Of a DNA stretch of 34,175 nucleotides, positions 1-34,175 are shown piece by piece (the first letter of the stretch is position 1; every line of letters starts with the position of its first letter). Position numbers and translations under genes: made by a program. The DNA is from a virus, in IMG/VR virus record IMGVR_UViG_3300032241_000056, positions 1 to 34,175 of that record. One strand, given 5' to 3'. A model generated the notes under the pieces. That model did not search any database and was not told the origin of the DNA. It saw only the letters and a program-made list of their open reading frames with translations.

Positions 1-107
1 CAGTCTTGCGAGGCACAGGCACTATCTTCGCCACCTGTATTGCGCTATTTCAGCCTCTTACCCTTCTGGTAACGCTACAACCTTAGACCGCCACGATGTC
101 GTTAGAG
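1..107. repeat. Direct terminal repeat, left copy
   Basis: The first 107 bases are identical to 34069-34175. No partner gene such as an integrase lies beside it, and it falls inside the GC-rich junction element, so the simplest reading is an assembly overlap of a circular or permuted genome. A true short terminal repeat cannot be excluded from sequence alone. Confidence 0.95.
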
Positions 108-122
108 CCGCCAATCTAAGGG
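1..122 (-). ncRNA. Candidate structured RNA, 5' part (junction element)
   Basis: This is the 5' part of a GC-rich island that continues across the circular junction to about 34003. GC is about 53% over the island against about 28% at 33841-33960. Read on the minus strand it can form CCUUAGA/UCUAAGG (115-121 with 81-87), UUACC/GGUAA around a 5-nt loop (58-72) and ACAGGUG/UGCCUGU (15-38). The last stem uses two G-U pairs that would be A.C mismatches on the plus strand. It lies downstream of the Cro-like gene, so it could be read as that gene's 3' region or as a separate transcript. I do not recognise a known RNA family. It could instead be a replication or packaging site. Confidence 0.42.
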
Positions 123-131
123 GTATTGAGT

Positions 132-422
132 TTACTCCTCGTCTAATTCGTTTTGCAAGCCAAAAGCGTTGGATTTTTCCAACAGCTCAGGCCAAATTAA
201 CCAGAAGTTGTTAGGAAACAAGTCTTTACGACTTACAAGACCATGCGATTCTTTTTCTATTCTTGCGCCTAAAAACATATATTTTGCGGCTGGAATTCCA
301 CGAACACGCCAATTAGACACTGCTGCTGAGTCGCATTTACACATTTTTGCAACCCTTGCAGTACCACCTAAAAGGTCAATTATTGCGGAATCGGTGAGTT
401 TAAGTTGTCTGTCCATGCACAA
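132..422 (-). CDS. Cro/YdaS-like HTH transcriptional regulator
   Basis: A small DNA-binding protein of about 95 residues. Residues about 12-50 form a helix-turn-helix (LLGGTARVAKMCKC...AVSNWRVRGIP) and the C-terminal part has the DLFP...WLIWPEL pattern common in phage Cro-like repressors. It is transcribed divergently from the early operon at 540, and two inverted repeats lie between them, so it probably controls the early promoter and itself. The start is uncertain: TTG at 422 has AGAGG at ideal spacing, whereas ATG at 416 is 12 bases from it. No separate CI-type repressor or integrase is visible, so a lysogeny role is unproven. Confidence 0.82.
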   Translation of the reverse strand: MCMDRQLKLTDSAIIDLLGGTARVAKMCKCDSAAVSNWRVRGIPAAKYMFLGARIEKESHGLVSRKDLFPNNFWLIWPELLEKSNAFGLQNELDEE

Positions 423-434
423 AGTTTACCTCTC

Positions 435-458
435 TTGTTGTTTATTTGCAAACGACAA
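435..458. promoter_or_regulatory. Candidate operator next to the regulator's ribosome site
   Basis: TTGTTGTTT-N6-AAACGACAA is an imperfect inverted repeat, 8 of 9 positions complementary. It sits directly upstream of the regulator's Shine-Dalgarno sequence, a natural place for autoregulation. The 10-mer TGTTGTTTAT recurs at 2884-2893. Function is inferred. Confidence 0.4.
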
Positions 459-464
459 AAATAA

Positions 465-495
465 TTGTTCACAAAAGAAATATTTGTGATATAGT
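465..495 (+). promoter_or_regulatory. Candidate early promoter with embedded operator
   Basis: TATAGT (490-495) preceded by TGA gives an extended -10 (TGnTATAGT). TTCACA (468-473) 16 bases upstream, or TTGTTC (465-470) 19 bases upstream, could be the -35. A perfect inverted repeat TCACAAA-N7-TTTGTGA (469-489) fills the -35/-10 interval, where bound repressor would block polymerase. It would drive the operon beginning at 540. Confidence 0.55.
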
Positions 496-539
496 TCTTA
501 CATAGCACTTTTGCTATGACATTTAAAGGGGAAAATTAA

Positions 540-740
540 ATGAATGAATTACATCAACTAATGCTTGAGCATGAAGAATTTTTAGAGTCTGCACTTGAGG
601 ACATGGAGTTTGGTGCATTACTTACAGATGACCAAGTAGCGTGTATTCGTCAAGCCTGTGGCAAACCAAAACAACGCAAAAACGAAATGTTAACAAATTT
701 GTTCAATGACTTTGGCACAATTTTTAGGGGACAAGCATGA
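540..740 (+). CDS. Hypothetical early protein, 66 aa
   Basis: First gene of the rightward early operon, with a strong AAAGGGGAAAA ribosome site. The 66-residue product is acidic in its first half (several E/D between residues 10 and 30) and basic around KPKQRKNE (about 42-49), and is predicted mostly helical. No family is recognised. Its stop overlaps the next start as ATGA (737-740), so the two are translationally coupled. Its position just behind the regulated promoter suggests immediate-early expression. Confidence 0.75.
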   Translation: MNELHQLMLEHEEFLESALEDMEFGALLTDDQVACIRQACGKPKQRKNEMLTNLFNDFGTIFRGQA

Positions 741-940
741 AAGCATTTCCGATATTAGATTACAAAAATGGTCAAAACGCTTTTATTTATGAGCATAAAG
801 GCATGGACTTGCGTGATTATTTTGCAGCTAAAGCATTGCAAGGTTTATTAAATGAAGCCAATAATAATTATTCTGACCAAGCAATCACAGAATTGGCTTA
901 TTCATTAGCCGATGCAATGATGGAGGCTCGCAATGTCTAA
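737..940 (+). CDS. Hypothetical phage protein with GMxLRDYFA motif
   Basis: A 67-residue protein with the pattern GMDLRDYFAAKALQG followed by a helical ...AYSLADAMMEAR tail. This arrangement recurs in small uncharacterised proteins of proteobacterial phages and prophages. No enzyme motif is visible. It overlaps the gene before by 4 bases and the annealing-protein gene after it by 8 bases, so it is co-translated with the recombination genes. Family recognition is from memory and no function is known. Confidence 0.75.
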   Translation: MKAFPILDYKNGQNAFIYEHKGMDLRDYFAAKALQGLLNEANNNYSDQAITELAYSLADAMMEARNV

Positions 941-1349
941 ATTTTTAGAACTTCGCAAAATTAATGTAAACGAGCATACAGAGCAAAAAGGTCGTTTTAC
1001 ATATCTTTCCTGGGCTTGGGCTGTTGACCAATTACTTCAAAAAGACCCAATGGCTACATGGACTTATGGCGAGCCGTCAACATTTCAAGATGGTTCAATG
1101 ATGGTGTATTGCACAGTTAATGCGTTTGATAAATCAATGACATCAATGCTTCCTGTGCTTAATCATCAAAACCGACCAATTCAAAACCCTAATGCAATGG
1201 ATGTAAATACAGCTATGCAACGCTGTTTAGTAAAAGCAATTGCATTACATGGGATTGGACTTTACATCTACGCTGGGGAAGATTTGCCAGACGATGAAAA
1301 CGCAGCACCAAAATTTAAACCAGCAATAGTAAAAGCAAAGGATATTTAA
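933..1349 (+). CDS. DUF1071/Sak3-like single-strand annealing protein
   Basis: 138 residues. The N-terminal KGRFTYLSWAWAVDQLLQ and central NxxAMDVNTAMQRCLVKAIALHGIGLYIYAGEDLP blocks match the DUF1071 family, which has been assigned to the Sak3 group of phage single-strand annealing proteins. Such proteins anneal complementary single strands during recombination-dependent replication or repair. The acidic C-terminal stretch EDLPDDE is typical. The neighbours fit: a small SSB-tailed protein follows directly and a PD-(D/E)XK nuclease lies two genes on, giving an annealase-exonuclease set like Red or RecET in concept. The start at 933 overlaps the previous gene by 8 bases. Confidence 0.82.
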   Translation: MSKFLELRKINVNEHTEQKGRFTYLSWAWAVDQLLQKDPMATWTYGEPSTFQDGSMMVYCTVNAFDKSMTSMLPVLNHQNRPIQNPNAMDVNTAMQRCLVKAIALHGIGLYIYAGEDLPDDENAAPKFKPAIVKAKDI

Positions 1350-1350
1350 G

Positions 1351-1611
1351 ATGGCATACGAAATGAAAGAAGGCGCAGGAAGTCTTTTTAAGAACTCACG
1401 CAAGACTAGCGACAATCACCCTGACTTTACAGGTTCAATCATGCTTAATGGAAAAGAGCATTGGTTTAGCGCCTGGGTAAAAGAATCGCCAAAAGCGGGC
1501 AAGTTCTTTAGCGTATCTGTTGGCAAAGTAAAAGAGCCAATGGGATTTAAGGCCGCTGGGTCTGACGAGCTACCAAAATCTACATTTGTAGATGATGACA
1601 CGCCATTCTAG
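1351..1611 (+). CDS. Small protein with SSB-like acidic tail
   Basis: 86 residues ending in DDDTPF, very similar to the DDDIPF tip through which bacterial SSB recruits partner proteins. The body (DFTGSIMLNGKEHWFSAWVKE...GKFFSVSVG) alternates beta-strand-like segments with aromatic residues, consistent with a compact OB-like single-strand-binding fold. It starts 1 base after the annealing protein's stop and precedes the nuclease gene. I infer a phage single-strand DNA-binding or recombination accessory protein. The fold assignment is inference; the tail motif is directly visible. Confidence 0.68.
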   Translation: MAYEMKEGAGSLFKNSRKTSDNHPDFTGSIMLNGKEHWFSAWVKESPKAGKFFSVSVGKVKEPMGFKAAGSDELPKSTFVDDDTPF

Positions 1612-1620
1612 GAGAATATA

Positions 1621-1818
1621 ATGTTGAGTCACATCCGAGATGTCATTGGCGATAAATGCCGTATTTTTAGTGAAACTTACAATGTGGATGAGGAAAGACA
1701 GCTCATCGCTTTTGAAGCTAATGATTTAGCTGAAATTATTAAAGATGTGATTCAAACTTGCGCTGATTGTTGTGTTTCTGCAACAGATAGGGCGGCAATT
1801 TTAGAATTGTGTGAATGA
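1621..1818 (+). CDS. Hypothetical protein, 65 aa
   Basis: The ribosome site AGGAGA lies 5-6 bases before ATG. The 65-residue product is acidic and helical with several cysteines, including the cluster CADCC near residues 47-51. No family is recognised. It sits between the SSB-tailed protein and the nuclease and is read in the same direction, so a minor role in the recombination module is possible but not shown. Confidence 0.65.
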   Translation: MLSHIRDVIGDKCRIFSETYNVDEERQLIAFEANDLAEIIKDVIQTCADCCVSATDRAAILELCE

Positions 1819-1838
1819 AGTACAAAAAGGGGAAATAA

Positions 1839-2588
1839 ATGTCAGAACACTGGTATTGCGCTAAAACAGGCGCACCACGCTATACAACAATAGGAAAGAA
1901 TGGAAAAGAACGCAATACAACACTGCGAGACGCAAAAGCAAACCCAGGCACTCTCGTACCTTCCGTTTCTACAATTAACAGCCAGTTATCTAAAGCTGGA
2001 TTGGACACTTGGAAACAAACACAAGTATTGTACGCAGCAACAGAAAACCCAAGATTAGATGGTGAAGGCGAAAAAGAGTGGGTAGATAGGATTCTTTACC
2101 TTGCTCAGCAAAAAAGCCGAGATGCAGCCAATCGTGGCACTTTAATTCATGACTTCTTAGAATCGTTCTATAACCAGACTTATATGCCGGATATGCCAGC
2201 GTATGTCCGAAAGGTAGATGATGCCATCACAGCCCATTTTGGTACTCAGCTATGGGTTGCCGAGCAAAGTTTGGTCAATTCTCAAGAGGCATATGGCGGA
2301 AAATGCGATTTGTACTGTAAGCCACGCCATGATTTTGGTGGGATAGTAATTGACTTTAAGACGACAGAAAAAAACCCTGGTGAACTAACACCCTATACAG
2401 AGCATACCATGCAGTTAGCAGCGTATAGAGAAGTTTTAGCACCTACAGCACGATGCGCCAATGTTTATGTTAATGGCGAAACTAATGAAGTTGCTATTTA
2501 TGAACATACAGAGCAAGATTTAAGAGACAATTATCAAATGTTTTTGCATCTGTTAGGCATCTATAAATTGAAGAATAAGTTAAACTAA
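1839..2588 (+). CDS. PD-(D/E)XK exonuclease (RecB/Cas4-like)
   Basis: 249 residues with the RecB-family nuclease motifs in order: GTLIH with H104 and E108, E142, GGKCDL with D157, VIDFKTT with D172 and K174, and QLAAY with Q192 and Y196. Asp157, Asp172 and Lys174 would hold Mg2+ and cut DNA. With the annealing protein two genes upstream it probably resects double-strand ends to give 3' tails for annealing. The ribosome site is AAAAAGGGGAAAT. It is the last gene of the first early operon, followed by a GC-rich inverted repeat. A pure Cas4-like role is unlikely because the cysteine cluster expected for an iron-sulphur site is not obvious. Confidence 0.82.
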   Translation: MSEHWYCAKTGAPRYTTIGKNGKERNTTLRDAKANPGTLVPSVSTINSQLSKAGLDTWKQTQVLYAATENPRLDGEGEKEWVDRILYLAQQKSRDAANRGTLIHDFLESFYNQTYMPDMPAYVRKVDDAITAHFGTQLWVAEQSLVNSQEAYGGKCDLYCKPRHDFGGIVIDFKTTEKNPGELTPYTEHTMQLAAYREVLAPTARCANVYVNGETNEVAIYEHTEQDLRDNYQMFLHLLGIYKLKNKLN

Positions 2589-2592
2589 TCAC

Positions 2593-2644
2593 GAGGCCAG
2601 TTTGCAGTTGCCCCCCTTTCTGCTCCTTCACGAGGGCTGGCCTC
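2593..2644 (+). terminator. Long-loop hairpin, possible end of first early operon
   Basis: GAGGCCAG (2593-2600) and CTGGCCTC (2637-2644) form a perfect 8-bp stem closing a 36-base loop, followed by ACCTTTTTA. It lies just after the nuclease stop and before the tRNA. The stem and following T run suit a terminator, but the loop is unusually long, so an RNA-processing or other role is possible. Confidence 0.4.
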
Positions 2645-2715
2645 ACCTTTTTACGGGCGAAAGCAATCATTTTTAATGCTTCACATACATTGGGGATTAT
2701 AAGTAGCCCACCCAG

Positions 2716-2791
2716 TCTCAAGTAGCTCAGTCGGTAGAGCAGCAGACTGTTAATCTGTTGGTCGGTGGTTCAAGTCCACCCTTGAGAGCCA
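2716..2791 (+). tRNA. tRNA-Asn (GTT), CCA encoded
   Basis: A complete cloverleaf. The acceptor stem is TCTCAAG/CTTGAGA, the D arm contains AGTCGGTAGAGC, and the anticodon stem GCAGA/TCTGT closes loop CTGTTAA with anticodon GTT. The T arm is GGTGG-TTCAAGT-CCACC, the discriminator base is G, and the CCA end is encoded at 2789-2791. It is the only tRNA in the genome. Many virion proteins here are rich in Asn (fibres, the Q/N-rich virion protein, the tail protein), so it may raise Asn decoding during late synthesis. That link is inference. Confidence 0.97.
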
Positions 2792-2883
2792 GATTTAGGG
2801 CGTTAAGCCGCCAATGTAGGATGCAGTAATTGGGTAATTTTGCGGCTTTCTGACCCATTTGTAGCAACTGCCGAATACAGCCC

Positions 2884-2920
2884 TGTTGTTTATATACAAC
2901 AATATAGGGTTTATCCCTAT
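2884..2920 (+). promoter_or_regulatory. Two adjacent inverted repeats before second early operon
   Basis: TGTTGT-TTATAT-ACAACA (2884-2901) is a perfect 6+6 palindrome, and ATAGGG-TTTAT-CCCTAT (2904-2920) is a perfect 6-bp hairpin. They lie between the tRNA and the gene at 2973. The first shares TGTTGTTTAT with the operator candidate at 435-458. The second resembles the hairpin after the capsid gene (15922-15939). They could be an operator and a tRNA-transcript end or leader structure. No clear -35/-10 pair was found. Confidence 0.4.
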
Positions 2921-2929
2921 GTATTTAGT

Positions 2930-2975
2930 TAAAAAATAATAAGAAACTACTTACATCAACAAGGGGAATCAAATG
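2930..2975 (+). repeat. Shared leader segment, copy 1
   Basis: TAAAAAATAATAAGAAACT (2930-2948, 19 bases) and AAGGGGAATCAAATG (2961-2975, 15 bases including the start codon) occur again, in the same order and orientation relative to the start codon, upstream of the minus-strand gene starting at 33831. The spacer differs (12 bases here, about 26 there). Two operons on opposite strands therefore carry related 5' leaders. Confidence 0.7.
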
Positions 2976-3173
2976 AAATCAAATTATTTGACAACGATGT
3001 ACATTGGCGACACAAAAATTGATGTCCATGGCTCAAACAGACATTACATTGAAGAAATTTACATTTCAGGTACAGATGTTGAAATTTCAGAGATGATTCA
3101 CAGCCTAGGTGGTTGGGATAAATTTGAAAAATTAGCAGATGAAGCAATTTATGAAGATAGAAAATACGCATGA
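2973..3173 (+). CDS. Hypothetical protein, 66 aa
   Basis: First gene of the second rightward operon, with ribosome site AAGGGGAA in the shared leader. The 66-residue acidic product appears to be a small beta-rich N-terminal part (YIGDTKIDVHGS) followed by an EISEMIHSLGGWDKFEKLADEAI helix. No family is recognised. Its last 4 bases overlap the next start as ATGA. It may be co-regulated with the operon at 33831 through the shared leader. Confidence 0.72.
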   Translation: MKSNYLTTMYIGDTKIDVHGSNRHYIEEIYISGTDVEISEMIHSLGGWDKFEKLADEAIYEDRKYA

Positions 3174-3424
3174 TTTCTAAATATATTGCTAGTATTTTTG
3201 AAGGTGAAGCGCCATGCGACAAGTGCGACCAATTTGATTTATGCAAAGAAGAAGAAATGGCTTGTAGAGCGTTTTCTTACTATGTATTGCATGGGTCGTT
3301 TAGCGTAGATACCCCAAGACACCCTACAAATGGTCTTTACAATCAAATATTTAGCGATGATGACAGGGCTTTAAAGTCTTATATGAAATCTTTGGCAGCT
3401 AAAGAAGGTGGATATGGAAAATAA
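3170..3424 (+). CDS. Small cysteine-motif protein, 84 aa
   Basis: 84 residues with CDKCDQFDLCKEEEMAC near residues 16-32, a C-x2-C-x5-C-x6-C pattern able to bind zinc or an iron-sulphur cluster. This is followed by AFSYYVLHG and a P.HPTNGLYNQIFSDDD segment seen in uncharacterised phage proteins. The metal-binding idea rests only on cysteine spacing. It is coupled to its upstream neighbour by ATGA and overlaps the next gene by 11 bases. Confidence 0.75.
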   Translation: MISKYIASIFEGEAPCDKCDQFDLCKEEEMACRAFSYYVLHGSFSVDTPRHPTNGLYNQIFSDDDRALKSYMKSLAAKEGGYGK

Positions 3425-3596
3425 AAAATACCGCCCAAAATCAGCTTTTAAGGAAATGTTTAAGCACCGCAATCATATAACGCACATGATTGGCAAATTA
3501 AAAACAGTTGAATCTAAAAGACGAGTTATTGAATTGTCATCTGGGCCATTGTTTTACATATTTGGCTATACAAGGGGAAATAATGAACGCAAATGA
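3414..3596 (+). CDS. Hypothetical basic protein, 60 aa
   Basis: I chose ATG at 3414 over the in-frame GTG at 3408 because AAGAAGG (3402-3408) is then correctly spaced. The product begins MENKKYRPK, is strongly basic (many K/R/H in the first 45 residues) and could bind nucleic acid, although no domain is recognised. It overlaps the next gene's start by 14 bases. Confidence 0.62.
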   Translation: MENKKYRPKSAFKEMFKHRNHITHMIGKLKTVESKRRVIELSSGPLFYIFGYTRGNNERK

Positions 3597-4110
3597 ACTA
3601 GCTGACGAACTTGATAAATCAAGGCAAGAATCTTTTACCTCGGAGTATTTAGTTGGCCAAGCAGCCACCATGCTACGCCAGCAACAAGCTGAAATTGAGG
3701 CGTTGAAAAAGGAAGCAGCACTACAAAGGCTATCTGACTTTACGCAAGAAGCTGACAATGAACCAGTAGCAATTCGTTATGACTTTGATGGTTACGGCTA
3801 TCAATATATGGACTCAGGAAGTGGTAGTGATTGGCAGACTAGAGTTGAAGGTGAATTTCTTTATACCCATCCAGCAGAACACGATTTAGGAATTGCAGAA
3901 GCTATTGGGTTTGATAAAGGATATGCAGCAGCACAAGCTGAAATAAAGGAATTAAAAAATGGATTTTATGATTGGTCAAAATACATAAAATTACAAATAA
4001 AACAATTAACAGATGAAGAAATAAATGAAGTATTTAGCAAGACTTGGTTGGATTTAAAAGATTACAAGGAATTTGCTAGAGCAATACTAAGAAAGGCTAA
4101 TGAGAAATGA
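3583..4110 (+). CDS. Phage protein with AATMLRQQQAEIEAL coiled module
   Basis: I chose ATG at 3583, since AAGGGGAAATA sits 5-10 bases upstream; the frame is open further up but lacks a site. The 175-residue product starts NANELADELDK, then AATMLRQQQAEIEALKKEAA forms a short coiled coil (about residues 27-47). A middle section carries DFDGYGYQYMDSGSGSDW, and a C-terminal LTDEEINEVF...FARAILRKANEK helical segment follows. Both end modules occur in many modular, uncharacterised phage early proteins. The coiled module is repeated in the next gene at both DNA and protein level. Function unknown. Confidence 0.72.
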   Translation: MNANELADELDKSRQESFTSEYLVGQAATMLRQQQAEIEALKKEAALQRLSDFTQEADNEPVAIRYDFDGYGYQYMDSGSGSDWQTRVEGEFLYTHPAEHDLGIAEAIGFDKGYAAAQAEIKELKNGFYDWSKYIKLQIKQLTDEEINEVFSKTWLDLKDYKEFARAILRKANEK

Positions 4111-4319
4111 GCGTATTAAAAATAGCTGATGAAATAGACAACTTGCTAAAAGAGCAGGAGCAACTACCTTGGGGAACAAAACAAGTATATTTAGATTTAG
4201 CAGCCACCATTATACGCCAGCAACAAGCTGAACTAGACTCATTGAGAAGCGTAGCGTACTGGCTTAAAGAAAACCGCCAAGAGGTCTGGGATGACATTAA
4301 GAAATGGAGCAAGATATGA
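4107..4319 (+). CDS. Short paralogue of the coiled module, 70 aa
   Basis: 70 residues. AATIIRQQQAELDSL matches AATMLRQQQAEIEAL of the preceding gene, and the DNA is 31 of 33 identical (4200-4232 against 3661-3693), so this arose by recent duplication or recombination of a shared cassette. The C-terminal part, WLKENRQEVWDDIKKW, is unrelated to its neighbour. It overlaps the gene before by 4 bases (ATGA). Function unknown. Confidence 0.68.
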   Translation: MSVLKIADEIDNLLKEQEQLPWGTKQVYLDLAATIIRQQQAELDSLRSVAYWLKENRQEVWDDIKKWSKI

Positions 4320-4501
4320 ACGAAGGAGGAAAAGGCGATAAGCAAAGGCCATTAGGCATTGATAAAAAAGAATTTGATAAACGCTGGGATGAAATTTTTA
4401 ACAAAGAGATTGTCAAAGAAAACGATGGTGGTTTGACATTAAATGTAAATGTAGAAAACCAAGATTACCAAGCAACAATTACATATAAGGTAAATATATG
4501 A
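4316..4501 (+). CDS. Hypothetical protein, GGKGDKQRP type, 61 aa
   Basis: I chose the start at 4316 because GGAG (4306-4309) is 6 bases upstream and the product then begins MNEGGKGDKQRPLG. That opening is common in small phage proteins of unknown function. The middle is acidic and the C-terminal half (LTLNVNVENQDYQATITYKVNI) looks like beta strands. It overlaps the gene before by 4 bases and the gene after by 4 bases. Confidence 0.66.
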   Translation: MNEGGKGDKQRPLGIDKKEFDKRWDEIFNKEIVKENDGGLTLNVNVENQDYQATITYKVNI

Positions 4502-4641
4502 AATACGAGAACTTTGTAAACAATTATCAACGCTATTTAAAAAGCCCTAGAACACTGTCAGAAGCGTTTAAAACAGATGAGTATTGTTCTGCTATTACTA
4601 GACCTAAATCAGGCTTCTGGGCGTGGCTTATGCGTTTTTAA
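4498..4641 (+). CDS. Small protein with TLSEAFK motif, 47 aa
   Basis: The start overlaps the previous stop as ATGA (4498-4501). The product is 47 residues, MKYENFVNNYQRYLK through TLSEAFKTDEYCSAITRP to WAWLMRF. Phage and prophage genomes contain similar very short proteins with an (R/T)xLSEAF...YxxAIxxP pattern and unknown function. Its 3' end overlaps the convergent endolysin gene by 14 bases, so the rightward operon ends without space for a terminator. Confidence 0.62.
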   Translation: MKYENFVNNYQRYLKSPRTLSEAFKTDEYCSAITRPKSGFWAWLMRF

Positions 4642-5143
4642 TCATATCTAAAGCTTCTTTTTCCTCTATATTAACACGCTCCATCCAACCATGTCCAAAT
4701 AGAGGGAAAAGTTTTAATGAACGGTAATAAGCCCGTCTTTCATCCGAGAATTTGACGATAACATCAGCAATATTACTTGCTCTAAGCTTATCCAAAACTC
4801 GCTGTCCGATAATCCCGTCAGGTAGGAGGCCAAGACAGGACTGTAAAAGTTTAATAGACCGACCACTTCCTGCGTTGACTCCCATTGAAAATACGAGAAA
4901 ACTAAGTCCTCGAGGGAGTAAGTCTCCGTATGGTTTCCAATATCGTTGTTCATATAGTGGTGATACCTGGTCAATAGTTAAATTCTGCATATCTTTTACA
5001 GATACCGGATGTCCTACCCATTCTTCCCATGTTTCTCTTGTAACTCCATACATTGTAGCCCCACCAGGGTCTCCGTTTGAGTCTGAAAACTTGCCTTCGC
5101 TTTTAATTAAAAGGTGCAGTGCTTCTTTAAAATTACTGGGCAT
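4628..5143 (-). CDS. Endolysin, GH108 N-acetylmuramidase
   Basis: 171 residues. The N-terminal SEGKFSDSNGDPGGATMYGVT matches the GH108 signature, with Glu16 as the expected catalytic acid. The C-terminal part (LLPDGIIGQRVLDKL...RRAYYRSL...GHGWMERV) matches the peptidoglycan-binding half usual for this family. It cuts the glycan strand of peptidoglycan to release progeny. There is no signal peptide or membrane anchor, so it needs a holin; holin candidates lie just upstream. It is the last gene of the leftward late block and overlaps the Rz gene by 11 bases. Confidence 0.93.
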   Translation of the reverse strand: MPSNFKEALHLLIKSEGKFSDSNGDPGGATMYGVTRETWEEWVGHPVSVKDMQNLTIDQVSPLYEQRYWKPYGDLLPRGLSFLVFSMGVNAGSGRSIKLLQSCLGLLPDGIIGQRVLDKLRASNIADVIVKFSDERRAYYRSLKLFPLFGHGWMERVNIEEKEALDMIKNA

Positions 5144-5534
5144 TTAACTTGTTTACTTCTTCAATTAAGGATTCGAGCTGGAGGGTTGTTGCAGCGCATT
5201 TTTGAGCAAATTGTGGGTCGGAGGCTGTACCAAGAGTTCCTTCGGGAATTGAGGCGGTGCTGGACAGTTTACTGCTACTGGGGTAGTGCAACCCAGCATA
5301 GTAAGAATTAATGCGAGCAAGCTTATTCTCGTAATCATTAGTCACCTGTTTTGTAATGAGTTGTTGTTGGATTAATAAGTCTTTGTTTTTTTGTTCTTGG
5401 ATTTTTCCCTGCTCTGCAACCGATTGTCTGTAGTCCAAAAATCGTAAATGTTCCACATAATAACCACTACAAAAAGAAAGCAGTAAAAAACCAGCCACAA
5501 TGACAATTTTGAAGTAAACATTAGGTGTTGGCAT
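5133..5534 (-). CDS. Rz-like inner-membrane spanin
   Basis: A predicted i-spanin of 133 residues. The N-terminal membrane anchor (about residues 8-25, YFKIVIVAGFLLLSFCSGYY) is followed by a charged, Q/K-rich coiled-coil periplasmic stretch. ATG at 5534 was chosen over ATG at 5540 because AAAAGGA is 5 bases upstream of it. It would pair with the lipoprotein encoded inside it to fuse inner and outer membranes at the last step of lysis. Sequence identity to lambda Rz is not expected; topology and position carry the call. Confidence 0.85.
   Translation of the reverse strand: MPTPNVYFKIVIVAGFLLLSFCSGYYVEHLRFLDYRQSVAEQGKIQEQKNKDLLIQQQLITKQVTNDYENKLARINSYYAGLHYPSSSKLSSTASIPEGTLGTASDPQFAQKCAATTLQLESLIEEVNKLNAQ
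5165..5338 (-). CDS. Rz1-like outer-membrane spanin, nested in Rz
   Basis: A 57-residue reading frame lies entirely within the Rz gene in another frame. It begins MITRISLLALILTMLGC, a lipoprotein signal peptide with a lipobox ending at Cys17. This is followed by a short proline-rich mature part (CPAPPQFPKELLVQPP). That is the standard architecture of an o-spanin, and the nested arrangement is the lambda Rz/Rz1 layout. It is shorter than 60 codons and easily overlooked. It confirms a Gram-negative host. Confidence 0.9.
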   Translation of the reverse strand: MITRISLLALILTMLGCTTPVAVNCPAPPQFPKELLVQPPTHNLLKNALQQPSSSNP

Positions 5535-5757
5535 TGCCATCCTTTTCGGTAGCTGATTGTGCGCCTACATAGATACCACCAGCGCCTAATAATGAGCCTA
5601 TACCAAGCCCAAAACCTGAAAAATCAATGGCATGGTTGTAAACAGTATGAATAAATCCCAAACTAACAAAGGTAATTAAACCAATAAATATGCCAAATCT
5701 ACCAATGCAATAGGTTTTATTATCGTTTTGGGTTAATAAATCTTTAAAGAATTTCAT
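5521..5757 (-). CDS. Small two-helix membrane protein, holin candidate
   Basis: I chose ATG at 5757 because it overlaps the previous stop as ATGA; the frame is open further upstream. The 78-residue product starts MKFFKDLLTQ and has two hydrophobic segments (about residues 22-41 and 47-68, the second glycine-rich) and a polar tail. Position between the coiled-coil membrane protein and the spanins makes it a holin or holin partner. Which of the two membrane proteins makes the lethal hole cannot be told from sequence. Confidence 0.72.
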   Translation of the reverse strand: MKFFKDLLTQNDNKTYCIGRFGIFIGLITFVSLGFIHTVYNHAIDFSGFGLGIGSLLGAGGIYVGAQSATEKDGNANT

Positions 5758-6002
5758 TTGCTTAAAAAGCCTTGAAATAAGTTGGCAAGAATACCGCCTA
5801 TAAGGGCAAATGCGCCACCTACAATCATCATTGTGCGCCAACCTCCATGAGCGTGTGCCAATGTCTCTTGAATTGACTGTAAAGCCTCTTTAACTTGTTT
5901 CATTTCTTCAACGATTTTGTCCATATCACCCTGTAAATGTTGAATATCATTTGCGTGGGTAGCTAATTCTCTAGCAGTAGTGATAGGGTCAATATCGCTC
6001 AT
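5754..6002 (-). CDS. Coiled-coil plus C-terminal membrane helix, XhlA-like
   Basis: 82 residues: an amphipathic coiled coil (about residues 10-52) and then one membrane helix (MMIVGGAFALIGGILANLF, about 58-76) with a short tail. This matches the layout of haemolysin XhlA-type holin-associated proteins. It is the second gene of the lysis cassette, coupled to the next membrane protein through ATGA. It probably assists or regulates hole formation. Confidence 0.72.
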   Translation of the reverse strand: MSDIDPITTARELATHANDIQHLQGDMDKIVEEMKQVKEALQSIQETLAHAHGGWRTMMIVGGAFALIGGILANLFQGFLSK

Positions 6003-6003
6003 T

Positions 6004-6183
6004 TTATTTCTTTCGAGCTATTGATTTTTTGGCAACAGTTTTCTTTGCGGCTACTTTTTTTACAGCTTTTTTGGTTTTTTCGGATTTTATAGGGAAAGAT
6101 TCCTCAACCAGTTTACCGATTTCCATATCAAACTTAGGCATATAGCCTAATTTGTCCATAATCCAAGTGAATGTAAAGTTCAT
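6004..6183 (-). CDS. Small protein with Lys-rich tail, 59 aa
   Basis: A 59-residue reading frame starting MNFTFTWIMDKLGYMPKFDM and ending in an alanine/lysine tail (KKAVKKVAAKKTVAKK) like those of histone H1-type DNA-binding tails. Its start overlaps the upstream tail-protein stop as TAATG (6183), and its stop is one base from the next start, so it is translated as part of the cassette. The first 20 residues resemble short proteins found beside phage holin genes. Function unknown; a membrane- or DNA-contact role is possible. Confidence 0.68.
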   Translation of the reverse strand: MNFTFTWIMDKLGYMPKFDMEIGKLVEESFPIKSEKTKKAVKKVAAKKTVAKKSIARKK

Positions 6184-6461
6184 TAGAAAGAGCCTCCATT
6201 GAGAGTGTAAGCGCCAGCAGTTAAATAATTAAGCGTAACCGCATCTTGAGGTAATGTAGGGTCTGCAAGATTATTAATTGCATTTCCATTTAAATTTAAA
6301 TTGCCACTCATCGGTGTTTGACCATCGGCAGATACAGATTGAGTTAATGCGTTGGCAATATCAGTAAGGGTGGTATTAGCCCATACTGAGCTAATAGTAG
6401 TACCCGTTACTACGGGATTACCCGAAGGTAAATTGTATTGACCTGAACCGTTGCGTGACAT
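6183..6461 (-). CDS. Small tail-fibre-type protein, 92 aa
   Basis: 92 residues. It begins MSRNGSGQYNLPSGNPVVTG, followed by TTISSVWANTTLTDIANALTQSVSADGQTPM, a module found at the front of many phage tail-fibre proteins. A short beta-helix-like stretch (MSGNLNLNGNAINNLADP) leads to the ending LNGGSF. It is only the head of a fibre, so it may be a stand-alone virion part or a fibre truncated to its base. It ends with the same NGGSF pattern as the large fibre at 21877-23427. Confidence 0.75.
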   Translation of the reverse strand: MSRNGSGQYNLPSGNPVVTGTTISSVWANTTLTDIANALTQSVSADGQTPMSGNLNLNGNAINNLADPTLPQDAVTLNYLTAGAYTLNGGSF

Positions 6462-8539
6462 TATTTATTCTCCTCTGGGGTTAATTCTGGCTTTTGAGCC
6501 ACATAACCACCTACTACACTATTAACAATACTTCTAGCCGCTTTTGAATCAGGCTTAACTTTGGCTAATTCATTTAATTTTTCTACTGATTTAGGGTCTG
6601 TTAGCATTTTAGCAAGCATTGCGCTGTTATTGCCTAATTCCCAAGCTTGAATTCCCTCTCTTGCCATTGTTGGCAATGATGTAACCCATTTTGCAAATGC
6701 GCCTTTACCACCAGATTCCATTTCTTGAGTAATCATATTATTAAAGCTAGTAGCAGACCCTGCTGGCATACGCTGTCCTTGGGCATCTAAAACTTCAAGC
6801 ATATTATTAAATCCACTCCAAGCTTGTTTTCCAGCGGAAGATTCTACTAATGCTTGTAAATTGGCTTTTTGGCCTTCGTTTCCGGTAATTTGAGACGAAA
6901 ACTTAGCGCCTCCAAATTGATTTTGCTTGCCTTGCAATGACTGGTTTGCCTCATTGAAAATACCTTCGAGGTTTTGGCGTGTCCAATCTGCTGCAATTGT
7001 TGGGTCTTTTCTGCGTAAAAGGTCAACAGTACGCTTAATATCATTCGGTGTAGTTGCTCTTGGAGCATTTGGAGAAAGAATATTAGACTGTTCTTTCATC
7101 ATGCTTTCTGGCAATCCTGTGCCTTCAGCAATAGCTCCAACTTGCCCTTGACGAATAGGATTCATTTGTTGGGTTTGAGCTGTTTGGAAATTTTTGTTTC
7201 CTTGAGCATAAGATGGAGATTTAGAAGATAAATATGACTCTAATTCTCGACTTCCAGCCCATGCATTTCCAGCTTTTGCTTTATCCAATGCGCCAGCAGT
7301 AGGATTTAAAAAATTACCATATTGAGCATCTAAATACACTTTAGCAGCTTGTAAAACTTCTGGGCTATTTGCTGGCATACTTTTAACGCCAGTGTAAGCA
7401 TTTGAAGTTACATGATTAATAGCATCTGCAATTGCTGGGTTTTTTACTAAAGCATTAACTTCGCCAGGCATAATAGGCAATACTTTACCTTCAGTAAGGT
7501 TTTGCATTTCATTAACGCCACGCTCATAAAATGGCTTTACACTTTCTGTAACACCTTTATCTGCTCCACGCAACAGATTTGCAGCAGCTTGTTGCAATCT
7601 TCCTGGAGTTGTAGATGAAGTTTGATTGGGACTTATTTCATTTAAAGCATTGCCAACCATTTGTGTATTGGCTTGTGGGCGATTTGCCATAAAATCACCC
7701 ATAATTGAGCCGCTTTCGCCCCTAGGTTGATTTTCTACATAACGCTGAATTGCTGGCAATTTGCTTGTACCCATTACTTGTGCAATGGCTTCTGCTCCAG
7801 TAATAGGAGAACCCAATTGATGCGACCTTGTAACCAATTCTTGAGCAGCATTAAGCTGTTCAGGTGTCATGTTACGCATTGCATTATTAACTACAGTAGC
7901 TGGAGTATTACGCATTGCATATAATTTTCCAGGTACAGCCATAGATGTCGCTGTAATGGCTTGTTCTGCTAATGGATTTGTAAATCCAGCAGATTTTCCT
8001 AATTCGTTTACTGCTCCACCAATTAAACCTTGCCCATAATTTTCTGCGCCAGCCCTTAAAACTGCTGGCAATGTTGTAGCTTTGCTAAATAACATTCCAG
8101 GAGTTCCTGCTTGTACAGCAAAATCAGCAGTTTTTAATATAGGAGTATTTGGCTCGTTTTCTGGCTTTAAAACATCGCGTTGCAATAAAAAATTGCTTAC
8201 AGGAGTAGCTCCTCTAGGGGCTTCTACATCATTGCCTTGAATTTTATTTTTTGCGTATTCGTACAATCTTTTATAGTTTTCGGGCGCACCAATAACCATA
8301 TCGCCAATGTTTGCAACGCTTTTAATTGCGCTTTGACCAAGAACAGCAGGAATATTGCGTTCATTTGCTTTTGGATTTAACAAACTTTCATGTTGACCAG
8401 CCTCCATAGATGCTTGCTTATTACGCAACATCATTTGGTCTAAATCAGCTTTAGTTGTTCCTACTGGCACATTTGTGACAATAGTTCCATCTGGCATTTT
8501 TACATCCATTACTGGACTAACTGTGACTTCTCCTGCCAT
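6461..8539 (-). CDS. Large internal/ejection-type virion protein, 692 aa
   Basis: 692 residues, the second-largest protein here. Near the N-terminus is MPDGTIVTNVPVGTTKADLDQMM, a short module common in phage structural and internal virion proteins. The rest is helical and rich in Ala, Asn and Gln, with no catalytic motif seen. It is followed by the fibre-like gene and preceded by three other low-complexity virion proteins. This is where podoviruses encode proteins ejected into the cell with the DNA. The ejection role is inferred from position and composition. The ribosome site is AAGGAC. Confidence 0.7.
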   Translation of the reverse strand: MAGEVTVSPVMDVKMPDGTIVTNVPVGTTKADLDQMMLRNKQASMEAGQHESLLNPKANERNIPAVLGQSAIKSVANIGDMVIGAPENYKRLYEYAKNKIQGNDVEAPRGATPVSNFLLQRDVLKPENEPNTPILKTADFAVQAGTPGMLFSKATTLPAVLRAGAENYGQGLIGGAVNELGKSAGFTNPLAEQAITATSMAVPGKLYAMRNTPATVVNNAMRNMTPEQLNAAQELVTRSHQLGSPITGAEAIAQVMGTSKLPAIQRYVENQPRGESGSIMGDFMANRPQANTQMVGNALNEISPNQTSSTTPGRLQQAAANLLRGADKGVTESVKPFYERGVNEMQNLTEGKVLPIMPGEVNALVKNPAIADAINHVTSNAYTGVKSMPANSPEVLQAAKVYLDAQYGNFLNPTAGALDKAKAGNAWAGSRELESYLSSKSPSYAQGNKNFQTAQTQQMNPIRQGQVGAIAEGTGLPESMMKEQSNILSPNAPRATTPNDIKRTVDLLRRKDPTIAADWTRQNLEGIFNEANQSLQGKQNQFGGAKFSSQITGNEGQKANLQALVESSAGKQAWSGFNNMLEVLDAQGQRMPAGSATSFNNMITQEMESGGKGAFAKWVTSLPTMAREGIQAWELGNNSAMLAKMLTDPKSVEKLNELAKVKPDSKAARSIVNSVVGGYVAQKPELTPEENK

Positions 8540-8548
8540 TTTTAGTCC

Positions 8549-9712
8549 TTATTTCAAAGAGTTATAGTCAATTACATTATTGCTTGATGGCGTTACATTT
8601 CCAGGTGTCATTGGATTCACTTGGAAATAAGGAGCAAAAGCTTTAGTTTCTGGATTTTGACCCATAACTTGCAATCTTTGTTGATGTGATTGAATTTGAT
8701 AATTAGCTGCTCGTTTAGCTGCATTAGAAAGTTGCTGTAACTCAATAGGAGTCAAGCTAACATTTCCAGACATAGCTTTTTCAGCAATATTGCTTTCAGA
8801 ATTAGAAATAGCACCTTCGCCATGCATTTGTTGACGACCAGATAATGTTAATTTAGCTAAGTTTTGAACCAATTGCTGTGTATTTGCTAATTTTTCTGCA
8901 TCATTAGCGCCACCAGCGCCAATTGTTGTGGCTATTTGAGCTAATGGTAAACGCACATTAGCACCAGGGCCGCTAATAATATTGCCAGATTTAAGAGCTG
9001 TATCAATTTGATTAGCAGCATCAATAGTTTTCATTGCGCCTGTTGCTTGATTCATAGAGTTGGTCATCATTGGGCCAATTTGTTCAGCCAATGACTTTCC
9101 AGTGCTTACGCTTACATTTGTAGCCCCAGAACGCTTTAATTGCATCATATATTGAGTTGCAGCAGCAGATTGTTGGGGTGTCCATTGCGCTGTGTCTGAT
9201 GGCAAATTAAGGGCTTTTTGAGCAATACTTAATTCTGCGGGAAGTTTTGCACCACCAGATGCTAATGGTGCGTATTGACCTGTTCCAAAGTTTAATTGTT
9301 GTAATGTTTCTCCTTCGCCAAGCTTTTGTGGCGCAGCCATGCTGTATGCAGCTTTTTGTAATTCTGATGGTGCATATTGGCTTGTTCCAGCAGCAAAACG
9401 CTCTTGTGGACTAGCAGCATTTGCATATTTTTGTATTGCTTCTTGTTGTTTTCCACGCAAAGCTTCTGCCAAGGCTTGTTGTTTGTTTTCGACATTATGG
9501 CTTAAATAAGCACCAGCAGCAGCATTAAACAAAGGTTGTAACTGTTGCGACCAAGATGGAGCTACATAACGCCCAGAAATAACTTGTCCTGTAGGCTGTT
9601 GCGTACTGTTTTGAGTAAGCAAGTCTGCCATTTGCTGTTGGCGTGATAATGCCATAGCCTGTGGGTCAGTAGCTAATAGTGTTTGGTCAGTTAATGCTGC
9701 GGGCTGTGCCAT
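8549..9712 (-). CDS. Internal virion protein candidate, 387 aa
   Basis: 387 residues, Gln/Ala-rich and mostly helical, with short low-complexity linkers. No signal peptide, membrane helix or enzyme motif is seen. It sits in a run of four structural genes (6461-11799) between the GNAT enzyme and the lysis cassette. Composition and position suggest an internal core or ejected protein. No family is recognised. AGGAAATATC precedes the start. Confidence 0.68.
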   Translation of the reverse strand: MAQPAALTDQTLLATDPQAMALSRQQQMADLLTQNSTQQPTGQVISGRYVAPSWSQQLQPLFNAAAGAYLSHNVENKQQALAEALRGKQQEAIQKYANAASPQERFAAGTSQYAPSELQKAAYSMAAPQKLGEGETLQQLNFGTGQYAPLASGGAKLPAELSIAQKALNLPSDTAQWTPQQSAAATQYMMQLKRSGATNVSVSTGKSLAEQIGPMMTNSMNQATGAMKTIDAANQIDTALKSGNIISGPGANVRLPLAQIATTIGAGGANDAEKLANTQQLVQNLAKLTLSGRQQMHGEGAISNSESNIAEKAMSGNVSLTPIELQQLSNAAKRAANYQIQSHQQRLQVMGQNPETKAFAPYFQVNPMTPGNVTPSSNNVIDYNSLK

Positions 9713-9720
9713 GATATTTC

Positions 9721-10731
9721 CTATTGATTCTGATTGTAATAAAGCAGACTAGCTAATTTTAACGCAGTTGGCGTAGTTGTTAGTCGTGAACCTTCAATTG
9801 GTACTGCTTGAGAATTTGGCAAAAAGCTTGATTGATAATTTACTGTTGGCAATGATTGTGTAGCATTTTTTTGCGTTGCAGCACCTAAGTTTTTAATAGC
9901 TGTAGCTAATTGTGTTGGATTTGGCAATGTATTGGAAAGCGATGATGCCGCAGTAGAGCCATTTAAACCAATAGAAGAAGCTTGTATAGGATTTCCCAGC
10001 CAATCTGTAGCTGGTAATCCATTTGCTCCTAATTGATAGGCAACTCCAATATCTCCACCACCAGCAAGACCTGTGCCTAATACAGTATTTGGGGCTAAAG
10101 CAGCAGATAATCCTGTTCCAGCGCCAGCATTTGCGCCAGCAGCGGGTAATGCAGGGTTTAAGCCGCTTATTCCACTTAATCCAGCTCCAGTAGCTGCACC
10201 TGTTGATGTAGTGCCAGCAGCACTTAAATCAGCTCCTGTACCAGCAGCAATAGATGGGTCAACTGCAATAGCTGAACCTGTTGGTACTGTTAATCCTGAA
10301 GTAGAGCCTCCAGTAAGAATTCCTGTAGAGCCACCAGTTCCACCTGTTAAACCAGTTCCGCTAGATGCAACATCAGATGCAACAGTAGATGGGTCTAAAC
10401 CAGCAGCCGCAATAGTTGAATCTGATAATGTTCCCGAATCTGCTGCGGCTAATAATGTTGGGTCTGTAATACCAGCGGCTAAGAGTGCAGCGCCACCAAC
10501 AGTTGCCCAGCCACCTGGGATTGCATTATTTACAGCAGAATCTACTGAAGCCAATCCGCTTCCAATTGCTTGAACTCCAGAATCAACAGCGCCAAGCAAT
10601 CCACCTCCACTACCATCTGTTCCTAAAGCTGATGAAATTGGGTCTGTAATAGCTGAAATAATGCCGCCACCCCCTCCAAAAGGAGTGCGTCTTAAGTCCC
10701 AAGTCCATCCGGAGTGTTTACTTTTAAACAT
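9721..10731 (-). CDS. Gly/Ala/Ser-rich virion protein, 336 aa
   Basis: 336 residues starting MFKSKHSGWTWDLRRTPFGGGGG, an N-terminal pattern that recurs in phage virion proteins beside tail genes. Most of the rest is Gly/Ala/Ser/Thr low complexity, with many GTG, GLSG and ATG-type repeats. It starts directly after the stop of the Q/N-rich neighbour. The composition could allow membrane contact or passage through the tail tube, but this is inference. The reverse strand is open over 166 codons because of the bias. Confidence 0.7.
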   Translation of the reverse strand: MFKSKHSGWTWDLRRTPFGGGGGIISAITDPISSALGTDGSGGGLLGAVDSGVQAIGSGLASVDSAVNNAIPGGWATVGGAALLAAGITDPTLLAAADSGTLSDSTIAAAGLDPSTVASDVASSGTGLTGGTGGSTGILTGGSTSGLTVPTGSAIAVDPSIAAGTGADLSAAGTTSTGAATGAGLSGISGLNPALPAAGANAGAGTGLSAALAPNTVLGTGLAGGGDIGVAYQLGANGLPATDWLGNPIQASSIGLNGSTAASSLSNTLPNPTQLATAIKNLGAATQKNATQSLPTVNYQSSFLPNSQAVPIEGSRLTTTPTALKLASLLYYNQNQ

Positions 10732-11799
10732 TTATAAACCTATAGAACTCAATATAGAAGGTGCTGTTGCTGATATTGCGCTAGAACCTAAACCAAATAA
10801 ACCGCTTGTAAGGTTTGTGGATTGACCAAGCGCAGCGTTATTGGCGGCAATTTGAGAATTTTGAGTAGATTGTGTAGCAGCGTTGTAATCAGGGCCAGTA
10901 GTAGCAGTCTGATTGTAAGGTGTAATATAACCAGGATTGGTAGCAGAATTAAACCCAGCCAACTGCTGTAATGGGTTGTTATATGCAGCCAAATTCTGTG
11001 TGTAATTGTTTTGCAACGCAGAGTTATTTGCTTGTTGACCTGTAACAGCGTTTGCAAATCCTTGTTGAGCATATTGATTGTTTAAACCAAGATTTGCTAA
11101 TTGATTTTGATTTTGTTGGGTCAATGCAGAGTTGTTTGCATTTTGTGTTGCAACACCTTGATTTACTAAATTATTTTGTACATTTGCGCCAGTTAATGAA
11201 GCTTGTGCAAGCAAGTTGTTTTGATTAATTGCTTGTAATTGCATTGCATTGTTATATGCTTGTGTTCCTGGCTGAATACCTTGTTGAGCTAATGAATTAG
11301 TCAACTGTTCGTTTTGTTGATTTAATTGAGGCTGTAAGCTGCTCATTACATCTTGAGTGGCTTGATTCCATCCTTGCAAACCTGTTCCACCAGCATTAGA
11401 TTGTAATGTAGGAGCATTACCCATTGTTTGAAAATTAGGGTTATTAGCATTTAATAATTGATTTTGAGTTGTTGCTACTCCAAATGGAGAAGCACTAGCA
11501 TTAATTACATTTGAGGAAATGTTTTGCAAGCCTGATTGCAAACCATTATTGAGCGTTTGATTTGCAGAATAAATTGGGTTTCCGTTAGCATCTGTGCCAG
11601 TTTGAGCATAATTTAAATTTGCATAAGGTGTAGATTGATTTACACGATTAGCAGAAGTAGCGGCTTGCGCTCCAGCAAGGTTTCCAAGTGCTGTTTGTTG
11701 AGCAGCTTGAATATAAGGACTATTTGTATTTGCATACGGGTTACTTGAACTCGTAGCATTTTGTCCTGCATTAGAAAAAACACCTGTACCAGCACCCAT
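10732..11799 (-). CDS. Gln/Asn-rich virion protein, 355 aa
   Basis: 355 residues with extreme Gln and Asn content (for example NQQNEQLTNSLAQQG and TQQNQNQLANLGLNNQYAQQ), few charged residues and a hydrophobic C-terminus. It begins MGAGTGVFSNAGQ after a good AAGGAGATAG ribosome site. It is adjacent to other internal-type virion proteins. Such sequences often form extended helical bundles in phage ejection or tail-needle proteins, but no family is identified. Its heavy use of Asn codons fits the phage carrying its own tRNA-Asn. Confidence 0.7.
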   Translation of the reverse strand: MGAGTGVFSNAGQNATSSSNPYANTNSPYIQAAQQTALGNLAGAQAATSANRVNQSTPYANLNYAQTGTDANGNPIYSANQTLNNGLQSGLQNISSNVINASASPFGVATTQNQLLNANNPNFQTMGNAPTLQSNAGGTGLQGWNQATQDVMSSLQPQLNQQNEQLTNSLAQQGIQPGTQAYNNAMQLQAINQNNLLAQASLTGANVQNNLVNQGVATQNANNSALTQQNQNQLANLGLNNQYAQQGFANAVTGQQANNSALQNNYTQNLAAYNNPLQQLAGFNSATNPGYITPYNQTATTGPDYNAATQSTQNSQIAANNAALGQSTNLTSGLFGLGSSAISATAPSILSSIGL

Positions 11800-11809
11800 T
11801 ACTATCTCC

Positions 11810-12199
11810 TTATGCCCATTTACAATATTCTGGGCGCATTTCCAAAATTACCAAATCTCCCTCATCGTGCGCATCGGAAATTGTGGCAACATCTCGAAAA
11901 CCAAGGTGTCGGTCTAGTTTTAGGGCTTTTTCATTATTCCCTGCTACTGTGCCAATTATAACCTTTAATTTCAGTATGTTAAAAGGGTAATTAAATACCT
12001 CTTTTAAGAAACTTTTGGTTGCCCAATGATGCCCTTCGCCATGCACATGAATACAGCAAGATTTACCGAAAAAATTACAATACATTACTACTGCTCTGAT
12101 TTTTCCATCAATTACATTGCCTAAATAATAAGCGCCACTAACTTGTGGCAAATTATTTCCAGCCCATTTTTTAAGCAATTCTTGATTAGTTTCAATCAA
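11810..12199 (-). CDS. GNAT-family N-acetyltransferase
   Basis: 129 residues from a TTG start at 12199. GGAGG lies 5 bases upstream, and TTGA joins start and previous stop, which is far better than the upstream ATG at 12241. The body follows the GNAT plan: strands IRAVVMYCNF and CIHVHGEG, then VIIGTVAGNNEKALKLDRHLGFRDV, which is the usual acetyl-CoA-site and C-terminal NxxAxxLxxxLGF region. It should transfer an acetyl or acyl group to an unknown target. Small GNATs between tail genes are known in podoviruses; the substrate here is unknown. Confidence 0.78.
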   Translation of the reverse strand: MIETNQELLKKWAGNNLPQVSGAYYLGNVIDGKIRAVVMYCNFFGKSCCIHVHGEGHHWATKSFLKEVFNYPFNILKLKVIIGTVAGNNEKALKLDRHLGFRDVATISDAHDEGDLVILEMRPEYCKWA

Positions 12200-13965
12200 A
12201 GAACGCCTCCAGACTCCATTACATAATCTGTAGAAGCCCAATGAAAATCAATACCTTGCGATGCAACAGCCATATTTACCGATGCAGCAAAGCCAATTCC
12301 TTGTACTCCTTGCCAAACCTTAGTAGTAACATATCCACCGCCCCAGTTTTGCACATCCCATTTACCAGAATCCCATGTTCCTACATTCAATAATGCAGGG
12401 TTAAAAGATAGCTGTCCTGTGGGTAATTGGGTATCAAAATCCACATTAATATTGCATAAAACGGCTGGAATACCATTATCTGATTGAATAATAGGTCGAA
12501 TAAGGGTAAATCGTTTTAATTGTCCTGGCTTATCAAAATAAGAATATGCTTGCTGTGCATTTCCTACAATATTTGAGCCATTATCGGAGTTTCCTGTCCA
12601 AAAATGGTAAACAACTCCATCTCCACCACAATACATTTCTTCGTATAGCAAATTCCAGCAAGTTACGGGGATATTGGTAAAGTTAGCCCATGCTTTTGTA
12701 ATGGTGTTCATTACAAATTGCTGTGTTCCGTTGCTATCAGGCACATTAATAAGCAACATGGTTTCTTTGGCAAAATAAATAATCTGCCAACCAAAATTGT
12801 TTGAATACAGGTCAATTTCTTGGTTAATTTCACGAGAAATTTTATCTGTCAAGAAAACCCTAGGATTTAATCGGTCAGATTGCAATGTTGCAGACAAAGG
12901 CACAAGGCCGTCTTGCATTAAAAGGAGCATATCAGCGCCCCACTTATAGAAGCATCTGCGATTAAATACAAATCCTAATTGCCAAACACCAACTAAAGCC
13001 CATTTTGTTGAGTCCGATGGGTCAGAGCCTTGATAAACAATAACTTCACCCATATTGGTGACAAAAACAGCATAATCATTTACACCATAGCCACCGTCAA
13101 TTGTCCATGTACCCATTGCCTGTACATAGCCACCATTGCGAGCAATACCGCCTAAATCTACATAATTAGCAGCGCCAGCAATAGCATTAATTCCTAAGTA
13201 ATAGACTTTTAATGAGTTATTGGCGCAATAATATAAGCGATTTTGATATAAATTAACATTAACAAATGTGCTTGGGTCAACCCCAGTAATTCCTAAAACT
13301 GTATAAGAACCAACGGTTGTAGCGTTAGAACCTGGCGTTGTCGCCATTTTGTAAGTAAATGTAGTTGTTCCGGTGACTGTAATGACATAAGCGCCATTGT
13401 ATTGAGTTGGTGTAGCACCCGATATAACTACTTGATTGCCTGTTACTAGACCATGTGCAGAAGCGGTAGTAACAGTTGCTGTTAAATTGCCTGTGCCGCC
13501 TTCTGTGATTGAGCTAATGGTTTGAACAGTGGTGGTATTGGCTACTTTAATCCAATTTGTGCCATCATAAAGAAGTGGTGCATCTACGCCATTAACAGCA
13601 GATAAGTAATATCCACCCACATTTGATACATTGGTAAACTGTAATTTATCATTAGTAATGCTGGAATACGCAACGCTTGCCGTACCTTGATTTGTGCAGT
13701 TGTAAATTTTTGTGCCAGAGCAAGCAAACATTTGCTCATTGCTTGGCGAGTTATAAGTCATTAATGTGTTTACTTGACCTGTAATGCCTGTTGACCAAGT
13801 TTGATAACCATTCCTTAGTTGTACATCAGTAGGAGTTGGGAAAAAGTTGGTTAAATTCACCGCATCCGTAACTGGCATATTTGCAAGCGAATCTCTTGCG
13901 TTCCAGCCCCCAATAGGAGCTGGTATAGAAGTAGTTGTAGCGGTGTTTTGCTTTGCAATTGCCAT
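12196..13965 (-). CDS. Tail tubular protein B-like (nozzle) protein
   Basis: 589 residues. The opening, PAPIGGWNARDSLANMPVTDAVNLTNFFPTPTDVQLRNGY, and the beta-rich repeats with many aromatic residues match the large tail protein encoded beside the gp11-like adaptor in many podoviruses (T7 gp12-like role). A Thr-rich Ig-like insert (GTGNLTATVTTASAHGLVTGNQVVISGA, about residues 157-186) is embedded. The start overlaps the preceding stop as TAATG without a ribosome site, so it is probably made by re-initiation after the adaptor. It would form the tail nozzle. Confidence 0.78.
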   Translation of the reverse strand: MAIAKQNTATTTSIPAPIGGWNARDSLANMPVTDAVNLTNFFPTPTDVQLRNGYQTWSTGITGQVNTLMTYNSPSNEQMFACSGTKIYNCTNQGTASVAYSSITNDKLQFTNVSNVGGYYLSAVNGVDAPLLYDGTNWIKVANTTTVQTISSITEGGTGNLTATVTTASAHGLVTGNQVVISGATPTQYNGAYVITVTGTTTFTYKMATTPGSNATTVGSYTVLGITGVDPSTFVNVNLYQNRLYYCANNSLKVYYLGINAIAGAANYVDLGGIARNGGYVQAMGTWTIDGGYGVNDYAVFVTNMGEVIVYQGSDPSDSTKWALVGVWQLGFVFNRRCFYKWGADMLLLMQDGLVPLSATLQSDRLNPRVFLTDKISREINQEIDLYSNNFGWQIIYFAKETMLLINVPDSNGTQQFVMNTITKAWANFTNIPVTCWNLLYEEMYCGGDGVVYHFWTGNSDNGSNIVGNAQQAYSYFDKPGQLKRFTLIRPIIQSDNGIPAVLCNINVDFDTQLPTGQLSFNPALLNVGTWDSGKWDVQNWGGGYVTTKVWQGVQGIGFAASVNMAVASQGIDFHWASTDYVMESGGVL

Positions 13966-14867
13966 TATGTACCGTAGCCTGTATCTGGAATGTTAGCCCA
14001 ACCAATAAGAACTTTGGATGGATTAGGAGCAAATGACAGGTTAGGTGCGCCTTTGTCATTGGCTTTAGCAATAGACAAATAACGGTTGTAATCGGCTGTT
14101 AAAGTGGTTGTATCAAAGCCTTTAACTTGGAAATATTTAAGCTTGGTATATAGCACCATAATACGGCTATCAAAGAAAGTCGTATCGGTGTCATTTTGGA
14201 AATACTGCAAAGATGTACCGGTAGCTGATTCTGCCCATGCGTTTGAGCGATATTCAAAGCCTAAATATTCTTGGGTATTCATTGGAGGCCATATTTGGAA
14301 TGTATTTCCTAATATTCTCCAGCGTACACGAGGGCCAGTTGAGATATAACCAGACTTTAGCCATTGCCATTGCTGTGCATCTTCAGGGCCGAGCATCTCC
14401 CAGTGCTTTGTTTTATCCCATTGTGTGCGGTCTGCAATGGTTTCAAAGTCACTAGGTAAATTGTATTCTGTTTGAGCAAATAAAACGCTATTTGTGCCTG
14501 TTAAAGAGGCTTCTTGACTCATTACAACTGTATGGGCATCAACTACTTGTGACACATAAGTATCTTGATTTACATTGTAGCCAGTAATAGACCATTGAGG
14601 TGTAAGCCCTGTTGTAGAGCTTACGCTGGTTAATGTATAGCTTCCTTGCGTAGAGGTTGCAGTCGCATTAAGGAATTGGGTATAAAAACGATACTCCTTC
14701 TGTATAGCTTGCCAATCGTATTCTTTGAGCAATTCATAGCCAGCACCATTCATCAATGCCAAAATTTGTTGGACATCGGTAGATGGATTACCAATTACAT
14801 AGGTTGGTACTGCTAAATTTAGCTCTGCGGTGACTTGCTGTACAAGCTGGAGCATCGTTTGGGACAT
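13965..14867 (-). CDS. Tail tubular protein A-like (adaptor) protein
   Basis: 300 residues. The N-terminal MLQLVQQVTAELNLAVP...VQQILALMNGAGYELLKEYDWQAIQKEYRF is the helical start of phage head-tail adaptor proteins of the T7 gp11 type. A beta-rich centre and a helical C-terminal region (YTKLKYFQVKGFDTTTLTADYNRYLSIAKAND) follow. It should join the portal to the tail nozzle encoded next. It begins two bases after the stop of the preceding gene. Confidence 0.8.
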   Translation of the reverse strand: MSQTMLQLVQQVTAELNLAVPTYVIGNPSTDVQQILALMNGAGYELLKEYDWQAIQKEYRFYTQFLNATATSTQGSYTLTSVSSTTGLTPQWSITGYNVNQDTYVSQVVDAHTVVMSQEASLTGTNSVLFAQTEYNLPSDFETIADRTQWDKTKHWEMLGPEDAQQWQWLKSGYISTGPRVRWRILGNTFQIWPPMNTQEYLGFEYRSNAWAESATGTSLQYFQNDTDTTFFDSRIMVLYTKLKYFQVKGFDTTTLTADYNRYLSIAKANDKGAPNLSFAPNPSKVLIGWANIPDTGYGT

Positions 14868-14868
14868 A

Positions 14869-15495
14869 TTAGACCTCTGATTCTACTTTCGGTTTACGGG
14901 ATTTTGGCTTCTTTTCCGCAACTGCCGCAAGTACCGCTGTCATTTGCTCTTGCATTTGTGCCAGCTTCGCATCAGTTTCTGCCTTGATTTTAGCATTTTC
15001 TTCTTTAAGCTGTGCTAATTCTGCGTTTCTTGCTTCAATTTCAGCAGAATCTTTAGCCAAGTTCAAAAATGAACGAGCTTTGTCTCTAAATGCGTGTGGT
15101 GACATTCCTGCAATCATGCCAATGCGCTGTAATTGCTGGTCAGAGCAGTTTGCAATGGACTCTACGGTGTGGAATTTGATGCCTTTTAGCTCCTCGGCTT
15201 GAGACATGCTTACCAAAGGCCAATGGTCAATAGGAGTGCCGGAAATAACTTCTTCTCCACCTACTTTATTCTGATATTTCGCCCATTGAACAGGGAATCG
15301 TGCTTTATGACGGTCTTGAGCAACAGTATCAATGATATTGAGCTGGTCTCCAGGGGTCATAATTGTTACCCAATCAGCGTCTCTAAAAATAGGTCTGCCT
15401 TGAGCAATGGTTTCATCTTTAATTTCGATGGGTTTGCGGTAAAAACGCACAGTTAAGAGCGAGTCTGCTCCTCGTACATCTGATTCAATAGCCAT
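14869..15495 (-). CDS. Virion-associated protein with C-terminal coiled coil
   Basis: 208 residues: an N-terminal beta-rich domain (LLTVRFYRKPIEIKDE...VTIMTPGDQLNIID) and a central helical IGMIAGMSPHAFRDKARSFL segment. A charged coiled coil from about residue 145 ends in a basic tail (KKPKSRKPK). It is the first gene after the post-capsid terminator and has a strong AGGAGA site. Similar proteins lie next to capsid genes in podoviruses of environmental bacteria. The exact role is unknown. Confidence 0.68.
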   Translation of the reverse strand: MAIESDVRGADSLLTVRFYRKPIEIKDETIAQGRPIFRDADWVTIMTPGDQLNIIDTVAQDRHKARFPVQWAKYQNKVGGEEVISGTPIDHWPLVSMSQAEELKGIKFHTVESIANCSDQQLQRIGMIAGMSPHAFRDKARSFLNLAKDSAEIEARNAELAQLKEENAKIKAETDAKLAQMQEQMTAVLAAVAEKKPKSRKPKVESEV

Positions 15496-15520
15496 TTAAT
15501 TCTCCTAAGGGATTAGGTTG

Positions 15521-15561
15521 TTAAAAGAAAAAGGACTGCCCTCTTTTGAAGGACAGCCCTT
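15521..15561 (-). terminator. Rho-independent terminator after capsid genes
   Basis: On the minus strand AAGGGCUGUCCU (15561-15550), a 7-nt loop and AGGGCAGUCCUU (15542-15531) pair at all 12 positions using two G-U pairs, followed by a UUUUUCUUUU run. On the plus strand the same bases would give two A.C mismatches, fixing the direction. It would reduce transcription after the capsid genes, keeping capsid mRNA more abundant than downstream tail mRNA. Confidence 0.85.
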
Positions 15562-15580
15562 AGGGTACTACAAATGAAAC

Positions 15581-15886
15581 TTAAACGCTTGCAGCAGAGA
15601 ACCAAGCACAATCACCAGAAGCCAATGCAACGCCTGGAGATGTGTAAGCACCACCAGTAGCAGCTACTTGGAAAGTAGTGGTATTGATAGCGCAAACGGT
15701 TGTAGATGCAGAGATAGCAGCACCAGCTTGTGCGAATACATAACGCAAGCCTGTGTTACCAAAAGTTTCAGCACCTAATGGGCCAAATGTAGGCACTGTC
15801 TCAGTGGTAGAGCCGTCAATTTGTGTGTTAGCTGGGGTTACACCGTTTAGGTTTACGCCAGCAATAGGGAGAGTACTATAAGCCAT
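15581..15886 (-). CDS. Small capsid-adjacent protein, decoration candidate
   Basis: 101 residues, rich in Ala/Thr/Gly and predicted beta-structured, with no charged low-complexity region. It lies between the capsid gene and the strong terminator, so it should be made at capsid-like levels, as capsid decoration or cement proteins are. No specific family is recognised. AAAGGAAAAAA precedes the start. Confidence 0.68.
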   Translation of the reverse strand: MAYSTLPIAGVNLNGVTPANTQIDGSTTETVPTFGPLGAETFGNTGLRYVFAQAGAAISASTTVCAINTTTFQVAATGGAYTSPGVALASGDCAWFSAASV

Positions 15887-15921
15887 GATTTTTTCCTTTG
15901 TAAATTAAATAGACCATATAA

Positions 15922-15939
15922 ATAGGGGTTTCCCCCTAT
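15922..15939 (-). promoter_or_regulatory. GNRA-tetraloop hairpin after the capsid gene
   Basis: On the minus strand ATAGGGG-GAAA-CCCCTAT forms a perfect 7-bp stem closed by a GAAA tetraloop, 3 bases after the capsid stop. It lacks a strong U run (UUAUAUGG follows), so it is more likely an mRNA 3'-end stabiliser or processing site than a full terminator. A close relative, ATAGGG-TTTAT-CCCTAT, lies at 2904-2920. Confidence 0.6.
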
Positions 15940-15942
15940 CTA

Positions 15943-16923
15943 TTAGTTGGTCATAATGCCTTGTAGGAAGCGGTTAGAAGTTGTCAAGTTACCAGCCCAA
16001 CCGTACAACTTAACGATTGCGTCTTGGTTGATTGCTTGACGCTCGCCACCGATAGGTACAAAGTTACGCTCTTTGTGTGGGCGTAGGAAAATGTAGTTGG
16101 TGTTCAAGAAGTACATTGTGTTAGTTGGCTGTTCATTACCATAACCACCACCCAATACAACATCAGCAGATGTACCGCCACCGTAGAACTTCATCGATGC
16201 GAAACCAGAAGAACCAGATTCTTCAGTAGTAATACGCTGAATAGCTTGGAGAGCTTGTACATAGAGGCTGTAGAAGTTGGTATCAGCAACAATCAAGTCA
16301 GCTTTGTCTGTACCACGAACTAACTGGAGAGCTGTAGAAGTCATCTTAGCTTGAATGTTTGAAGCTGTGATGGTTGTACCAGTTGTAGCAGTATTCTGCC
16401 AGAAAGACCAGTTAGCAGCGTTAATACCACCGTAAGTACCGGATGTAGGAGTTGCAGAAATCGCAGCAGCCAAACCATCCAAGTTCTTACCACCGTTACC
16501 TGTACCGTCAAGGAATAAGTCACCAGAAATACGGTTTAACAAACGAGCTTCAGAAACTTGCATACGACCATCTAACAAGTCGATGATTGCTTCTTTAGAG
16601 CTGTTTTGGAGCATTTCTAAGCCAGACATTGTAACTGCGTCAGCGTACTGAGCAATTTTGTACTGAGCAGCAGAAATTGGGCTGTCTGGAGAAATATTCA
16701 ATACTTCATAGCCAGAGTAGCTGTTGGCGTTGTTAGTATTTGGGTCGTTGTACATGATTTCTTCCAAAATCACATTACCGCCTGAGAATGGGCGTACATT
16801 GCCCTTCTTGTCCAAATGCTGAAGAATTGCGTTGTTTTGTGTTAAGTTGTCTGCCAATTCACCGCTACGACTTTGGATGGTAGTAGCGATAATATCGGTA
16901 ATTGCGCTATTAGCAAATGCCAT
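15943..16923 (-). CDS. Major capsid protein (HK97-like fold)
   Basis: 326 residues. The N-terminal region IATTIQSRSGELADNLTQNNAILQHLDKKG, a central AQYADAVTMSGLEMLQNSSKEAIIDLLDGRM helix and a C-terminal NYIFLRPHKERNF...QDAIVKLYGWAGNLTTSNRFLQGI match phage major capsid proteins of the HK97 superfamily. There is no N-terminal delta-domain or prohead protease nearby, which fits the separate scaffold gene just upstream. It is flanked downstream by a tetraloop hairpin, a small decoration candidate and a terminator. AAAGGATAA is the ribosome site. Confidence 0.9.
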   Translation of the reverse strand: MAFANSAITDIIATTIQSRSGELADNLTQNNAILQHLDKKGNVRPFSGGNVILEEIMYNDPNTNNANSYSGYEVLNISPDSPISAAQYKIAQYADAVTMSGLEMLQNSSKEAIIDLLDGRMQVSEARLLNRISGDLFLDGTGNGGKNLDGLAAAISATPTSGTYGGINAANWSFWQNTATTGTTITASNIQAKMTSTALQLVRGTDKADLIVADTNFYSLYVQALQAIQRITTEESGSSGFASMKFYGGGTSADVVLGGGYGNEQPTNTMYFLNTNYIFLRPHKERNFVPIGGERQAINQDAIVKLYGWAGNLTTSNRFLQGIMTN

Positions 16924-16950
16924 GATAGTTATCCTTTAAAAATAGTTAAT

Positions 16951-18018
16951 TTAAACCCTGCCACCCATCGCTTCGCCTAATTGCGCTGCAATAAGTGACC
17001 TTCTGTCCTTACCATCTGCTTTGTTTCCCACGCCATTAGGAGTAACGGATTTTGGGCTAACTGCGGCAGCTTTGGCTTTAGCTACTTGCTGTGCCTTGGA
17101 TGCTTCCTTTTTAGCTTGAGAAAGGAGTCGTTCTTGCTCTAGCTTAAAGACTTCATCATTCATACGCACTGCTTTGGCATAAGCCGTTTCAAGGTCTTGG
17201 GCTAAACCACGCTCAAGTAATTGAGCCATATCTTCCCTTACCACCTCAAAGTGCGGAAATTGCTCCGCATTACTTCTTACTCGTTCAATCTCGCCCATAA
17301 GACGAGTTTGTTCTTCTTGTTCTTTCCAACCTCGCACTTGTTGCACTTCGTTTTGCAAGGCTTGAAGTTGCTGGTTCAACACATAAGACTGTGGGTCTTG
17401 ATACTGTTGTACTGGAGCAACACTTTCTTGACCTAATTGTATTCCATAATCTCTTGCAAGTCTATGAAACAAATCAACCTTTTGCTGATAGGGCGCATTT
17501 GACAAAATCATGTGCGCTCTGCCAAGGTTATTAATCCATGCGGCAGGATGGATATTTTGCTTTTGAAGGTCAGGAATAAAAGGTGCGATAGCTTCTACCA
17601 AAGACTTGGCGTTGTCGGCTTCTTGTTTATAGGTAGATACGCCTTTTTTGTATTCAGATTCACGCTGGTTTGAATATTCCGCTAATTTGAGGCTTTCTTC
17701 TGGGGTTAATTGTTCCCCATTGGTAAGCTTGTCCCAAATTGGTAGATATTCTTTTTTCCAGGTAGTAGGCCTTACAGGTTTTGCAACTTCCTTCGGTTTT
17801 TCATCCTGCTCCTCAGATTCAGAATCCGCAGCCATTTCGGTAGATTCTTCTCTATCTTCATCGCCAGCTTCAACTTCAACGGGCTTCTCGGAAACAGCTT
17901 TATCGCTAATCTCCTCATTTTCCATTGGTTCTTGCTCAATGTGGTTCTCCTCTGGCTCTTTTAGAGCTTCTTCCATTGCTGCTTCCAAAACGCTTCTACG
18001 GTCTAAATCTTCTGCCAT
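16951..18018 (-). CDS. Capsid scaffolding protein
   Basis: 355 residues, highly charged. A strongly acidic first 80 residues (EPEENHIEQEPMENEE...) is followed by long helices with Gln-rich coiled coil (about 200-300) and a basic Lys/Ala C-terminal end (KKEASKAQQVAKAKAAAV, then KADGKDRRS). Position directly before the capsid gene and this charge layout are typical of podovirus scaffolds, whose basic end binds capsid subunits and which leave before packaging. The ribosome site GGAGG is strong. Confidence 0.85.
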   Translation of the reverse strand: MAEDLDRRSVLEAAMEEALKEPEENHIEQEPMENEEISDKAVSEKPVEVEAGDEDREESTEMAADSESEEQDEKPKEVAKPVRPTTWKKEYLPIWDKLTNGEQLTPEESLKLAEYSNQRESEYKKGVSTYKQEADNAKSLVEAIAPFIPDLQKQNIHPAAWINNLGRAHMILSNAPYQQKVDLFHRLARDYGIQLGQESVAPVQQYQDPQSYVLNQQLQALQNEVQQVRGWKEQEEQTRLMGEIERVRSNAEQFPHFEVVREDMAQLLERGLAQDLETAYAKAVRMNDEVFKLEQERLLSQAKKEASKAQQVAKAKAAAVSPKSVTPNGVGNKADGKDRRSLIAAQLGEAMGGRV

Positions 18019-18038
18019 GTTACCTCCAAGTTATCGGA

Positions 18039-18413
18039 TTAATACTTCAGTTTTTCGTATGCCATTTCTGCGATTTGGCGCTTTCTTGCTTCGTTGCTTT
18101 TCCTATTTACTTCAATTGGCTTGTGCTTCATTGGTACATCGTTGCCAAGTTCAATCATTCTGTGCTGTTTTAAATGGCTTTTGTGCTTGCTACGGCTGTC
18201 AATCCAACTGCCATCTATCTGTGATATATACCCTTGAATATCGGATTGAACCATAGGGGCTTCACGAAAAGTCATATTTTTCTTTTCTTCCCAAGCTTGT
18301 TCAGCTTCGGGAGTTCCTAAAGTAAACCCCCAAAACTCAAGATAATATTCTTTGTCAGATTTTTTAGCCTCAATATGATTGCTTTCTGACCATCCACATT
18401 TAGGGCAAACCAT
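18039..18413 (-). CDS. CPxCG-starting phage protein, 124 aa
   Basis: I chose ATG at 18413: TAATG links it to the glycosyltransferase stop and AAGGAGA is upstream. The product starts MVCPKCGW, one CxxC pair of a zinc-ribbon type. It continues with a charged helix and SDIQGYISQIDGSWIDSRSKHKSHLKQH, a segment seen in small phage proteins near head genes, and ends basic (RKSNEARKRQIAEMAYEKLKY). It lies between the glycosyltransferase and the scaffold, so a morphogenesis role is likely but unspecified. No second Cys pair is present, so zinc binding is uncertain. Confidence 0.7.
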   Translation of the reverse strand: MVCPKCGWSESNHIEAKKSDKEYYLEFWGFTLGTPEAEQAWEEKKNMTFREAPMVQSDIQGYISQIDGSWIDSRSKHKSHLKQHRMIELGNDVPMKHKPIEVNRKSNEARKRQIAEMAYEKLKY

Positions 18414-19318
18414 TACATTCTCCTTAAAAGTTCTGGGATTTTGTCCCATTCGTTTTGTTTGATAGCTACCACAGAGTCATACCAGCTCCCATGCTTCCAA
18501 CGCCAGCAAATATAAGGGTCATCCGGAAGCAACATAATGCACTTTACGCCTAAAGCTCCTGCTAAATGCGCTGTGCCTGTATCTGGGCAAATAACGCCAC
18601 GCATAGATTTCATGTGCCTTGCTGTTTCATACCAGTTATTTTTCCATCCATCTGGCAATGGCATAAAAATATCATCGTTTTCGTAATTTAAGCTATAAGC
18701 ATCTGAACCCAATAGCCTACGCATTTCTTGCACAGGAATAGATTTTGCATAATGCAAATATCCTTTAGATGCCATCCAATTAACGCCTATTTTCCGTTCA
18801 ATATTAGATGGTTCAGCATCTAAATATCCTTCGCTTCCTACAATTTTATTGGCGCTTATTGGAAATAATTGACGCACATGAGCTGGTGCGTTCATAGCAA
18901 AATATGGAAGGGACATTGAGCCTATCCAATAGTCTGCATTTAAAATTACAGGGTCATTAAAATCATTAGACAGATGGTCAATACACTCCATTTGACCGAG
19001 TAATAAATGAAGCGAAAAATGTTGAAAAACATATATTTCCTTTGCTCCCCATGCTTTTAACATTGGCAAAAATCTAGCCATTTGAATAATGTCACCATAG
19101 CCTTGTTCCATTTGAACTACTATGGTTTTCCCTAACAATCTTTCGCCTTTCCATGCAGGAGCTGGCAAATGCTTATCATGGCTTGCGCCAATAGCTTGTT
19201 TTACTTCAGGGTGATAACGATTTTCATATAGTCTAAATCCTGGCAAAAAGTGTCCAGAATGAAGTAGGTCTAAAGATTGTTTGTAGTGTAAATATGGACT
19301 GGTTGGCAGTTCGGTCAT
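18413..19318 (-). CDS. Family-9-type glycosyltransferase
   Basis: 301 residues. It opens with a short TPR-like helix region (YLHYKQSLDLLHSGHFLPGFRLYENRY). This is followed by WKGERLLGKTIVVQMEQGYGDIIQMARFLPMLKAWGA, the usual entry of GT9 (heptosyltransferase/TPR-linked) domains. Near the C-terminus is CPDTGTAHLAGALGVKCIMLLP, the donor-binding block. It should transfer a sugar from a nucleotide-sugar to an unknown acceptor. ATGA joins its start to the Ser/Thr-rich repeat protein and TAATG joins its end to the next gene, so all three are co-translated in the virion block. A virion protein is the best acceptor guess; host surface sugar is the alternative. Confidence 0.83.
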   Translation of the reverse strand: MTELPTSPYLHYKQSLDLLHSGHFLPGFRLYENRYHPEVKQAIGASHDKHLPAPAWKGERLLGKTIVVQMEQGYGDIIQMARFLPMLKAWGAKEIYVFQHFSLHLLLGQMECIDHLSNDFNDPVILNADYWIGSMSLPYFAMNAPAHVRQLFPISANKIVGSEGYLDAEPSNIERKIGVNWMASKGYLHYAKSIPVQEMRRLLGSDAYSLNYENDDIFMPLPDGWKNNWYETARHMKSMRGVICPDTGTAHLAGALGVKCIMLLPDDPYICWRWKHGSWYDSVVAIKQNEWDKIPELLRRM

Positions 19319-20151
19319 AAGAGCATCAATATCGCTTCTTCGTCATCTTGTTCAGCTTGTGCTTTAGCTTCTAAGATTGCAAGATGCGCCATTGTTGCCG
19401 CTATTTGCTTTCTGAGGGCTATCGCTCTATTTAATTCCTGTTCTTGTCTATCAAGATTGGCGATAACCGCTTCGTAGCGTTTGACTTCGACTGACGGTGT
19501 ATCAATCCGAATCTCTTGCTTTGATTCTACTTTATTTTTTTGTTGCTTGCTTACAACAGGTGGGTCAATTAAGTCCCTAAAACGCTTTTTACGGCTTTCT
19601 GCATCTGCTCTGCGGGCGGCAATGAGTTTAGCTTCTGCTTCTCTGCGTTGTTTATCAATGCGCTTTGCTCTGGCTATGTCACGCTTAGTAAAGCCATCGT
19701 GCATATCCATGCCAGCACCAACATTACCCTCAATATCGCAAGTATCGTTGCTATCTGTGGTGTTAATTGAGCCTGTAATTGACTCTGAACCAAGGATATT
19801 GGCTGTATCTGTGCCGTCTGTGGCTGAAATTGCGCCACCAACAAGGTTTTGCGCTGTTAATGTAGCTGTATCTGTGCCATCGGTTGCTGAAATACTGCCG
19901 GATACAAGATTTTGAGCAGTTAAAGTAGCAGAATCATTGGAATCTGTGGTGTTGATATAGCCACTTACAAGCTCTTGTGCGTAAATGGTCGCAGTATCTG
20001 TGCCATCTGTTGCACTAATAGAGCCTGTAATGGCTACTTTTGCGGTTATAGTCGCACTATCGTTACCATCAGTAGCAGATATAGACCCCGTTATTAGCGG
20101 AAGCGATATATCCGATATTGGTTGATTTGATAGCGGATTAAAACCGAGCAT
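19315..20151 (-). CDS. Ser/Thr-rich 21-residue repeat virion protein
   Basis: 278 residues. After the short lead MLGFNPLSNQPISD come six tandem 21-residue units (residues about 20-145) of the form TGSIxATDGTDTATxxA, each with about seven Ser/Thr and a run of Asp/Asn. Each looks like a two-strand beta unit. From residue 150 the protein becomes a charged helix/coiled coil (RDIARAKRIDKQRREAEAKLIAARRADAES...) ending EEAILMLL. The MLGFxxL start is common in phage virion proteins of this gene neighbourhood. It overlaps the glycosyltransferase start by 4 bases and is a plausible glycosylated fibre or spike component. Confidence 0.72.
   Translation of the reverse strand: MLGFNPLSNQPISDISLPLITGSISATDGNDSATITAKVAITGSISATDGTDTATIYAQELVSGYINTTDSNDSATLTAQNLVSGSISATDGTDTATLTAQNLVGGAISATDGTDTANILGSESITGSINTTDSNDTCDIEGNVGAGMDMHDGFTKRDIARAKRIDKQRREAEAKLIAARRADAESRKKRFRDLIDPPVVSKQQKNKVESKQEIRIDTPSVEVKRYEAVIANLDRQEQELNRAIALRKQIAATMAHLAILEAKAQAEQDDEEAILMLL
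19717..20094 (-). repeat. Six tandem 63-bp coding repeats
   Basis: 378 bases made of six in-frame 63-bp units encoding the TGSIxATDGTDTAT repeat. Units 3 and 4, and 2 and 4, are especially alike at DNA level (for example repeated AGTATCTGTGCCATC and TTTTGAGCAGTTAA-type stretches on the plus strand). This suggests expansion by slippage or recombination. Unit 6 is the most diverged. Confidence 0.85.
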
Positions 20152-20154
20152 TTA

Positions 20155-20361
20155 TTACTCTTTTGGTTCTAATGCAGCTTTCAAGCGACCAATAAAGGCC
20201 TCTTTACCCACTCCAAGTTGGTCTAAATTAAAGCGCATTTGGTCAATCTTGCGGTCTAAATCAATGCAATGATTGAATAAAGTTTGCTGTTCTACAGTCA
20301 AATCTTCATAGTGATACTCTAAGCCATCGATTGTGATTGGGGTCTTTTTATCTTTTCCCAT
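20155..20361 (-). CDS. Small DUF6447-like phage protein, 68 aa
   Basis: 68 residues: TPITIDGLEYHYEDLTVEQQTLFNHCIDLDRKIDQMRFNLDQLGVGKEAFIGRLKAAL. The pattern of a short IxIDGxxYxxEDL strand region, then QQTLxxHxxDLDRKIxxxxFxLDQ and a final helix, matches small proteins encoded among tail genes of aquatic phages (DUF6447 as I recall). It has a strong AGGAGA site and precedes the repeat protein by a few bases. Role unknown; a small structural or chaperone-like helper is possible. Confidence 0.7.
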   Translation of the reverse strand: MGKDKKTPITIDGLEYHYEDLTVEQQTLFNHCIDLDRKIDQMRFNLDQLGVGKEAFIGRLKAALEPKE

Positions 20362-20395
20362 GTCATTCTCCTAGTTGTACTACAATTAAAAAAAC

Positions 20396-20728
20396 TTATG
20401 CAGACCAAGGCAAAGGTGTTACTGTTGGGCTAACAGGAGGATTAACGATTGATGCAATTTGTCCGTCAATGTTAGCCTGTGTATTAGTTACCAAGTTAGG
20501 TTCAGCTTGAATCCATCCCAATACTTGCGCTTGGGTAAGCTGTAAGTAAGGGATTGGAGTAGCTGTCGTATCAATCGTGAACTGGCTTGAACCTTGAATT
20601 GATGCTGTGTGAGTGCCGTCTGTACCTGTTACCAAATACTGAGCTAATACTACATACTCATTAATTGGTGCAGGAGGAGAAGGAAGGGTGGACATTGAAG
20701 TAATTGTCCAAGTGTATGTATTTGCCAT
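20396..20728 (-). CDS. Small tail-associated protein, 110 aa
   Basis: 110 residues beginning MANTYTWTITSMSTLPSPP, with a beta-rich centre (EYVVLAQYLVTGTDGTHTASIQGSSQF). A helical ...QVLGWIQAEPNLVTNTQANIDGQIASIVNPP end follows, a pattern seen in small proteins next to phage tail fibres. It sits directly after the S74-bearing fibre and could be a fibre assembly or tip protein. AGGAGCATAAA is the ribosome site. The family is recognised only by pattern. Confidence 0.68.
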   Translation of the reverse strand: MANTYTWTITSMSTLPSPPAPINEYVVLAQYLVTGTDGTHTASIQGSSQFTIDTTATPIPYLQLTQAQVLGWIQAEPNLVTNTQANIDGQIASIVNPPVSPTVTPLPWSA

Positions 20729-20729
20729 T

Positions 20730-21866
20730 TTATGCTCCTAATTTAGCTTTGAGTGCGTTTACTTCTGCGGATAGTTCTTTTACTGCGTTGATTAAATGCC
20801 ATGTAATATTTGTTGTATCTACAGACATTACGCCAGTGGTTTCTGTCTTAACGCAATCTGGTAATATTAAAGCGAGTTCTTGAGCGATAGCGCCGAGTTG
20901 AACGCCTTTAACATTAATAGCATTTTTAGAATCTAATTCAGTTACTTCTTCAGGCAAACGATATTCAAAGTTGCGAACTTGAATTTTATTAATTGCATCA
21001 AGACCTACTGTATTATCAACAATATTCTTTTTAAGTCTTTGGTCTGATGCAATAGACCAACTAGCAGAGTTATTTCCTTGATAAACGCCTCCACCACCGG
21101 GATTAATAACGCCTGTATTAGTTCCTTTTCCGCCTTGCCCCCAACCAATAACAATTTCACTAGTAGCTGAACCACTAGAAGCGGCAGTTAAACCACCAAT
21201 ATAAATACCATATTGACCAGTTGTAATAGGAGTGCTGTATTGTCCTGCATTATAACCAAGACAAATTAAATAATTGCCTGTTGTTACTGAGTATCCAGCT
21301 CCTTGACCAACAAAAACATTGTCAGCTCCTGTTGTCGTGTTGTATCCCGCTGCAGAACCCAAGAAAGTATTTAAAGAACCTGTTGTATTACTATACCCAG
21401 CTTGATAACCTACTGCTGTGTTATTAGATGCGGTGGTGTTGGCATTTAAAGCACCAAAACCCATTGCTACATTTGACCCACCAGTTGTATTTGTGGATAA
21501 AGCATTAACACCAAAACCTGAATTATTACCGCCTGTTGTATTGGCTTGTAATGCGCCAGCTCCTGTACCAGTATTAAATTGCCCAGATGTATTTGCACCT
21601 AAAGTAGAAGCCCCTATAGCCGTATTATATGTAACACTACCACCACCTAAACCAACAGTAAGACCATGAATGGTGGAATCTGAGGAAGTAGTTAAGCTAG
21701 TCAATGTCATACTAGCGCCAGCACCAATCAGTTGAATTGGCGTAGAGGATGCGTTACCAATCCAGACTTTTTTATCTGTGATATTCCAGCCTGTTTCGCC
21801 TTGTGCGAGGCTTGATGGGGAATTACCCGTAGTTACGCTATTTTTTAATTCAATTGTCGTTGCCAT
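20730..21866 (-). CDS. Tail fibre with C-terminal S74 self-cleaving chaperone
   Basis: 378 residues. The N-terminal part is MATTIELKNSVTTGNSPSSLAQGETGWNITDKKVWIG, a common fibre attachment module. From about 80 to 230 runs a YadA-head-like repeat (NTAVGYQAG, NTFLGSAAG, NVFVGQGAG and so on, about 14-15 residues apart). From about 270 comes an intramolecular chaperone of the peptidase S74 family: ASDQRLKKNI, with Ser274 and Lys279 spaced as the catalytic pair. It would trimerise the fibre and then cut itself off before Ser274, releasing about 105 residues. It presumably binds the host surface. Confidence 0.88.
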   Translation of the reverse strand: MATTIELKNSVTTGNSPSSLAQGETGWNITDKKVWIGNASSTPIQLIGAGASMTLTSLTTSSDSTIHGLTVGLGGGSVTYNTAIGASTLGANTSGQFNTGTGAGALQANTTGGNNSGFGVNALSTNTTGGSNVAMGFGALNANTTASNNTAVGYQAGYSNTTGSLNTFLGSAAGYNTTTGADNVFVGQGAGYSVTTGNYLICLGYNAGQYSTPITTGQYGIYIGGLTAASSGSATSEIVIGWGQGGKGTNTGVINPGGGGVYQGNNSASWSIASDQRLKKNIVDNTVGLDAINKIQVRNFEYRLPEEVTELDSKNAINVKGVQLGAIAQELALILPDCVKTETTGVMSVDTTNITWHLINAVKELSAEVNALKAKLGA

Positions 21867-21876
21867 TTGCTATCCT

Positions 21877-23427
21877 TTAGAAGCTACCACCGTTAATTGT
21901 AATGCCTGTAAGGTCTATTGTCCCCCCTAAAGTCAGACTTCCAGAGGATGTGACCGTACCGCTAAGTGAAATTCCATTGACTGTTCCTGTGCCAGATACG
22001 CTTGTTACCGTGCCTTGGGGATTAGATGCTGTAGAAATAGCGGTTACACGCCCATAGGTATCTACCGTGACTACAGGAATTAAAGTGCTAGAACCTGTAG
22101 TTCCTGCTGTAACAATTCCTGATGTCAAATTAACCGTAGGAATGGAGCTTATGCCAGCTACAGTTAAAGTGCTTGAAGTAATGGATGTTACTGTGCCAGA
22201 GCCTTTATTATTGAAGGTATTCCAATCAGTAGAACTTAAATAGCCATTCGTGCTGGTTGTAGCTTGTGAAATAACTAATGGGCTTCCAGAAGTGCCTGAC
22301 CCTGATAATGGGCTACTTGCCGTTACCGATGTTAAATAACTACCTGCTGGCTGTTTGTTATTGAAGGTGTTCCAATCGGTACTGGTCAAATAACCATTGG
22401 TTGTGCTATTGGCAGCAGCCATGCTAATCGTAGGCGTAGAACCACCACTAGATACGACTGGTGCTGTACCGCTAACGCTTGTGACTGTTCCTACGCTAAT
22501 TGACCCACCTAATGCTGTTGGTGTGCCGTTAATAGTAATTGAGCTATTGCTTAATGCGCCATTAGGAATAGAGCTAAAGTTTGTGCCTACAAGGCTAGGC
22601 GCTGCGCCAGATGCTACGGATTGATTAAGGGTATATGAACCGCTTAAAGTCAGGGTATTTGTTCCGTTGTTAATTCCTGTGCCACCATAAGCGCCTGTGA
22701 TGACATTGCCATTCCATGTGCCATTGGTATATGAGCCAGCCCAAGAAAGCGTGTTGGTACTCCAGCTTGCGTTGCTTGGGGCAAAATTATGGTAATCCCA
22801 TGAACCAGCAGCAATCGAATTGCTTAATAAAATAACTTCAATATATGCGCCCGATTGGGTAGTGCATACGGTTGTGCCAGAGTTATTTTTGACGACAATC
22901 GTGCCTGAGGACTGGTTGTTATTGAATGTAAATAACGCACCATTAGGCAAAGTGGTGGCATCAGGTAACTGAATGGTCTGACCGCCAGAGCCAGTAATTG
23001 TCCAGTTTTGGACTGATGAAGCAGTTAATGTAATAGTCGTGCCACTTGCTGCTTGGCTTGTAAAACCTTCGAATAAGCAGTTAGTCGTTAGATTGCCGTT
23101 AAGGTCAAAATATGCACCTTTAGCGGCTGGCATATCGCCCCAAACCGATAATTGAGCTTCGGTAAAATTGACTAATGACCCTGCATTGCTAGACGCTAAT
23201 ACTGTTGTTCGAGCAAGATAACCCACACCACCAGTATAAGAAACAGTACCAACGCCAACTTCCCAATCGCTATAGCCATTTGCGTATATCCCGTAATAAG
23301 TAGTATTGCCATTCCCTATTGCGGAGGCAAACGATTGAAAGCCTGTTACAGCTCCATTTAGCGTTAGAGTGCCAGTACCAGTGGTATTGCTGGTTTCCTG
23401 GACTCTATCTTTAATAATTAAGGCCAT
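21877..23427 (-). CDS. Large tail fibre protein, 516 aa
   Basis: 516 residues. The start MALIIKDRVQETSNTTGTGTLTLNGAVTGFQSFASAIGNGNTTYY and the following AYLARTTVLASSNAG-like segment are typical of phage fibre N-termini. The rest is Ser/Thr/Gly/Asn-rich beta repeats, including two copies of NGYLxSTDWNTFNNK, and the protein ends INGGSF. No lyase or deacetylase motif is visible. With the S74 fibre it probably forms the host-recognition apparatus; repeats make it prone to recombination. AAGGCTAAAAC precedes the start. Confidence 0.83.
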   Translation of the reverse strand: MALIIKDRVQETSNTTGTGTLTLNGAVTGFQSFASAIGNGNTTYYGIYANGYSDWEVGVGTVSYTGGVGYLARTTVLASSNAGSLVNFTEAQLSVWGDMPAAKGAYFDLNGNLTTNCLFEGFTSQAASGTTITLTASSVQNWTITGSGGQTIQLPDATTLPNGALFTFNNNQSSGTIVVKNNSGTTVCTTQSGAYIEVILLSNSIAAGSWDYHNFAPSNASWSTNTLSWAGSYTNGTWNGNVITGAYGGTGINNGTNTLTLSGSYTLNQSVASGAAPSLVGTNFSSIPNGALSNSSITINGTPTALGGSISVGTVTSVSGTAPVVSSGGSTPTISMAAANSTTNGYLTSTDWNTFNNKQPAGSYLTSVTASSPLSGSGTSGSPLVISQATTSTNGYLSSTDWNTFNNKGSGTVTSITSSTLTVAGISSIPTVNLTSGIVTAGTTGSSTLIPVVTVDTYGRVTAISTASNPQGTVTSVSGTGTVNGISLSGTVTSSGSLTLGGTIDLTGITINGGSF

Positions 23428-23436
23428 GTTTTAGCC

Positions 23437-23841
23437 TTATTGGTTAGCTCGGACAATCGTACCAGAAGAAATGCTGACAACTTGAGTAGCATCAATAGAG
23501 GTGTTATTTAGGTTCATATCGCAACCGCTTAGTCCTACAGAGCCATCCATTACTACAGTAGTGCCGTCTGATTTAGTGATGCGGAAGAATGATGCTGTGC
23601 CTGTGCCGACTGCTGTGCCGTTAGTTACTGTTCCCAATGTAAGAGTACCATTAGAATCTGTACCAAAAGAGCCTGATACCACCAACTGCACCAATAGGGT
23701 CTGTCCGCTAATTGCTGTATTAGCATTAGCTGGCTGTGAACCAGCGTAGATATTGATGATAGAACCTGAGCCAGCATAGGTAATTAATCCCTGTTGTTGG
23801 GCATCACGAGTGCCGTTTGAATACTTTAAGTTTGATGACAT
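23437..23841 (-). CDS. Small Gly/Ser/Thr-rich virion protein, 134 aa
   Basis: 134 residues: MSSNLKYSNGTRDAQQQGLITYAGSGSIINIYAGSQPANANT..., then beta-rich LLVQLVVSGSFGTDSNGTLTLG and ...FFRITKSDGTTVVMDGSVGLSG. Similar proteins accompany portal genes in podoviruses infecting environmental bacteria. TAATG links it to the portal stop, with AAGGAG upstream. A structural role is likely but unspecified. Confidence 0.68.
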   Translation of the reverse strand: MSSNLKYSNGTRDAQQQGLITYAGSGSIINIYAGSQPANANTAISGQTLLVQLVVSGSFGTDSNGTLTLGTVTNGTAVGTGTASFFRITKSDGTTVVMDGSVGLSGCDMNLNNTSIDATQVVSISSGTIVRANQ

Positions 23842-26201
23842 TACATAACTCCTTGGATTTTACCGTCTGGGCCACGCACTACTGTTTTGGGGCGATTATG
23901 ATTACTGTTAATTGTATCAACTAAAGCCCCGATTTGATTGACCATTTCACGATTGCTATTGGTAATTGCTTGGGCGATAGGGGCTAATGGATGCTCCATA
24001 GACTGAGCCATTGCTTCTTCAGTCATGTAAGCTGTTTCGCCATTGTCATCTGCGGCAGAAATTCGAGCTACTTCAATCTTAGCGCCATTGTTAATGTGAG
24101 CTAACAACACTTGTGTATTGCGCTCCATATTCATCTTCATTTGGGCTAATTTGGCTTCCATTTCCATCTCAGCTTGGTTACGAGCTGCTTCCAATTGGAA
24201 TTTAAGCTGGTTTTCTTGGGCTTGATACTGTTGTTTAGCCTTTTCCAACTCATTTTCAGCTTGAAGCTTCTGCATTTCAAATTGAGCTTGTGCTTGTAGC
24301 TCTTGTTGCTTGGCTTGCATCTTCATTTGCTCTAATTGCATTTCTTGCTGAAGCTTTTGTTGCTCTGGAGTAGGCGGTTTAGGCTGTCCTTCCATTTTCT
24401 TGGCTTGCAGACGCAATTTATCGGCTGTTTCGTCAATTAATCCTTCTAATCCTTTGCCAGCTTTGAACGCAGTTGCAGCAAATTTGAGCATTTCCATTAA
24501 TAATGGCGCTAATTCAGGAGTTTGCGTAGCGGCAGGGACTGCTTGTTGCATAAATCCACCCATTGCTTGCAAGAATTCCATTCTGTCCTGCTTTTCCTGC
24601 ATTTCATCTTGGAAAATCATTGAGTCAGATGTGACTTCAATGCGGAAATTCTTACTAACTTCGTCTTTTAGCAATTCAATTGCTTTTGGAATCAATGCTT
24701 TATCTTCGTCTGACAACTGCATAGCACCGGAAATTTTAACAATCGTATCTTCGGTGAAATGTTTGCAGATAATCTGCGATTTAATAGCAAGCAGCGAGGT
24801 AGCGAAATCGACAACAGCGTGTTGCATAGTTTTGAGGCGACCTGCTGCATTGTTTGATTTGATGACTTGAGCGCCCAGCGTTTCATTAGGGTCAGTTTGA
24901 CCACGCTGAATGTCAGCAATTCCCATCAATTCGTAGATTTGACCCTTCACATTGTCCATTGCTTGATAGCATTGTGCTAAGGCGGCAGCAAATGGAGCAA
25001 TATCTACCAAGTCAATAGCGCCACGCATCCCTTGCTTTTCAGCAAATGCTTGCCAATTCTTGATTGGAATCAATACATTAGACTCGTTGCCTTCAGAGAA
25101 TAGGCGCTGTAATTCGGATGCAGATGCGTCATATACACCACGCACTTTCAATGCACCAATAAGACCATCAATGCGGTCACAGAGGTCATCTAACTCACGA
25201 GCTTGGTCTTGGTAGATAGTAAAGTCAGGAATTGGCTCTAAGCTATCTGTAGTCAATGTAGCGTATAAAGGCTTTGGACAAGGCCAAAAGTTCTCAAGCT
25301 CTAATGGGTCATCACGCTCATCAAGAATCTTTCCTAAAGACTTAGAAATCCACAAGACTTTTCCTGTTTCTTTGTCCCAAATCTCATAAATCATTGCCTG
25401 ATACGCTTCGTCATCATTTTTGGTGTATGACTTGCCAGTTTGCTCTGGTTTTGTATCCAATGGAATCTGCCAGCCAAGTTCTTCACCGAAACGCTCAACC
25501 AATGCGGTGCGGTTTAAATAGACTTTACGCCATACAGCAGTTACTTCTTCCCATGTTCTAGCCACAGTATGACCAAAATCACGCCAATGAACATAATCAA
25601 CTGGACAGCACTCGTATTCAATTTCCTCTTGAACTTCGCCTGGTTCATTGTCATCTTCCTCAGGTTCTTCACCTTCCATTGAAGCGCCTACATCGCCTTG
25701 ACCTTCTACATAAGTAGGGTCATAGACTTGTCCTTCATCAATCGTAGAAGTAAGCTCAAATCCATCTTCAGGTTCTTTTTCTTTGGCTGCCATGAAATGA
25801 GGCTCATAGCGCACCCATGCAGTACCACGCCCACCAAGTAAGCGGTCAGTAACGCAGTTGACCATTGCGGCTTTATAGTCACCATAATGCTCAATTTCAA
25901 ACTCTAACGCTCTTTCAAGCATCATTGAAGCTACACGCCCAATTGGGTCGTTGTCTCTAAATCTACGGCTTACATCTGGTCTTGGGAGGCGAGCAAATAT
26001 TGCTGGTGTAATGGTTTGTACATTTGACCAAAGAATATTAAAGCGAGCATTGGGATTTGTTTTATTGCGAGAATCGTCTTTATATTTCTTTAAAATCTTG
26101 TCAGCACGAGCTTCCCAGAGCTTAAAACTGCGCTCATAGGACATGATGCGGTCATACCAATCCGAGTAGGTATGCGCTACTTCGCCTCTTAATTCAGACA
26201 T
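23841..26201 (-). CDS. Portal protein
   Basis: 786 residues, the largest protein here. The N-terminal half has portal features: NILWSNVQTITPAIFARLPRPDVSRRF, ERALEFEIEHYGDY, the acidic insert EGEEPEEDDNEPGEVQEE, and VDYVHWRDFGHTVARTWEEV. The centre (DLCDRIDGLIGALKVRGVYDAS, then QIYELMGIADIQRGQTDPNETLGAQVIKSN) is the clip/stem region. A long Gln-rich coiled coil (about residues 620-700) and a tail follow, matching the barrel extension of podovirus portals such as P22. Twelve copies would form the DNA-entry ring and work with the terminase encoded upstream. Confidence 0.9.
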   Translation of the reverse strand: MSELRGEVAHTYSDWYDRIMSYERSFKLWEARADKILKKYKDDSRNKTNPNARFNILWSNVQTITPAIFARLPRPDVSRRFRDNDPIGRVASMMLERALEFEIEHYGDYKAAMVNCVTDRLLGGRGTAWVRYEPHFMAAKEKEPEDGFELTSTIDEGQVYDPTYVEGQGDVGASMEGEEPEEDDNEPGEVQEEIEYECCPVDYVHWRDFGHTVARTWEEVTAVWRKVYLNRTALVERFGEELGWQIPLDTKPEQTGKSYTKNDDEAYQAMIYEIWDKETGKVLWISKSLGKILDERDDPLELENFWPCPKPLYATLTTDSLEPIPDFTIYQDQARELDDLCDRIDGLIGALKVRGVYDASASELQRLFSEGNESNVLIPIKNWQAFAEKQGMRGAIDLVDIAPFAAALAQCYQAMDNVKGQIYELMGIADIQRGQTDPNETLGAQVIKSNNAAGRLKTMQHAVVDFATSLLAIKSQIICKHFTEDTIVKISGAMQLSDEDKALIPKAIELLKDEVSKNFRIEVTSDSMIFQDEMQEKQDRMEFLQAMGGFMQQAVPAATQTPELAPLLMEMLKFAATAFKAGKGLEGLIDETADKLRLQAKKMEGQPKPPTPEQQKLQQEMQLEQMKMQAKQQELQAQAQFEMQKLQAENELEKAKQQYQAQENQLKFQLEAARNQAEMEMEAKLAQMKMNMERNTQVLLAHINNGAKIEVARISAADDNGETAYMTEEAMAQSMEHPLAPIAQAITNSNREMVNQIGALVDTINSNHNRPKTVVRGPDGKIQGVM

Positions 26202-26209
26202 AGAAAGCC

Positions 26210-26512
26210 TTATGAGAAGTTGCCGATTACTATTGCGCTAACGCCAGCGCCTGTTGTTACTTTCCAAGCGCCATTTAATGATTGAGCTTCGATGGTAAGA
26301 GAATACACGCCTACAGGTGCGCTAGGAGGCACTAATGAATAAGATGTGCTTCCATCAGTAATGCTTAAAGAGCTAGTTGCAGATGTAATGACAGTGGCTA
26401 CAACTCGTACCAATGTGTCACCAATTGCGCCAGTATTGCCCATTACTTGAGCAGTCGTTGATGGGGCTACATATTCGTATGTTGTGCCGAATGGTTGTTG
26501 TACGCCTGACAT
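26210..26512 (-). CDS. Small beta-rich protein between terminase and portal
   Basis: 100 residues, Ser/Thr/Val-rich with predicted beta strands (VRVVATVITSATSSLSITDGSTSYSLVPPSAPVGVYSLTIEAQSL) and almost no charge. It has a strong AGGAGAATTTAA site and sits between the terminase and portal. It could be a decoration or head-surface protein. No family is recognised. Confidence 0.66.
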   Translation of the reverse strand: MSGVQQPFGTTYEYVAPSTTAQVMGNTGAIGDTLVRVVATVITSATSSLSITDGSTSYSLVPPSAPVGVYSLTIEAQSLNGAWKVTTGAGVSAIVIGNFS

Positions 26513-27859
26513 TTAAATTCTCCTATTATTGGGCTGATTCTTAATTGCCCACATTTCGTTCAATGTTACATCTGTTTCACCTACAAACAAACCTTTAATA
26601 GGCTCATCTTTGGTCAAAATCTTTTCTTCACTTCTCCAGGCCACCGCAGCCATTCGATATGCGTCAGCAGCATGAGATGTCCAATCATGCCTAGGCTTGT
26701 CTCGAAAGACTTTTCTATCATCGTCATACTCTCTTTGATACTGTCTAAGACTTTCGATTCCATCATTACACCTTTCTGCGTCAAACCAAGACCTCATCAA
26801 TGCCATACGACTTGCTTGAATTCCGTCTTGAAGTGACAAATTTGGCACTATTTTCATAGATTCTAACGGAATTTTAGCAGAAAGTTGCTCAATTATTGAT
26901 TTTCCTCCAGATGCTAGAGTTTTTGCACGAGCATCATGCGGCAAATAATGGATACCATATTCATAACCAAATTCAGATTGCTTGGATTGAATCAATCCGG
27001 TGTAAAAAGATACAGGTTGTCCATTACTTCCATGATAGTCAAGAAAGCGCAACTCGCCTCTGACAACTTGCCACCACCAAATTGAAGTATCGTCACTGTA
27101 CCCCAAGTCCCAGCTAGTATTAACCCTATACATTGGGTCATATTCCACTTTGGTTACTCTGCCAAGGTCTGTAAGCTGACGCATCTCTTTACCATAATAC
27201 GCACCAATAATAGCTGATTCAAAGTCGCACTCAAACTCTTGCAGATATTGGTCTTGGCTCATCATCTTGGCTGCATCATCCAATTCTTCTTGGGCGAGAA
27301 GGCCAGTCTGACTAGCTCTTAATGTCTTTGCATACCATTTAGGGTCGTTTAAAGCGTTGTTATAGACCTCCCAGAAGCCATTATGACCCTTAGGTGTACC
27401 AATGAATACAGCCCATCCTATTCGGTCAGCCAATAAAGGTCGGATAATTTCACCCCATATACGAGGGCGCATATCAGCATACTCATCAAGCACAATGCCA
27501 TCCAAATATAATCCCCGTAAAGCGTCAGGATTATCTGCGCCAAAGAGCCTGATTCTAGCTCCATTGATGAGTTCGACCCACAATTCTGATTGATTTGCTT
27601 TGGCAAGGACTGGCTGACTGAACCTAAGAAGATAGTCCCAAGCAATGTTTTTAGCTTGACTATAGTAAGGGGCAACATACGCATATCGACCATCCTCTTT
27701 GCCTTCGATGATTGCTTTGTATATCAAATCGTTAATACAAGATACTGTTTTACCACAGCGTCTATGCGCTACGATGACAGCCCAGCGTTGTTGCCTATCG
27801 TGGAAATCCTCAAATACAGCTCTAGGCTTGTATTCAAGCTCTATCTCTATTTCTTCCAA
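26513..27859 (-). CDS. Terminase large subunit (packaging ATPase/nuclease)
   Basis: 448 residues. The ATPase half has Walker A AHRRCGKT (Lys37), Walker B IVLDEYAD (Asp125, Glu126) and coupling motif GTP (154-156). The C-terminal RNase H-like nuclease half begins at SWDLGYSDDTSIWWW (Asp251), with a later acidic position in the HDWTSHAADAYRMAAVAW segment. It drives DNA into the prohead through the portal and cuts the concatemer. It overlaps the small-subunit gene by 13 bases. The packaging mode (headful or site-specific) cannot be read directly, but a circularly permuted assembly would fit headful. Confidence 0.95.
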   Translation of the reverse strand: MEEIEIELEYKPRAVFEDFHDRQQRWAVIVAHRRCGKTVSCINDLIYKAIIEGKEDGRYAYVAPYYSQAKNIAWDYLLRFSQPVLAKANQSELWVELINGARIRLFGADNPDALRGLYLDGIVLDEYADMRPRIWGEIIRPLLADRIGWAVFIGTPKGHNGFWEVYNNALNDPKWYAKTLRASQTGLLAQEELDDAAKMMSQDQYLQEFECDFESAIIGAYYGKEMRQLTDLGRVTKVEYDPMYRVNTSWDLGYSDDTSIWWWQVVRGELRFLDYHGSNGQPVSFYTGLIQSKQSEFGYEYGIHYLPHDARAKTLASGGKSIIEQLSAKIPLESMKIVPNLSLQDGIQASRMALMRSWFDAERCNDGIESLRQYQREYDDDRKVFRDKPRHDWTSHAADAYRMAAVAWRSEEKILTKDEPIKGLFVGETDVTLNEMWAIKNQPNNRRI

Positions 27860-28176
27860 GAGATAACCATCCTTTGAGGTGCTTTCTCATCTCCAACCAC
27901 TTCAGTACGAGCTAATTTAGGTACTGCGTATTCAACCATGTTTTGAACGATGTCACAGGCTTTACCAGGATTAGGCAAAACAATGTACTTTCCAGTCTCA
28001 TCATCCATAATGCCATCAGCGGTGTTTTGAAGCCATGTTTGCAAATAGGGTAGGTTAGCATCAAGCAAAGCTTTAACAGCCTCACGAGCTTCTTTAGTAG
28101 CTTTATTAGGCGTTCCTTTAGGCCTTCCAGCTCTATTAAGGTTAGCTTCTACAGATTTCGATACTTTATTAGTCAT
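27847..28176 (-). CDS. Terminase small subunit
   Basis: 109 residues. The N-terminal LNRAGRPKGTPNKATKEAREAVKALLDANLPYLQTWLQN is a Lys/Arg-rich start plus a helical region common to phage small terminases and their relatives. The centre includes PGKACDIVQNMVEYAVPKLARTEV. It recognises phage DNA and loads the large subunit, whose gene it overlaps by 13 bases. The domain is short, and the helix-turn-helix is inferred, not clearly visible. Confidence 0.75.
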   Translation of the reverse strand: MTNKVSKSVEANLNRAGRPKGTPNKATKEAREAVKALLDANLPYLQTWLQNTADGIMDDETGKYIVLPNPGKACDIVQNMVEYAVPKLARTEVVGDEKAPQRMVISWKK

Positions 28177-28222
28177 ATAAACTCAAGTGGTTGATTTATA
28201 AGGCTTTATTGTAATGCAAAAT

Positions 28223-28372
28223 TTAGAACGGGTCTTTTACAACTTTACTCATTTCTTTGGCAAGGATTTCTCTGCGCTTATTGCGTTTAGCTTGGTTCTT
28301 TTCAAGAGTTGATTCTTTATGCTCTCGCAATAAAGCATCTTTTTGCTTGTATTCGTGTTTCATGTGTTTCAT
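28223..28372 (-). CDS. Small highly charged protein, 49 aa
   Basis: A 49-residue reading frame, MKHMKHEYKQKDALLREHKE...EKNQAKRNKRREILAKEMSKVVKDPF, mostly one charged helix. Its start overlaps the upstream stop as TAATG (28372), which supports translation. It belongs to a run of three small Lys/Glu-rich proteins upstream of the terminase genes. No function is recognised. A 46-base untranslated gap separates it from the small terminase. Confidence 0.6.
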   Translation of the reverse strand: MKHMKHEYKQKDALLREHKESTLEKNQAKRNKRREILAKEMSKVVKDPF

Positions 28373-28593
28373 TATTCACGCTCTTTAGCAATTCTTGCTT
28401 CTACTTTGGCTTTTGCGGATTTTTTTATTGACTTTTGGTCAGCTTCAGCAGAAGTAGTCTGATAGTTTTCATGCTTGTCGTAAGCTGCTTTAATAGCTTC
28501 TTTACGCTTTTTAGCTTTCATAACAGCAGATTCAAACGATTTACCGTCTTTTTCTTCAACCATCATGTCTTTTTTGTTCATTGCTTTAGGCAT
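28372..28593 (-). CDS. Small Lys/Glu/Ala-rich protein, 73 aa
   Basis: 73 residues, MPKAMNKKDMMVEEKDGKSFESAVMKAKKRKEAIKAAYDKHENYQ..., dominated by Lys, Glu and Ala and almost certainly helical. It lies between two other charged small proteins, overlaps the gene after it by one base (TAATG), and starts two bases after the gene before. Such proteins are frequent beside terminase genes in environmental phages. Function unknown. Confidence 0.65.
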   Translation of the reverse strand: MPKAMNKKDMMVEEKDGKSFESAVMKAKKRKEAIKAAYDKHENYQTTSAEADQKSIKKSAKAKVEARIAKERE

Positions 28594-28594
28594 A

Positions 28595-28771
28595 CTATGC
28601 TTTCATGTGTTTTTTGAGGGACATTTCAAGCACATCTCTGCGCTTTTTCTTTGTTTTGCCAGCTTCAGACATGGCAATTGCTACCGCTTGAGCTTCTGGG
28701 CGACCATTTTTTCGCTCAGTTGCTATGTTAGATGATATTACTGCTTCGCTTTTGCCTTTTTTGAGTGGCAT
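28595..28771 (-). CDS. MPLKKGKS-type small phage protein, 58 aa
   Basis: I chose the start at 28771, with AGGAGA 6 bases upstream. The product begins [43 protein letters not shown]. This KKGKSxxxISxNIxxExxxGxPxxQAVAIAxxxAGK pattern is a widespread short phage protein of unknown function, often located near terminase or portal genes. It is strongly basic at both ends and might contact DNA. Confidence 0.75.
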
Positions 28772-28772
28772 A

Positions 28773-29069
28773 TCAATTCTCCTGTTCAACCAATTTTAGC
28801 ACTTCTATTGCTTCTTGCACAGAATTTACTCGGTGTAAATGTCCGCCTTTCCAGCCAGCAAATAATTTGATTTGCAAAGGGGTTAATAGTTTATCTGCGC
28901 CATCTTTAACTTCCATTAAAATGGTTTGGTCTGCATAACATACCAATAAATCCGGTATTCCGCCTCCAACTGTGTGCAAAAGAAACACATCTGCACCATA
29001 ATCTCGTAGTGCTTTTACAACAGATGCTTGATTTTTATCAACTTTTTTGGCGTAAGTCATATTTTGCAT
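28773..29069 (-). CDS. VRR-NUC domain nuclease
   Basis: 98 residues. The sequence [24 protein letters not shown] has the PD-(D/E)XK core: Asp40, then Glu53-Val-Lys55, with a Gln in the following LTPLQIKLF helix. This minimal VRR-NUC layout occurs in phage Holliday-junction or flap-type nucleases. It opens the long leftward late block just upstream of the terminase set, where branch removal before packaging would help. The start may be ATG at 29069 or 29060; neither has a clear ribosome site. A TATAAT box lies about 20 bases upstream. Confidence 0.82.
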
Positions 29070-29087
29070 TAGTATTTAATAACTTTG

Positions 29088-29093
29088 ATTATA
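29088..29093 (-). promoter_or_regulatory. Candidate -10 box for the late block
   Basis: On the minus strand TATAAT (29093-29088) is a perfect -10 consensus 19 bases before the nuclease start. No good -35 is seen 16-18 bases upstream (ATAAGA), so an activator may be needed, or this is chance. It lies in the only 34-base gap between the two divergent units. Confidence 0.3.
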
Positions 29094-29103
29094 GGGGAAT
29101 TTG

Positions 29104-30063
29104 ATGGAGTCTTATTATCTAACTGATGAAGAATGGATTGCCAAATGGAGAGAATGTAATTCGGCAATTGTAATGTCTCAAAAGACTGGGATATCAGAGC
29201 GTTCAATATATAACCGTAGGCGCTCATTAGAATCAAGATATAAGATTTCATTACCTTCATTAGATGACCAAAGATTTGACCCTGTAAAGAAAATTGCTCA
29301 AACTACAGGGCATACTCGTAGAGGGATGGATATAGAAAAAGGCAGAGTAATTGTATTTTCGGATGCTCACTTTTGGCCTGATGAGACTACAACAGCGTTT
29401 AAAGCCCTTTTGGAAATGATAAAGGAGTTTAGACCTACTGCCATCGTTTGTAATGGGGATGCACTGGATGGCGCAAATTTGAGCAGATTTCCTAGGCAGG
29501 ATTGGAATAAAGTTCCAAGCGTAAAAGAAGAATTAGATGCTTGCCAATATTATTTAGGGGAAATTGAAGCTGTAGCCAAAGGTGCTAAATTGTTTTGGCC
29601 TATGGGAAACCATGACCAAAGGCTAGAAATGACCATTATTGCCAATCTTCCTTCATTTGAAGGTGTGCGTGGCACTTCATTGCGTGATTACTTTCCTATG
29701 TGGCAGCCATGCTGGTCTTTTTGGGTAAATGAGGACACTTGCATTAAACATCGTTGGAAAGGTGGCTGGACAGGGGGTAGGAATAACGCAGTCAATTCTG
29801 GTGTAAATATGATTACAGGCCATACCCATGTGCTTTCGTCTATTCCTTACAATGATTACAACGGCACTCGTTGGGGAGTCCAAACGGGCACTTTAGCCGA
29901 CCCTAATGGGCAGCAATTCGCATATACTGAAGATACCCCTAAAGATTGGAATTCAGGGTTTGTTATGCTTACTTTTGACCGCAGCAAACTACTTCAGCCT
30001 GAGATTATCAGAGTGCATGGAGAAGATGAAGTGGACTTTAGAGGAAAGATTCATAAGGTATGA
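29104..30063 (+). CDS. HTH-metallophosphoesterase fusion protein
   Basis: ATG at 29104 has AGGGGAA 6 bases upstream; the TTG at 29101 does not. The product is 319 residues. Residues about 9-47 form a helix-turn-helix (EEWIAKWRECNSAIVMSQKTGISERSIYNRRRSL). From about 80 a calcineurin-like phosphoesterase follows with FSDAHFW (Asp87, His89), CNGDALDG (Asp119), MGNHDQR (Asn169, His170), a later KHRWKGG His and GHTH, so all metal-site motifs are present. It should hydrolyse phosphoester bonds, possibly in nucleic acid, with the HTH guiding binding. The substrate is unknown. It is coupled to the SprT-like gene by ATGA. Confidence 0.85.
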   Translation: MESYYLTDEEWIAKWRECNSAIVMSQKTGISERSIYNRRRSLESRYKISLPSLDDQRFDPVKKIAQTTGHTRRGMDIEKGRVIVFSDAHFWPDETTTAFKALLEMIKEFRPTAIVCNGDALDGANLSRFPRQDWNKVPSVKEELDACQYYLGEIEAVAKGAKLFWPMGNHDQRLEMTIIANLPSFEGVRGTSLRDYFPMWQPCWSFWVNEDTCIKHRWKGGWTGGRNNAVNSGVNMITGHTHVLSSIPYNDYNGTRWGVQTGTLADPNGQQFAYTEDTPKDWNSGFVMLTFDRSKLLQPEIIRVHGEDEVDFRGKIHKV

Positions 30064-30407
30064 AATTAACTCCAGCTATTCTTAAAAATTTATACAGTGC
30101 TATTTACTGTATGAAGCCTTTTGATAGATGGAATATGCCGTTGCCAGAAGAAATTTGTTTTATTGTGGACAAAGACCCAGCTTTGATGGGTTCTTATTTA
30201 TACGATGATGGTAGTAAATACGAGCATACGATTACTATTTCGGCTGCTCGTTGTGGTCATTTGGATACAGTGATTCGGGTTCTTTGCCATGAGTGCATCC
30301 ACATGAGTAGGCACAAAACTTCAAAATGGACTCACCACGATAAGGACTTTCGTAATAGAGCGCACCGAATTTCGTCTGAATTAGGTTTTGACCCGCTTGA
30401 GTTATAG
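30060..30407 (+). CDS. SprT-like zinc metalloprotease
   Basis: 115 residues with VIRVLCHECIHMSRH, the HExxH zinc site (His77, Glu78, His81). WTHHDKDFRNRAHRI follows and can give the third zinc ligand, as in SprT/Wss1-type domains. Phage SprT-like proteins are common, but their targets are poorly known; cellular relatives cut proteins bound or crosslinked to DNA. The start overlaps the phosphoesterase stop as ATGA. It is the last gene of the rightward island; 61 bases separate it from the convergent Ref-type gene. Confidence 0.83.
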   Translation: MKLTPAILKNLYSAIYCMKPFDRWNMPLPEEICFIVDKDPALMGSYLYDDGSKYEHTITISAARCGHLDTVIRVLCHECIHMSRHKTSKWTHHDKDFRNRAHRISSELGFDPLEL

Positions 30408-30468
30408 GTGTATCCATATTGCTATTATAGGCAATAAAATAACTAAAACACCAAAATATAACAATAAA

Positions 30469-30747
30469 TCATTCATTGATTAGCTCCAAGGTTTGCTCAA
30501 GTAGCTGTTCTTCAGATATCCCATATTCCCGCTCAAATCGCTTGCGCCCCATTCCATGAATTGAGGTATTTGAGCCTCGATGATGGTAGGGGCAAAGCGG
30601 AATGACAGGTGCTTGAGTGCGAGGGATATTACCTCGTCTAATGTGATGGAGTTCTGCTGGCGTTCCTTCGTTGCCTTGATGCCGACATAATGAGCATCCC
30701 AGTTCAGCAACTTTTCTGTAGTGTTCTTTTTCATTTTTTGTCACCAT
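30469..30747 (-). CDS. Ref-type HNH nuclease
   Basis: I chose ATG at 30747 (MVTKNEKEHYRKVAELGCSLCRH); the frame also allows a start at 30792. The product of about 92 residues has GCSLC (zinc Cys pair), ELHHIRRG (HNH His pair) and PLCPYHHRGSNTSIHGMGRKRFEREYGIS. That order matches the C-terminal domain of phage P1 Ref, a RecA-dependent nuclease. The P1 N-terminal basic extension is absent. It is the last gene of the leftward early operon. It may nick single-strand or D-loop DNA during recombination. Confidence 0.82.
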   Translation of the reverse strand: MVTKNEKEHYRKVAELGCSLCRHQGNEGTPAELHHIRRGNIPRTQAPVIPLCPYHHRGSNTSIHGMGRKRFEREYGISEEQLLEQTLELINE

Positions 30748-31108
30748 CTGCCCATCTATACCATTCTCTGTAAAAGTCTTTAAATGATTCAAACCCTGTG
30801 CCGTTTAATCCACATTGCCCATTAGGGTAAACCATAAAATATTTATCAATGACCGTTTCGTTATCTGTATTGCCGTAAATAATCATTACTATGAATTTCG
30901 GCAGTTTTGCCATTGCTTGCAATAAACGCTTTTGGCCTTCGCTTACTTTTTCGCCTGGGCGCTTCCATTCTAATATCAAAAAATGCCCGTTACGCTCACA
31001 GATTCCATCTACATTGCTTGGTACAAAATTAGGATTGTCCGGTAATACACCTTTAAACCCAGCGTAGTCTGTATGCGTAGCAAACATATTTCGCATTAAT
31101 TTAGCCAA
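30731..31108 (-). CDS. PD-(D/E)XK-like nuclease candidate, 125 aa
   Basis: 125 residues. SNVDGICERNGHFLILEWKRPGEKVSEGQKRLL gives Asp34, Glu47-Trp-Lys49 and Gln59, the spacing of a PD-(D/E)XK nuclease core. Many uncharacterised phage proteins share this layout. TTG at 31108 has GAGG at good spacing; ATG at 31096 would overlap the previous stop as TAATG, and both are plausible. It is adjacent to the Ref-type gene. Substrate unknown. Confidence 0.72.
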   Translation of the reverse strand: MAKLMRNMFATHTDYAGFKGVLPDNPNFVPSNVDGICERNGHFLILEWKRPGEKVSEGQKRLLQAMAKLPKFIVMIIYGNTDNETVIDKYFMVYPNGQCGLNGTGFESFKDFYREWYRWADGDKK

Positions 31109-31272
31109 GATTTCCTCACTTGTTCAAATGTAGCAAATTCAAGTCTAATTGTTTCGTCTGCTAATTCATGTGCTAATTTTGTAGCTTTTTCAAAATGACC
31201 TTTAAGCGTTGCATTGTGGTATTGTTTTAAAAGTTTTTGCATACGCAAATAATTTACTGAATAATCGTTCAT
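31096..31272 (-). CDS. Hypothetical helical protein, 58 aa
   Basis: A 58-residue reading frame, MNDYSVNYLRMQKLLKQYHNATLKGHFEKATKLAHELADETIRLEFATFEQVRKSWLN, almost entirely helical. Its start overlaps the previous stop as ATGA (31269-31272) and its end overlaps the next start, so it fills the only gap in this operon. It resembles small phage proteins with paired helices around a KGxFxxAxxLAxELxD segment. Function unknown. Confidence 0.66.
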   Translation of the reverse strand: MNDYSVNYLRMQKLLKQYHNATLKGHFEKATKLAHELADETIRLEFATFEQVRKSWLN

Positions 31273-31592
31273 CTTGTTAGCCTTTCAATGTTTCTATTGC
31301 TTGCTTCTTGTGTTCTGTACAATTCAAACCGCATACGGGCAGCTTCTAACTCCCAACGCAGTCTTTCTGTTTCTTCTGTCGCCAAACCAATGGCCTCGCA
31401 TAACTCTTGATAAGCTTGAGATTTATACGCATCCATCTCTTTACCCCCAATCGTTGTTGCCTCTGATTTAGACATTTCAATAGCTTTAAGGCTATGTTTA
31501 AACGCCTCGAATTGAGCGAGGTTACCTTTCGCTTTTGCGTACTCTGGCGCTTTTTTAAAGATAAAGTCGATTGCGTCATTAGGGTCTTTCAT
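31269..31592 (-). CDS. Phage protein of NDAIDFIxKxAPxYAKAK type, 107 aa
   Basis: I chose ATG at 31592 (MKDPNDAIDFIFKKAPEYAKAKG), with AGGA 9 bases upstream. The helical protein ends in LRWELEAARMRFELYRTQEASNRNIERL, a pattern I know from early regions of many proteobacterial phages, where it is near nucleases and single-strand DNA proteins. No enzyme motif. It overlaps the methyltransferase gene by 14 bases. Confidence 0.74.
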   Translation of the reverse strand: MKDPNDAIDFIFKKAPEYAKAKGNLAQFEAFKHSLKAIEMSKSEATTIGGKEMDAYKSQAYQELCEAIGLATEETERLRWELEAARMRFELYRTQEASNRNIERLTR

Positions 31593-32646
31593 ATTGGTTA
31601 ATCCTTTCACCTATCCAGCGCATTACTGGTACTGCCATAGAATTGCCTAATGCTTTATATCTTGGGCCATCTGGGCAATTTTCTTTAATGTTTGTATAGC
31701 TATCTGGAAAACCTTGCAGTCTTTCACATTCTGTTGGTGTAATTCTACGAACCGATAATTTATTGACCACACCATGAACATCAATTACATTTAATGTAAA
31801 ACTTTGTTCTTCTTTATATCCAGAACCATTAGCGCTTTTACTTGTTGCGCCGCCACCTTGTATGCAATAAGCTGGTTGAATATAACCCTCAAACCATTCT
31901 GTTGTGCCTCTTTCAATTCTTGTTGTCATAGTTCCTATTAGTGTTGGCATAGGCTCTGGAATATAAAACGCTTCTGCATTTTTAACCATTTGATTATTTA
32001 CTTGTTTTGCAAGTTCACATCCAATCGTTGGGCTGATTGTTGCAATGCCTCTTCCAGCATACTTGGAAGTTTCCGACTTCTTTGTTCTGCTCTTCTTAAT
32101 ATCCCCAGACAAGCTTTCGGACTCAAATAATACTTCTGCGGCAGGTTTCCAATCTCCAAGGTATCCGACAACAAACACTCTTCTGCGTCTTTGTGCGACT
32201 CCGAAGTTTTGAGCATCAAGCACCCTATATGCGAACCCATACCCGAGTTCAGCCAACGCCCCGAGGAAGGCCCCAAAATCCCTTCCGTTGCCACTACTGA
32301 GGACACCTGGCACATTTTCCCATACGCACCACTGGGGTCTAAATTTGTCAAGAATTCCAACATAGGTAAGGGCAAGGTTTCCCCTTGGGTCATCAAGTCC
32401 TTTGCGTAAGCCTGCAACGCTAAATGATTGGCAGGGAGTTCCTCCGACCAAAAGTCCGACTGTGTCATTTATATTCCATTCTTTGTATTTAGTCATATCA
32501 CCAAAATTGGTGACTTGTGGGTAGTGATGTGCAAGCACTTGGCTAGGAAATTTCTCAATTTCACTAAATCCTACAGGCTTCCACCCCATGTGATGCCATG
32601 CTACTGTGGCAGCTTCTATGCCAGAACAAACGCTTAAATAGTTCAT
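31579..32646 (-). CDS. DNA (cytosine-5) methyltransferase
   Basis: 355 residues with the C5 motifs in order: SVCSGIEAA (I, AdoMet site, residues 5-13), GGTPCQSFSVAG (IV, catalytic Cys72), WENVPG (VI), QRRRRVFVVG (VIII), RRITPTECERLQGFP (IX) and ALGNSMAVPVM (X). The variable region between VIII and IX (about 185-300), which sets sequence specificity, is longer than minimal. No restriction enzyme with matching context is seen, so it is probably an orphan methylase for avoiding host restriction or marking phage DNA. ATGA links it to the small membrane protein before it. Confidence 0.94.
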   Translation of the reverse strand: MNYLSVCSGIEAATVAWHHMGWKPVGFSEIEKFPSQVLAHHYPQVTNFGDMTKYKEWNINDTVGLLVGGTPCQSFSVAGLRKGLDDPRGNLALTYVGILDKFRPQWCVWENVPGVLSSGNGRDFGAFLGALAELGYGFAYRVLDAQNFGVAQRRRRVFVVGYLGDWKPAAEVLFESESLSGDIKKSRTKKSETSKYAGRGIATISPTIGCELAKQVNNQMVKNAEAFYIPEPMPTLIGTMTTRIERGTTEWFEGYIQPAYCIQGGGATSKSANGSGYKEEQSFTLNVIDVHGVVNKLSVRRITPTECERLQGFPDSYTNIKENCPDGPRYKALGNSMAVPVMRWIGERINQYERP

Positions 32647-32789
32647 TTAAGATTCATCCATAGACCAATTTGGGCGGCAGCGTAACCAAGCCAGACCAAT
32701 GTGTTAGACATAGAACCTTTTTGCGCTTGCAATAGTCCGACTATTAAATACCCAAGTCCTGTTGCTGCGACAATATACCTTTCATACAT
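32643..32789 (-). CDS. Small two-helix membrane protein, 48 aa
   Basis: A 48-residue reading frame with two hydrophobic segments (VAATGLGYLIVGLLQA and LVWLGYAAAQIGLWMNL) joined by QKGSMSN. Its stop overlaps the methyltransferase start as ATGA, and GGGGGAATTGGGG precedes its start. The xKGxxSNxxxWxGYAxAxIG pattern occurs in tiny membrane proteins of other phages. It overlaps the 3' end of the upstream gene by 46 bases in another frame. Function unknown. Confidence 0.7.
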   Translation of the reverse strand: MYERYIVAATGLGYLIVGLLQAQKGSMSNTLVWLGYAAAQIGLWMNLK

Positions 32790-32956
32790 CCCCAATTCCC
32801 CCTGTTTCCAGCCGCATAAGCCGTATAAAAATCATGCAAAAGTTGCTCGTCAAAATTATGTTTGCTGATGTATTGCCTAAACCAAGATAATCCTTTTTTG
32901 TGTCGTAAATTACACAAAAATCTTACGCCACATTCATGCCTAAAGCTTTCAGACAT
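32744..32956 (-). CDS. Small HEC-motif phage protein, 70 aa
   Basis: 70 residues: SESFRHECGVRFLCNLRHKKGLSWFRQYIS...TAYAAGNRGNWG. The RHECxVRxLxxLR...W...GNRGxWG frame recurs in small phage proteins located between replication and nuclease genes. No metal or catalytic site is clear. The start at 32956 lies inside the preceding gene (34-base overlap) and lacks a ribosome site, so it probably depends on translational coupling; the start is less certain than the frame. Confidence 0.62.
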   Translation of the reverse strand: MSESFRHECGVRFLCNLRHKKGLSWFRQYISKHNFDEQLLHDFYTAYAAGNRGNWGCMKGILSQQQDLGI

Positions 32957-33294
32957 TTTTGTTTAAGGCTATCGTATGTGTCGTAACCTGTTCCAAGAAC
33001 GCCCAGTTCTCTAGCTTTATTTTCAATACCTTCGTTAGAAAACATCCACTTTTTGTCAATTTTTTCTTTCTTTGGTTCGATTACTAATTCATCTTCCCAA
33101 CGCTCTTGGTTTAACCAGGTTGCCGGATGGGGGATAAATTCTAACTCAGTTTCTTTTGTTTTCCAATAAAGGCAATGCTCATCTATTGCCTTGCAAGCAT
33201 CAAGCTGTTGCTGCTCTGTAAGACGCATAAATGCTTTACGAGCTACTGCTTTTGCAACTTTGCGTGGATAAGCTGTCCAAAATTCATCAAACAT
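32923..33294 (-). CDS. Phage replication-type protein (O C-terminal-like)
   Basis: I chose ATG at 33294 (MFDEFWTAYPRKVAKAVARKAFMRL), because the upstream small gene ends just inside it; 33312 is an alternative. The FWxxYPxKVxKxxAxKAxxxL...FIPHPATWLNQERWEDE module is the usual C-terminal part of phage replication initiators of the O/DnaD-like type and also stands alone, as here (123 residues). The winged-helix initiator half is missing. It may recruit host helicase or primase; no helicase gene is visible in this genome. Confidence 0.76.
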   Translation of the reverse strand: MFDEFWTAYPRKVAKAVARKAFMRLTEQQQLDACKAIDEHCLYWKTKETELEFIPHPATWLNQERWEDELVIEPKKEKIDKKWMFSNEGIENKARELGVLGTGYDTYDSLKQKCLKALGMNVA

Positions 33295-33406
33295 TTCTAT
33301 GATACCTATCATTAGGATTGTTTAACATTGAATTTAAAAGTTCGTCAATATTTGAAAACCATTGAATAACTTTTAAGCCATCAATTGTGTAAATTGTAAA
33401 ACTCAT
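33287..33406 (-). CDS. Small coupled protein, 39 aa
   Basis: A 39-residue reading frame, MSFTIYTIDGLKVIQWF to NNPNDRYHRNV. Its start overlaps the upstream stop as ATGA (33403-33406) and its end overlaps the replication-type gene by 8 bases, so it fills the only gap between them. No function recognised. The double overlap is the main evidence that it is real. Confidence 0.55.
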   Translation of the reverse strand: MSFTIYTIDGLKVIQWFSNIDELLNSMLNNPNDRYHRNV

Positions 33407-33831
33407 TGCATTTGACGAATTGTAGGCGCTGTGCGTGGGCTTGATGGAATTGTGTACAAAGGTGTACCAATTACGCTTGTTGTATTTCCTTGTGGTGTTT
33501 GTATTACGACCTGATTAGGATAAATTGTAGCGGTCTGAGTTGTAACGCCTTGAGCGTTTACAAATTGCGCTGTATTGTCCTGAATTTGCACCGAACCAAC
33601 ATTATATCCTTGTGAGTTTGTCATTGGATAAGTTTGTGCGTGTGCTGAACCATAACCAAACATACATCCAAGCAATGCGCCTAACAAACAAGCTCCTAAA
33701 AAGTCCTTAAAATTATTTTTTTTAGATTCTTTAAACAAAGTTACTGTAGGTTTTTTCCAATAGCCTTTTTCAATAGATTCTTTGTTTGTAAAGATTGTTT
33801 TGTTTCCATTTTTGTCGTGCGCTATAAACAT
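33403..33831 (-). CDS. Membrane-anchored or exported protein, 142 aa
   Basis: 142 residues. A charged, cytoplasmic-type N-terminus (residues 1-42, including KKPTVTLFKESKKNNFKD) is followed by FLGACLLGALLGCMFGYGSAHAQ, a hydrophobic segment with an AHA-Q signal-peptidase-like end. A Gln/Thr/Val-rich mature part (VQIQDNTAQFVNAQGVTTQTATIYPNQVVIQTPQG) ends IRQMQ. The unusually long pre-signal region makes a type II anchor likely. It is the first gene of the leftward early operon, so an envelope role early in infection, such as superinfection exclusion, is conceivable. AAAAGGGGAATC is its ribosome site. Confidence 0.72.
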   Translation of the reverse strand: MFIAHDKNGNKTIFTNKESIEKGYWKKPTVTLFKESKKNNFKDFLGACLLGALLGCMFGYGSAHAQTYPMTNSQGYNVGSVQIQDNTAQFVNAQGVTTQTATIYPNQVVIQTPQGNTTSVIGTPLYTIPSSPRTAPTIRQMQ

Positions 33832-33888
33832 TTGATTCCCCTTTTGTTTACTCGTTATTGAGTGATACCAGTTTCTTATTATTTTTTA
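33829..33888 (-). repeat. Shared leader segment, copy 2
   Basis: The minus-strand leader before the gene starting at 33831 carries the same two blocks as 2930-2975: TAAAAAATAATAAGAAACT (33888-33870) and AAGGGGAATCAAATG (33843-33829). Confidence 0.7.
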
Positions 33889-33944
33889 TTGTTGTCACTA
33901 AGTATTTACGAGTAGTTGCTTAAATACAACTATGACTTATTAAA
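33849..33944. promoter_or_regulatory. AT-rich control region with inverted repeats
   Basis: Gene-free, about 28% GC. It contains TACTCGT (33849-33855) matched by inverted ACGAGTA (33908-33914), and TAGTTG-N8-CAACTA (minus strand, ending near 33915). It must hold the promoter for the leftward early operon, but I could not pick a convincing -35/-10 pair. The inverted repeats are operator candidates. Confidence 0.4.
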
Positions 33945-34002
33945 GAGTCCTTAAGTAGTTTAAAGACTTATTTATGATGCATTTAGTACCTATCCCAAAA
34001 GG

Positions 34003-34175
34003 TTTGAGCGCACCTAGCCCTACCTAAGTGCGCCTTCAGAGTATCCCATTAAGGAATCGCTCACCCGACAGTCTTGCGAGGCACAGGCACTATCTTCGCC
34101 ACCTGTATTGCGCTATTTCAGCCTCTTACCCTTCTGGTAACGCTACAACCTTAGACCGCCACGATGTCGTTAGAG
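34003..34175 (-). ncRNA. Candidate structured RNA, 3' part (junction element)
   Basis: Continues the element described at 1-122 across the circular junction. On the minus strand GCGCACUUAG-GUAGGG-CUAGGUGCGC (34033-34008) is a 10-bp stem that extends by one more G-U pair, and AUUCC-UUAAU-GGGAU (34057-34043) is a second stem. Both use G-U pairs that fail on the plus strand. Positions 34069-34175 duplicate 1-107. No long open frame with a start and ribosome site explains the high GC. Confidence 0.42.
34069..34175. repeat. Direct terminal repeat, right copy
   Basis: Exact copy of 1-107 (see there). Removing one copy gives a circular map of about 34,068 bp. Confidence 0.95.

Follow-up and report, generated by a model that had tools for sequence, protein, structure and literature searches.

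The viral DNA analysed here (34,175 bases; hereafter the window) carries on its minus strand a phage member of the Rfam family RF02932, "Betaproteobacteria-1 RNA". The RNA has a pseudoknotted core of five helices and, beyond it, a hairpin (P6) accompanied by a co-evolving direct repeat, X1/X2. We put the probability at about one half that the element is a small RNA gene with its own promoter whose product acts in trans on a host function, the core serving as scaffold and the repeat as two equal sites for a single partner.

The RNA element is split in two by the ends of the record. Positions 1–107 recur exactly at 34069–34175, and joining 34003–34068 to 1–125 gives 191 nt with 52.9% GC, beside an AT-rich kilobase (33001–34000, 34.7% GC). 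This bears out the initial annotation, which had joined 34003–34068 to 1–121 and described a segment of about 53% GC next to an AT-rich flank. An identical 107-mer is found at both ends of a second circular contig (34,962 bp, loci L022/L028), broken at the same point, while the end repeats of other relatives (99, 123 and 127 bp) lie at other places; the L039 contig has the same 107 bases unbroken. Because of the shared 107-mer and the different placing of the relatives' repeats, the end repeat is most likely an assembly overlap cut within the RNA gene, and its interpretation as a packaging terminus was rejected. The assembler would have broken both genomes at a common, highly conserved stretch. 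As proposed at the outset, the element sits between a Cro-like gene and leftward early genes: a Cro/YdaS-like gene (132–422) lies upstream and a replication-initiation-family gene downstream. An inverted repeat (ACTCGTTATTGAGT, 33850–33863), possibly an operator, precedes the gene at 33403–33831; several relatives, L003, L016 and L080 among them, have the same repeat downstream of the RNA. The rightward early region contains a tRNA-Asn gene (anticodon GTT, 2716–2791).

Both overlapping halves of the element score above the RF02932 gathering cut-off of 49.4 bits, and both matches fall on the minus strand. Positions 1–121 score 67.8 bits (E 1e-10) and positions 34063–34175 score 62.6 bits. The near-identical unbroken copy in L039 reaches 79.2 bits over the full model (1–120), and our own model, R1, gives 94 bits for the half spanning 1–124 and 83.3 bits for 34063–34175. 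The choice of the minus strand as the RNA was thus correct; the statement that no known RNA family could be recognised was not, as the proposed Rfam search returned RF02932. The conserved UGAAAU, GGUGGCGAAG and CUG-CG elements are common to the window and the family, as is the taxonomic setting, the Burkholderiales. The consensus helices of RF02932 (P1, P2 and cuAG/CUgg) are present in the window alignments and supported by covariation. The two differ in extent. The Rfam model ends at CGGGU (120 positions), and the phage RNA goes on for about 80 nt that contain P5, P6 and the direct repeat X1/X2. Neither P3 nor PK2 is drawn in the printed Rfam structure. The likely source paper for the family is reportedly Weinberg 2017; no publications on RF02932 were found in the literature searched. 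Rfam types the family as sRNA, with no function assigned.

The core was analysed in an alignment (A1) of 43 sequences, in which five core helices were counted. Hairpin P1 (CCUUAGA/UCUAAGG, 115–121 with 81–87) is followed by strands in the order P2, PK2, P2′, P3, PK1, P3′, PK2′, PK1′. In P2, GCGUUA (70–75) pairs with UAGCGC (42–47), and from its loop PK2 joins GAGGC (53–57) to GCCUC (10–14). P3 pairs ACAGG (34–38) with CCUGU (15–19); from its loop, PK1 joins AUAGU (21–25) to ACUGU (34068–34072). Covariation supports this five-helix core, and the outer pair of PK1 is seen as A-U, C-G, U-A and G-C. Paired combinations fill 83.2% of core cells, compared with 60.3% after shuffling, and cells with changes on both sides number 279 against 90. 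The covariation score of 0.553 (0.183 when shuffled) was matched by none of 500 shuffles and compares with no more than 0.20 in slid controls; kinship among the sequences inflates the shuffle controls, an effect lessened but not abolished by the slid controls and by a re-pairing test described below. Covariation in relatives, which the initial annotation had put forward as a check, is therefore strong in the core and, together with the family match, supports a structured non-coding RNA. Among the stem-loops listed earlier, P1, P6 and, in the ACAGGUG/UGCCUGU region, P3 are real and covary in relatives. UUACC/GGUAA is not conserved, the supported helix at that place being P2, and the two pseudoknots had been overlooked.

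Folding energy does not single out the element. The minus-strand fold amounts to -62.8 kcal/mol, while 500 dinucleotide shuffles averaged -61.0 kcal/mol with a standard deviation of 4.3 (z -0.4). The plus strand does not stand out either (z -0.17). The excess minus-strand stability by which the element was to be judged initially is thus not seen and, the fold being no better than shuffles, energy by itself gives no support for an RNA. The nested-fold energy gives no credit to pseudoknots, and covariation is the stronger test. In agreement with the first reading, the element is covered by no ORF of 50 aa or more; a protein-coding frame is not supported as an explanation.

Beyond the Rfam model, the conserved order is P5 (34034–34062) with X1 (CCUUAAUGGGAUA, 34042–34054) inside it, the sequence GAAGGC, hairpin P6 (GCGCACUUAG-GUAGGG-CUAGGUGCGC, 34008–34033) and X2 (CCUUUUGGGAUA, 33991–34002), the 3′ limit of the conserved RNA. 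As this second repeat copy occupies 33991–34002, the RNA extends at least to 33991, past the edge originally drawn at 34003. All four pairs of P5 show changes on both sides, with 73% of cells paired in an alignment that is a little out of register for the subtype found in the window; in P6, 91.7% of cells are paired and 5 of 10 pairs have changes on both sides. For P5 and P6 together, pairing reaches 86.8% (75.0% when shuffled) and the score 0.357 (0.210), a value found in none of 500 shuffles.

The two repeat copies resemble each other more within a sequence than across sequences. When each X1 was scored against its own X2 in 30 non-redundant sequences, the mean was 7.42, the best of 10,000 random re-pairings giving 6.62. 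The copies change together between lineages: both read UGGGAUA in the window, CCAGGCGGAUAAA in L073 and CCAAAAAGCAA in L068, and the pair in L075 is CCGAAAGGCAGA/CCAAAAGGCAGA. Likeness within lineages combined with difference between them suggests one partner common to both copies. When ten phage genomes were searched for complements or further copies of X1/X2, no site stood out. The Burkholderia "alpha" subtype (the names alpha, beta and gamma are coined here) appears to lack the repeat, so that the idea of two sites cannot cover the whole family. Three loci, L163, L174 and L168, share about 590 bp; L163 and L174 diverge exactly at the expected start of X1, the divergence from L168 setting in about 128–130 bases past the start of the RNA core, as if the element ended or recombined there.

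A candidate promoter for the RNA was identified by eye and by scoring at 129–158 on the minus strand. It comprises TTGCAA (158–153), an 18-nt spacer and TAAACT (134–129), matches 8 of 12 consensus bases and overlaps the stop codon of the Cro/YdaS-like gene. In most phage relatives a TAnnnT box occurs 5–6 nt before P1, though other upstream bases vary, and in most cases a TTGnnn-like box lies 16–18 nt above it. Since a stricter promoter scan did not list the window site, the case for the promoter rests on this conserved position. Burkholderia copies have their own TATAC-type promoter. A terminator-like hairpin (TGTTGGAAAAATCCAACG followed by CTTTTGGCTT; 167–184, minus strand; one found in the scan, 0.4 expected) lies upstream of this promoter, within the 3′ end of the Cro-like gene, and may keep transcription of cro apart from that of the RNA. 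Free-standing transcription of the RNA has indirect support from the fixed promoter box and from the position of most Burkholderia copies, which is not that of a leader (see below).

Relatives were collected from viral contigs by exact conserved motifs, a sampling that favours close relatives; two such scans returned 51 and then 72 stretches, and the RNA is present in about 70 viral contigs. The same kind of scan of genome contigs returned 12 stretches, five of them true relatives (Paraburkholderia, Caballeronia) and the others apparently chance matches. RF02932 scored above its cut-off in 31 of 250 Burkholderiaceae genomes, with up to four copies each, whereas a sample of 368 further genomes from the class gave no match. 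With R1, matches were obtained in 5 of 300 genomes sampled from the order, one of these being the reference genome. In the genomes sampled, the family is confined to Betaproteobacteria and their mobile elements. BLAST searches of annotated phages and plasmids gave nothing with the window RNA as query and a single match with that of L066: Acidovorax phage AP1, the one isolated phage with the RNA, where it scores 93.4 bits and is unannotated.

The genomic surroundings differ between phages and bacterial chromosomes. In AP1 the RNA comes directly after genes for a ParB-like partition protein, a helicase and a primase, and L066 has a similar setting, as judged by Pfam for helicase and Toprim. Burkholderia copies are mostly alone or adjoin transposon genes, at scattered sites; those in L121, L126 and L129 lie among ordinary genes, so that carriage by mobile elements may not extend to every copy. 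Neighbours vary, and no single kind of gene regularly follows the RNA in the same direction. The "gamma" subtype accompanies a tnsB-tnsC-tniQ operon at seven of seven Burkholderiaceae loci (L181, L182, L183, L184, L185, L199 and L200), always convergent with tniQ and 0.3–1.65 kb away from its 3′ end. At L183, only 289 bp separate the RNA start from tniQ, which places this RNA within the transposon. An eighth copy assigned to "gamma" (L123) and some "alpha" copies (L130, L194, L198) are near a second transposon type, TniA-TniB-TniQ, and 7 of 11 close full-length tniQ genes are accompanied by the RNA. In some "gamma" regions the cargo is of defence type, for example ZorD and Orf5/GmrSD; PDC-S06, ZorD and Orf5 are found near several copies. 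Large ATPase genes that match the PADLOC candidate system PDC-S06 lie a few kb from RF02932 copies in L123 (8750–11362) and L131 (1214–3850). At ten "alpha" loci (L098, L100, L103, L105, L106, L107, L109, L112, L113 and L115) the core belongs to a larger conserved non-coding element of about 500 nt, set in differing gene neighbourhoods, in which a TATAC promoter is followed by a 5′ domain opening with GTCAC and closing with GTGAC and then by the core; several copies have a GGTTATTCC/GGAATAACC hairpin, and the conserved end is near CCGCTGCGCGG..GGCAGCCAGG.

These settings bear on what the RNA might do. It could be a cis-acting leader of the leftward early operon, its nascent fold controlling either transcript elongation into the genes below 33831 or their translation, as a put-like antiterminator, an attenuator or a riboswitch would; X1 and X2 would compete for a 5′ partner such as AUUCC. 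Structured RNAs at the start of early operons are found among phage leader antiterminators such as the HK022 put RNA. The phage copies of RF02932 do precede co-directional genes, with no obvious terminator between, and X1 can pair with AUUCC just upstream, X2 having the same bases. The RNA differs from put, however, in size and fold, and pairing of X with the 5′ side is limited to 3–5 bp in most lineages, whereas the identity of the repeats reaches 11–13 nt. Moreover, many Burkholderia copies are convergent with the next gene (by crude ORF calls), hence not leaders, and the downstream gene varies from copy to copy. We regard a leader as unlikely. A role in replication, as an origin transcript priming or regulating phage DNA synthesis, is less likely still. 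The initial annotation had suggested a regulatory or replication-linked RNA, and the phage copies do adjoin replication genes (AP1, L066 and the replication-initiation-family gene of the window), but early genes of any function cluster there too, and the copies in Burkholderia chromosomes and transposons have no replicon genes nearby. It is because most Burkholderia copies stand alone or near transposon genes that a trans-acting RNA gene is favoured over a local replication element.

The link to tniQ raises the question of a guide or scaffold RNA for an RNA-guided enzyme, of the TnpB omega RNA or Cas-less CRISPR-associated transposon type, with X as the guide. CRISPR-associated transposons keep their guide RNAs beside tniQ, where the "gamma" copies are also found, and two Burkholderia copies part from their relatives exactly where X1 would start. 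Yet RF02932 comes with no adjacent Cas or nuclease partner seen and no repeat array, and its phage copies are without transposon genes; TnpB/Cas12f-type effectors (PF07282) are absent from all 11 RNA-bearing phage records searched. X is common to close relatives rather than individual, and no match to it stood out in the ten phage genomes. Five of the seven "gamma" transposon regions border gyrB (named from its sequence), as in tniQ/tnsD targeting, so that targeting looks protein-directed; RNA-guided target choice by these transposons was set aside on this ground. A guide function is thus quite improbable. More improbable still is a template for a DRT-like reverse transcriptase, with X1 and X2 as template-jumping repeats around P6. 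A direct repeat flanking a hairpin is also a feature of DRT2 non-coding RNAs, but there is no reverse transcriptase family in the window proteome, and none of the 25 Pfam families listed for the neighbours of Burkholderia copies is one. For TnpB guide and template alike, it is the missing partner genes that count against them. A type III antitoxin or AbiF RNA was also considered and dropped as an unlike system; the RNA motif of PMC12373285 is RF03085, which is tied to abiF genes.

In the trans-acting reading that we prefer, transcription would start near 124 on the minus strand and run through 1 and 34068 to about 33990, producing an RNA of some 205 nt early in infection. The compact core would act as a scaffold, its probable ligand being a protein of the host or one that is widely shared. 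X1 and X2 would provide two equal putative binding sites, both for a single partner specific to the lineage, which may be an RNA or a dimeric protein. Acting in trans in the manner of a sponge or decoy, the RNA might adjust or block a host function to the benefit of the mobile element, and the same benefit would account for its presence in transposons and islands. Prophage sRNA sponges and decoys, such as AgvB of E. coli, are likewise RNAs of mobile elements, and repeated equal sites would suit titration; the phage RNA differs in its far larger, pseudoknotted fold.

A more specific proposal, which we advance tentatively and think rather doubtful, is that RF02932 is a bivalent, partner-tracking RNA of Burkholderiales phages and Tn7-like transposons, whose conserved pseudoknotted scaffold displays two copies of a short recognition sequence, both rewritten with each change of partner, and which seizes a host factor or counters host defence. 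If true, it would represent a new kind of mobile-element RNA tool. The family now offers testable handles on its function. These are the pseudoknotted core, the 3′ domain outside the Rfam model with its co-evolving repeat, the native promoter, AP1 as an isolated carrier phage, and the strict link between one subtype and tniQ transposons. Should the RNA prove to be directed at the host or against its defences, it would be one of the few RNA-based counter-defence tools, and its presence in unrelated mobile elements would be explained.
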